This document shows, in pieces, positions 1 to 64,000 of a DNA stretch of 64,000 bases. Source of the stretch: Bryopsis sp. KO-2023 (lineage: Eukaryota > Chlorophyta > Ulvophyceae > Bryopsidales > Bryopsidaceae); the NCBI GenBank assembly GCA_030272585.1, contig BSYQ01000013.1, positions 1,426,001-1,490,000 on the forward strand, written 5' to 3'. Position numbers and translations under genes: made by a program. Numbering within the stretch: the first letter of the stretch is position 1; every line of letters starts with the position of its first letter. The notes below the pieces were generated by a model. It saw only the letters and a program-made list of their open reading frames with translations, did not search any database and was not told the DNA's origin.

Positions 1-586
1 TGGAATATTTTCAGAGGTATGCCTGGCACAAATCAAAACTCGGAGAAGTTTGCCAGGATGTGGCTTGAAAAGAAACTTTAACCCGGATGAAGAATGCTTT
101 TTGGGATGGGGATTAAGGTGGTTTGTTACCTTTGCATTCTGTTTTCTAACAAAAGTTGGAACTTTTTTCCGCAACGGAGGCCGGGCGACTTCTATGTGTG
201 TAATCTTTGTTGTTGTATTCAAACAATTTCATCCTTCATCCCCTTGGCGATCAAATCAACTTAAAAAAAAAAAGAAAAAATCTATCTCATTCAAAAGCTG
301 AAGTCCGACCATTCAATGAGGAAAAAAAAAAAGCAAAACGATGAATTTCCAGCAGCGAGAAAGCATTCTCTTCTCTGTACACATGAATACTCAATTTCTC
401 ATCCAGTGGAAAAAAAAAACCAACCAAACAAACAAACAAACAAACATCAAATTACATTGGAAAAAAAAAACTCATCACGAAACTCGAAAAATCTGATGAA
501 TCATCTCATACCATCACAGATCCCCATCAAAAGCGCATCACGGAAAAAAACGAGGAAGCCACATCCAAAAGACGATCGATCGCACC
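1..586. other. 5' flank without a recognised gene
   Basis: No coding exon recognised. Positions 2-22 (TGGAATATTTTCAGAGGTATG) closely match the outer ends of the inverted duplication near 32752 and 40742, so the window may begin just inside a copy of that repeat. Positions about 423-462 carry a CAAACAAACAAACATCAA run followed by ATTACATTGG, the same terminus as the palindromic element at 10792-11074. The rest is A-rich and T-rich non-coding DNA. Confidence 0.5.
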
Positions 587-3500
587 ATGTTGTTGCGCGC
601 GATCGGAGGCTGCGCAAGACTGAAATCCTTTTCCAGAAAATCCTGGACACCGCTCACAAACACGCATTCCATCGACAGGGATCCCAGCATTGGCGTCGCC
701 GCCTTTCGGCATCCGAAACGAGTTCACGCCAGATTCAGCCCAGCGAGCGCAGCATCCACCACCATGACGGAGACCTCCGTAACTTATTTGTAAGAAATTC
801 CAAAAACAATTGTTGTTCATGTTTGAGTGGAGGGATTTGCTCTCCAAATCCCAACCATGAGATGCATCAGTTCACAGTGCTTCGAATTTTTTTTCCTCGT
901 TTTTCTGCAAAAGGTGCCATTTTTTTTTTGGAATATGTCTGTGTAGGAACCAGAAGGATGCCATCAGTGTGGATGAAGAGCTGATGGGTCCTCTCGGATT
1001 CAGCGTCGATCAATTGATGGAATTGGCAGGCTTGTCTGTGGCCTGCTCATTGGCCTCAGAATATCCCCAGACCAGCCACAGATCGGTGTTAGTCATTGCT
1101 GGTCCTGGAAACAACGGGGGGGATGGATTGGTGGCAGCAAGGCATTTGCACCATTTTGGATATGATGTCAAGGTGAGGGGAAGTCATCTTCTATTTTTCT
1201 TTTGCCGAATTTTTCGTCTATGTTTTCATTTCGTTGGATGTGAGTTCGATTGAGGTTGAAAGGGTCATGCCAATGTGTGTATGTGTGTGGGGGGTGGGGG
1301 GTGGGGGGGGGGGGGTGGGGGGGCGGGTGGGGGGGGGTGCTTTAAAAAAAATGCCTGTTTGATCTTTCTTTTTTACTTTTTCATGCCAGAGGGGGGGAGG
1401 GTGCGAGTGTTGGATATGAAATTTGGTTTGATTTATGGTTCCTAAAAATGTTGGTTCGAAGTTTGAAAGAGGACCTTTGTTTTTTCGGGAGGGGGGGGGG
1501 GGAGCTTAAAAAATAGTGGACGAAAACTAGGAAGAAAGAAAATCAAAGCATTAAAAGCGGTAGATGAAAACTAGAAAGCAAGAAAATTTACGTGGTGCAA
1601 TCGATTTCACTTAATGGCTCTCACATCTTAACTTTTTTTTTGTGGGTTTCTTTTTTTCGTTTCTTTTTTTTTGGAACAGATAGCATATCCTAAACCCACC
1701 GACAAACCTCTGTACAATGGACTGGTCACTCAATGCAAGGCTCTGGGCATCGACTTTGTTCTGGTGGAAGATCTCCAGGCAAGCAACCCCCATGACAGAC
1801 AAAAATTATCGATATTTTTTACCGACACCTCTTTTCGATCAGGTACATTCCCATCCCACTGATCAAAACTAAAGCATAAAAAAACTGCTATCGAAATTAT
1901 TATTTCACATTACTAATGGGTGGATATGTGCATGATGTGTTGGAAAAACTCGGTTTTCATTTGTGTGTTTTTCTCCTTCGAGTTTGCTTTTTTTGACTTG
2001 CTTTTTTTGTGTGAATTACAGGGGGTACCATTGAGAGAGTCCTTCGATGTTATCGTGGATTCCATTTTTGGATTCAGTTTCCAGGGAGACCCTCGCCCTC
2101 CCTTCGATGTCATCCTCGAGGTGGGGAAAAAACAGATAAACGGATATAATTTTTTCGGAATAATGTAGCCACAGTGCATAAACATGCATAAACACACTAT
2201 CCAGGGGAAAAGATTTGTGTTGTGGATGACTGTACAGCCCCCCCCCCCCCCCATCCCTCCTTTCCATAATTAAAACGAAAACAATAATTACCGATGGAAT
2301 GAAATGAAGTAAGGATGACTGGAGGTCTGACTTTGCCTCGTCCTTTTGCACTCGAAAAGGACATCAATCGCTGCTGTGTACGATCATGTGTTTCTGACGT
2401 CTTTTTGAATTGGCGGCTGTGGAGACCCACACGAATACGGAATTCACGACCCCCATTTAGATCCGATCACATCTGGTCGCCGAGTGCCCATCGTTATAGT
2501 ATCAGCGCGCGCGCGCCGTCATAGGTCGCTCGTCGACGAATTCTTTACAGTATGGGGGGTTATCGAGCTCTTCTGAACGCGGTTCGGTCGGAGTTCCACC
2601 GGAAATCGAGGTCAACAGTTACGTTCAGTGTCCATGAACGCCCCCTGAGAAATGCAGCGCGATATTGATAATGTGTTATTACTAATACATATGTCGGTTT
2701 TCCACCAGCAATGCACCCCCCACTCCCCCTTTCCGTGGCTAGTTGAAATCACAGCAGCTCTTTGATGTCTGGTGAAACACCAAAGGGACCATTCGTACCA
2801 AATGCACAGCATTATGTCCTGAAAAAGTCGATTTTTTTTCCTTTCTGATTTCAAACATCAGATGCTGAAGCCGAGTGCCAGACCCTGCCCCATCGTGAGT
2901 GTCGACATTCCATCCGGATGGCAAGTCGAGACGGGGGATGAAAAAGGCGACGGACTCCAGCCAGAAATGCTGGTCTCACTGACAGCTCCTAAGCTTTGTG
3001 CCAAGCATTTCACGGTAATCAAAACCCTCCATCGCTTTTCTTTTCAGTTCCGGTTGAACTCGTGGATCTGTGGATGAGCAATTGTGTGGGTTGCAGGGTC
3101 CCCATCATTATCTGGGGGGTCGCTTCGTCCCCCAAGCGATCAAAACCAAATACAATCTCAACCTTCCGAGCTACCCTTTTTCGTCCCAATGTGTGAAAAT
3201 CGAGGGGGATGGTACCCCAGCCGTGTCTGACATGAGGTTATCCTACACTGTGGGCTCCCTGGACGAAACCGAAGTGACCCAGGACCCCATCCACCAGTTC
3301 AAAATTTGGTTTTCGGACGCCACCAAGGATCCGGGGATCAAAGAGGCTAATGCAATGACCCTAGCGACGGCTGATCCGAGTGGGAAACCCTCGGCGAGAA
3401 TCGTGCTGTTGAAAGGGGTGGCCGAGCGGGGTTTCGTTTTCTACACCAATTTCAACAGCAGAAAGGGCTCCGAGTTGGTCGGGAATGGTCAAGCAGCTTT

Positions 3501-4110
3501 GTGCTTTTTCTGGGAGCCTTTGCAGAGACAAGTAAAAGAAAGAAAATGATTGTGTGGTCAAAACTAATGTCCGTCTGCCCCCCCCCCCCCCTCCTCTTTT
3601 CAACAAATGCCGACCAAGATGTTGACACGATTCCTTGGGAAGGGTTAAAACCGGTTGTGCTTCTATCGGCTCTGCACATTCCATTTCCATTTTTTTTATT
3701 TTTTATTTTTTTTAATTTTTAGCTTGTTTGGCTTTATGATTTTTTATTTTATTTTTATTTTATTTTTTGGGGGGTAGGTGAGGATTGAAGGGTCCGTCGA
3801 GATGCTGCCAGAAAGCGAATCCGTGGAATATTTCAATAGTAGGCCTCGGTCTTCCAGAATCGGAGCTTGGGCCAGCGAACAGTCGTCTGTCATTAAAGAC
3901 AGGTCTGTCCTGGAGCAGGATGCCAAAGAATTGTCCGAAAAATTCAGCGATGAGAGCGTGGCTGTGCCGAAGCCACCCCATTGGGGAGGCTTCCTGGTCA
4001 GGCCGAATTCGGTCGAATTTTGGCAAGGCAGGCCCTCCAGACTGCATGACAGACTGAGGTACAGGAAGGATGGAGATGAGGGTTGGGCAATCGAACGATT
4101 GTCGCCTTAA
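587..4110 (+). CDS. PPOX1: Bifunctional NAD(P)H-hydrate epimerase / pyridoxamine-phosphate oxidase
   Basis: Seven exons: 587-789, 947-1172, 1680-1778, 2022-2120, 2862-3014, 3097-3531 and 3778-4110; 515 aa, closing in frame. The first ~65 residues are basic and Ser/Thr-rich ([20 protein letters not shown]...), like a plastid or mitochondrial transit peptide. Exons 2-5 encode a YjeF_N/NNR domain ([35 protein letters not shown]), which epimerises damaged NAD(P)HX. Exons 6-7 encode the FMN-dependent PNPO domain ([35 protein letters not shown]), which makes pyridoxal 5'-phosphate in the vitamin B6 salvage pathway. This fusion order is the plant PDX3/PPOX1 arrangement, a green-lineage marker. Intron 3 has a GC donor (CAG|GCAAGC). 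Start chosen as the only ATG giving the leader in frame with the epimerase domain. Confidence 0.96.
1289..1340 (+). repeat. G-run tract in PPOX intron 2
   Basis: About 50 bases almost wholly G, broken by single T or C bases, inside intron 2 (1173-1679). Several runs of more than five G make it a candidate G-quadruplex in DNA or pre-mRNA. Shorter G runs recur in this intron near 1390 and 1490. Confidence 0.85.
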
Positions 4111-4667
4111 GAGCAAGAAACGACTGGGGGATTGGATGGGCGAAAGAGAACAATGAATTGGGGATTTTTTCGGGGTTCACGAACCTTGTGGTTTATGATT
4201 GAACAAATGTAAAACGATACTGTGGTTTTCTCTTGTTGAAAGGCATCCCTGAAAGGGATGTCTGCCGACACCATTCATATCAACGCTGCTCATTTACATC
4301 CCCAAGTCTCATCAACTCCAACAAACTGGTTGCACGTAAGCCCAACCACCGGCATTTAATCCTACGTACAGTTCATCCCTTGCATAGAACACAGCTGGTC
4401 TGAATCCCCTGGATGAGAGTTTACCAACCCTCAGCTCACTGGAGAAAGAACATTGGGCATCCTGCATGTCAATTTTGGACCTGAAGCTTCATGGAAGCTG
4501 CCTGACGATGATGTTGGCGCTTTTGCAAAATCAACTCCAAACCAGATAGGGTACAAAATGTTGTGGTTGCAGCTACAGCTCAAACAGCTTTCCAGAAACC
4601 AAATCAAATCATGACACGAAGAAGCTTTCCAGAAATGCACACACATCTTGGTGATTTCCCAGGCTCA
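4111..4667. other. Convergent intergenic region (PPOX / RRM gene 3' ends)
   Basis: Both neighbours end here (PPOX stop at 4110, RRM stop at 4668). A TGTAA pentamer lies at 4208-4212, about 98 bases after the PPOX stop; this is the green-algal poly(A) signal and fits the rest of the content, but one pentamer is weak evidence. No other feature seen. Confidence 0.5.
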
Positions 4668-5689
4668 TTAAATTCTTCTTCGGTCAGTTTGATGGGCTCG
4701 TTCCACGAGCAGTCGGGTATTCTCCATCCATTTTTTATTCATCTCCGAGATGGCGGCTGACGCACCCTGTGGGTGCCTGAATGTGACGAATCCGAATCCT
4801 CGAGGGACGTCTGGTCACACAAACACGCGCATGTTTAAAAAAAATGCAGGAAGCCAACAGTAAAAAAAGAAACGGCCCGTGCAAAAAAAAAGAAAAAACT
4901 TGGTTCGAAGCCGTGATCCAAGAGGCGATTCAAAGATGAAAGAAGAAGGGCAACCCGTTCACTCCCGTTCGAAAAGCCATTGTCTGTTCGAAATGTTGCA
5001 GAGCAGCGGAGGAAGTGACCTATTTTCCTGCACCCACCTAGCTCGTCGCAGCAGAGATTGGTTTCTGTGATCTCTCCAAACTTTTCGAACAGCAACGCCA
5101 ACGTGTAGTCATTTTCTATAGACAGGGGAAGATGTTTGACGAAAATGCGGCTGGCGGATATCTGCTTGCTCGACACAAACCACTCCACTTGCAGCTTCTT
5201 TCCATTCTTGTCCTTCCAGCCATTCATGATCTGCAGAGCCTCTTCCGCCGCCGATCTCTCCTCAAAGCGGACTTGCCCGCAACACCTCCTGAAGCCGGAC
5301 GGGGAAGTTTCCACCTTGCAAAAAGTTAAAGCGCCAAACGGCTCGAACATCTCCCGGAGTCGCATATCATCCACGTCTTTCCCCAAGAACCCGACGAACA
5401 GATTTCCTCCCTCATGTCCCCATGGCTTGGGCGAGTACCGAGTTATCCTTACACACTGTCCGTTGATTCTCTCGTGTCGGAGCTCGACTAACGCTTTCTC
5501 GACGGGATTTGGTTGCGCTCCGAACTCATACACCACCAACGCTCGCCCCAATGAGCGTCCTGACTCCTTGTCGCGATACAAGCGAATCCTGTCGATGTGG
5601 CCGACCTGTTGGAACGTCCAGAGCAAGTCTTCTTCCTTTGCGTCTAATGGAAGGTCGATCACCTGGATGGTGTAGTCTTCCGATGACAT
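4668..5689 (-). CDS. Three-RRM RNA-binding protein
   Basis: Two exons, 5689-5038 and 4810-4668, with a 227-base intron; 264 aa. RRM1 spans about residues 8-82 (RNP2-like IQVIDLP, then GRALVVYEF). RRM2 is about 92-170 (NLFVGFLG ... CGQVRF). RRM3 is about 178-258 and is split by the intron: RIFVKHLPLSI on exon 1, and the RNP1 GFGFVTF on exon 2. The arrangement recalls CELF/Bruno-like or poly(A)-binding-type proteins, but no orthologue was recognised. Exon 1 reads on past the splice site as a long open frame ending in a Phe-rich tail; the GTGGGTG donor and the perfect RRM3 continuation on exon 2 show that tail is not the real C-terminus. A role in pre-mRNA processing or mRNA fate is inferred from the domains only. 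Confidence 0.9.
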
Positions 5690-6623
5690 GCGGAAAAGGC
5701 GTAGCTCCGGCGCTTACTGTATCCACGAAAAAACAACCGCCGCAATCCCCTTTTTTTTATGTTTTGCCCGTTTATTGGAGGTACCCTTCGCTTTGCACCG
5801 TGTAGCTTGTTATGCCGAAGAACGAAAAACACAAGATCGAATACGGACAAGCAAGGAAACGCCACCAAAACGAGCACGCAGTCGATGCATCCTCGTCAAA
5901 AACGTGACGTTAAACAGCACAGATTGGATGTGTCGGACACGGTGTAGCTGTAACATCAACAGCGATCACCAACCCTCCCTGCGATTTTCAGCGCTTGGGC
6001 GGGAGAGTTTTCCTTTTGGTCGAAGACAAAACCAAGGTCGGCGGGGTCTCCGGGGGTGTTGGCTGCTTTCGGCGCTTTCTTCGTCGACATAAGGTGGTGG
6101 GACGGGAGGGGAAAAAAAAAATATCTTGAACGAAACAGGACGTCTGCTCAGGGAACCCATCATGCAGTGAACACTTCAGTCTGACCTGAATGAGATAAGC
6201 AGAGAAACAGTGTGGACAAATGTATGAAAATCTGGGGTGGCGAATTGCCATCAAAATGAACAATGAGAGATATGACACATTATATTGATCTTTGATCTTA
6301 TCCTCATGCATATAATGCCATGTGCATGAATTTGGTCAATTGCTATTTTCTACATATTTTTTTCAGCTGTTTTTTCAGCGATGACAAGATGTATTCAATA
6401 ATGGAGTCAGTTATGGACTCTTCTTTTCGATAAAACATTTTTTACTCTGACTTTGAGGTTTTTTGCTCTTTTTCAACAAAAAAATTTCAGCACACAGGGC
6501 ATTCATGGTCGAAGTGCATTTTTCCTTTTTGAAAATGTTTTTTGGTTTCCCTTGCTGGAAAAAAAAGTTCACCTTTCCAGCGTCTTTTTGCAGGATTTTT
6601 TTTCTTCTTGCCTTTTTTCCAAG
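5690..6623. other. Intergenic region between RRM and EF-hand genes
   Basis: Divergent promoter region: the RRM gene starts at 5689 on the minus strand and the EF-hand gene at 6624 on the plus strand. No coding exon could be joined to either gene. The bases just before 6624 (T/C-rich, ending CCAAG) look like a splice acceptor, so a non-coding or short coding 5' exon of the EF-hand gene may lie here. Confidence 0.4.
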
Positions 6624-7439
6624 ATGAAGAAAATTACACACAGCAAAAGGTTCAAAGAATTCACAAAGAGCAGTTTCGAGGAAGTCGATCTGGATGGAAC
6701 GGGAAATTTGGACTACAAGGAGCTGTACATCGCTTTGCTGTTGTTTTACGATAAAATGAACGGTGCCCTCCCAGTGCATGTGCCAGTAAGTTTGAGATGC
6801 ATCCGAAAAAGAAACTTCGTTCCTTTTTTTTTCTTTTTTTTTTTCTTCCCGGAATGAATATCCTTTTTCTTGATCTTTACTCAGGTGTTTTTTTTTCCTT
6901 AAATCATTGTACTTTAACTGTCATTTTTTAATTTGTTTTCTTTTTTCAAAATCGTGAATGACATTCCGAAAGGCATGCATCGGAAAAGAAGGAACTTTAT
7001 TGGCTTTTTTTTTTTTTTATCTCATTTTTTTTTTATTAAATATATGTATATAATGTATATTGAATGAGTATGCGTTTTCTTTTTAAAAAAACATTATTCG
7101 ATCGATTCATTGTTTTTAAACGCTCAGGTGCCCACCAAAAAGGAAGTGTACGATTACTTGATTCGCTTCGACAAAGATCAGTCCGGCCATTTGGATTTCG
7201 AGGAATATCTTGCGGTGGCGAAAGAGCTGTTCGGCTCCGGCAGGAGCTGGAAAGATTCGGTGTATTTCAAAGCCGGCATTTTGATTCTGTTCAACATGCT
7301 CATTTGGCCGATCGCTGGAAAATACACTCAGAAAGGTCTGGTGAAAGCGGGGGTGAGCGATGCTGCCAAGGTTCCAGTGGCTGTGTGGAGTTTTGCTGCA
7401 CAGGGGGTCGTGAAAATGGCTGGAAGTGCTCTGAGATGA
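6624..7439 (+). CDS. EF-hand calcium-binding protein with hydrophobic C-terminus
   Basis: Two exons, 6624-6785 and 7128-7439; 157 aa, closing in frame. Two canonical EF-hands: DLDGTGNLDYKE near residues 19-30 and DKDQSGHLDFEE near residues 67-78, both with Asp at loop position 1 and Glu at 12. The last ~60 residues hold a hydrophobic stretch (ILILFNMLIWPIAG) and a second weakly hydrophobic helix (VPVAVWSFAAQGVVKM). Plants have a family of ~160-residue EF-hand proteins with the same plan, two EF-hands followed by a membrane-associating tail. It is likely a membrane-attached calcium sensor. The chosen ATG directly follows an acceptor-like CCAAG, so the true start could lie on an upstream exon. 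Confidence 0.82.
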
Positions 7440-10400
7440 TCGATGAGGATTAAAAAAAACACACACACAAGGGGGGAAAAAAAGAGAAAAAAGAAAAGAA
7501 AAGGAAAGAAAGAAGTGGCACAAGCAAACAAGGAAAAAGAGAAGAAAAAAGAAAAGAAAATCGACGGGGGGGAAAGAAAAGAAAAGGGGGCGGGATGATA
7601 GAAAAAAAAGAAGAAGCAAATTTTGAATTGTCGTTCCATCCCGACCGATGTACGTTTCATTTTTTTGACATCTGTTTTTTTTTGTTTTTGTTTAATCATA
7701 TCTCGAGTCCGGTTTGGGACTTCCATGCGTTCTGTTTTTAATTTTAAGTTATGTTTTCTTCTTCTTCCTACGTCGTCTGACAAATTAAAAAAACAGTTTT
7801 TTTTTTTTGTAAATCTCCACAGCATGCCATGCCCACATTTTCATTTTTGCTTTCCTGTTTTTCTGTTGGTTCCTTTTCTTGAGTCAGTCAATTCAAACCT
7901 CAGAATCAGAAACAGAAAGAAAAAATTAAGTCTGGATTATCGATTTTCTGAAACGCAAACGAAGGGAAAAAAATTCTCCCCGCAAACAACCATAAAAACG
8001 CCATGAGACAATACATACGAACACTCCCTTAGTTGTTGCAATGCACATTAGTCAATGTAATGAATCACAGGAAGCTGCCTTCTTGTCAGCTTGCTCGACT
8101 CCATGGACCCTTGTAACCTGCCTTGAAGGATAATTCCTTTGAGCCTTTCATTTCTGACCCGGAGCCACTGTGCCTGGGCTGCCACTTTTGGATGGGAGAT
8201 TCGGTAAACATGTTTTTGTTTTGTTTTTTTATGGAGCCGCTGTGCCTTGCAGTTCTCTTTCTGACAAGAAGATTCCGTTTTGCTGTTTTTGCAATGAGCC
8301 CATCATGGGTGGATCGTTCGTTGACAATTTTTTTGGCTGCTGATCTAAAATCGTTTGTTTTGAAAAGAGTTAGAAGAAGTCCTGGAGCCTCCAATGTTCT
8401 TACTCAAGTTTCAGGAATTTTGCTGTTGAAGAAAATTGGCTCCCAGTGACTCCAGATCTGTCCTTAATTTCACTAAAAATCGAAATGAAAATATCGGAAA
8501 ATGAAGATAAGAATTGGTGTATGAACAAAAGGAGATACGAACGGTTACGTCACAAAGGGGTGCAAGAAAGATGGCGTTGTGTTGTATGGGATTTTCAGCT
8601 TGTAAAAAGACGTTTTCTTCTATATTCACCACTGCTGGCTATGTTCTTTTTGTCTGTTCCTGGAGTTTGTGCCGATTGGTTTGAATGGCATGGTGTTGAA
8701 GATACTGTTATTTGGATTGTGAAAGACATGTGGGGAGGTCCAGTTTGTTGGGGGAAATGATGTTCTTGACACTTGTTGTAAATAATATTGGAGTGGTTGA
8801 TGAACATCTGATAAGAATCTGACTGCGGGCTGACAGCTGTAGTAACCAACTGTAAGTTCACCTGTATCTGCTTGGGGCACTGCAGTTAACACAGAATAAA
8901 AATAGCAGAAATACTCTTCGGGGGCACCTCTTGTTTTTCCCAGCGCCCACCCGCCTTTAGATTATTTTCTGGACCATGTGGCCATGTTTATAGGATATCC
9001 TGTTTTGAGTGCTTTATGTACGTTGATCTAACGAAAGCGTGCAAGAGCATTTTCTTGATTATTAATAATCAATTAATAACCAGAATATTCTGGTTCTTTT
9101 TTCAAGTGTTGGAGTTGCATTTTTTCGTTGTGGGCAGTGTTCTTAAGAGACATTCGTTTGAACAAACTCGTCCCGTTTGTGGATTGTAAATTTTTCTGAC
9201 GATTTTGTTTCAAAGTGGCGATATTGTTTTCCAAAACAAGGTTTTAAGTACCACCGCCTCTGCATAAACCCCAAATCAAAACTGTTTAAATTTTGCTTTT
9301 CGTGATGACCTCACAACCAAACTTGCAGGATATAAATATGGTTCGAAGTCGCATCGCAAGTGACCTCAAGATACTATTTTTGGATTCGAGTTTGATGTCT
9401 GACATGGTTACTGAATGGGATTATGCTTGCTACATGGTGTTGTGAGTGTTTCTTGGACTTATCTGTGAGTTTGTTTCGGTGGGGTGTTCTGTCTTATTGG
9501 CTTTTGTTGGCTGCAGACTTCTGCTGAACAAAACCACAAGCTAAACCCCCAACGGTGCCAACCTGGACGATGCTTTGAACACAACCCAATACAACCAACC
9601 AGCTTGGTAAACCACTTAAATGCTCAGCAAATTTGTTGAGCATTGACCTCTTGTATTCCTCTCCCTTCCTTAATTTTGTGTGGGTTCTTTTGTTCAAACA
9701 TTGTCAACGAGTTCAACAAAAGGGAAGCGGACTTGGACTGAGGGGTGAAAATTGGAACGAAGAGCACGAGAAGTGGAGACCTTGCAAAGATGGGGGGACA
9801 AAATGAGAAACTGAAGCAAGCCAGGCTGGGGAAGTCGCGTAAACGCCCAATTGCTTCACAGGAGAATACAAGTGTCATATATATGATTATACTTGCATTG
9901 AATGCAATTCTTCTTAGCGTTGGTGGGAAAACCCTGTGTGGGGAGAAGGGCCAAACAAAACCCAGCCAGGGAAAGGAATAGCCCAGTATGTCTGAACGAT
10001 AACAAGGGAACGATGTCTATGAGCCCAGAGAGAGTTGGTGAATTCACTGAAGAAATATGTTTTTGGTTAGTAGTTTTTCTTCCAACGGGGTCGACAGTCC
10101 ATGGACTTGGCCAAGTGGTGCCAACCGTATTGAAATCATTGATGTAGTTTTCGTTGGCACAGCAACCTTTGAAGAAAACCTGGACATCCGATGGAAAAAC
10201 AGTAGAGCCAGAAATTTGCGAAAGAAGATAACTTGTGATGCAAAAAAACCAGGTCCTTCGAACAGTTGCTGAACGAAATAGTGATTGCAGAATCGTCGAG
10301 ACGTCGAGACGTCGAGACCCCCCCCAATCGAGAAAAAAGGCCGTCGATTGACTGGGGGACACTGTTCCGCAAGATTCGACCCTCCCGTTTGATTTGCGAA

Positions 10401-10791
10401 GTTTGCACTCCCAACGCAACCACTATCCTCGATTCTTGTGAGCGATATATGGGTGTCAGTCAGTATTTCAGCAGCAGTTTTAATCCCATTTTTTTAACCT
10501 GATGAACTCAAGGGATGAGGTCTTTCCCAAGCCATAAGTATGCCCGACAGGAGTAATCGTGGTTTTGATCCCTGGACGGAAAACCATGTCTCGATACCAA
10601 TGGAATTCCAATGGAATTTTCGAAAAGAAATAAACAAAAAAGTCTGGTTTTCCTTTATTTCTCCAAGAGGCCTTCTCCCCTGTTTCTCTTCAATCTTTTT
10701 TTTAATTTGTGTTTGAAGAATTTTTTCACCCAGTGGTGGAGATGGTTTAAACCAAAATTTTGCACTGATCAGCCTTCGTCATCCTTTTTTG
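7440..10791. other. Gene-poor region
   Basis: A/G-rich and T-rich low-complexity DNA follows the EF-hand gene to about 8000. Two imperfect copies of a GGAGCC(A/G)CTGTGCCT motif lie near 8161 and 8234. Three tandem copies of CGTCGAGA lie near 10295-10317. A 187-codon minus-strand open frame (9856-10419) shows no recognisable motif. No gene could be supported here. Confidence 0.5.
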
Positions 10792-11074
10792 CAAACAAAC
10801 AAATAAACAAACAAACATCAATTACATTGTTTAGGAGAGATATTCTCCTATTACAATGATCAGTAAAAATCAAATGTGACCATGTGTATCTTTTTTGCAT
10901 TCCCTTCGAGCAACTCCAGAATGCGAATAAGATGGCTGTTCGTTTCCCGCCATCTTATGCGGAAGTTGGCTGGATGAGAAAATACACATGGTCACATTTG
11001 GTTTTTTACTGATCCTTGTAGGAGACTGTCTCTCCTACACAATGTAATTGATGTTTGTTTGTTTGTTTGTTGAT
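10792..11074. mobile_element. Palindromic MITE-like element with CAAAC-repeat termini
   Basis: Two arms of about 95 bases are inverted copies of each other: 10792-10890 and 10978-11074. Each arm runs from (CAAA)n through ATCAATTACATTG, a GGAGAGA...TCTCC mini-hairpin and ATCAGTAAAAA to TGTGACCATGTGTAT. They flank an ~87-base non-repeated loop. The same outer terminus recurs at about 423-462 and 16640-16783, so it is a family rather than one accident. No open frame inside. A target-site duplication was not clear, so assignment to a transposon superfamily is open. Confidence 0.75.
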
Positions 11075-11289
11075 GAGAAAATGAAACGTTCAGTCTCATT
11101 CAAACAAGGAAGAAAAAACCCATTCAACAAAACGCATACGAAAATACGAGAATCACCACCGTACGACACTGCAATAAGTAGAAACTGGCGGCTTAGAATT
11201 TCAATGGCAGAGAGAGAGAGAGAGACTGTGTTTTTCTCGTTTTCCATATCATACGTCGGTCACCCAGCGTAAGAAGGTGCACAACGTTT

Positions 11290-13733
11290 TCAAGTAAAGG
11301 TCGAAAGAATGGGTAACTTTACGACGAAAAGAGCGGAGCCCGGGGAGGAGACAAACGTGGATGGCCCTGAGTCGAGTGGAGATCGTGTGCTCGGGCAACC
11401 ATCATGATACATCGAAGAACTCTCTACCTCGCCGTCTGAAACGGTAGACGGTCCCTGTAAAGACCTTGTGGATATTCCCTGGGGAGACGGCGCTTGGCTT
11501 ATCCACGTCGGGGTAGACGGCTCCACGGCTTTGTATTGGGCAATCTGCAAAATAGACGAATGCAGCAAGAGGAAAAATACTGACATAAGGTACAGGAAAT
11601 TTTGTAAAAAAGTTCGGAACGAAAAAACAAACAAAAAAGACTCCAGATGCTGCCAACAGCACCACCATCAAAGGAACCAGTTTCGACCACTCTTCCAAGA
11701 ACCTTTCTTTCCGTAAATAGAAGAAAAAAAATAAAAAATCGTCATTACGATGGTAACCGACACTTTGAACATTGGATCTGATATTGTATGCAACTTTTGA
11801 CATGCTTTTTTTTTCTATATATATATATCCACCTTTTCTTCCAGGAATCTGACGACTTCTTCATTCCATCCTCCAGCTTATTTTGGTCAAGGTCTACTGC
11901 CGGCGGTGTTTCCGGCTCAACCACCTTTTTCACCGATAATCTGGAAATCGAAAGAAGCCATATGGAAAAAAGCTAGGTGCAGCATATCTTAGAAAAATAA
12001 AAAAAAAGGAAATTACTATGCCCTTTTCCTTCTTGTTCTTTCTTGATTTCTTGGCAACCACAGTTTTATACGAATGCAAAGGTTGAATTGCAGGAGAATC
12101 TTCAACAAACACAGAATGGCATCTACTCCAGAAAAAAACTTGAAAAACATTCGGTTGGAGGCAACCCTTCCCCCCAGACAGACTCCATGAAATCTGATTT
12201 TGCAAACCTTACAATATAGACGTAAGGGTCCATATACTGTTACAAAACACGAGAATGATTTTCTGTAATAAATTTCCAGCCCGTGCAGAGCTCCCTGCAT
12301 GTCAAACCGGTGCAAACAAAAGAAAAGTTTCATCTTCTTTTGTGAATTCCTGTCCATATGCTTTTCCCCGACCATGATGTCTCAAGAAAAAAGAACTTCA
12401 AATATGCTTCCCAGCATTATACCAAGCAGTTTTTTTTTGTTTTTTTTTCTCACCCTTCAATTTCTATTTTGGCATGCCCCAATCTAAACTGATTTGATTC
12501 AAAAAAAGCCACCAAACTTTCGACAATTCAGGTCCAATATTTCCCAATCAAACTTGGAGCTGATAAAAACCGAAGTTCTGCCATATTCTTAAATACCCCT
12601 TTCCCCCGCATTACTGTAAAGACAATCACACCCACCCATTGTGGCGATTAACTTTCGATATTCCTCCATTGTTTTTTTTTTTTCCTTTCTTGTGTATCCG
12701 ACAGGGCTAATCAGTGTTGGTGTCTTTTCTTCTCCTTGAGACACTCAACCTCCACGTCCACCACCAAGCAATCATCATTACTAAGGATGAACATCAGTAA
12801 TATTCATATAAAGGTCTACCCACAGGCCCCCCTTGTGACAATAGTGATTTCAAATCTATCTAAAATACAAAGTACAAAGTATAAATTACAAAAAGCAAAA
12901 CTTTTTCCGGTTGAACCTTAAGACTCTTCCCCAGAATCTTGTCTACCGAATCCCACTTCCCATGTTCTTTCCCCATCCAGTGAAATTCTAACATGGTATT
13001 GTTTACCTGATTTTCAGGATGCCAAAAAACTTTTTTTTGATGGAAAAACAAATGCCCCATCTATTTTTTCTCCCCCTCTATTTTTTTCGCCGTAAATTGG
13101 CGGGCCCCATGAAATAGACTCTCAAAGTCTGTTCACTTTATTTTAGCAATACTTTTTGTCCTTCCCAGTTTTCAAAAATTTCCATCCAACCCTCCAATTG
13201 AGGTGATAGCATGGTAACTGTTGTACTTATTCGTCTCCCTCTTCGCTGAAAACGATACATTCAAATTTTTTGCCCAACGCTAATAGAAATATTTCTATAG
13301 TTTTTTACCCTTCACCCAAACAACTGTTTTTAAGCTTCTTTCTTCCTTCTGTATTGAATTCACCCTCCTTGGCTTAAGTGACAGAACAAAATGGAATACA
13401 TTTCTTCCTCCTTAATGTGTGTTACTTCCATTTTCCATCTTTTTATTAAGTAACTCCACTGACCCTTCCGCAATCGTAACCCGTGACTTGAAAAAACAAG
13501 CAGCACTCCGACGATAACCTTTTGTTCCAGTGTGGCAAACCATTTTCAAACTCCTCCCCTCCAATTGACAGCAAATCCCAGCTCCAAACCAGTCCAGCCC
13601 AATCCAGATCAAGCGCAACCAAAAACACACTACCTGAATCCAAATGAGCGGAGATCACTTCGCATGTCACGTACAAAATCAAAATCACAAAGAATTGACA
13701 AAAACATGGAATGCTGAATGCCCACCTCTCCAT
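11290..13733 (-). CDS. Putative single-pass membrane protein, exon model incomplete
   Basis: Several minus-strand segments bounded by plausible splice sites look coding and lie in an order that would make a type I membrane protein. 13733-13634 starts with ATG and encodes a signal-peptide-like leader (FFVILILYV core). About 12990-12910 encodes NNTMLEFHWMGKEHG with a possible N-glycosylation site. About 12100-12010 encodes a Lys-rich segment (VVAKKSRKNKKEKG). About 11935-11850 encodes KKVVEPETPPAVDLDQNK. About 11700-11650 encodes a transmembrane stretch (LVPLMVVLLAASGV). About 11545-11330 encodes a Ser/Pro-rich tail. Phases between some segments do not join, so exons are missing or some segments are false. 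No family recognised. Confidence 0.35.
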
Positions 13734-13772
13734 TCCTGGATTTCTGGAGTGGACAAAGGGGACCCCGGGGAA

Positions 13773-13802
13773 AGCACCCCGCTCCAGCCAACGCGGGGTG
13801 CT
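13773..13802. other. Perfect 10-bp GC-rich stem-loop
   Basis: AGCACCCCGC and its exact reverse complement GCGGGGTGCT flank a 10-base loop. It lies between the end of the kinase locus (13931) and the start of the next minus-strand candidate (13733), in otherwise AT-rich DNA. Function unknown. Confidence 0.7.
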
Positions 13803-13930
13803 GTGGAGACCTCGTAACGAAATGCCTCCCCCTTCCCGGGACCGGCAGAGGGTTAAAAAAAAAAGAAGAAAAAAACCCCTCCACCAGTCCCATTCCCCCC
13901 CCCTAAGTTCCTCTCAGTAGGGCTGATGAG

Positions 13931-16340
13931 CTAGTGCTCCTCAGACCCCACTGAGAACTCCTCCACCCTGGACAAGAAGGTCCGGTAGTGCATCCCGAGC
14001 TCCTCCAAGGGGGTGGGGACGATTCTGTGGTCGTCAATCTTGCCCAGAATTGGAGTCTGCAGAGTCTTCTGGGCAAGGGCATCCCAATCCACCCCCTCGA
14101 AAAAAGGATGTCTGCACAGCTCTTGAGCTGTGCAGCGGAACTCTGGTGCAATCTATCACATCAAGGGGGGGGGGGGGGCGGACTTCAGTCTCAGTTCGGT
14201 GAATGCAAAATTTAAGGAATCAAGTGTGGTGTTTTTCTAGGGGATTTCTGTTACGGGTCATAAAAAGCTTCCCATTTGACAAGGAAACACAGCCGTCTCA
14301 ATTATGGAACCCGGTGAACTTCCACCATATTTTGTTCCTTCAACACATGATCCATATCTTTAACATCAACCGTTGAATTCTGTGGCCTCTGCAACACTCA
14401 ATTCCAAAGATTACTATGGGGAAAATCTGCTTCCATTGTTAGCAGTCAGACTTGGAACTCAAAGGATGATAAACAAGTCAAGTTTTTCCAACTCACCTGG
14501 AAAATGCTTGCGAAAAACCTGCAAGCAGCAGGGCTGGTGTCAAGGACACCTGACACCCTCCAAACAGAATCCACAAACCAAGGGTCGAAACACCTGGTGT
14601 CCTCCCCAAGGTCTGGGAAGGGGAACTGGCCCACCAATATCCTGTAGACCAGAACCCCGTAGCTCCAGATATCCCCAGCTAGACCGGCAGCAGCATGGTT
14701 GTGAGCCACTTCAGGGGCCTGGCCATGGGGACATCCTCAGCATATTAGATGCGTTCATAGAACTTTCTGGTACTCCGATGTGCAGTTAAAATTCAGGCAG
14801 CAAGAGCTGAGAATGCAGCTACATTTGGTTTGGGGCTGACATAGCTGTTGAACTCCATATACCATTATCGATTCAAACTCTTCCTTTGTAAATGAAGGAT
14901 GGTTATCACTGCCAACCACCAGCACCCTTCCAAAAATAAAGGAATGTTCAGAAAATGCAATCGGACTTACCAGGAACAAGGAAGCATTGCGGTGAGCAAG
15001 GTAGCCAGGGTGGCTGGAGTTGGGCCCCTCCCAGGTGCGGGTATCCACAATGTTCGAAAAGTCTCAGATCAGGACATGTCCTTCCTCTGAAACAAGAGTG
15101 CTGCCAAAACTCAAGTTTCGGAGGGCCAGATGGCGCTCGTGCAGGGTGCACAAGGCCAGTAACAACTCCACTGCAAAAAATCTGTGGGAAGACAACAAAC
15201 AAGAGGACTGTTCAACTCATCTGCCCCATGACACATGCAAGTACAGGAACAAAATTGAATCAGATTTTCTGGTTCCCCCCCCCCTCCAAAAAAAAAAGAG
15301 TTTGGGCCAGTCAAACTCTTTTTTCAGCTGAATAAGAGCATCTATTCTACTGTTAAGATGTTTGACTCCCTACCTGCAGATCTCGATGGTTGTGTTCTGG
15401 GCTTCTGGGAAGTAGGAGTCCAAAGGACCACCTGGGCAGAACTCCTGTGGACGAAACGATATGGTAAATCTCTGAGAAAAGACAACCCAAGTGATGGTGG
15501 GAGCAAGCGAACAAAAATGCTTAGAAACTTACCGAGACGAAGTACACGTATGAGCATAGGCGCAACCAGGATCTCGGGGGAGGGGGGGCCAAAAAAATTT
15601 TTTGGGGGGCCACTTTTGTTTTTGCAGTGAAAAATCTGCTGAATACGATTTTTCTTTTTTTTCTTGCTGCTTTCTTGGGGGGGCCAGAATTTTTTTTAGG
15701 GGGGCCAGGCCCCCCCAGGCCCCCCCCTGGTTGCGCCTATGCGTATGAGAAGTCCCGAAAGGCACAGCAAGGAAGGAGGAATGGGGAAGATACAGACACC
15801 ACAAGGACACGAAGAGCTCGAGCTTCAGCTTCGCCACCATCGTCGGAAATCGCTCGTCATTGAACACCTTCTTCTCGTAGAAGTGTGCTCTGGTGTCTGG
15901 ACAGGTGACGACCCTCACCTCACCGCTCGTCGCCAGCCACGACCATCTACCCGGGACGAGATGAAGGAACGTCTGAACAACAAACAGACGAATTTCAATG
16001 CATGAGTCGTCGGCGAGACAATGTTGGGTCGTTAGGTACGAACAAAAGCTTCCTGTTTTGCGCGCCTCACTTCGAGGGGGATCCGGTAGGGTCTAGGAGA
16101 ACGATGGGCGGGGATGGTGCTGGTGGTGGGGGTGTTCGGGGCAGCAAGCTCTTTGTCCTCTGCAGGATTGTGGCTTTTCTCGCTGTGCGCATTTTCCGAG
16201 TCGGCTCTTGAGGCTTCTTCGGCACGTTCTTGGGCCTCGTCCTCCCTTTCCCTCCTTCTTCGGCGCCGGCCTTGGTCCAATTGCTGGAGGCAAACCCCCA
16301 GCGCGATGACAGCACTGGCAACTGTGCACAGCTTCAGCAT
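13931..16340 (-). pseudogene. AGC-type protein kinase, probable pseudogene
   Basis: Exons on the minus strand: 16340-16040 (N-terminal hydrophobic anchor, then a charged Arg/Glu-rich linker), 15972-15533, 15444-15374 (hinge: EFCPGGPLDSYF), 15170-14971 (catalytic/activation region), 14718-14594 (APEV, GDIWSYGVLVYRILVGQFPF), 14518-14497 (22-base exon) and 14153-13931 (HPFF followed, one base later, by VDWDAL-like coding). The C-terminal pattern is that of AGC kinases. Lesions: a frame change in the second exon after KLKLEL; a 187-bp hAT-type insertion in that exon; an impossible phase between exons 3 and 4; an in-frame TGA just before the DFG position (VLI-stop-DFS); and a seven-T run giving a one-base shift in the HPFFEG region. 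The HRD motif reads ALRN, so even the ancestor was probably catalytically weak. If alternative splicing rescues it, it would be a pseudokinase. Confidence 0.72.
15555..15741. mobile_element. hAT-type non-autonomous element (MITE), 187 bp
   Basis: Perfect 16-bp terminal inverted repeats, CATAGGCGCAACCAGG at 15555-15570 and its reverse complement at 15726-15741. It is flanked by an exact 8-bp target-site duplication, CGTATGAG (15547-15554 and 15742-15749). An 8-bp duplication is the hallmark of hAT transposases. The interior is strongly G/C-run-rich, with a T-rich middle and no open frame. It interrupts the kinase exon between FRDF and SYVYFVS codons; removing the element and one copy of the duplication restores continuous kinase coding across the junction. 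Confidence 0.93.
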
Positions 16341-18170
16341 TGCGTCGGATTGCTTTTCGAAGAACTGTCTGATTGCAGGGGTACTGGTTTGCTCCTCGCC
16401 GCAAGACAGTGTGTTTGTTCGCAGGTGCCCTCGCGCGCGCCAAGCAAGTGTTTTTGTACCTTCGCCAGTTTCTGGAGTGTAACGGATAGCTTACTAATCG
16501 TGTTTCTGCTTTTCCGTTTCCTTGCTCTCTACATGAATGAAATAAATGGATCGGAATGCTGCATTGTGTGAAAGGGAACGCAAATCATCTGTTTAAAAGT
16601 CATCCTCAACACAACATGCCAAAGTGCATCCTGGACGTAATTGATGTTTGTTTGTTTGTACTTTTTTTTTTTTTTTTAGAAAGAATTATTATTATTATTA
16701 TTTTTTTTCCTGCGCATGTAATTTTTGGTTTGGTTTGGTTGGTTTGTTTGCATCCTGGACGTAATTTGATGTTTGTTTGTTTGCATCCTGGACGAGCCAG
16801 AAATTGATCAAAACACAATCCGTTCAATATATCTGTTGTCGTGACAATAATTTTGAAACCATCAGATGTGCGAACCCTTTTGACGTCAAAAAGACGTCTT
16901 GTGCCAATCAGAGGCGACAACTCGATCTCAATGGATAGGAGGGATGTTTCAACGTGCTGGAGGGAAAAATAAAGCAACATCTCAAACATGAAATTCAGTC
17001 ACCCCATCCCCTCCCCTTGAGAAAATTTTCCATGAAAGTCTGAAAAATATACATACACGTGTTTGTCTGTACAGGAGTCCATCACCAAAAAAAAAAAAAT
17101 GTAAATCAAACACAAGCCCAAATCGATCCTCCCAGCGAACCCTCGAGCTGGGTGAAAACTCCAATATACAATGCATATGGGGAAGCTCGACCCTTTCCTT
17201 TTGGTTTTTTTTTTCCTTTTCTTTTGCAAAAAAGTCGACCTTCCCATCTACGTAAGAATATACAATGAGTGGGAAGAAAAACAACGATCCTATGGCTGGG
17301 ATCCCTCAGGGGGGAAAAGTAACCCACCAAAGCAATCAAGCAATCCAATACCCCCCCCACCCCCTCCCCTAAAAAGAACCAAAAAAAAAGCTCACCACCA
17401 TCCGAAATTCAAGAAAGAATGTACCGTATAAAACATCGTGTTTGGTGGGGTTCTTTTTCCCCCTAGAAGAAAAATACGCTAGCAAAAACAAAACAAACAA
17501 AAATAATCATAGTGAACACCCCCTCTTCCAAAATAAGAAGCACCAAAAAAGAAAAAAACGGGGAAAATACAAAGGAGAAAAAAAAAAACGAGGGGGGGGG
17601 GGAATACAATAGAAACCTGCTAACCCTCAAATTACAATCAATGCAGCCATCTGTTCTTCCAGTGTGTGTGTTTTCTTTGCCTGTATCTTTTTTTTTTTTT
17701 TTTGAATATTTCTTCCCCCCCTTCTTTTTCCTGGAAAGATCTTCACAGTACTAAATCAAAACCTCCCCAAAAAAATCAACACTACAAAATACACCACACC
17801 CTATCTCTTTTCTTTTTTTCTTTTTTTTTTCCTTTTTTTTTGCATTCATTCTCTCGTGAAATCCTTGCCTCTCTCTTTCTCTCAATTTTTTTCCTCTTAT
17901 CTTTTCTCAAAGGGAAAAAAAAAAAGTTACTTTACAGGAGACGAAAATAAATAAATAAAAAATCACTACGTTTTCTTTTTTTTAACTCTTTTTTCTTTCT
18001 TCTTCAGCTGTTCAGCAATGTTCGATCCCATCTTTTCCAAAAACCCCCTTCCTCAAATTTTTATTTTTTTTTCGAGTGGGGGTTCAGAAAAAGAGAGGGA
18101 GTTTGATTTTGGAGAGTGTATCGAAACACACTCTCTATAACTAAGGGGGAAGGGGAAAACCTCGAGCATG
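16341..18170. other. Region between kinase and DUF760 loci
   Basis: Mostly A/T-rich low-complexity DNA with many poly-A, poly-T and poly-C runs. A minus-strand open segment at about 16965-16795 (HVETSLLSIEIELSPLIGT...) has coding-like composition and a possible acceptor, but could not be joined to either neighbour. A TGTAA in DUF760 sense lies near 17930. Otherwise nothing recognised. Confidence 0.4.
16626..16794 (+). repeat. Dispersed direct repeat with GTTTGTTTG terminus
   Basis: A ~33-base unit beginning GCATCCTGGACGTAATT and ending GATGTTTGTTTGTTTG occurs at 16626-16658 and 16750-16783. A third partial copy (GCATCCTGGACG) follows directly at 16783-16794. The GATGTTTGTTTG part is the reverse complement of the terminus of the palindromic element at 10792-11074, so this may be a rearranged relative. 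Confidence 0.7.
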
Positions 18171-20232
18171 TCAATCGTTTTTCTCCTCCTCTTTTTTCTC
18201 GCCCCCTTTTTTCTTCTCCTCCTCCTCCTCCTTTTTCTTCTCGGTGGTGTTCTCGATAGATTTCTTCTCACTAGTTTTATCCTCGTCCATGGAGTCGACC
18301 GTGTTCTCCAGGGACAAAGTGAGGGTTTCCCTCAAAAGAATAGAGTTTTCTTCACTGACGGCCTGCAGCTCTTGGATGAACTCCTTTGCAAGATGGACTC
18401 TGATCTGGTGTTCGAAAAAAAAAAAAAAAACAATTAAAAAAAAATTGAAACAATCGAAACGTGGGAAAAAGCATTTCATGACTAAGCCAGCATCATCAAC
18501 ATTTCAGCGTCGGTATTCCTGGATAATATTGCATCCATAACCAACCATACGCATCAAGAAAAACCAACCACTACTGCACTTGAGAAACAAAGCCACCCAC
18601 AAAGAAAGAGGAAAACCGATTAGGCTGGGGCATGCAAACAGCCTCTCTGGCTTTGAAAGGTAAAAGTGTCGAGGTGTTACCTCCATGATTCGCTGGGCCA
18701 GATTTCGCGGATCGACTCCGACCCCCTCGCTGCAGTCATACATCGGGTCACGCCCCTATGTACAACATAGAGAACTTAACGAAAGCAAACTAAAACGCTC
18801 AAGACAAACAGCCAAGGATCAAGATCATTACATATATATATATATGCCGCACACCAGTGAGGCAAAAAAAACCCCGAAACCGAAGCGGCGTATGAGACGC
18901 ATTTTTTGGAGCCCTTTTAAAGTTGAAAGGCTGTCCCTGTCTGTATTCTTGGGGAATTTTTGTTCAAGAAAAAAAAAGACAAAAAACCAGAAACGGCCTT
19001 ACCGGAACTTGATTTGCTCCTTGGATGGGCATGCTCAGCATTTTTCTTAAAAATGCTTCACCGCTGACATCGTCCCAGTTTCCATTCTGCAAACATCAGA
19101 ACCCAGAAATCACCATTTGAACGGCAGGATTCGCTCCTAAAAACTCTTATCACTTGAATACTTTCAATTTAAAAAGCTCCCCCCCCCCCAAAAAAAAAGA
19201 TCAAAATAACACCTCTGCACATGCAGAAAAGGATAGACAGTTTTGTCAACAAATGAAATTGCTTCTTGAATCTTACAAATTCTGTGTTTTGTTTTTGATG
19301 CCTGTGTGAGATCAATATGCTCAATTGATATAATAATAATGATAATATTATTATGGATATTATTTGCAAACCTATAAATACATTGAAACACTTGATTTTG
19401 TGATTTGAATGAGATATCACGAAATATTTTACCACATATAAATATCTAATATTCGAACGAAAACTCACTCTTGGGATGGGGTTGGCATCAATGTAAGCAT
19501 TGAGCCAATGGTAAATCGGGACGTTGGTTTCCATGAGATAATACCTCAAAGTGCTGACTGCACTGTTTTATAATCAAAACAAAACAGAAAAAAACTTCAG
19601 AAAAAAAAAGAATTCAAAAACAGATCTTCCTTTTTGTAAAAAAACTGTAAACTTTGTTTCAGGGAAAAAAAAACTCAACGAAAAATTGCTCGAACCATGA
19701 AATCTTCTCAGCATCATAATTAAAACAAACAAAAATAAATTTGTCAGTCATGCCAGATTCACTCCATTTGTAGTTTCTGTCAGGTTCTTATCCAACCTCC
19801 AACCTACCACACTGCAGAAAAAAAAACGACCGCAGGTGTGAAAGAATGCACACGAGTACCCCAACGATCCCCCGACCCCCACCCCCTTCTTCTTTTTCCT
19901 TACCTCATCGTCAACAAACCCATCAACCTGTCTCTATTTCCGTCCCTCAATGGCGTGTCGTCGGGGTTCCTCTTAAATGCGGGTCGGCCTTTCCTCCTGT
20001 TCGACGATGCGAACATTCGTCCTTTGCTAGAGTTCCTGGGGGGCTGGTTCGCTCTCCTCCTGGACGCTTCGCCTTCATCCCCGCCTCTCCTCCGGCCGGC
20101 GTTCGCCACGACAGAATCCCGCGAACTCACGCCCGACACACATAGAGGATCCCACGCGAACGAGCCCAACAGCGTTGGCGAGCGAGCGAAGTATGCGTTG
20201 AGGCCCGACAGAGACATCGTTCTCCGATGCAC
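18171..20232 (-). CDS. Plastid-targeted DUF760-like protein
   Basis: Five exons: 20232-19904, 19553-19469, 19086-19003, 18755-18681 and 18404-18171; 268 aa, closing in frame. Exon 1 is an Arg/Ser-rich, Asp/Glu-poor leader without an ER signal, typical of a transit peptide into a primary plastid. The core (LRYYLMETN, YHWLNAYID, GNWDDVSGEAFLRKMLSMP, GVDPRNLAQRIMEIRVHLAKEF, EENSILLRETL) matches my memory of the plant and algal DUF760 family, whose molecular function is unknown. The C-terminal ~35 residues are almost only Glu and Lys, probably a lineage-specific tail. The next gene upstream on this strand ends at 20789. Family assignment is from memory of the pattern, not a search. Confidence 0.78.
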
Positions 20233-20788
20233 CGACCAGCTGTTCCACTTCTTCTTGAAGGCCGTGTGTGGCTTTCCCGGCTTTGCACGTCGTCGAGTTG
20301 CCTTTTGAGAAACGAGGGGTTCGTCGTCGAATAAGCAAAATATCAGGGAGTCTGGAGATATGTGTCAAACGAACGGAGAATAAGTGGGTAGGAGGTGGTT
20401 CGTTGGTGATTCGATCGTTTCTGTGTGGTGGCATGACTGACGGACGGTGCTGGCTGCGCAAAGGAGATGATTCGGTTGATCTTCTGGATTGCCTCACTGG
20501 CAAAAGAGTCTGGCAAAAAGGAAACGCTCAATAATTGACTTCGATTCAATGTAAGTCCCAGCTAGAAGAAAATTTCGTCGCGCGCGCGTCCACCCTGACC
20601 AACGACGCTCACAGCCAATTGACATTCGAGCTTTCTTACAACTCAAAGAAAGAAAGATTCAGCCAAAGATCCAAAACTATTGCACAAAAATGTACTCCAT
20701 CGATCGAGACCTGGGAAGTCAACACCAGCCCATTCTAATTTCCCAGTCCTACTCTCTCTCTCTCTCTCCCATATTCAGACAGCCGCCC

Positions 20789-23075
20789 TCACACCCCACG
20801 ATGCACGCACCCCTTCATTCTATCGAGTGCCCAAGGCTCAAATCGTGCATACACGGGAACGGTGTGCGTTTCCAGTTGTTCTCCCCTTACAGGATCCTCA
20901 TCCACAGCAGATATTCTCACTTCCCCCAGGTATTCTTGAATCCTCTCGCTGCCCTTGTGCCCGTGCACCTCAACATCTATAACCCTTCCGATGCCACTCG
21001 CTAATGGCTTCTCCGAGTACGACCAGGTCCCGAAAGGCATCCCTTCGACGTCAATGCTCACTTCCACTTCCCTGGCTCCGCGATTGCGTACGACTATTCG
21101 ATAATGCTTGCAGTCCTCTGGCCCGAAACAACCCATGTCGAGCATCGGAAAGTGGAAATGCCGCCTTGAGAAACAAGCAACGCACGTTCAGGTGCATCCT
21201 GGATTTTGGTCAATGAGAAAGAAGTTCTGTGTTGTGTGTGATTTTGAACAAAAGCGGCCGCCTCAGCTGCTCACACCTGCTTGTTCCCGCATCTGTGAAA
21301 GTATTTGATCTAGACAAACTCACCAGAACTCTAAGCCTTGAATTTTGTAGTTTCGAGGGGTGGGAGGAGAAAGGGAATGGCAGGTGTTCTCTTGATTTTG
21401 TCTCCTACATACCAATCAGGCAGGTACACACGCCCGGTCGCGACGTCGTGCTCCTTCAAGATATCAACGAGATACTGTGGAGCAGGGTCCTTGCTGTACG
21501 CCCACCATCCGTTCTCCGTTATGCAGTTCTCGGCTGTTGCCGTTACATCCTGGAAAACGAATTCTCAGCACTAGAAAAAACGGCTTCCTCAGTTCGGAAA
21601 CGAAATTGCAGGTTGCTGTGATATGAGAACGGACGATTCACCTCGCAATCGACATAGTTCCACTTGTAGAGCGTCCGCCTGCATCCCCTACTGCTGGACC
21701 TCTTGGCCAGGAGATCAAGGAAATCGCGGAGGTGTTTCGGTCGACAAGTTCTGAGCTGCATGACCCCCATCATAGCCCTGAGCTTCTCTGTGGGGCCGGG
21801 ATATTCTAGGTGATCTTCTGGCCGAGAAAACCCGGCGAGTGCAACCCGGACAATTAGATCGCAAAACTGAGGGTAGCGAAGATCTTCTGGGTGTGGATTG
21901 GGAGTCCTGGACAAGCGTTCACTTCAGATTAACGTCACAAAGAACAATAGAACAAAAAGAGATGGTTTAGAATTTTCTACTTGGCACGGGAGAGATGGTA
22001 TCAAAGATTTGGGTGGCCGTCAGACCTGCGCGTTTCGTATGGCGTCAATCCCCCACAAGCGATTCGAAATGCCCTTTTGACGTTGCTCCTTCGTATGAGA
22101 TGAGGTACAACTCCAAAATCTTCCAGCATTTCAACGAACTCCTGAAAACTGATGACCGGATCCAATGCCATGTTCATATGATAGTCCACGCCCTCTTTAC
22201 CGCTCGCGCTCCATGAATGCGCTATGGGCACTGGTGGAGCATCGGACGGGCTCTTCTTTTCCACCAATCGATAGTCCAAGTTTCTCTTTGAGTACCACCT
22301 ACGTTTGCAAAACATACTATCGCGGTTGCATTGGGGATATTTTGAGTGACCAACGTCGAAAAAATGTCTCAGCAAACACACCTGAACAAAGTTGCGAGAG
22401 GTCCGATGATGGCACGCATGCAAGGTCTAACTTTTGCTCCTATCCTTCCAGCGCTGTCGGCCAAGCTTTCCTTTCCATCATAGTGACATTCGATTTCGAG
22501 GGCTCGTTTGTTCTCCAAGGCCGTTGCAGGGTTGCTTGACCTTGACCTATTCACAACTAAACTGCATGGGCGACTGCGTCCCAAACGGTGGAAAGGATGC
22601 AAAAGCCAACAAACTCTCGATCATCTAAATCTACCTGAACTGACGCGCCTTTGCGGCATGTTCCACCTGTCGCTGAAACCTGGAAAACTCCACTGATCTT
22701 TGCAGTCGACCTGATGCCCAATTGTGTTTCGATCAATATTTGTTCAGCTTCTTTCGGACACTGGGAGCTACTGTGCTGAAGAGTCAATACCACGAGGTAC
22801 CTTTGGTACTAACTTTTGCGCTGAGCGAATGTCTGGCTGCTCCCGCTACGGCGCGATTCAACCTCGCTGTGAGGGGCCGGGCGTTGGGAGGTTCGTTTTC
22901 TCCTGTGGGATCAACTTTTGTTACCAACAGATAACCAAGAGAGGGGTGGGGGAGTGTACAACAGTCGCCCAACGCAATTGATTGGCTGACGAACAAACGG
23001 TTGAGTGGTGGGGGATTGAAGATCACCTTGTGGGGAAAACCTTGTGTTTTTTGTGCTATCTGAACGACCTCCCAT
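20789..23075 (-). CDS. EF-hand-like / beta-sandwich protein, possibly axonemal or basal-body
   Basis: Eight exons: 23075-23027, 22914-22801, 22692-22635, 22534-22382, 22298-22026, 21906-21642, 21549-21413 and 21164-20789. All phases join and give 474 aa. Residues ~30-150 are helical and basic. The middle has two helix-loop-helix stretches of the pattern FQEFVEMLEDFGVVPHLI ... FRIAC ... YPQFCDLIVRVALAGF, as seen in many ciliary proteins with degenerate EF-hands. The C-terminal ~125 residues (LDMGCFGPEDCKHYRIVVRN, EVEVSIDVEG, YLGEVRISAV) have alternating strands like an ASH/MSP-type immunoglobulin fold, common in cilia and centrosome proteins. No orthologue recognised; the ciliary role is inference from pattern. 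It lies head-to-head with the SDR gene. Confidence 0.8.
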
Positions 23076-24225
23076 TGCGACCAGCGGACTGCACAACAGA
23101 GTGAAATGCCTTTCTTCTGATGCTAGCGTGGTGAGCTTATGAACTGGTTATCAGAGTGCGGTGCGCGCGCGCGCTCCGCTAGACTCTGTTCGCTTCCGCA
23201 ATGATTCGATTTATTCGCGTCGGTTAGCGCCCTGCGTCTCGACGCAATGGTCGAGTGCGAGGAGTTGCTGGCATGCAACCTGCGAGTTGCGAAATCAACC
23301 ACTGGACCGTTCGATCGTCTGTTTGTGTAGATCAACAAAGAGATGGATGGGTGGAGCGTAGGGCAGTTCCGAACAGCATTGCGATATCATCTTTTCACGA
23401 AAACACGGACCCCTGGAGCTTCCAAGAACATTGTTCAACACCGCGCACGCGTATCGACGCTAGAGTCTACTTTTGACCGACCTACACAACCGAATAGCTA
23501 ACTGAGCTATCGACCATGGAACTCTAACCCGTGTAAAAACCAGTAACGTAGTCCGTGCAGCTGGCATTGGTCCGGCGGCGCTTCGGTTGCACCCACTGAA
23601 GGTCGAAGATTTTCCGGTCAAACCAAACTCTAACCGTCGACTAGGGTTTGGCGCCGTTCTGGCGGAGTACAAGCAACACGCAATCCTGTTCTACTTAGAG
23701 CAACGTTTTCAGTGGCGCCACTATAGAATCGTCGGGATGCTCAGAGCGTTGCTGTGACAATGGAACCGAGGGTCACTGGCTTCGCTCGAAAAAAGAACAA
23801 CGAAGAAGTTGTTTTGTGGGTCGGAAACGTTCCAACCAATCGAGCTCCTCTAACTTGGGATGCTCTGCTACGTACATTGTCGTTCGACCTCAAACGCCGC
23901 ATTTCTTGCGGGCAATGCCAATCGAGCAAATAACACACGCCACCACATATGGTTTCAATACTCCAACCAATTAAGAATGCGACCGAGTGTGCAGCCCCGC
24001 CCACACCTCAACCCAAACAACAATTTGCTCTTCCCAGCATCCATGTCGAAAGGGACATGTCACATGTCCAGTCTGCGCAATATATATCCATCCATTATTC
24101 CAAGTTGCATTTAATCGTTGCGACTCGGCAAAGGGTGTCGACCAAGGCCCCCAAACAAGCACCTCCGTGTCTATCTTTCTTACTCCAGTTGGAGTCCCTC
24201 AGCGGCGAGCAAAACCGGGGTCGAA
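23076..24225. other. Divergent promoter region
   Basis: 1,150 bases between the starts of two divergent genes (minus start 23075, plus start 24226). More GC-rich and less homopolymeric than other intergenic DNA here, with CG-rich words (GTGCGCGCGCGCG near 23161). A tRNA A-box-like TAGCTCAGTTAG lies on the minus strand near 23505, without a matching B-box. No gene found. Confidence 0.4.
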
Positions 24226-27200
24226 ATGGGACGATTGAGAAACCCTTCTGATGCTTGGCGCTTCCTTTATTGTCATTTGATAGGTTCCGTCGAGGCGTTG
24301 GACAACGCTCGCGTGAACCTGTTCGAAAGGATGTTCCCCGAAAAGATTGATGAGTCCAAGTACGCTTCCGTCGACGGCAAGGTGACGCTCGCAGTTTTGC
24401 TGTTTTTCCGCTTTCTTTCTTTTTGATGTCGGGTTAGCTCCTCTGAGCTGGGTTGAGTGGCTTTTCCATTCTGAAATCAGCCTCCGAATGCTCATTTGAG
24501 AAGTTGGGAATCTTAGCTGACCGGCTGTTAATTGTAACATGTTCTTATCATTAATTTACTATTATTATTATTAATCTATTAATTAATTGCTTAATTTATT
24601 TATTACTATTATTGTTTTTTATTTATTGTTTATATTACTATTATCGAATCAAGATGTTGCAGGATGAGGGCAGATGTATGGAATTCATACCATGCATATT
24701 GAAGCCGAATGCTGGAAATTGTGCATTGTCCATTAGTTCATTTTTTTTTCTTCTTCTGATTTTCACTGATTGCTTTTGAAATAAGAAACGAGCCACGTAA
24801 TAAACCCCCCAATATTCAAAAAAACTTCAATGAAAAATGAAACATTATATTAAATTAAGCAACATATATATGTACATATATATTGCATATTATGATGTAT
24901 GTATGCAAACTGTGAGGGCAGCAAGACAAAAAATAAATTGAGATGCTGCTTTGGATTTTAATTTTTTTTTCCAGGTGTGCATCGTGACTGGAGCGAATGC
25001 CGGAATAGGGTTGATCACCTCGAAGCTGCTGGCAGAAAGAGGTGCCCATGTGATCATGGCTTGTCGATCAAAGGAAAGGGCAAACGAAGCTGCAAAAAAC
25101 ATCCGAAACGTTTCGGTGAAAGAAGGATGCTCTGCTCCAAAGGTCAGTGCCTTTTTTTTTCTTTTTTTTTTCAATTTTTTGCCATCATTAAAAAATCGTG
25201 AAACTGTTAATACCAAATCTATGTCAGAGTAAGGGGAGGTCCAATTTCTTCATTTAATTTTTTGGGGTGGGCGGTTGGGGGGTGCTTTCCTCCATCTCGC
25301 TGCTAAATGTGTTGTGAATGGGTCTAATGAACGATTTTTGTTTTTGGTATAAAAAATTGATTTTCTTTTCGTTTTTTTTTGGGGGGGGGGTTGGATGCCT
25401 AGGTGGATGTTCATGAACTGGACCTTGCATCACTGAAGAGCGTGAATGGTTTTTGCGATGACATCATGAAAAAGAAATTGGATTTGAAACTGATCGTGTG
25501 CAACGCCGGACTGATGCGTCCCCCAAAGAGGCAAGAAACTCAAGATGGAATGGAGATGCAGTTCCAAGTGAGGTTTCCAAAACTTTTTTCTTTTGTTTTT
25601 TCTTTCCAGTAAAATTATTGGAAAATGGTGTTTCTTTGATATCACAGAATAAAGAAAGAATCGAACTTTTTTCAATCTAAAGTTGACTTTTTATTAGAAT
25701 ATCTTTAGAACAAATTCAAATATTGATATCAAAGACACGTTTCGAAAAGATATTGGCGCCTGAGTTCATTTTTTTTCTGTATTGTTTTGTGGGGCAGCAC
25801 CACTTCAAAATGTGGAAGTGGGTAAAATGATGCTGTTGTGACTGACAGGTGAATTACTTGGGCCATTGGCTGCTGAGTCATCGCCTGATGTCCGATCAGA
25901 TTCGTAGAAAAACGAAAGAGAGCACCAGGGTGGTCATGGTTTCCTCCATGGCGCACCTGGGAGGAGATATTGATTTTGAAGACATACATGTAAAATCTGT
26001 TTTGTTTTGCTTTTTTTTCTCTGTGTGTGAAAAAAAAGACATTTTTTATTATTTTTCTCTTTCTCTTTTTCTTTTTTTTCTCTGTTTTCTTTTTCCCTTT
26101 TTTCTTTTTCTCTTTTTTCTTTGTCATTTATTTTTAAAATGTGTTAAATCTGGGCTGCAAACCTTAAAAGAAATAAGAATGTAGAAACGCATTTTTTTCT
26201 GGTTAGAAGAAATTTTTCCTACTAGGCAAGGCCATTGAAAAGAAACATCCAAAAACAAAAAACAAAAATATCTTCACCGGCTGGAATGAGATGTTGCTTT
26301 CCCGTTTTAATTGGGAGAAAAATAGAACGGAGGCCATCCACGATCATGTGTTATATCTTGAAGTCCAAAATGTCTAGGTGAAAAAAGTGGAAAGCCTGAA
26401 AACAATGTGAAACATTATCTTGGTGTTTTTTTGTTTTTTTTTCAGGGAAACAAGAGTTATGATGGGTTTTTGCGGTACGCCGACTCCAAACTTGCAAACA
26501 TCATCGGGGCAAAAGAATTCCAGAGAAGATTCGACAAGTGAGCCGATCCAACCCCCCTTCCTTTGTTTTTTTCTTCTCATTTTCAAATTTCGACCTCAAA
26601 TCGTAACGTCCAACTCTCATCCATTTTTTTTTCCCCACAGGCTCGACGACAAGAAACAATTCCGCCACACTGCGGTCAGCGTTCATCCCGGACTGATCGA
26701 CACCCGGTTGGCTAGAGAATTCATGAAAGGAATTATGCCAGGGATTGTGAGGCCGATCATGGACCCCGTGAATGAAGCTTTCCTGTTGCCAGCCACATTG
26801 AGGGATGTCGAAAAAGGGGGCCAGTCTGTCATAGCAGCTTGCCTCGCACCCGACGATGAAGTCTCAGGAAAATACATGGTGTATGGGAAAGTGGCAAACT
26901 GTGCCAAGGTGTGTCGATCGGCTGGAATATCCATGCACGTCGAAACCAACCGTGGTTGGCAATCGCCTGTCCAGAAATCGCACATGGTGCAATGATCAAT
27001 TAAAAGTCGCCCCCCCTCCCTCTGAAGCCGTTAGAAGTCACTGGGGACGGTTTCCTATGTTCGACATGGGGTGGGTGGGTTTAGGTTTCAAAATTGCGAG
27101 TGCGACAGACCTAGGACACGTTTGTCTGACATGGGAGCATGGTCTCTGACGATTTTTAACGAGATTCCCCCCCCCTTTTTTTCTCAAATCCACTACCCTC

Positions 27201-27419
27201 ATGCAGAGCGTCATACACCCAAAAAAGGATTGCGCCTGTATTTGTGTTTTCTTTTTTTCCCTTTGTTTTTTGCTTCGAAACGTTTGTTTGAATGGCATGC
27301 ATGTGTGTCTTGACTCAAAATTTGGTGTCCAGGTTGCAAGCGATCCTGAGATGGGCCGTCGACTGTGGAAGCTGAGTGAGAGTCTGACCAGCCTCGAAGA
27401 TATTGACCTTCTTGCGTAA
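24226..27419 (+). CDS. Short-chain dehydrogenase/reductase (retinol dehydrogenase-like)
   Basis: Seven exons: 24226-24381, 24975-25142, 25403-25567, 25849-25989, 26446-26537, 26641-26908 and 27333-27419; 358 aa, closing in frame. Classical SDR features: the NAD(P)-binding TGANAGIG at the start of exon 2, the NAG motif (VCNAGLM), a Ser in VSSMAH, and the catalytic YADSK on exon 5. VHPGLIDTRL then matches the usual PG motif region. The arginine after the first strand (MACRSKERA) suggests NADP(H). The closest known type is the RDH/WWOX/protochlorophyllide-oxidoreductase-like branch; substrate unknown. The ~50-residue N-terminal extension (MGRLRNPSDAW...) is not a clear signal. A TGTAA lies 31 bases after the stop. 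Confidence 0.93.
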
Positions 27420-28796
27420 AAAAAAAATTATCGCATCGATTTCCCCCTGTGTAAAGGAAAAGACAGACTTTTTTCTCTTTCAAAATATTGTTTAACACCC
27501 CCCCCCCCAAAAAAAAAAAAAAAAGAAAAAAGGATCGGGTATAATAGTTTCATGATTTTTTTATGACGGTGGAGGAGGGCATTTTTTGTTTTATAAAAGA
27601 GGGAGCAGCATTATTCATTTGTGCCTTTATGGTATTATTGTCCGTATCCGCAAGTTTGTTATTTTTTTTGAAGGGGCAGTTCATGACTGCCCTTTCATCT
27701 CCTTTCCGAGGAAATTTTCAAAAAGGAAGTGGTGCCTATTTTTAGAAAAAGGGGGGGATCAGGGGATTTATCACTGGCCAGGATTGGCGTTTTTCGTTCG
27801 ACGTGTACAGGGGGAAGGGTTCCGGAGAGATTGCAGGAGTGACTTTTTTTAATTCGATATTGAGTGGGAGATTCCCATCGTTATGGGAAAACAAAACAAA
27901 CGTTTTTAAACCGTTGGCTGTATGGTGATGCAATGACCTCCACGTAATGTCTTCTTTCGTTTTTCGTTTTGATTGGGATTTGCTTAGAAAAAGAGCGAGG
28001 TCGGATCACTGTGCAAGAAATGTGTACGGCCAGTGACATCTATAAAAAGGGTTGCACTGCCACAATATTATTCAAAGAGATTCCCTTAGTTAAATCGTCC
28101 CCATCGAGTGTTTAGTCGATTTTGCTCCGAACACCAGAGTTTGGGATGATGGTGCGCATTTCCAACAAGAAAATGTCAGTTTTCTTGGCAGAGATTGCCC
28201 CTGAGGGATAAAACGAACAGCCCTTTCATCATCTGGACTCTGCTCCCCCACAAAAGGTCCAGCAGTGGTGGTCAATGCAACTTTCTCCTGTTGGTGGTGA
28301 ATGTTTAGTTTGTTCATGGAATCCCCGCTTGAAGCTGCACCTCAATCATGACTTGACAATTGACACTTTGTGGAGGATGGTGGTGTAGTTAATTGTCAAG
28401 AGGAACAGAAAAATCCCCCAAAACCACCCCCTCAAAATCAATCAAATACAATCATTTTTCATATATTTCCCCACTCTCTCCCCCCACCCCCGCCCCCCCC
28501 CTCTTTAAAAAAAAAATCAGTTCCAGAGAAAAAAAGCCCTCTATCCTGCCCCCATCCTAGCATTATTGTACCCCACCCCAGTGTATATTCGTTTGGTGTT
28601 CGTTTTTGCAATGCCATGCAAAAAGGGGTCAGAAAACCTGAATCAAATTGTTTTTTAAGTCATAATCCCCACAAAATCTGCAGAGAGTAATCACCCCCCA
28701 ACTCCTTCCCCCCCCCAAAAAAAGAACCCACCCAATAATCGAACAAAAACAACTCACCCTATACTTGATTCCCTTTCGGAGTGCATTTTCCAGCAC
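27420..28796. other. Convergent intergenic region (SDR / SOUL 3' ends)
   Basis: Both neighbours end here. Poly-C and poly-A runs lie near 27500 and 28490. No coding exon recognised. A TGTAA occurs at 27450-27454 in SDR sense. Confidence 0.45.
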
Positions 28797-30439
28797 TCAA
28801 AAAATCTGGTCTCGAAAATCCTCCACCGAACTCTCGAACGCGTCGGTTAATTTTTCGACCAAAATTTCATTGGGTCCTGTGTAATTGCCTCCCTCGGGAA
28901 ATTCGTAGTGCAACACATGAGCCAGCGATGGGTCGATCGGCCGCTCCATTTCTAGAAGATCGGACATCATCTCCTCAATACGAGTCAATATTACGGTGAA
29001 GTCCAGCGTCCTTTCGATTCTTCGGACGTAATATGTCGTAGGCTTCACCTCCACCAGCCGTGCTGGGGAAAACGGGGCAGCAACCCTCTATGAAAACAAC
29101 ACATCCTCACCGCATCAAATCCATGCACGAAAATCCTCGTTTTCGGTACTATTCGAGGTGGTGTTTGCTGCAGTCTTTGTTTTTCCTTGCTTCTATGGGG
29201 ACGTGTTTGTCCATTTCTTAACTAGAAACATATGCAGGCAGATATTTCCTTCCAACCCTGGATAAATGCTGGATTGATACGACAATCATTGGTTGAGGCG
29301 TCGGGATGATTGGTTTCCTCTAATCGATTGCCTGCTTGCAGTGAACTTCAGGAACCCCCCTTTCGGCCACTCACCCCGTTCAGATCACCGATGTAAAATC
29401 GACCTTTGCGCAGCCCCTTCAAGTGCAACCGCCCGACCGTCACTATCAAGGGTGTCGATTTGGGAAAGCGTTCCTGGTGCAAGTTATTGCCATTGAAGTA
29501 GTTGATTAAATCCTGAAAAACGCATACCACAGTTCGATCAGTTGACTGTTTCACCACAAAGACTCGTCTCGATGCAAAAATAAACCCACTCTGATTGCAT
29601 GGTGCCAATACTTGACGCTAATAAAATTTCGCACAAAACAGTGGAGCCCCGGGCTTCCACAGAGGTTTATGGGGGAATGCTCCTGAAATCAGTTTGATCT
29701 CATAGCTGTGTGTGTGCAATACGACTTAATGGATTAATTTTCAGCAGTGTTCTCCACATCAAAGGCATGTGACGACCCGTGACGACTTTGATGGGGGTCC
29801 AGTCGTTTAAGCAAGCAAATGTGTGTTTTGTTTTGTGTTTCCTAACGGGCACCTCACACTAAACGGCTCGCTCGCATAAGTTTTCAGTTCCGCCCCCCCC
29901 CCCCCCCCCCCGTGAAGGATCAAGACGGGAGAACGGAAACGCGGTCGACTCTGTTGGTCACTTACAAAGTACGCGTAAGAGCACGTGAAGCCATAGGTGT
30001 CCGACGGCGAGATGCGCTCCAAATACATGCCTGAAAAGGAGGATAATATTGAGAAGAAGAAGAGAAACACACAACTCCAAAGCTTGCCGTACGAAGGGAG
30101 CACGGAAACAAACGTGACGTGTTTCAAGTTCACTCTTATACTTTCTTTGGGTGGAGGTGTGGAACGATGGCAAACCGTTCCACCACAGGGGGAGACTCAG
30201 AAAAGTAAAGCCGGTTTCACCGAGCCACAACGAAACATAGCCCCTCGGCGCGACCTCTCCGCCCGTCGTTACTCACCGCCTTCATAGCGGCGGATCTCTA
30301 CATCCCTCGTGACTAGCTTTCCCAACATAACGTGGCGGGGACAAATCGGCCAGCCACCAGGACATTGGTTTTCGCTGGCGCAAGTGCGCAAAATACTGAA
30401 GCAACAACACACCGCGAGAATCGCATCATTCAGCCTCAT
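28797..30439 (-). CDS. SOUL haem-binding protein, secretory or organelle leader
   Basis: Four exons: 30439-30277, 30030-29966, 29512-29375 and 29087-28797; 218 aa, closing in frame. An N-terminal hydrophobic leader (DAILAVCCCFSILRTCA) resembles a signal peptide. The SOUL fold follows: VEIRRYEGG at the start, GFTCSYAYFDLINYFNGNN (the family's G.N pattern), a TPLIVTVG strand in place of the MTAPV motif, AAPFSPARLVEV, and TYYVRRIE near the end. SOUL/p22HBP proteins bind haem or tetrapyrroles; in algae some act in the eyespot or plastid. Exon 4 starts at AGGGTTGCTGCC after a TAG acceptor, keeping phase. Substrate binding here is inferred from family only. Confidence 0.85.
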
Positions 30440-32751
30440 CGCATTTCTTGTTGGCGTTCTACGTGGATGAGACGGCAGCAAAAAAAAAAAAAAAAACAGT
30501 CCGATTTGAAGGATGCGATCAAGTGCGACGCCCGCTCGTGGGTACCTTTTGAGTGATTTCTGTTGGGCAGGTGGTGGTGTTGTAATGATATCTTGGGGAA
30601 GCGCCATGTGGATACATATTCAGAATCCGTTCAGCCCAACTGTTGCAAGCGGCTGTCGTCCTCGTCATGGCTTTTGGGCGGCCAGTTGGGCCGTCAGTGA
30701 ATCTCACCTGCACACGTAAGTTTGTGCATGTCAATCAGCATGACGCCGTGGTGTTTTTCCCGTCCCTAGTTTGGTCAGCGGAGAGAAGGTGGCATCGCAA
30801 GAGGCAATACAGGTGGTGACTGCACCCCCGAAAGCGCACTTTCCGCAACGAATTTATTATGGAATGGAGCGGACATCGCAATGGGGCAGACTTCGAGCAC
30901 ACCCCACAGGTAGACAGACCCCAGTCGCTCCTCTCGAAGATTGTGTTTGTTGCGGCTGGTCATAGCATAACGTTCGTGTGGAGTCTGGAGTGTAAAAAAG
31001 GGTCGAAACTGGAGCGAAGCTGCCAGAGACTTGGTCGAGGCCCGTCTCACTGAAAGGAATATCCCATCAGAATATCTGTCATTGATATACCTTGGTTACT
31101 GCAGTAGAATTTGTGTGGATGAGTTGCTGAAATATCAAAAAGTATTGTCAGGAGATCCTATCAGTCTTTATTGCTCAGTTCGGTAGAACGTGTGACTGAA
31201 TCTGTGAAAACCTGTGGTTCCCCGATTTTCAGCAGCTGCTGCCGCCTCTTGAGTATCCAAACAGTTGTCCTCATTTTTGTGATTTTTGTGTATCATTGAA
31301 CAATAACCCCTGATTTTTTTTCTAAGTATTTTTTTTCAACACTCAATTTTCCTGGTGATCCCCACTGAGGACAGGTGTTTGGAGAAACGCCTGTTATAAA
31401 AGGTTAAAAGGTTGTGGAAATGTGAAAGTGGAACTTGTGGAAAATTGAGTATCAAAAATTCACCAAAGCTTGGCCACCATTCATTAACAAGGCCTGCTTG
31501 GTGCATCCCTTTCTGTTGGGAGTTTGAACTTCGGATATTTTTTTGCCTGTCGTGGTTGTCAGCTAACGGTTTCGCCAAAAAAAAAAAACATCACCTGTTG
31601 GAGCCTTTAAAAAACCCGGAATTGGTTTGCTGGATGCGGATTCAGATGGCGATTTGGACATTTGTAAATGATTAATATAATAATTATGTCCCCACCGAAG
31701 ATCGCCAAGCCAATCAACTGTTTCTAAATCATCTGAACGCAGCTAGCTGCAAGACTGGAGTTTCAGGAGGCCAGCGAAATTCTGGGGTTCGGATGTAAGG
31801 AAAAGACAACAGCAGTGTGGTGTTTGGGGATATTTCTGTTCCATAAAATGATACATCAGACTACGAGCCTTCCTCCTGCATGTGAGCGGGGATGGGCTGG
31901 ATCGGAATCTTTTCCGGTGCCTTTTCCTGTGGTCCACCCAATGCAGAGGAATTCGATGTAAACGTTTTCTCTTATGAAACAAAAAGCCCTATGAAGTTTC
32001 AGGGAAGCTTCTGAGTCGATTGTGTGCAGGTTTTTTTTACGACGACGGACAATTCCTCTCAAGTGTCGCTCGGACATGTCTTCTCAAAAAAGTTTTCAGA
32101 AGTTCTCTGCTTGGGGAAAGATGGGTTTTTAAAAATCATTTCTCAATATCAACTTAGTTGCACAACAGAATGGGGAGAAGGGTTTTTTGTCAGTAATACC
32201 ACCCAGGATGATGTGAGGGTTTTCTTTCTGGGAATTCTTTGTGCATTTGTAACAGTTTGGGGGGCATCACTTTACAAATCACAAATTTGTGTTTGAATGG
32301 AGGCCTGTTTCTGTCTACCAGTCTGACACGTTTCGAGAGCCCTGTGATCACAAATGTCACATCAAGAGATTTTACATTTCGAAGGCAGCAGTGAGAAACG
32401 CCTTGAGAGGGACATTTTAAATCCACACTGTTGCTCTCTCCATCCACAAGCCAAATCTGCATGCAAATTGGACGGGGCACATTGTTTTCTTTCACATCAT
32501 CCCACCAAAGCAAAACAAAAATTGACATACGGAAGGCATACACACACATTTTTCATTTTATGTTTTTTTGGAAGAAATTTTATTGTTCGTGGCTACGCAT
32601 GCAGTATCCTTGTGTGTGTGTGTGTGTTGAAAAACAGAACATCATCAATTGATGGCTGATTATATTTCGGGACTTTGGTTGGTCTACAACAGACCACCAT
32701 ATTCCAGAAAGCGTTCTTCACCCAGGTTAGTTTCTGTTTAAGGAATCATAC
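30440..32751. other. Gene-poor region before the inverted duplication
   Basis: Several open frames of 60-120 codons occur on both strands, but none carries a recognised motif or joins through splice sites. Composition is mixed, less homopolymeric than other gaps, so remnants of old elements are possible. Nothing else supported. Confidence 0.4.
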
Positions 32752-33124
32752 CTTTGAAATTATTCCAGGCTCCAGCCCCACCCTTGCAAAACAAATCTAT
32801 CGAGTCTGAAAAACATGTAGACTGTCTTACGAAGCTCGAAATGAATCTCTTCGAAAATATTCAATTTTTTTTTCCTCAGTAGGATTCCACAACGATACAA
32901 GAAATAGTAAGATTCATTTCACAGAAATAGTTGGTATTGATTTAAATATATTCAGAGCAATTTGGGAATCGAACCCTTTTTTGTGCCCTTATCATGACAC
33001 ACTGCTCTTTTTTTTTGTTGAAGGAGAAAAAACCTTGCGGTAAAAAAACTCCAAAAAAAACACCCCCCCAAAAAAGAAAAAAACCCACTACCCAAATTTT
33101 TTTTTCAATTTTTTTTTTTTTCAA

Positions 33125-33500
33125 AACCCACCCTTAACACACCCACAGAAAAATCTAACACATGCACTCCCCTCAATTTTTTATTTTTTTTTCGTTCTTT
33201 TTATATTTATATTTTTTTTTTCTTTGTTTTTCTCTTTTTTTAAGCCCCACCCCCACCCAACACACCCACAGAAAATTAGCAAAATCTAACACATGCACTC
33301 CCCTCAAATTTTTATATTTTTTTCATCCTTTATATATTTTTTTTCTTTGTTTGTCTTTTCTTTTTCTAAACCCCACCCCCACCCAACACACCCACAGAAA
33401 TATTGAAAAGACTAACACATGCACACTCCCCTCAAATTTTTGTTTTTTTTTTCATTCTTTTTCTTTTTTTCTTTGCTTTTCTTTTTTTAACCCCCCCTCT
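33125..33500 (+). repeat. ~125-bp tandem repeat, three to four copies (left arm)
   Basis: Units contain AACACACCCACAGAAA, then TAACACATGCACTCCCCTCAA, then a long T-rich stretch. Copies start near 33136, 33258 and 33390. The same array is present in inverted form at 40100-40440 with different copy spacing. It lies just downstream of the left coiled-coil gene. Confidence 0.85.
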
Positions 33501-33526
33501 CCCTCCCCCCCCATCCCAAGCAATTT

Positions 33527-34739
33527 TTACCCGTAATCGGGACTGATACACCGTTGCTGCTCGTCATCGTGCTCCTCCTCCTTACTAGCCAAATAGGCGG
33601 AAAAACCCTCTGTCAGACGTCGTTGAGTTGCAGCCGCCTCTTGATGCTGATCGTATTCATTGGGTCCCTGATTCCAGAAAATCAAACAAGTGAGGGGCAC
33701 GCACTTCCCTTCCAGGTTTTTTTACCCTAGAAATCTTTTGAAATCTTTTGTCTGTTGATGTTTTTTTTTCTTGAAATTGAATCCAACCGATCGCTCCTCA
33801 CAAGTAGAAAATATAAAATTAGAGAGAGAGAGAGAACAAATTCTAGATTCTTGATTTTTCCCCCTCTTGGCATGCAGTTTTAACTTTTTCATTTTGATGC
33901 TTTGCCACATTTCACGGTACCGCTGAGAAAGTAAAGGGTAGCCTTGGTGCGGGTTTTGGATTCTCCTCCACAGCCTGTTGCTGTAATTTTTTTTCTTGAT
34001 TCTCCAACCTGTTCTGCCTGTGGAAAAATAACTCCTGGTCAAAGTTTGGTATTACAGAAATCAATCTGTGGAAAAGACAACACACTGAATCAGGTGTGTC
34101 GTCACAGTGTTGGTTTTTTTTTGCGAGTTTTCTTTAATCAGCAGCTTCACTTTTCCTTCCTGTCTTACCATTCTTGCAGAGATTCCCTTTCCTGGGCCAA
34201 CTGACCCGACATGGTGATTCTCATTTCTTCCATATCGGCTTTGATTTCCTCCTGAGGAGAAAAAGAAGAAAATCAGGTGATCAAAATCAAGGCGAATCTA
34301 TCACAGTTGGAATGCAAAAATAGGATGTTGTACCTGTTCACGGTAGAGTTTCATTTGTCTTGTTTTCAAAAGGGTTTCCTGTTTTTTAAGCTGCTCCGCC
34401 CAACTCCTGAGCTCCTGTTCTTTCGTGGCAAGCGGATTGCCCCTTCTCTGGAAGAAACCAAGAACCAAACACACTCAATTTCTTGAAAATTGTTTTAATG
34501 ATTCACCACCATGAAATAATTAAGACCAGCTCAGATAAAAAAATTCCACCTGTCTCCACCAGGTGGCCAGGCAGCACTCAAGTACCGTCCAGCCAAGTGC
34601 CACGAGTATCAGGTGGATATTCCTGGAGGAAAAAAAATTAAAGAGAACACTCCTTCAGCGATAGGAAGACGATATTTCTTTTATTTTGAAGCAGGGAAAG
34701 GTCTCACGTGTGTAGAATTGCGAACATGGTCGCAAGCAT
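33527..34739 (-). CDS. Membrane-anchored coiled-coil protein, copy A
   Basis: Six exons: 34739-34708, 34622-34550, 34447-34334, 34251-34169, 34017-33921 and 33667-33527; 179 aa, closing in frame. Residues ~12-32 form one transmembrane helix (HLILVALGWTVLECCLATWW), followed by a charged heptad-rich region of ~85 residues (KEQELRSWAEQLKKQE, EEMRITMSGQLAQERESL). A Pro-rich break follows (NPKPAPRLPFTF), then a second helical Glu/Gln-rich segment ending CISPDYG. Exon lengths are identical to copy B except three extra bases (one Asp) in the last exon. No known family recognised; a scaffold or tether role is a guess from topology. Both copies are intact, so both may be expressed. Confidence 0.82.
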
Positions 34740-35350
34740 TTTTTCCAGTTCTCCGTTCCAAGCCAAAAAAGAGTGCTCCAAAGGTCCTTGAAACAGAAAG
34801 CGGGTGAACGCCTTCAGCGACGACTTCGCCTAAGTGTGGTCGGCTCGACGGTTAGAGCAGTTGGTTTCTGTCTTTCCATGGGTTTCTGTCATCAACAGCA
34901 AGGGGCGTGCGGGAGTCGAACCCGAAGCAGGCGACCGCGCCACCCCATCTTTGAACCAACCCCCCGTCTCAGTCCAAACTCCAAACTCCAAAACCAAACG
35001 CCACCGCTGTCTCGATGCGTTTGCGCTGGAGGAGATGGAGGTCCACAGCGACGACCAGGGACGTCGCCGCCACCCAAAAAAACCCTCGCAATTCTCTCGA
35101 AAACGAGATTGCGAGAGCATAGAAAGAAGAAAAAGAGAGAGCTCTCGAAAGAGATATAGTGCACGACTGAAGAGAGTCCAAGATGGCGTTCGTGCTCGTA
35201 CCAAACCGAGTTGGCGGCGGCGGTAAGAAAGCATGGCAACTTATCCTTGAAGGGCGCAGGTTCTGCTCGTTCTTCTCCTCGCGCGCTATAACTCGGGGAT
35301 ACGGCGAATGGCTTCTGGGGCTGGACTACTCTTCAGGTGATAAGTCATAT

Positions 35351-35437
35351 CCTCGGCAGTATCGGTCGATGGGCATCCCTATCGTTTCAATAATTATTGA
35401 AACGACGGGGATGCCCCATCGATCGATGCTGCCAAGA
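35351..35437. repeat. Imperfect ~87-bp palindrome at the inner end of the left arm
   Basis: CCTCGGCAGTATCGGTCGAT and its near reverse complement (ATCGATCGATGCTGCCAAG) flank a second inverted pair, CGTTTCAATAATTATTGAAACG. The two halves agree at about nine bases in ten. The counterpart lies at 38007-38088. The sequence could fold into one long hairpin or be a small foldback element. Confidence 0.85.
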
Positions 35438-35642
35438 TCTTGAGAAACCATGGACCGAATCCAGAGATGTGGAGGCTACCATTATTTGAGGGTTTGCCAC
35501 TGGACAGCTTTTCCCTACACACACCCCGCTCAAAAAAACATTGAGGGGCAAGGAACAAAAGCACAAAGATAGAGTAGGAATCCAGTTACAGAATGTGTTG
35601 TTCAATGGCGATGGTTAGGGAACTGGATGAGAGGTTGCGTGT

Positions 35643-35674
35643 AAGTGGGACATGCTAATTAGCATGTCCCACTT
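35643..35674. other. Perfect 32-bp palindrome
   Basis: AAGTGGGACATGCTAA is followed without a loop by its exact reverse complement. Such a long perfect palindrome is very unlikely by chance. A second perfect one of 18 bp, GGTGCATTGCAATGCACC, lies at 35873-35890. Confidence 0.95.
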
Positions 35675-36143
35675 CTAATTGGGAAGGATAATCTGGTGCA
35701 GTGTACACATGTGGTGCCCTGGATGGGTTGGCCATCCTCGCCCCATTATGTGCTGCATTTCTAGCCATGGATGGGGTTCTTGGATTCAGTGGCTCTTCCA
35801 TCGATTTTGCTGGGGTGGGGGTGATGTTTCTGCCCAAATCACCCTCCTCACGGAAAGCCAGCAGTCGAATTGGGTGCATTGCAATGCACCATAACATCCA
35901 TTATAAGGTAATTACCTGTGGAAAACAGTTATCTTAAACTGCAACATTTGGTTGGTGATGTTCTCTGCCTTTCTTATTTGTGTGCTGAGGTATACTGCCA
36001 TGTTCTGGACCGATCGATGCTATGACTCATGGGTGTGGGCTGGATTGCCGACAGACAGAAACCTCATCAGATTCTTAAAAAGGGGTTCAAGACACTCTCT
36101 TCTCCAACCTCCCAACACCATCCACTCCACATCATAATCCAAC

Positions 36144-36335
36144 CTAATCCTGAAGGGCCGTATACTCCAGCCGCTTTCTTTTTCTCGCCTCCTCTCTAAC
36201 ACTGTCTTTCAAAAACAAAGTTATGATGCCCCCTACCATAGACATTGCCCCAACCACCCAGATCACTGACTTAAGGGACCCAGACACATCCGCAACAAAT
36301 CCAGCATTCATGGGTGAATATTGTAAACTGTAGAT
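36144..36335 (-). CDS. C-terminal exon of a possible MFS-type transporter (partial)
   Basis: An exon opened by a TTCTTCACAAG acceptor encodes 63 residues ending in a stop. It contains SPMNAGFVADVSGSLK, a hydrophobic helix (SVIWVVGAMSMVGGIITLFL) and a basic cytoplasmic end (KDSVREEARKRKRLEY). This is the layout of the last helix and tail of a major facilitator transporter. Upstream exons were not recognised within the spacer, so it may be a fragment left by the duplication, or the tail of a gene whose other exons I missed. Confidence 0.35.
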   Translation of the reverse strand: MYSLQYSPMNAGFVADVSGSLKSVIWVVGAMSMVGGIITLFLKDSVREEARKRKRLEYTALQD

Positions 36336-38006
36336 CTTGTGAAGAAAAAGGGGGGAAAGGAAGCAACATTTCCGAATGAGCGCTGTGGTTGTATCTTCAC
36401 GGGTAGATGTAAAGCAAATCTCCAGGCAGCCCGCATCTCGAATGGTGGTGATATCAATCAATCGATTGTGATTGTGATAATACATTTTGGATGACCAATT
36501 TCGAGGAAGCCTTTGTTTTAGCGATGACTAATCTCCCCATGAGTTTCGAAAACGTCGGGTTATGCATGCCGATCCCAGTCCTTTCAACTCGTTGCATGTT
36601 TTTTGCGCCTTTTTGATTTGATGCTTGTGGAGCCGTTTCACAACTCTCTGGGATTAAAAAAAAACCTGAATTAATCACTTGAAAGAAAAAGAATGAAAAT
36701 AATGAAAGAGAAAAAAAAGAGATAATGTTCATCATTAAATCAATGTGAATAATCAGCGGATCGAAACTTGCTGAATTCTCTGTTGTTTTGGATCTAAAAA
36801 CAGATTCTGAAAAAATGAAAACCATGGAAAAGAGTTTTAGTTTTCGACTGACCTCTTCTAATTTGCGCATGGAAGCTTCCATGGGCTTTCTTTCTTTGAT
36901 GGAAAAACAGCACCCTGGCTTTTATAATATCTTCTTACTTCAGCTCATTGTTTCCAAATAAAAGAACTTGCAGCCATGATGTAAACTTCATGCTGTACAA
37001 AAAAACAGAAAACTAGATTAAGAAAATCATTTTTCCATTTTTTTTAAAACAAAAGGGAAGGAGGAAAAAAAAAATCACATGGATAACAAAAACGGGGATG
37101 GAAAAAATCCTCAAAAGCACCAGGATAATAAAAGCAAAAAAAACATATAGTGTTCAGAAAGAGATCCCCTCGAGGTTTTCAGAAAAAATCAAACCAAATC
37201 AGCATTAAAAAAATTAGTGATCAGCCTATGATGCACAAGCAATTCACCTCACGGACTGACATGATGACTCCATCCTTGTCCCTGGATTTGATCAAGACCT
37301 TCATTGCTACCCATTGATTATATTTCGAATTTCCCCCCCCCCCCGATGCCCCAACACCTGGACATTTATTTCTTGGTAAAAGATGAAAGGACCCTTTTTG
37401 CTTGGACTTAGATTCCGCTGCTTGTGTTGCTTTTTGAGTCCCCCCTCCCCCACTGAGTGTTCTCTGGAAGTGTTTGTCTCAGTCATGGCCTACGCATCGA
37501 CAACATACCCAAAAAAAAGATTCAAAGACATGTCGTGTGGCCGTTTTTTGCATCGAGACAATTCTCTCATTGCATCATTTCTTTTGTTTCTTGTTGGAGT
37601 TAAAACAAAGAAAAAAAAACATTGAGTTTTGTGGTAGGGTGTTGTTATACCTTATGTTGCACGAGATCACAACCCCGAATCTCAATGGGGACAAGTGATA
37701 GGTCCGATCATGGTTTTTTCAAGTTGTGCTTGAAAAGTTTCCCCACATGAGGATATTCACCAACCCTTGGTTTGCTTGTCCAATCGATTGCAATCAGGAA
37801 GTCAGTAAAGAAGACACCACAGAAATAGTCAATTGAATTTTTCAAGTGGGTTGCCTTTCACCAGTGCTGAAGAAACGTTTGCAGTTACATTGTGTTCATG
37901 TTCTCGTTTTTCCATGTTTTTCTGGATCCTTTTTTTCAGCTGGACGGTCGAGCACCCCTGGTAGCCTCCACACAATGGTTTCGTGGCTGTCCATGGTTTC
38001 TCAACA

Positions 38007-38088
38007 CCTCGGCAGTATCGATCGATGGGGCAGCCCGGTCGTTTCAATGTTTATTTGAACGACGGGGATACCCCCTACACTGCCGAGG
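38007..38088. repeat. Palindrome at the inner end of the right arm
   Basis: Counterpart of 35351-35437: CTCGGCAGTATCGATCGATG paired with the near complement ending ACTGCCGAG, with an inner pair TCGTTTCAA/TTTGAACGA. More worn than the left copy. Confidence 0.8.
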
Positions 38089-38290
38089 TTATAACCTATC
38101 ACTTGGAAAATAGCACAGTCGTAGCAGCCACCCACCACAGAGTAAATAGGCGTATTTAACCCGCGCGAATAGAAGGGCGTGCCCGTCCTGCTTGTAATGC
38201 TTCCTTGCCGCCGCCGCCAACTCGGTTTGGTACGAGCATGAACGCCATCTTGGACTCTCTTCAGTCTCTTGCCCCTCTGTGATTTCGAGA

Positions 38291-38291
38291 G

Positions 38292-38365
<74 letters not shown>
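38291..38365 (+). repeat. (CT)n microsatellite
   Basis: About 35 CT units with two T interruptions, in the 5' flank of coiled-coil copy B. The left arm has only a short GAGAGAGAG run at the matching place, so it expanded after the duplication. It creates a long but meaningless Arg-Glu antisense open frame. Confidence 0.95.
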
Positions 38366-38369
<4 letters not shown>

Positions 38370-38756
38370 CTTTCTGTGCTCTCGCAATCTCGTTTTCGAG
38401 AGCAGGACAAGGCTGTTTTTTTGGTGGCGGCGACGTCCCTGGTCGTCGCTGTGGACCTCCATCTCCTCCAGCGCAAACGCATCGAGACAGCGGTGGCGTT
38501 TGGTTTTGGAGTTTGGAGTTTGGACTGAGACGGGGGGTTGGTTCAAAGATGGGGTGGCGCGGTCGCCTGATTCGGGTTCGACTCCCGCACGCCCCTTGCT
38601 GTTGATGACAGAAACCCATGGAAAGACAGAAGCCAACTGCTCCAACCGTCGAGCCGGCCGCACTTAGGCGAACTCGTCGCTGATGCTGTTCACCCGCTTT
38701 CTGTTTCAAGGACTTTTGGAGCACTTTGGAGTCCAACGGTCTGGAACGGAGACAAA

Positions 38757-39690
38757 ATGCTCGCCACCGCATTCGCAATTCTCGAAACGTGAGACCTTTT
38801 TTTTTTTTTTTTTTTTTAAACATCGGGTGAGACCTTGCCTTGCTCAGAAAGTCTTCAATGTCGGACTGTGTTGAAATTTTCTATTTTCTCTCTCCAGCCA
38901 CATGCATGTGATACTCTTCACTGCAGTCTGGACACTACTCGAGTGCTGCCTGACCACCTGGTGGAAACAGGTGGAATTTGTTTATCTGAGCTGGTCTTAA
39001 TTATTTCATGCTGGTGAATCATAAAAGCAATTTCCAAGAAATTGAGTGTGTTTGGTTCTTGGTTTCTTCCAGAGAAGGGGCAATTCGCTTGCCACAAAAG
39101 AACAGGAACTGAGGAGTTGGGCGAAGAAGCTCAGAAACCAGGAAACCCTTCTGAAAACAAGGCAAATGAGACTCCACCATGAACAGGTACATCCTATTTT
39201 TTGCATTCCAACTGAGATAGATTAACCTTGATCTTGATAACCTGATTTCTGATTTCTTCTTTTTCTCCTCAGGAGAAAATCAAAGCCAATATGGAAGAAA
39301 TGAGAATCACCATGTCGGGTCAGTTGGCCCAGGAAAGGGAATCTCTGCAAGAATGGTAAGACAGGAAGGAAAAGTGAAGCTGCTGATTAAAGAAAACTCG
39401 CCAAAAAAAACCAACACTGTGACGACACACCTGATTCAGTGTGTCGTCTTTTCTTTAGTTTGATTTATGTGGAACTGAAACCTTGAAAAGGAATTTTTTC
39501 TTTTCCACAGGCAAATTATGTTGGAGAACCGGGAAAAGGAACTGGAGCGAAAGGCTGTGGAGGAGAATCCAAAACCCGCACCAAGGCTACCCTTTACTTT
39601 CTCAGCGGTACGGTGAAATGTGGCAAAGCATCGAAATGAAAAAGTTAAAACTGCAGGCCAAGAGGGGGAAAAATCAAGAATCTAGAATTT

Positions 39691-39730
<40 letters not shown>

Positions 39731-40013
39731 TTTATATTTTTTACTTGTGAGGAGCGATCGGTTGGATTGAATTCAAGGAAAAACATCAACAGAACTTTGA
39801 TTCAAAATATATTTGGGGTAAAAAAACCTGGAAGGAAAGTGCGTGCCCCTCACTTGTTTGATTTTCTGGAATCAGGGACCCGATGAATGCGATCGGCATC
39901 AAGAGGCGGCTGCAACTCAACGACGTCTGACAGAGGGGTTTTCCGCCTATTTGGCTAGTAAGGAGGAGGAGCTTGATGAGCAGCAACGGTGTATCAGTCC
40001 CGATTACGGGTAA
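38757..40013 (+). CDS. Membrane-anchored coiled-coil protein, copy B
   Basis: Six exons: 38757-38788, 38898-38970, 39073-39186, 39273-39355, 39511-39607 and 39876-40013; 178 aa, closing in frame. Same plan as copy A: a transmembrane helix (HVILFTAVWTLLECCL) near the N-terminus, heptad-rich coil (ELRSWAKKLRNQETLL), Pro-rich hinge and a C-terminal helix ending CISPDYG. Copy A is transcribed away from it (head-to-head across the spacer). Compared with copy A, exon 2 differs at about a quarter of sites, exon 4 at 2 of 83, and exon 5 switches from 14 differences in 41 bases to none in 56. Confidence 0.82.
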
Positions 40014-40099
40014 AAATTGCTTGGGATGGGGGGGGAGGGAGAGGGGGGGGGTAAAAAAAGAAAAGCAAAGAAAAAAAGAAAAAGATTGAAAAAAAAAAA

Positions 40100-40440
40100 A
40101 AAAATTTTGAGGGGAGTGTGCATGTGTTAGCTTTTGCTAATTTTCTGTGGGTGTCTTGGGTGTGGGTGGGGTTTAGAAAAAAAAAATGAAAAAAAAAAAA
40201 AAAAAAAATTGAGGGGAGTGCATGTGTTAGTTTTTGGAAATTATCTGGGTGGGTGGGGGTTCAAAAAATGAAAAAAGAAAAAAAAAAAAAATGAAAAAAA
40301 AAAAAATGAAAAAATGAAAAAATGAAAAAAAAAAAGATTTGAGGGGAGTGCATGTGTTAGTTTTTTCAGTGAAAAAATAGGGGTAGTGGGTTTTTTTCTT
40401 TTTTTTTGGGGGGTGTTTTTTTTTGGAGTTTTTTTACCGC
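40100..40440 (-). repeat. Tandem repeat, right-arm counterpart
   Basis: Inverted counterpart of 33125-33500: units with GAGGGGAGTGCATGTGTTAG and A-rich stretches near 40109, 40210 and 40340. Spacing and A-run lengths differ from the left arm, showing independent slippage. Confidence 0.8.
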
Positions 40441-40742
40441 AAGGTTTTTTCTCCGTCAACAAAAAAAAAGAGCATTGTGTCATGATGGGGCCAACTAAAC
40501 AGGGTTCGATTCCCAAATTGCTCTGAATATATTTAAATCAATACCAACTATTTCTGTGAAAATAATTAACACTTCAATTGTTGTCGAATGATTCTTACTA
40601 AGATTCGACTCGAATCTTAGTAAGTAAATTGAATATTTTTGAAGAGATTTGATTCGAGCTTCGTAAGACAGCCACCATGTTTTTCAGACTCGATAGATTT
40701 TTTTTTGCAAGGATGGGGCTGGAGCCTGGAATAATTTCAGAG

Positions 40743-41260
40743 GTATGGCTTTCTTGATGAGAAGAAGTCGTGTGCTGCTGTTCAATATGAATGGTGCGAG
40801 TCTTTCAATGAGGATATATGTATATATATATATATATATATACTTCACACAGCCATCATCATTTGTGGCTTCCATAAAATCAGGATTTGGCTTCGGAACT
40901 TAGCAAACCGAAGAAACACGCAACCATTGTATGTATATTTCCAATGTTTTGAACTGATGCTTTTTTTTCTCTTTCTGGTTGGCATTCGGGCTACCCCCTC
41001 AGGTTTCCATAAGATTTTTCCACTGAAAATTATGAAAAAAAAAGAAGAATTCAATCGGTGAAACGGAGTCGCAGCATGTTACAACTCTTTGGACATGGAC
41101 CTTCATATGATAAATCATCAACAAAAATTTATCAAAAAAAAAACACACACACTCAACCTTACATCACCTCAAAATCTGTGCCTATTCTAAAAAACCCTGA
41201 CAATCTCAACCCCCCCCCCCCCTTCTTCCCCACACTCTCTCAGTTCAGTTGAAGAAAAAT
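40743..41260. other. Intergenic, DDX1 3' flank
   Basis: A TA microsatellite lies near 40818-40841. A TGTAA in DDX1 sense lies at 41159-41163, about 100 bases after the stop. No gene seen. Confidence 0.45.
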
Positions 41261-44200
41261 TCATTTGGCAGACCCCAGGGAGGGCCATTCCACTTGTTTG
41301 ATGAATTTCTGAGGTAGAGTCAAAAACGCAGTCTGGGCTTGCCACTCCAGCTTGGACAAATCTTCGATATTTTGCTTGAGATGCTGCAGATGGGCAGAAG
41401 TTTCCTTGTTGGCACCCCCGCTCCTCTGTTGTCCGTACTTGGAGGCCCCTTGAGCGATCGCCGAAGGGAGGCTCAGATTGGCAGTCATGGGGTCGATGGG
41501 TTGACCCAACCTCAGCTCGATGTCTTTCAGCAGCGAAGGCTCATCATACCTGCGGGGGAAAAATCGAACCAAAATCAGAAACAAAACAAACACCGATCAC
41601 GAAAGAAAACCATCCTTAGAAATTCGGCTCTTTTTTCTTCTCGATGGTTTTCAACACATGAATTTTCACAGTATTTTTTTTATTTTTATTTTTTATTACC
41701 CAGTTATTTTGTTTCATTTTTTTTTCCTCCAAAGCGACCACATCATGGAAACCCTCCTGTAAAAAGCCAGCTAATCTCACTTTTTTTAAAGGCATTTTGA
41801 CAAAAAACCTTTATTGTAAGATTCTTTATAAAAAAAATGTTGTGTTTTTTTTTTTGAAGGTTCTTATAAAAGAGATTCTTAGTAACATTTCGGTCAGCTC
41901 ACCAAATCGTCTGGCCCCCCTGATCATTGGTTTTCGTGTTTTGTTGGTTGGGCTCGAACCAAGGCTTGTAGCCCTTGATGCTGCAATACCACACTTTTTC
42001 GGGGACCGTCGAAACAAACGAAATTGCCAACCCCATGGTGTCGGCTCGTCCAACCCTGCCAACCCGATGGATATAATCCTCGGATTTATCCGGCAAAGTC
42101 ATGTTGATCACATAGGGCAGCTCTTTGATGTCGATACCTCTGGCCGCCACATCGGTGCAAATCAAAAAGCGGACATCACCATCTTTGAAAGCCTATGTTT
42201 CACACAAAGAAAACTGACTTTTCTACGCTCGACTTCGATTCGATGGAAATTGTCAAATCGGCGAACAGGCAACATGCTGGCCCATTCATGATTTGAATGA
42301 GTGATTACTCATCTAGTCTGTTTCCTGAAAAAGAACTTCAAAAAAATATATATTTATTATTTTTATTTTATTTTATTTTGCATGCGGTGTCTAAAAACTC
42401 CATCCATCAAATAAGCCATGTGACTCGGCAATGACGGCATCCAAGGATTTAGTTTTTTTATCCGCTGAAAACAAGAATCACTGCTGGAGTATGGTGGAGT
42501 GCATGTCCATCGCAATTTTCAAAAGAAAAAACGATGGTTTAAAAAATAAAACCTTGACACCTGCAGAGCTTGACGCCTTTCCCCCATGCTACGGCCTCCC
42601 GCCAAAACGACGCAGGAAAACGGATTTTCTTTTCCGCTCTCCACCTTTCCCCTGTTGGATAATAATAACAAAAAATCCTTTTAATATTAAATAAAAATAC
42701 TGCTTTTTAGAAAAGTAAACTATAATTCACTTTCTTAAAATTATGTGTTTTTTTTTCTTTCGAGGGGTGGGGCGAAAACATTTTTCCACATAACCAACCA
42801 AACCTAAGTTTTGTTGTTTCGTTTATTTTATTTTACTATTTATTTAATCAACTAATTTCTTGTAGAGGGGGGGGGGGTTGAAATATTTTAGGAATCCACC
42901 TGAAGGCCCTTCCACCACCCATTTCATTCAAAAATTTCTCCAGGTTGTCGCAGTCAAAATTGGTTCTGCAAAATATAAGGCACTGCTCCATCTTGTGCTT
43001 CTCAATAATTTTACACAGCGTCCTCGGTTTCAGCCTCTTGATGGCTTCCGAATAACACTCCTTCGTTTGAATTTCTGGACCGATTCTTTCCAAAGCATGG
43101 CAATTGTCAGTGGGGACCTGCGCACAGCTTTTCCAAATCATCATCTCCCCAAAATCCATGAAAGAAAAAAGAAAAAAAAGAAAAATCCCACCGGGAAAAA
43201 AAAAAAAAAAAAAAAAAAAAACGCATGGAAAATGGCAGGAGCAGGAAATTCCAGGGACCTCGTCTTTTTTTTCCACATTTGAACAATCAAAACCCACACA
43301 TCTTATTCTCAGCACCTACCCGTGGATTCGCCTGGAGCCAGGATTTGTCTTGATAAGGGTCGATGTTCACCAAGACGTGGTCCACCGTTTCGGGGACCGA
43401 GTCTTTTCCCTTCAGGTCCACCAGAATCGGGTTTTGACAAATCTGCTTGGCCAGCTCTTGCACTTCGGGGCTGTGCAGGGTTGCAGAAAACATGAGCACC
43501 TGCAATCGACTGGTACCCTTGCCAGACTTAGGAAAGGCCCTGAACATTTGCAGAATTGTGTCCCTATTCCCGGTGTCCAACAGCCTGTCCGCCTCATCCA
43601 GGACGAAAAACTGAACCTGCATTTTCCACATGCAAAAAAGCAAAAAAAGATTAAAACAGAAAATGAGTGGGTGGAAATCGGTGAATGCATTTGAGTGGCT
43701 CATGAGGAAACCAGAGCTCAGGTGGAAAGTCAGTCAACGAGACATGATATCCCCAGGAAGGGAATTCAAGCCCCGCATTAGCACTTCCACACACACGATG
43801 TCTGACTCACCCTGTCGACCGGCAGTTTCCTTTGTTTCATGAAATCGCTGATTCTTCCTGGGGTGCCCGTCACGATGTCCAGACCCTCTCTCAGAGCTCG
43901 CAGCTGCCCGGCCCCATCCACTCCTCCCACGAACAATGCATTAGTCACGCTGGGGGAAGCCAGATACTTTTTGAAGGAATCGATGCACACGTGCGTCTGT
44001 TCAGCGAGGTCCCTGGCGGGCTCCAAAATGATGCAAAGGGGTTTTCGATCTTTGCTGCTACCCCCACCCCCATCACTCGAGGCAACGGCACTCGCGGAAG
44101 AAACGGTGTTTGCCGGGGCCTGATGAGATATGGGAAGAGAAAAAACCGCAACACATATTTGAAATCTGGTTCGTTCTTGCCTTGGTTTTTGGATCGTGAT

Positions 44201-46381
44201 TTTCACAGATACAAAACTGACCATGATTTGCCACCCGCTCCATCTTCTTCCAACAGGAAATTCTGGAATCAAGAATTTCAACCCAATTTCTCATTTCCAG
44301 AAGCAAAGCCTGCAACACCTCACCTTCGAAAAGCCGACAAATCCTTGGGGCGGACCGAACAAAAACGCATCCCCCCCAAAATTGAGCGACATCTCTGCGT
44401 TCTTCAAACAGATTGCCGGATAGATTGCCTGACCTTGCAGGCCCTGGGGAATGTGAAAAGCCGGTCCCAGAGCCTGGCCGTTTTTCGAAAACGATATGGT
44501 GGATCCAGGGATGTCCAAAATGCAGCCGATCACATCCCCCATGGCGTAAGGTTCACCGTAGCTTTCGAATTGACGATTGTTCGACTTTTTTCCAGTGCCT
44601 CCGAATCCGAAGCTGTGATTGTCTGTACCCAAGTCGAGATTGCCTGCCAGTGTCGAGAAACCCACCCTGCATAACCCCTCATCCTCGACTTTGGCCTGCG
44701 AAATCATACAGAATTACAGATTTCGTTTCAGGATGGTTGGGAAAAAAGAAGCACAATCAGCTTGGTTGCATGACAAATGTAACCGTTGTTTGTTTGTCAG
44801 AAGACATTGGCAATTCTGGCATCGATATTCTAGGGCTTTTGGCAATTTCTCGATGTTTTTCAATTCACCAACCCACGCACCCAACAAATAAAGCTAGTGG
44901 AAGCAATGGAGGATCCCTAGCCCACCTAATAACTGCGGCACCCGCTGGAATTTACATAAATGCGTCTACCCGGTTTACTAATTCGCTTGAGATTTGTTAG
45001 GGTGGAATCGTTGGGAAGCTCACCTCGTAATAGACCTTTCCAGCAAAAGCCCCAACAGTTGCGCGGCACCCAGCCCAAGCCCGTTCTGCACGACTTTGAC
45101 ACTGCAGCCCTACATTCCCAATATGAACACCACAAAGAAACCGTCCATCCTTTACAAAAATATATATCAATGACTGAGTTTTTTTCGTCTGCTTTTGTTG
45201 TTGGATTTGGGATTACTCAGCATGGCCATGCCGAAGCCTCAACGATATCGTCCATCCACTAAATCAAAGGGCTCAAAAAAAAATCTTCCAGAAAAAGTTT
45301 CTCTTTTGCAGGCAACCAAGGGAACGATCCTTTCCAAAAAAAGATACTTTATTTTATTTGGTATCAGTCATTCTTTATTTTATTCTTATTTTTCATTTTT
45401 TCCTGGTTAATTCACTCTCCATTACCGTTGGCCGAGATTGCGAACACGGAATCCCGATCCTCCACATTCAGCTTGCACTCGACTTTTGGCCCTTTCGCTT
45501 TCCCTGCATGTCCACCCCCACCCCCACCCCCCTGGGCTTGCATTCGCAAAGCTTCATGGACGATTTGCAACACCGGCAATGCAAAAGCCTGTTAAAACAA
45601 AAAAAGAAAAAAAAATAGACACCTTGTCGAGAAAACGGGTTTTTTCCCCAAGATACATGGATGTCGAGACATTGAACAATTCAAGGCACCTTTTTTTTTT
45701 AAAGCAAAATGTCGAGGATTCTTGGATGAACTGGAGAACAAGCCCTCATCAGTCCGCAGGCAATCAAAGAAACTCTCCTGCAGAGTCTAGGTTATTGGTT
45801 TTTGAAGACAAAATTTGTTGCTTTTTTAACCTCATTGAGGAAGGGTTTCCAACCTCCCACAGACGATGCTCTTTCCAGCAAAATGAGTTCAAATTAATAA
45901 AAAATACAATTTTATTCCAATTCTTGGTTTGAAAATATTGCCCGAAGATTTCACACACCCCTGTTTTTCCGCTCCCAGTTTCAGCTGCCTGCAAAGGTTA
46001 GACATGAAATGCAGACCATCAGCGTGGAAATTGACATGGTGCGACCGTCATGCAAAATTCGAATGAAATTGAATCAGAGAAACATAAGCGTCAGATCGTC
46101 ACCCACCGCCATGACGTCCCCGCCCCCGAGAATCAAAGGAACGCTCTCAGCTTGAACGGGCGTGGGAAGCCTGGCGAGAAACCTCAAACCGTCAGACAGG
46201 CGCCCCGTTTCGTCGCATCCCGTCAGGATGCCAATGAAACGAGGGCTGGGAAAAGATCGAAAAAGCTTTTCTCGTGGGTAGGGAAACTATCGATAAAGAG
46301 AGTGACCGCTTACATCCATCCCAGCTCCTCGACAGCCCTAATCAACTCGGGCATAACGCCAAGTTCTTCGAACGCCGCCAT
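41261..46381 (-). CDS. DDX1: ATP-dependent RNA helicase DDX1 (DEAD box with SPRY insert)
   Basis: Twelve exons: 46381-46314, 46170-46107, 45988-45959, 45588-45426, 45109-45024, 44695-44324, 44119-43811, 43616-43320, 43117-42900, 42636-42561, 42192-41903 and 41549-41261. They sum to 753 aa (human DDX1: 740). Motifs in order: [17 protein letters not shown] and the Q-motif [12 protein letters not shown]; Walker [11 protein letters not shown] alone on a 30-base exon; the SPRY domain inserted after motif I ([35 protein letters not shown]); PARDLAEQT (Ia); TPGR; DEAD (II); SAT (III); ARGIDI (V); HRVGRVGRA (VI). DDX1 acts in RNA processing, tRNA ligation and RNA:DNA hybrid repair. A Gly8 run sits just before the SPRY domain. 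Confidence 0.97.
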
Positions 46382-47320
46382 TTTGTCAAGAATACGTCAA
46401 GACCCGGCGCGGAGGATAGTTGCAGTGGGGCGACGCTCCCTCTAGCTGAAATGAAAGGGGCGGTGTTTTTGTTCGTTGGCGACATCTTCGTGCTACGTTC
46501 CCTTGCTGCCCCATCCCGTCAGACAAATCGGCGTTATTCCGAAGCGGAGAAAAAACGCCATCTTTCATTTGTGTTGGGGTGGTTTTCCTTGGCGAGTGAT
46601 GCTGGCACTCATCCGGGAAGTTTGCTCGTTTTTTTTTCATTTCATGCATCTGCATTTTCATCAAGATGGAGGATGCTTGCCAAAATGCCATTTCAAACTG
46701 TGTTTTTTTGGTTGATTTTCTTTTCTCAGGAAAAAGGAAGCAATAATCTGCCTTCGAATGACAGTCTAATGGAGGGCAAAATTATTACATCATCTGTAAA
46801 TATGTTGAAAGAAGGAAGTTTTCCATAAGTATGTGTGCGTGTGTTTTCCCCCATACAAAGACACCATTTCCCCCCTTCTTTTCTTTTCCATTCAAATATT
46901 GCTTGTCAAAACTTTAACAATCCCTTTTTCTATACTCCCTTTCTCAACCATTCCAACAACACATCAAATAAAAACCATTTCCAAAACCCAATGAGCTCAC
47001 AGTCTCAAAAAGCTTTGGCAATTATTGCACAGTAGGGGGTGGCCAACCAATTCATCACAACCCCCCCCCGCCCCCCCCTTCCCCAAAAAAAAGGGGGTAA
47101 AAAATACGTTTCTAAATCCTATGTATGGTGGTTCTTATCCAAAAAAACAAAAGGCAAAACTCCAGCAGGTACATGTCCCCGTCCCTATTTCAATCTAGTG
47201 TTGCAATCATGTGACATGACGGTGTTGGAAATTGTGCCTTGGGCGGGATATGGGGTGGGGTCTGCGAGCATTTCCTCCCAGAATGACCCTCCACAATGCA
47301 ACGAGGATGGAATCGATCAC
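46382..47320. other. DDX1 upstream region
   Basis: Contains the DDX1 promoter side. About 46410-46680 is GC-richer with CG words; 46800-47100 is low-complexity with C and A runs. No gene recognised. Confidence 0.4.
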
Positions 47321-47830
47321 TCAAAGCGGGTTGACCAAGACTTGCGCTACGAATGGGACGAGAAAGTTCAGCGCGACCTGCCACCAGGGCGGGACGAATC
47401 CATCCACGATGAGCGACCCTGTATCGAGAAAAAAACCTTGCTTTTTTTTAGTACGCTGGGAATGTCATCACAAGAATTGGCTGTTCCCTGTGCCTCCAGC
47501 CATTCTTCCACATACAGCAGCCAGTTCGTGCAGCGATCGAGAAAACAAACAAACAAACAAAGGTTACACACAAAATCGAGAAAAGGGATAGGGGAGGGAG
47601 ATCGCAGTCGCCGGTCCCCTGTTCGCACCATGGTTGATCAAGGTGATGAGTATTGCCACCGTCGCAGCTGCTTTGGCGTTTCGCATTAAGGCGGCAGTGT
47701 GGAAGCTCTGTTTAAGGACAGCACCAAACCCCATGATTGCCACACTATGGATAACCCACACCGAAACTGACTTCACCTGCGCTGCCTCACTGCGGCTCTC
47801 CCCACAACTGATTGTGGGGGGAAAAGCAAA
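47321..47830 (-). CDS. Putative small membrane protein, partial model
   Basis: Minus-strand segments with coding-like composition: about 47775-47635 (VWVIHSVAIMGFGAVL, then ALMRNAKAAATVAILITLI, two hydrophobic stretches); about 47550-47474 (NWLLYVEEWLEAQGTANS); and 47418-47321 after a TACAG acceptor (VDGFVPPWWQVALNFLVPFVAQVLVNPL, then stop). The last two join in phase through a short intron starting GTGATG. The upstream join has no clean acceptor, and the start was not found. Last-exon wording faintly recalls Mpv17/PMP22 proteins, but that is not firm. Confidence 0.35.
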
Positions 47831-49859
47831 GGTAGCGTTGATTGGAAACGTCGTGGCGTGATTCGGTTTGCTTCTCTTGTCATCGTTCTTCTCTTTGGAG
47901 TGGGGGTTTCCTGTCCAATCCGTTTGTGCGACCCACGCTCGATTACAAATGAAAGCTTATGGTGTAATGGTGTGAAAGAGTGTAATCATTGATTGATTGA
48001 TTGAATGGTTTGAAAGAGTGGAGATGGAATGTATTGTGTTGGGGTCAGTGCCTATTGTTATGTCATGCAGGCAAGGTTATGTCTTTTGGCAGAGTAGGAA
48101 CATAATGATGGTTTGGCAAGGAGTGCCTTCACACCCCTGCTCGACCTGTCTGAGCTGTTGATTCCATCGATCAATGATTCCAGCAATCAACATAGCCAAA
48201 AAGAGGCCATCATCCGTGTGTGTGGATGAGCGCGAACAGGAATGGGAAGAAGGCTGCACCCAGGGAAAATCATCAACAAAGCGAAACTCCAAAGACCACC
48301 AGGAGCAGCACGTCCTCCACTGGGACGCAATCTTGATATCTTTTTCCTCGTTTTCTGTTCGAGAGCTCGTTTGACTGCACCCACGTGCTGGCATTTTCCC
48401 CAGTCAGACCACTTTGATGCGTGCATTATACAGTCACCTCCACCTACATAATGCGCCGCAACTTCTCCCAAAACCGTCTTTCTCCAATTTTTCTGTCGCG
48501 CGCTTGAGGTGTTTGGACATGCCCGTCCCAAGTAAAGCGACCACCTCGGAGGGGCTGAGCGCGTTCGCCGCCCCGCTTGCCACCCAGGGATGATGACGTT
48601 AACTTGGTCCGTGTTTTGTATCGAGGCTGACAACTCATGCCGACAACCCACAAGTTGCTGACCTCGGGTGCAAGCGCCTTCGCGACTCTTCTTTTTCGAG
48701 ATATAGATCATATTTTATACGGGTATCATCTTGGTGTTTGCCCGGTTGTTCGGAACTAGCTTTGATATCTGTCAGGCGGCGGTCTGAAATGTCTGCCGGA
48801 ACAGGAGAGGGGAGGGTTTTTGAATGATGAACTTCTTCATGACGGTCTTCCTAAGTGCCTTCTTGGGCTTGAGGATGTTTTCGATTGAATATCTGACAAA
48901 GAATAGCTAGGGTATCACCACCTTGCCATCAAGTGTGGTGGTCCTTGGATCTTCTTCCACCCTTGTGGGGTGAAGTGGGTTTCCCCTCCTGGAGCACCCA
49001 GTCAGACTGTTTCAGCTTTTCTTTAACCTGTTTTGTTGGTTTGGGCACTGGGGCGATGATGACTTTTATAATCCTAGCTCGCTTCGAGTCCCTTTTATTA
49101 GGGGCGGTGAAGAGAAACAGGTTCCCTTTTTTTTTCCTGAGCCTCAGCAGCCCCCTTTTCCCCCATGTTTTGATTGTCTTCCCATTGATATCCTTGTCCA
49201 GCATGAGTGGACCCCTCTCAGACAGGTGCAATTCCTGTAGGGATAGCAGGTGCCTTGCTGTGCAATCTGAAACGTTTTCGACTGTTGGATTGTTATGGTG
49301 ATTTGGTTCATTGCTGCGCTTCCAAATACATTCTTCCCAATTCAAGGTTGTAAAACCTAGGCAATCAGCCTATGTTGTTTGTTTTCTCAATACATGGGGG
49401 CAGCTGGTGTCTTATTGTTGAATTTTCCGGAAGAAATCCACCCTGGCCTCGTCTCTGAAGTTGAGTTGAGAGGTGGGACCATTCCTTCCTAATTTTCGGG
49501 TGCAGGGATCAACCCTTGAATGGAACAATGGATGAGCGTGTCCAATAAACCATCTAAATAGGGAGTAGGTATTTCTATCAAAATAACATACTTTCAGCTT
49601 TCGTTCTTCGCTTCCGAACGCTCCCGTCCCCCCCCCCCCCCCAAAAAAAAAAAAAAAGCAAAAAGCAAAGCGAACATCAATGTATGCATAAGAGGTTCTG
49701 TCCGTCCGGGGAACATTGCAACACAACCACCATGCTTCAAAATGGACTGTCCCACTCCCCTAAATAATATGTCAGAAATGAAGGAAATGATACAGAATCA
49801 TTATTACAAGAATAGCCATACACCGAGAGTCAGGGAGGGAAAAACCGTCGAAACTGTAC
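47831..49859. other. Region between HIT gene and small membrane protein
   Basis: Open stretches on the minus strand at about 48710-48100 (for example DGLFLAMLIAGIIDRWNQQLRQ) have coding-like composition and could be exons of the incomplete gene at 47321-47830, but phases were not resolved. A TGTAA in HIT-gene sense lies at 49804-49808, about 52 bases after its stop. Poly-C/poly-A run near 49627. Confidence 0.4.
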
Positions 49860-51393
49860 TCATGACTGACCATTTCCTTTACAAGTATCACTCAGGGCAA
49901 CCATGAACTCATCAACTGGGATCCAGTGCAGTTGAAACCTGTAGAGCGGCACAGCAATCGGGTTGGTGGGTGCAGCAACATACATATCAGAACGACGCAG
50001 CCCCCCAGAAAGAAACAGACGACCCACCACCTCCAGAAGAATTGAAGGAGAAAAGTACACCCTTTTCTCTGTTCTACTCACGGACTCACCTGCCCATCTT
50101 GGAGTACTTGCATGTCTTGGCACCATTGTTGAATGGAAGCGCAATGCAATGCAAGCTTTCCGAGGTAATCACCAAACAAAAACACAAAAAAATCCAAACA
50201 CAAGAAAACATAAGTCTCATTCTTAAAAAAAAAAAATCTTCCCAATCATAATGTGATGTCAGACACAGCCAAGACCTGCAGTTTACATGTAGGGTATTTT
50301 TTTCGAAAAGCTGGGTTTTTTTTTCAGGGCCACATTTCTTGTGGATGCATTTTTCTCTTGAAAAAATTGGAGGGAAAGGAAAAATAAAGAACTCACTGCA
50401 AATGATTGATGCTGTTGAAAGGGGGTTTGTGAAATCCAAATAATGCGTCAGCCCCTGGATGTCGATCGTCCAATATTTTCAACCCAACATCGTGCATGTG
50501 CGAAACTGGAACACAGCCACCCAAACTTCAACGAGGAAAAACAGAACCCCTCCCCCCCCCCAAAAAAAAATAAAAAAATAAAAAATGGTGCCTATTTTAT
50601 CACCATGCCGAAATCCAGATTTCCCCATTCCCCATTTTCAATTTGGGGAAAACACAACAGGGGAAAAAAACGTCACTCAATGGATGGGGTTAAACAAGCC
50701 TTGATGAGAAAACCTTGAAACGAAGAAAGGGTGGGGGGGGGGGGGAATTGTAGAAAAAAAAGAAACAAATTCTGTGCGCGAATGCTTACCAAGGGGTTGA
50801 TCTTCACATACGATTTGATCGACCGATCGAATGTGTTTCCTTGGGATCACTTGGTAATGACCAGCAGCTGCAGGCCTTCTATCGTTGAATGCGATCACTC
50901 GATCGTCCTTTGAATTAAAAAAACAATAAACAATAATAATAAAAGAAAAAGAAAAGCTGCAGTCCAAGTATGGAACGAAATTCAACTTTTTTCAAGGACA
51001 AAACTGTCGACTCTGGGAGAGGAAAAACTTGGGGGGGGAGAGGGGGGGGAGACAAAATCGTTTACTCGATAAACAATGGTGGAGGGCTGGTCACCCTGCA
51101 CAATGCGACAGAATGTACACCCCTGCAAAAAAAAAAAAAAAGGAAAATAAAATAAAATAAAATAAAACAGAAAATAGGGCTCAGATCCACAAAAGAAAAA
51201 CAATTTCAATGATTGAATTTGGAACATTAAGAATAAGGCTAGGATCCACAAAAGAAAAACGATTTCAGTTATCGCATTCGAAGCATAAAAATCAAACCAA
51301 ACACATGGGCTGTTTTATTTTTCATTATATTTTTAGACTTGCACTTGCACTGACCTTGCTCAAGTTCAAGCATTTTGTTACGGCCGCCCCCAT
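49860..51393 (-). CDS. HIT-family nucleotide hydrolase (HINT3-like)
   Basis: Six exons: 51393-51355 (39 bases), 51122-51066, 50907-50790, 50505-50397, 50155-50090 and 49938-49860; 155 aa, closing in frame. Begins MGAAVTKCLNLSKGCTFCRI, with the usual CxxC near the start. Then STIVYRDDRVIAFNDRRP, HYQVIPRKHI and FGFHKPPFNSINHLHLHC, which holds the catalytic His triad HLHLH. HINT3-type proteins cleave adenosine phosphoramidates or acyl-AMP. The triad is interrupted by an intron inside its middle His codon. The start was chosen because this 39-base exon is the one upstream exon that keeps phase. Confidence 0.92.
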
Positions 51394-52895
51394 CAGCTCC
51401 AATCAATTACACCAATTCGGACGGCCGCTCTGCAGTTTGATGCAAGAGACGATTGGGCGCAGGGAAAAGAAAAAAAACGCCGCCTGACTGAGCATGCCAG
51501 TTGGTAAACTGTACGACACAAACCACGTGTGCGTCTGCGTTTTCTTCGATTTGATTGATTGATTGATTGATTTGATGGGGATTTTTTTCTTTCTGAACTC
51601 AAATTTTTCGGGCAGCCACACAGGGTGGCTTACGCAAGATGTCTGATAACAATTTTCAACACTTCTTCAAATTCGAAGTCACTCTTTTTCCGCCGAAAAA
51701 AAAAGTGACGACAGTGGCTTCGACTTGTTGAGGTGGCGGTCTCCGCGCAAACGCCCCAAGAAAACTTGAACCAGCCGAGGTTCACTTTTTTGGTGAAAGA
51801 AAAAAAAACGACTTTGTACGTCTCTCGAAACAACTTTTCCCCCCAGCGGATTTTTTGTTTTGTTTTTTTTTGAAAAGAAAAAAAAACCGAAAGAGAATAT
51901 CGATTCCCCTTGGGGAGAAAAAGATAAAAGAAGAGTTTTGAGAAGCCACACTGCCGGGGTTGGAGAGAAGTGTGAGGTTGTAATCGCCTTTTGCGAAACG
52001 AACAAGTCGGTACGTCACCCTGGTAAAAAAAACGAGCGCATCTAAGGAAGCCCCCCCTCTTGTTTTCTCTCTTCGGTTTCCTCCTTTTCACAGAAAGCCG
52101 GAAAAAAAAGAAACGTCGGCCGAACCCTGGTCACGAAACCGCGTTGTCGTAGCGAATTGTCATGTGTTTCTGTCGAGGCATCCCTGCGATTGTCTACGTT
52201 TGGAGTAAAACGTCTTTCGAAAGCGTCGGTCCCTGGATGTTGAGTCGATCAGCATAGAAGTATCCACTTTTTTTCTTTTCGTTGACCCCGTTTGGCAGGA
52301 CGGGGTGCGCGTGGTTTTTCTGGTTTTTTTCACCCTCTCACAGAATCTCTTTGTCAAAATGTTCGACTCCTATTTTTTTTTTCCTGGCCCCTCTAGGGTC
52401 GACGGCATTAGGCCATCTGTTTTCTGGCTTTTGGTTGGGCGGGTGGACAGGGATCCCCGCGCTCTGCTTATCGATTAACTGCGAAGCGGCGCGTGCTGCT
52501 TTTTTTCCCCTCGCTGGGAAAATTGGCTCGGTTCGCTGCTTCATCGAAGAAAAACAAAACACACGCGCGCGCGAAGTTTAACAAAAGGATTTGTCGACAA
52601 GAAATTCCACTCTTTTTTTTTTTTTCATTTTCTGGCACTCCATTCTTTTAATCTCTGACTGCTGTGCTGTCTAAGTGATGAGTCATCACCCAAATCACAT
52701 CATGTAATTCATGTAATATACGAATAATATATTTTGGAATGTGGAGATATGCATATCTTTTTCTGCTCAGAAACACCAATCAAACTGAAAGTAACTTGAC
52801 ATAGGATTAATAAGGGAAGGGGGAAGGGCTAATTTGAATTGATCGAAGCTAATTTTTTACTTTCTTTTTCCCTTATCGTTGAAGGATACGCAGGA
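51394..52895. other. Divergent upstream region (HIT / VWA genes)
   Basis: Promoter side of both genes. GATT tetramer repeat near 51553. A short GC-rich patch with CG words near 52440-52580. An acceptor-like CGTTGAAG at 52875 just before the chosen VWA start suggests an upstream 5' exon, but none could be identified. Confidence 0.4.
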
Positions 52896-55800
52896 ATGAG
52901 CAATCCTGGACCTCCTCCCATGGGCAAGTCAAAAAATCAAACAAACACTCGAAAGAAGGAATCCCTTTTTCACAAGGTCCCACAAAAAAAAAAGTTTTTT
53001 TTTTTTTTTACTCCCCCATCATATCTGGCCATTTTCCTACTTTCCTTGGGATTTTTTTTTTTGGCATTTTGTTGCGTCGATTCAAAGACATTTTTCAGAC
53101 GGCAGGGAATAGGTTTGTGTGTTTTTTTTGTTTTCCCGATGAAAGTGCATTATTGATTGATTCAAACTTTGTTTTTCTCCAATGCATTTTATGTAGTGCC
53201 TGTATATACCTTTCATTTGATCTAGCATTTTGGCAAGTAGAGATAAGCGAACATTGTTATTGTCCAAATTCCTGTCAAATAATAATGAGTTGGTTTATTT
53301 CTTTTGTTTTGCAGGATACCCTGGGGCTCCAGGCGACCCTGCTGTAAATGCCCCCATCGGTGTGCCAAGTAAGATAAATCTTTCTGTGCCTATTTCTCCA
53401 TTCTTTTCAGCAAAAATGTCGAAACCTTTTTGAAAACCTTTCAAAGTATCGCGTGTGAAAGATCGACATGTTGTGTGCACAATTTCGGTGTTACTTTCGT
53501 TTTTTTTTTCCCTTCGATTTTCTGTCCACTTTCCATTGATTTCTGTGAATGTGAAAATTGTGAATTTTTTTGTGGTTCCCTGAACAGTAATGGGATTTCA
53601 GCCCCCTGACGAACAATTCATCGTCGGGTCGACGAAGAGGCCGTATTTAGGACCCGGTTTATTTGCATCAAGTCCGATGCTCTGTGTGGTCGAAACAAAA
53701 GGGTGGGTGAGCCTTTTCTTTTTGTTGCTTTATTTTGTCCATTCTTGATGTGGGCGTTTCGACCTGAAGTCCATCTGCTGAACAAATGCATCTTGGAATC
53801 GTCCATCGAAATGATCTTAGCTGAATTGAAATGTGGTTGAAATAAGCCCCATTATTTCTCTTTTTTTTTCAATCGTTGAGAAGATATCTGTCAGTCCACT
53901 GATGATGCTACCCTTTTTATTGTTTGAAAAGCACCCCCAAAAAAAGGGACATGTCTGACATCTGGATTGACAGCTTTTTTTTCTTTTTTTCTTCGAGTTG
54001 TGCACTGGATAGATGGGTTCATCAGTTTTTTTTTTTTTTTTTCTTTCCCCCCTTTGTGAAAACCCACGAATTCAAACCTTTTCCCGAGCAAAAAACAGAG
54101 AATTAACGGAAATATCAGCCATGGTTTTTTGCAGGCGAGACAAGCCTTCCTTCACTCCGCTGAAACTCACCCGAGCTCGAATGATGATCGAATGTCACAT
54201 CGCGACAGCCTTTGTCGTGTTCGAGTTCACGGTGGACGGATCCAACGCCCCCGGAGGTCAAGCCGTCGTTTTTCTTCCCAAGCACTATGAAGCCACGGTG
54301 ACGGAAGTCAAAGTGGAAAACCTGGAAAGGGACTCCCTGTACACCACCCTGATCATCCCGAAAGACGAAGCCGGAAAGTATGCAGGAAAGGGGGGTGGCG
54401 GCCGCACCCCTGTTCCTGAAATGCCAGGATTGGGGTCAGACAACGATCCGGAGCTCTTCACTTTGCCGTTCGGCGATATGCGTGCGGGGGATTCTTACAA
54501 TGTTCAGCTCCATTGGTTTCAACCCCTCATGTTTCAAGCGGTGAGTGTGTGTGTGTGCGCAGAGAAGGACCCCGTTTTTTTTTCTCTCCCTTTTCTTCTT
54601 TTTTTTTTTTGGGGGGGGGGTGTTTGGGGGAGTTGGTGGATTGCCACCTGAAGTCGTTTGGTTTCTTAAGTAATTGAATGGCAATATTTAAATGCTGTAG
54701 TTGGGGTCTGAGAGGGGGGGGGGGGGGCAAATCGACACTTGATCGAAAGCAAATATTCTGGAGCCAGACGTGGATTGAAAAATATACATGAACAAAAAGA
54801 GAATTTGTTCATGCATATTTTTCTCTTTTTCTGTTTTTTTTTCTGTTTGGCTGATTTCCGTACCACCGACACTTGCTCTCGGGGGTTTGGCTGTTTATAT
54901 GGTGTGTGAATGTGTGTGCGATATCTTCAGGGTCAATATCGACTTGACATTCCGTTGGAGTTTCCTGTGATGATGCATTCTGGTCCGTTGAACGATGTTT
55001 TGACCATAAACTGTACCATCAACACAGGGGTTCCCAATCCTGTCAATTATTCTTGTGCCACCCACGCATTGATTCCGAAAGATGCTGTGGACGGCAGAGT
55101 CACGCTTGTGTCAGACTCGTGAGTATTTTTTTTTATCTCAAATATCTTTTCTTTTCTTTTTTGGGGTTCGAAAATAAAAAGTTCTTTTTTTTCTTTTTTT
55201 TTTCTTAAAAACAATTGAGAAAACAATTTTTTGATTTTGCTTTCTTTCCGATAATAGAGGACTGATGCCCATAAACATTGGAAAGTTTTTTGAGTTCGAA
55301 TTTTAATCATGCCTGGGTTGGATTTACTGACTTCAATTCAAATTCGATTTTGTGTGTGTATGCAAAACTTCATTTCCACAGAATTTGACTTTCATTCTTT
55401 TTCTTTTTTTTCTTTCAAACAATCTCTTTCTTTCAATTTTCCAAATGTTTTTTTTTTTTGGACTTTGCGTTTTTTACAGATCACGTGAAAGTGGAAACTC
55501 TGATTTCAGCATTGGATACAATGTGTGGGGTCAAGCTATTGTGGCATCGGTGAATGTCCAGCCCCCTGGCAAGTCTCAAACCCAAGACCCCAGAGGATCA
55601 TTTGCCTTATCCGTTTCGCCGCCAGCACCGGATGTCACCGATGTAAGGATCAGTTCATCAATTTTTCTCTGAAATATCTTTTTGCACCCACCATTTTGGA
55701 TTCGAAAAAAAAAAAAAAAAGACTTGTGAAGGAAGCCTAAAAAGGGGGGGGGGGGGGATTTTAAGAGGCACACACACATAGCACCGGCTGCTTTTCGTCT

Positions 55801-57782
55801 TTCCGCATTATAATTTCATTTTTTTTATGTTGAAAATATGAAAGAACGCTGTCGGAGCATTGGTCATTATAAAAATAACTGAAAGAACGTTTTTGTTCAA
55901 GGGTTTAAAAAAAATGAAAAGAAAAATGGATGCAACAAATTTTATGATTGCCATAATAATTCTTTTTTTTTGGGATCGTCCTGGACAGTGCCCTCATCCA
56001 CCCAAAATCGTTTTGATATTTCCTCTTGAACGAAACAGTTTTTCGATTTGTGCATTTCCCTTGTCTAATGTTTGTGTTGTTTTTTTTCCTGATCCTGTCC
56101 AGACTTTTCAAAGGAGTGTTGTTTATGTCGTTGATCGGTCAGGCTCTATGACCGGCAACCCCATCGAATATGCAAGAAACGCTTTGAACACTGGCCTCGA
56201 TGCTTTGCACCCAGAGGATCAATTTTCAATAATCGCGTAAGTCAAATCAAACTTTTCCCCAGCCCCCCTTATCTTACACACACCCTCCCCCCCCCTCCCC
56301 CCCAAAAAAAAGACGCTCAAAAAATTATTATTAACAGAATTAAGAAAATGTCGGGGTTTGCTGGATCAAATGTGCTGTATCATCTGCACTGTTTAAATCA
56401 ATTATATATATTTTTTTAAAATGCACCATGTCGCTCCTTTTTTTTTTGCCTCTTGGAATATGTTTTCAAAAAATTAAATAAAAGTACAGCAAATTTCTTA
56501 TTAGTTTTTTGTAAGCTAGCGACTGATGTCGTTGAGCAACGACGCTGTTTTTTTAATGTTATAGGTATGATCATGAGCAAATTTCTTGGTCGTCGATGCT
56601 TTTGGATGCGTCGGGGGACAATATCAAAAATGCAAGGGAATGGATGCATTCCACAGTGACGGCCAGGGGTCTGACTGACATCTTGACCCCCCTCCAACAA
56701 GCACTGAGCATGCTGAAATCGGGGAGGGGCGTGCCTTACGTTTTTCTTTTGACCGATGGAGCCGTGGACAACGAGCGAGAAATTGCCAGATACCTCCAGG
56801 TATCGTTATTAAACATATAATTTGCATGAATGTGATGGGGGGTTTTGGATCGTGAAAACATTATGTTGATGTGATTGCCTGTCCACTTGCTGGGCTGTGA
56901 GGGTGCCCAGTCAGACATATGATATTTATTCAAATTCTGTTTCGGTGGCCATAAATGATTGGAAGCTGAATAGGTTGTGAAAGGGGGTGATGGTGAAAAT
57001 TTTGGGCATCAGGAAATCTAAAAGCTGCAATTAATGCCCTTTTGAGTTCTCTGCTTTTTTGGAGAAACCAACAAACACGTGGAAATCTGACATAGATTTT
57101 TCTTAGTATTGTATACACATATGATTTTATTTTTTTGGGGGGGGGGAGGGGAGAGGGGGACGACACTGACTGCACTTTATGGCATGAGTGTTTTTTTGGT
57201 TTGTTTTTTGGTGTGTGTTTGGTAATTCTTCGTCTTTGATTTCACAGGGTGCATTGCAGAGCAAGGAGGATTATCCCAGTGTCATGAGCCCCCGAGTTTC
57301 GACTTTTGCGATCGGTCCATATTGCAATCATTATTTTTTGAAGCAGTTGGCCGTCATTGGACGTGGGCAATTTGACGTGGCATTCCGACCTCATTCCATC
57401 CAGGTGTGCTGCAAGTTTCTCACAAATTCTGGTTTTGTTGTTTTGTTATGTTGTGTGTATTGGCATGGGTTCTCGGTTTGGTGAAGAAGAATTGTTTGTG
57501 TTTTATCTATTTCTTTTATGTTCGTTTTTTCTTGATAAAAAAAAAAGAAAAAGTTCATTCGTTTTTTTTTTTCTTTGTTTTAAATCAAGAAAAAACGAAC
57601 TGTTCAGCAAGGAACGATGCTGCATAAGTTGATTTTTGGAGAAGATGAAATTTTTGTGCAGAAATATGCTTTGCTTGCTTTGCCTTTTCAAACCTTGAGT
57701 AAAATTCGAGCAGAAAATGATTAAATCTTCCTCTCTTTCCCCCCCCCCTCCTTAAAAAAAAATAACTTCAGAAAAGATAGGT

Positions 57783-57818
<36 letters not shown>

Positions 57819-59077
57819 GAATGTAGAGAAACAATTTAAACCATTTCCAGGTGATTTTGATTTTCTTCTTTTTCCCTCTTTTTTTGGCAGACTCAAATGG
57901 AAAGGATGTTACAAGCTGCCTCGAAACCAGTGTTGACTGAAGTCAGCGTCTCGATCGCCGACATCACCAGTGCAGAATTATACCCTTTCCCAATACCTGA
58001 TCTTTTCGTTGGATTGCCTTTGTTGGTATCCGGGAAATATGAGGGTGTTTTCCCCATGAGCATACAACTCAATGGTCGCCTGCCCACAGGTAATCCTCTT
58101 ATGTTTTTCCTCCCTACTTTTTTTTTCTGAATTCAAACTGACAAAGTTTGGTAATTCTGTGAGTTTTGTGTGGTGCTCTCAACTGCTTGGACGTTTTCTA
58201 TTTTTAGATTTGGATGATTGATTTATATTTATTTACTTTTTTTATTTCTATTTTCGGGGTGGGGGGGTGCAGCTGCTTCTTTCTGAATGTTACACAGATA
58301 TGATGTATGTGGCATACTTTGAGATGATTAATTTTCTTTATATTCATAATTTTCTTTATATTCATTACTTTCAGTATAAGTGTTTCTTATATATTTTTTG
58401 GGAGGCGAGAGCGTTATTTGAATGAGAGAAAGGAAAAATACCACCCCATTACTAATAATTATCGCTTGAACCCCCTGTTTTTTCTTCCATCCATAGGCGA
58501 GACATGGACTCAGACGGTCCAAGTCACAATGGCAGCCGACATTCCATTGGATAAAGTTTTTGTGAAGCAGAGGCTGGACGTGCTCACTTCGGCAGCCTGG
58601 CTGCAAGACAACGACCAAAAACTCACCCAAGACATCGTGACCTTGAGCGTCATGTCCGGAGTGCCGAGCGCCCACACCGTCATGGTGGGTTTCGAAACAA
58701 ATAAATCCAACTACGAGGATCTCAAGAAGAAGCAAAATTCCGGAAAGAAAATCAGCCCCGCGAAATTCGCCGTGGGAGGGGTGGCGGCTGTGGCGATTCT
58801 GGGAGGAGTCGGACTGGCGATCGGGTTTGGGGACATCGGAGCTTCCATTGCGAACGCACCCGTGATGGACGTGATTTCGGGGGGGTTGGGGGATGCGTTG
58901 GAGGGGATAGGCACCGTGGTGGGGGATGCTGCCGAGGCAGTGGGGGGGTTGTGTGCGGATTGCTGTGGAGATATGGGCGATTGTCTCGGGGATTGTTTCG
59001 GAGGGATTGGAGACTGTCTGGGGGATATTGGCGATTGCTGCGAGTCTTGCTTGGATTGCATCGGGGACATAGGCTGA
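52896..59077 (+). CDS. VIT/VWA-domain protein with Cys-Gly-Asp repeat tail
   Basis: Eleven exons: 52896-52923, 53315-53368, 53588-53702, 54135-54540, 54931-55118, 55480-55642, 56103-56236, 56565-56799, 57248-57403, 57891-58089 and 58497-59077; 752 aa, closing in frame. A Gly/Pro-rich N-terminus (MSNPGPPPMGYPGAPG) is followed by a VIT-like beta domain. Next is a von Willebrand A domain with an intact metal site: DRSGS, the Thr in RGLTDIL, and TDGAVDNE. Near the C-terminus is a hydrophobic helix (VGGVAAVAILGGVGLAIGFG) and then ~60 residues of G-D-C-type repeats (GDCLGDCFGGIGDCLGDIGD). The VIT-VWA pair is as in inter-alpha-trypsin-inhibitor-like plant proteins. Intron 1 has a GC donor. An upstream exon is possible. 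Confidence 0.9.
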
Positions 59078-60267
59078 GGACGAGTGAAGGGGGGTTGGGG
59101 GTTGGGGTGGGGTGGTTTCTGGGCTTAAGTAATCACGAGTTATCACTTCTTACTGGTTGGCTTCTCGTTTTTTTTTTTGGTCTGCGATGTGATTTTTTTT
59201 TTAATATGGATGCATAGCTAGGATACATACAATTGCTAATATGTGTGTGTGTGTGTGTGTGTGTGCGTGTGTATATTTGATCGAGTATATATATATTTGC
59301 ATTTGTCGGTGGTGGTTGGTTTTCTTCGTTAGTGTACATTTACAGGCCTGCATGGGGTGATTTCGTCAGACGGGCTCGGATTTTTATTTTCTTTTTAATT
59401 TTAGCTTTTGAGATTTAATGTCCCTTTTTTGGTTCTTGGTTGATTTGCACATCTTGCTTTCTCTTTTCAACTCGGTGCGAAAAATTTCAAAACGAAAAAA
59501 AAAAGAAAGAAAGAAGGAGCAAAAAAAACAGGGTTGTGGACAATCCACAAGCTGTCCGAACATCTGTAGTGGTAACAAGCGAAAACAAATGGAAAGAGAA
59601 AAGGAGGAGAGGGTCATTAAAAAACAAAAAAAGGAAGAAAAAAAAAGTCGAAAAAAAAAAGAAAAGAAACCAAGAAGGATTATCTCGCATAAGAGAGATT
59701 AAGCGAAGAAAAAAAAAGAAAAAAAAGCTTAGATGGAAAAGAAGAAAAAGAAATGGTGTTTTTTTTTTCTTTATGTTCTTTTTTTTTGTGGTCTTTTTTT
59801 TTTTTTTTTTCAACTTGAAAAGGTTATTTTTCGTGGTGGGTTTAATTTTGGGGAGGGGTTGGAGTGGGGAAGTTATAATCACAAGAAGAAAGTGGGGCCA
59901 CGCGAACGTAAACATGCGTCTTGTTTTCTTTGTAGATTAGATTTGGGTTGGTCATCGATTTTTTTTTTTTTTTGGGGGGGGGGGGTGGAGGAAATGAACG
60001 GGGGGGTTTTGAGGGAGAAAAAAAGTGTGACCATGGAGGTAAGAACTTTTTGGAGGCTGCCGAAAAAACTTGGGACTGTGAGTTTTAAGATTTCTTTCAA
60101 GGGTGTATATTTATACATATGTGCTTGCATCATATGTGGTGTGTAGCTGAGCAAACTTGTCGAAAGAAGCGAAAATCGAAGGGTGGAAAGAAACAAAGAA
60201 ACGGACACGAAACCAGGGAATTCTGGGGGACCATATGTAACTTTCCAGAGGGTGCGTGATGTTATGC

Positions 60268-60301
<34 letters not shown>

Positions 60302-62404
60302 TTAAAAATATATATCAAGTGTTGCAATAAAGAAAACCTGTTTTTGCTTCCTATTTTCCTGCAAGCATCCCGCTCCGTTGGATTTTTACCAGGGACTTTT
60401 TCGAAGAAAAAACTCCGTCCAGATCTTAGTGAAGTTTTTTTTCATTATTATTTTTTTTTTGTCTTTCGATTTCTTAGGAGGGAGAGTGCACTCGACATTT
60501 CCAGAAGAAAAAAAAAAAAAAACAAGAAGGGAAAAATGTTTTGATATCCTTAGGCTTGCTTTTATTTTTTGGTGGGTAGTTGAAGTAAAAGAAAAAATAA
60601 TGGTGAATATGTTTGTAAGCTCTTCGAGCGGATTTTAGAAAGAAAAGAAAAGGGATGAAAAGAAAAGAAAAAATTGGTAGCTTTGCACATTTACAGCGAG
60701 TCTTTTTCTTTTTTTTTTAATTTATGGGTTGAGCATCATGAGCATAACATGGATTTGGGTTGTGTACGCAGTATATTTTTTTCCCCCAAAAAAAAAGAAA
60801 GAAAAGAAAAGAAACAGGGAGGAAACAACAAAGCATGTTGCATTTTTCATCTTAGAACGATAATTTACGAAACAGACAGAATTTGTAGGGCACGCGTGTA
60901 TTCGTTTTTCCCCCCACTCCTGCAGGGTTCGCAAGAAAAAAAAAAAAGGAAATCAACAGGAACTCACAAAAAAACAAGGGGAAAAAAAAGAAAGAAAAAA
61001 GGAAACGTTGAAAGGAAAAAAGCAAGCGTATCTTTTTGGGAGGGTTTGAGAGATTTGTCTGTAAACAAAAAAAAAAAGAGAAAAAGAAAGGGGGAGGGGT
61101 ACTGAGGGAAAATGGTTTTTAATTTTCAAATGTCTGGTTAAGGATGAGATCAGATGGATGTCAGGATTCACATGGATCCATGTGGAGTTCTATCTGCATG
61201 GGTGCTTAGTTAGGGAAGGGTTCATATGGACGAAAAAGAGAGTTATCAAGCAGCTGCGAGAATGAACATTAAATGGCATTCGAGGGGGTCAGACTGGGAG
61301 GGGAGGTAGTGTGAGATTGTGTTTTGTGCGTTCGTGTGCTTTTAAGTTGCAATAGCATCTTGGGTTTGCAAAAAAAATCAAAAAAAAAATTCCCTCCTAC
61401 AGAGGGAGAAACGAAATATTAATAAATTTCCTTTTTTTTCTTTTTCCATGTCCCTCGCCACTTGCAGCCCCAACTGAGAAACAACGCTGCAAGAAATAAA
61501 AGAAAGCTAATAACACAGAGGTATCTTGCGGAGGGGGGGTGGGGTGGGGAAAGGAGTGGAGTCTTTGAAAGCAGATGTGGGGAGGGTTGTGTTTTTTTGG
61601 GATGCAGATATTTGTTTAGTTGTTTTTCTTTTTTTTTTGGGGCAGCACTTGGTATATCAAAGAAACGCGATCCTTTGGTTCGATTGAGGATTTTTTTCCC
61701 CCTCAATAAAATTGGAAGTGATATATTTTTCGGGGCAGGGGGCGGGGGAAGGGAACAAAAAATATCAAATTTAATATCAAATAAATTCTGTATATGAGCG
61801 TAAAAAAAATCTGAAAAAAAAAACACCAACTCCCGACCCCCCGGGGCATCTCCCTCGTTTCTGAAGTCAGTTGTGAACTTGCTCCAACAAGTAGCCTTTC
61901 GAGAAGCATGCCAGCCGAGAAAACCCCCACAAGAACCAAATATTACCCCCAGTCCTTCTTTCTCAATCAACTACATTGCTCAGCTGTTGCAGCTCGGTTC
62001 GCCATGCTGGAGCAATGAGGAGATCATGTTGGTGGTGCCAAACATATTCCAAAAGCTACATGCGCAACAAACAAAATAATGAATGGATGGTAAAGCTCAT
62101 TCAAGCTCTTTTGTGATTCCTGGGAATATTCCATCTGTGGAATGTTACATGAATTACATGAATTTAATTTCGTTTTGGGGGAAAAAAACGAAATTAAGTT
62201 CCAACGAAATTAAATTCCAACGAAATTTAATTCCAACGAAATTTAATTCAACAATATTTTCTTCCAACGAAATTTTCTTCTTTTAGAGTGTGAAATGTGT
62301 TTGATCCAGAGATGCAACTCCAACACATCCAAGCAATCAAAAATCTAAATGCTGACCATACGTGATACATATATATGTGTTATTAACTTTTAGTTCATGA
62401 GTTT
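59078..62404. other. Low-complexity intergenic DNA
   Basis: A-, T- and G-rich runs, a (GT)n microsatellite at about 59241-59272, (TA)n at about 60271-60301, and a 16-bp perfect palindrome CACATGGATCCATGTG near 61170. No gene recognised. The retroelement that follows may start within the last few hundred bases. Confidence 0.55.
62164..62277 (+). repeat. Hairpin followed by a 16-bp tandem repeat
   Basis: TTAATTTCGTTTT (62164-62176) pairs with AAAACGAAATTAA (62185-62197). Five units of about 16 bp follow directly, consensus TTCCAACGAAATTTAA (62199-62277), whose ACGAAATT core is the same as in the hairpin arm. It lies ~360 bases before the Gag-like ORF and could be part of the retroelement's left end. 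Confidence 0.85.
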
Positions 62405-62659
62405 ATGGACTGGATCGGTGCTGGGCGGGTTTTGCTGGCACAGTCAGCCGCGGCTGACGCATTTGTGGCAGCGCTTGCATTTTGTGTTTGGGGCAGCGTT
62501 CGCCTTGTTCTCGATTGTGGCTACTTCTGTGGCTTTAAAAGGCGTTGTCCTTATGTTCTCGCCACCTTTTTGCTTTTTGCAAAAACCGACCTTCACTCCC
62601 GTGAACGGATCGGCTCCTTGAAGGAGATCTTTACCCCCGAATGGAAAACGCTTTGCTAG
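62405..62659 (+). CDS. Small ORF before the retroelement Gag, uncertain
   Basis: 84 codons beginning MDWIGAGRVLL, overlapping the Gag-like start by 19 bases in another frame. Shows no recognised motif. Two other plus-strand frames are also fairly open here, so coding is unproven; it may be leader sequence of the element. Confidence 0.25.
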   Translation: MDWIGAGRVLLAQSAAADAFVAALAFCVWGSVRLVLDCGYFCGFKRRCPYVLATFLLFAKTDLHSRERIGSLKEIFTPEWKTLC

Positions 62660-63324
62660 AAGCTTTGCGACATATACTAGGCCAGGACCTAGGAAATTTT
62701 GACGAAGCCTACGTGAGGCAGTCTTTTGTTACCGCGATCGAAAAAATACCCCACGTTACGACTAACCCGGTTGATCGTCCGAGTGGAACTACGTTAGGAG
62801 ACTACTTCCCTATCGAAGGGACAGTTCAGGGTTTTCGTTTGTTAGAAAAACTCGGGCCTGGGGGATTCGCGAGCGAGCTCCGAACCTGGTCGCCGGTTGT
62901 TTCAGCTTTGTTCGACCTCACTAGTGGTTTTTTGACTATTCTTTGCAGTCCGCACACGCCATTTGCAGTGCGCCAAGTGCTAGGCCCTTACGCTCAAGGC
63001 TTTTACAGAACTCTAGTTCTTTCCGTCGAAAGTTTAGAAGTGTTGAGGTTGAAGGCGGATAGTGGTGATAGTCACCCTGGGGCATGGAAACTTTTGCAAG
63101 AAAAAATACGCCTTTCATTTGCGGCGAAACAGTTTAGTGGAACGAGAACGGTCAACACACTAGAGAGTTTGAGCGAGGATTATCTGAAATCGCTTTCTAA
63201 GTCCCTAGGACAACAGCGCGCTCAGGGCTCTCGACCTCAGGGACGAAAACGAAACGAAAACGGCGCAGGAAGCAGTGGAGGCTTTCGTGATCGCAGTAAG
63301 GAGAAAACGACAAAAACAGAGTAA
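62641..63324 (+). CDS. Gag-like protein of a DIRS-type retroelement
   Basis: 227 aa, single exon, without the T-rich interruptions typical of host genes here. Mostly helical (LLEALRHILG, TWSPVVSALFDLTSG, LQEKIRLSFAAKQF) with a basic, Gln/Gly-rich end and no CCHC knuckle, as in DIRS-type Gag proteins. Its TAA stop overlaps the ATG of the reverse transcriptase ORF as TAATG. Confidence 0.75.
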   Translation: MENALLEALRHILGQDLGNFDEAYVRQSFVTAIEKIPHVTTNPVDRPSGTTLGDYFPIEGTVQGFRLLEKLGPGGFASELRTWSPVVSALFDLTSGFLTILCSPHTPFAVRQVLGPYAQGFYRTLVLSVESLEVLRLKADSGDSHPGAWKLLQEKIRLSFAAKQFSGTRTVNTLESLSEDYLKSLSKSLGQQRAQGSRPQGRKRNENGAGSSGGFRDRSKEKTTKTE

Positions 63325-64000
63325 TGGATCCGTACCAGGCGTGGACTTCGCTCCAGGTACGAGCTCGCTATCAGGAATGGGTTCGAGTGGGGACGAGCCA
63401 AAGGGTGCTCAACCGTATCAGAAACGGTATTCGCGCCAGGTTCGTCGGCGTACCCGACCCTGTTTTTCCGAAAAAAAGAGTGAGATCAGTCGAAAAGAAC
63501 GACGAATGGGAAAAAATTAAACAGGATTATCTCAAAAAAGGGGCGATTCAGAAAATCGCAGCGCCTAGCGCGAATGGGATTTGCAGTCACGCTTTTTTAG
63601 TGGATAAACGAAATGAGAACGGAGAGGTTAGTGGGAAGCGATTGATAATCGACTTGCGACCGTTGAATCGCCAGGTCGAACCTCACCCAGTTCAATATGA
63701 GGATCTTAGGTTTCTTTCTTCGCATCTCACACCTAATGATTACCTCATCAAATGGGATCTTAAAGATGCATTTTTTCATTTGGGTATAGACCCCATGCAT
63801 CAACAGTTTTTCGAATTTGAGATGGAAGGGGAGTTTTTTCGTTGTACTTCCCTTCCTTTCGGTTATCGGGGCTCTCCCCTTCTTTTTTGCGAACTTATAC
63901 AACAGTTCGTTCGATTTTTACGGAACCCCGGAGGGGTTGCACATCTTGAATCCCAAGGGGATCATGATTTTATTTTCAAGTTTTGGGAGAGATATCGGAA
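63324..64000 (+). CDS. Reverse transcriptase of a DIRS-like retroelement (cut by window end)
   Basis: Open from the ATG at 63324 to the window end, 225 codons. Reverse transcriptase blocks are visible: AFLVDKRNENGEVSGKRLII then DLRPLNRQV (finger), LIKWDLKDAFFHLGI (motif A with catalytic Asp), FFRCTSLPFGYRGSP (motif B region) and LLFCELIQQFVRFL. The YxDD box should lie just past the window. Pattern and lack of an upstream protease fit DIRS/Ngaro elements better than Ty3, but the tyrosine recombinase that would prove it is outside the window. Confidence 0.85.
   Translation, partial: MDPYQAWTSLQVRARYQEWVRVGTSQRVLNRIRNGIRARFVGVPDPVFPKKRVRSVEKNDEWEKIKQDYLKKGAIQKIAAPSANGICSHAFLVDKRNENGEVSGKRLIIDLRPLNRQVEPHPVQYEDLRFLSSHLTPNDYLIKWDLKDAFFHLGIDPMHQQFFEFEMEGEFFRCTSLPFGYRGSPLLFCELIQQFVRFLRNPGGVAHLESQGDHDFIFKFWERYR

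Follow-up and report, generated by a model that had tools for sequence, protein, structure and literature searches.

Patchwork divergence in an old inverted gene pair of Bryopsis points to recurrent ectopic gene conversion reaching a third copy

Results

Organization of the inverted gene pair

The window (the whole stretch of 64,000 nucleotides analysed here) contains two copies of a six-exon gene, L and R, one in each arm of an inverted duplication (Table 1). Alignment confirms the inverted arms, head-to-head genes and spacer of roughly 2.5 kb that the initial annotation had described. Its "8-kb inverted duplication" stands as to the inversion but not as to arm size, as each arm measures only about 2.7-2.8 kb and 8 kb is the length of the whole structure, spacer included. 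The two arms share 90.6% identity over 2581 aligned columns (243 mismatches). The spacer itself has probably undergone a 1.6-kb inversion: according to blastn, 36112-36314 resembles a block located directly upstream of the R-type promoter at three other loci (C7:737k, C13:763k, and C13:1496k), but is reversed and displaced relative to them, while the match runs in the forward sense from 37724 on.

Table 1. Features of the inverted pair and of the related third copy (window coordinates unless prefixed by C13).
Feature	Position	Strand	Basis or remark
Arm L	32747-35481	- (gene strand)	Alignment to arm R
Arm R	37959-40747	+ (gene strand)	Alignment to arm L
Spacer	35482-37958	.	
Probable 1.6-kb inversion in spacer	36112-37723	.	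blastn table
Gene copy L, six exons	33527-34739	-	Open frame, GT/AG introns
Exons of L	34739-34708, 34622-34550, 34447-34334, 34251-34169, 34017-33921, 33667-33527	-	
Gene copy R, six exons	38757-40013	+	Open frame, GT/AG sites
Exons of R	38757-38788, 38898-38970, 39073-39186, 39273-39355, 39511-39607, 39876-40013	+	
Third copy T	C13:1424018-1425424		About 34 kb from gene L, just outside the window
5' tRNA-like box, L	34912-34944	-	Exact pattern
5' tRNA-like box, R	38553-38585	+	Exact pattern
3' tRNA-like box, L	32955-33007	-	Fold; ends by eye
3' tRNA-like box, R	40470-40523	+	Fold; ends by eye
Imperfect palindrome upstream of L	35351-35436	.	Ends by eye
Same palindrome upstream of R	38007-38088	.	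Ends by eye
Young L-R tract upstream of gene	34866-35086 (R 38631-38410)		1 mismatch in 220 columns; three-state HMM
Young L-R tract	34080-34278 (R 39444-39240)		3 mismatches in 199 columns; HMM, GENECONV-style run
Young L-R tract	33751-33976 (R 39793-39552)		7 mismatches in 222 columns; HMM
Old island	34580-34762 (R 38940-38730)		38 mismatches in 167 columns; HMM
Old island	33977-34079 (R 39551-39445)		29 mismatches in 103 columns; HMM

Gene models were built from open frames and GT/AG sites, i.e. from the sequence only. As annotated, the gene is intact in each arm and exon lengths are equal except for one codon, which we locate in exon 6 (32/73/114/83/97/141 in L, 32/73/114/83/97/138 in R). 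The predicted products comprise 179 and 178 amino acids, respectively, and the exon lengths of L recur in the third copy, T. The dN/dS ratio between L and R is 0.33, indicating that coding constraint exists. The L protein has a hydrophobic N-terminus (hydropathy), followed by a charged body and a C-terminal SPDYG. By eye, the charged body has the look of a coiled coil. We found no homologue or function for the family in Pfam (L and T scanned; matches below cut-offs only), among PDB sequences (profile from five copies; no match below E 0.3) or in PHROGs (best match no better than E 0.0076), and a plasmid near-identity search with window positions 38001-40100 yielded no match. A candidate divergent gene beginning in the conserved upstream block was dropped on inspection by eye, its start codon being present only in L and R among the five copies aligned.

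Boxed units of the gene family

Each gene is preceded by a box consisting of an A-box-like and a B-box-like motif without an anticodon arm, which we take to resemble tRNA A- and B-box consensus sequences. The exact pattern occurs six times in the 91-Mb assembly, always upstream of a family member. A second tRNA-like box, GGGTTCGATTCCC plus a closing stem, lies downstream, and 211 bases around that of copy L match 15 places in the genome. Neither Rfam at gathering scores (within the window) nor ARAGORN reported a match or a tRNA, so these boxes are not recognized tRNAs. The family comprises at least 11 units, each bearing one box upstream and another, of like orientation, downstream. The two boxes are separated by 2.0-2.8 kb in all units but one, which seems to be split by an insertion. 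Six of the 11 are on C13, which represents 3.4% of the assembly. The palindrome upstream of L and R also recurs at other loci, with matches on both strands. Both copy T and the boxed units lie beyond what the initial annotation had in view. As a speculation to which we give little credence, the boxes could serve as binding sites for TFIIIC-like factors, gather the family's copies within the nucleus and thereby promote conversion between them, or mark a spreading unit.

Young tracts and old islands

L and R differ at 8/32, 19/73, 14/114, 2/83, 14/97, and 6/138 sites in exons 1 to 6, in agreement with the reported contrast between exon 2 (about a quarter of sites) and exon 4 (2 of 83). The abrupt switch noted in exon 5 is equally real: all 14 differences fall in its first 41 bases (34017-33977) and none in the next 56 (33976-33921). 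By segment, divergence jumps between 2-5% and 26-30%, and segments at 7-13% are present too. Over the 1247 gene columns (157 mismatches), the variance among 50-column bins is 43.2 instead of the 5.3 expected, a value equalled by none of 20000 permutations, and the longest identical run spans 113 columns (P=5e-5). Divergence is thus patchy rather than uniform when the full arms are aligned, as a two-state HMM with nine switches between low and high divergence outperforms uniform divergence by 70 BIC units. Low-divergence segments span 125-318 columns.

Young tracts cross exon-intron borders. The one at 34080-34278 extends from the end of intron 3 through exon 4 into the first part of intron 4, and the one at 33751-33976 from the 3' part of exon 5 into the start of intron 5. 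One old island (34580-34762) covers exon 1, intron 1 and most of exon 2; the other (33977-34079) covers the end of intron 4 and the first 41 bases of exon 5.

The check with GENECONV that had been proposed was performed with our own re-implementation, not the original program (475 polymorphic sites, five sequences, 5000 permutations). It detected longer-than-chance identity runs between L and R (38 sites at 34234-34123, P=4e-4) and between L and T (23 sites at 33707-33615, P=2e-4), and the two runs remain significant after correction for 10 pairs. A run was likewise detected in the control pair C7-C3 (uncorrected P=0.016 under strict matching and 0.008 when mismatches are allowed), so some heterogeneity is general.

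A third copy with a mosaic of its own

Conversion had been proposed between the two arms; its restriction to them does not hold, as copy T is mosaic as well. The 5' half of T is old, while its 3' half is near both L and R, with a change-point in its relationship at L 34088/34079 (P<=0.0002). Sites grouping LR|T, LT|R, and RT|L number 117:16:18 in 34090-34600, 7:17:12 in 33960-34089, and 14:14:11 in 33527-33959 (LR|T versus the rest in the first two intervals, Fisher P 1.4e-10). Noncoding sites alone give 55:5:7 in 34090-34549 versus 16:16:19 in 33527-34089 (P=2.4e-8). In 34090-34760, both topologies that do not join L with R are rejected (AU 8e-5 and 5e-4). In 33380-34060, L+T is the preferred tree (bootstrap 95) but L+R is not rejected (AU 0.066), nor is it in 33527-33976 (AU 0.42). 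Tree tests are therefore decisive for the 5' half only.

As T has one main breakpoint, a chimeric duplication could explain it. More generally, the arms or T might have been assembled from different parents at duplication, by unequal crossing-over or template switching, without any later conversion. The single main switch in T, from an old 5' half to a young 3' half, and the rearrangement visible in the spacer are consistent with this. However, the nine switches between L and R are unlike a single event, the low-divergence segments differ in age in a way that one event would not give, and the islands are not near any of the copies compared (T, C7, and C3). We thus regard a purely chimeric origin as improbable.

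Age versus constraint

Family copies on C7 and C3 provide outgroups against which divergence can be calibrated. Across 10 segments, L-R divergence ranges from 2 to 30% and L-T divergence from 2 to 37%, while L, R, and T are always 15-42% distant from C7 and C3. If L and R had one divergence age throughout, the mosaic would reflect conserved and fast-evolving segments, i.e. uneven constraint or mutation rate. The dN/dS ratio fits this, as does the exon 1-2 segment, which is 30-43% divergent in nine of 10 pairs (13% in C7-C3). Moreover, outgroup distances are lower in two young segments (15-19% in 34840-35090, where T differs from L by 10% and from R by 8%; 15-21% in 33820-33976), and constraint may therefore contribute to the contrast in those segments. 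It cannot explain the clearest young tract: in 34090-34289, L-R divergence is 2%, against 21-24% to T and 23-29% to the outgroups. Furthermore, the shift in site patterns recurs with noncoding sites alone, and the exon 5 switch falls inside the exon, away from its border. Uneven constraint as the whole explanation is thus very unlikely.

In the adjoining island (33977-34089), L-R divergence is 26% and both copies are 22-26% from C7 and C3; in 34550-34760, the figures are 30% and 30-33%. As L and R are as divergent there as from the C7 and C3 copies, the pair is old and only appears young; the islands give its true age, which is about that of the split from those copies.

Finally, inverted duplicates are a known type of long-read artefact, but a false duplication should show near-identical arms, whereas 243 of the 2581 columns are mismatched here, frames are open in both L and R, and blastn finds relatives of spacer and flanks elsewhere in the genome, making an assembly artefact extremely unlikely.

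Discussion

Recurrent ectopic gene conversion as the best explanation

We consider it likely, with a probability of roughly 85%, that recurrent ectopic gene conversion has patched an old inverted pair of paralogues, and that the third copy has also been involved. Conversion is well supported because the GENECONV-style test, the change-point, the site patterns and the outgroup control all agree, and the reading of sharp within-exon switches as conversion tracts is upheld on the same grounds. Ectopic gene conversion is itself a known process. The starting point would be an old head-to-head pair of six-exon genes, with L and R then repeatedly patched, each from the other, and exchange with T as well. 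A break in one copy would presumably be repaired on another copy as template, leaving tracts of a few hundred bases. The two islands at 26-30% divergence may never have been converted, or not recently; segments at 0-3% would be the last converted, and those at 8-13% would have been converted earlier. We infer non-crossover conversion as the mechanism, as well as the direction and number of events, from one genome.

In what is probably a coenocytic green alga, a gene family with its copies concentrated on one chromosome would thus be homogenized patchwise. Dated by overall identity, such duplicates seem far younger than they are, and unconverted islands give a better age. The common tRNA-like boxes offer a handle for finding further members and for testing whether boxes guide exchange.

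Comparison with known systems

In mammalian Y-chromosome palindromes, which lie on a sex chromosome, arm lengths run from tens of kb to Mb and the arms are >99.9% identical. The pair described here shares with them inverted arms and conversion, but its arms are 2.7 kb long, are 90.6% identical over 2581 columns and contain old islands, so that the comparison with sex-chromosome palindromes made in the initial annotation is not supported.

Interlocus conversion tracts in yeast and rodents are quoted as averaging mostly 200-300 bp (PMC3924818), compared with 125-318 columns for the low-divergence L-R segments, although the former are measured events and the latter are read from one genome.

Nearer to the L-R pattern than Y palindromes are two palindromic pairs of Drosophila, Hsp70Aa/Hsp70Ab and Amy-p/Amy-d: as described in PMC3924832, they too are linked, inverted, intact paralogues homogenized by ectopic gene conversion. 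Differences are nevertheless apparent. Concerted evolution of Drosophila amylase is described as limited to coding sequence (PMC3924832), whereas young L-R tracts cross introns. In addition, L and R have six short exons, carry old islands inside the gene and involve a third copy, and their conversion is read from one genome rather than from shared polymorphism.

A mosaic gene pair and its relatives

The initial annotation had described an inverted duplication carrying an intact six-exon gene on each arm, and both points stand. Alignment pairs the arms, L (minus strand) and R (plus strand), from 32747/40747 to about 35481/37959, and both copies have an open reading frame (179 aa in L and 178 aa in R) interrupted by GT/AG introns. 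The patchy exon divergence was recovered as well, with L-R differences of 8/32, 19/73, 14/114, 2/83, 14/97, and 6/138 in exons 1 to 6, as was the abrupt switch within exon 5, all 14 differences of which fall in its first 41 bases. Divergence along the arms is not uniform: L-R mismatch clustering exceeds chance, and a two-state HMM, favoured by BIC, divides the alignment into ten segments that alternate between low and high divergence. A three-state HMM (BIC gain of 35, versus 70 for the two-state model) served solely to describe young tracts, the low-divergence L-R segments, which span 125-318 columns; for measured interlocus conversion, average tracts of mostly 200-300 bp have been quoted (PMC3924818).

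A genome search using part of the L arm as query identified a third copy, T, which lies at C13:1424018-1425424, a short way beyond the window (C13:1426001-1490000), as well as copies on contigs C7 and C3 that are more distant and serve here as outgroups. T has the exon lengths of L, and its protein also ends in SPDYG. In the C7 and C3 copies, exons 2-5 have the same lengths and exon 6 carries an early stop; exon 1 is shorter in the C7 copy. All ten pairs of the five copies have dN/dS values of 0.24-0.45, indicative of purifying selection. Searches of Pfam (with L and T), PHROGs, and PDB sequences brought up no convincing relatives.

Evidence for gene conversion

When the gene region was compared in ten segments, L-R divergence spanned 2% to 30%, and all three copies (L, R, and T) remained 15-42% distant from C7 or C3. 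The most telling comparison involves two adjoining segments. In 34090-34289, L and R differ by 2%, while L-T and R-T reach 21% and 24% and outgroup distances 23-29%; in 33977-34089, L-R divergence is 26% and outgroup distances are 22-26%. Because outgroup distances are alike despite this contrast, the former segment is recently copied rather than slowly evolving, and the latter, an island of high L-R divergence, is old rather than fast. The picture is less clear-cut at two further low L-R segments (34840-35090 and 33820-33976): outgroup distances of 15-21% are lower there too, and part of the contrast may be due to constraint.

Relationships with T shift along the gene as well, from L+R to mixed, with a change-point at L 34088/34079 (P<=0.0002; tested range 33400-34549); noncoding sites alone show the same shift (P=2.4e-8). 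Trees of the 5' half require the L+R grouping. In the 3' half they prefer L+T (bootstrap 95 for 33380-34060 and 69 for 33527-33976), L+R not being rejected (AU 0.066 and 0.42, respectively), and the three copies approach a star-like relationship within 33527-33959 (site patterns LR|T : LT|R : RT|L of 14:14:11).

In strict GENECONV-style tests on five sequences, runs were significant after ten-pair correction for L-R and L-T; R-T (0.007) and the control pair C7-C3 (0.016) did not reach significance. With mismatches allowed (500 permutations, floor P = 0.002), L-R, L-T, and R-T all gave 0.002 and C7-C3 0.008. Restricting the strict test to L, R, and T yielded P = 4e-4 (L-R), 0.0028 (L-T), and 0.0012 (R-T), the R-T run consisting of 7 sites upstream of the gene. 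The significant runs and the contrast at 34090-34289 bear out the gene conversion originally proposed.

Age and history of the pair

In the islands, L-R divergence is 30% against 30-33% to the C7 and C3 copies, and 26% against 22-26%. Provided that the islands preserve the initial divergence, L and R would thus have parted from each other about as long ago as from these copies. The spacer probably underwent an inversion at 36112-37723, because the same blocks differ in order and orientation at C7:737k, C13:763k, and C13:1496k. Immediately past the 3' border common to the units, L and T have another 44 bases in common (79.5%; window 32500-32747 and C13:1426021-1426110), and R instead shares about 170 more bases with C13:750k, a difference that hints at which copy arose from which.

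Other repeats were noted in and near the window. Upstream of both L (35351-35436) and R (38007-38088) lies an imperfect palindrome some 85 bp long; it may be a small foldback element and also has matches on C7, C9, C14, C4, and elsewhere on C13. At 10798-11071 lies a 270-bp self-inverted repeat (76% identity with its reverse complement), the ends of which also match C13:1874916-1875009 (about 94%). Finally, 62373-62577 recurs with 99.5% identity at C13:1492524-1492728, 2.5 kb past the right end of the window.

Boxed units and the wider family

Gene copies are flanked by tRNA-like boxes (A-box-like and B-box-like motifs, no anticodon arm). Counting places where upstream and downstream box share orientation, which gives lower bounds, there are at least 11 such units.

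Units flanked by an upstream and a downstream box in the same orientation
Unit	Contig	Position	Remark
T	C13
L	C13
R	C13
	C7	738k
	C3	7.53M
	C13	1493.6k
	C13	897.7k
	C13	851.5k	3' part at 875k
	C3	5.66M
	C5	6.57M
	C10	1.82M	downstream box based on a 64-base match alone

Six of the 11 lie on C13, which represents 3,137,694 of the 91,088,769 bases of the assembly (28 contigs); as nearby duplicates are not independent, no probability is attached to this proportion. The upstream box pattern has at least six exact matches, all six upstream of family members, and at least 27 matches with up to three mismatches; reversed controls gave none in either case. Ten of these 27 are at units with 0 or 1 mismatch, and one (C10) with 2. 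Groups of a diverged form of this box (2-3 mismatches) occur at C7:4472203-4740178, C4:577820-1067713, and C9:3286565-3311949.

The copy at C13:1493.6k has DNA matches in the units at C13:897.7k, C13:851.5k with 875k, C3:5.66M, C10:1.82M, and C5:6.57M. This more distant subfamily seems to have the same plan as the L, R, and T units, a link drawn mainly from shared boxes and exon-like blocks (one alignment), protein matches alone being weak (E 0.06-1.2). An SPDYG-like end (SPDYG or SPNYG) is encoded at three of its C13 places. One unit seems to have been interrupted: some 21 kb of other DNA separates its two matches (C13:851498-853607 and C13:874985-875656), which adjoin in the query (1-2056 and 2061-2668).

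As for the assembly itself, C13 starts with a tandem 5S rRNA gene array (20 matches in C13:1-4000); CCCTAAA telomere repeats are present at the start of C1, and none was found in the first 600 bases of C13. The first 3 kb of C28 (91,672 bp) contain rbcL, green-type by eye, and a partial SSU rRNA of bacterial type is present in those of C27 (356,152 bp), so these contigs are probably the plastid and mitochondrial genomes, respectively. Both features are in keeping with the probable host, Bryopsis sp. KO-2023 (Ulvophyceae, Bryopsidales; assembly GCA_030272585.1, cited in PMC12509668).

Comparison with known systems

The L/R mosaic is real and was correctly read as conversion. The kind of phenomenon is already known, since inverted paralogue pairs in Drosophila behave likewise (PMC3924832). 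In the portions consulted of the literature on the Bryopsis genome and sex, and on green-algal or UV-sex gene conversion, we recognised no account of this gene family. It is less usual for one chromosome to hold so many copies and for every unit to be enclosed by two tRNA-like boxes.
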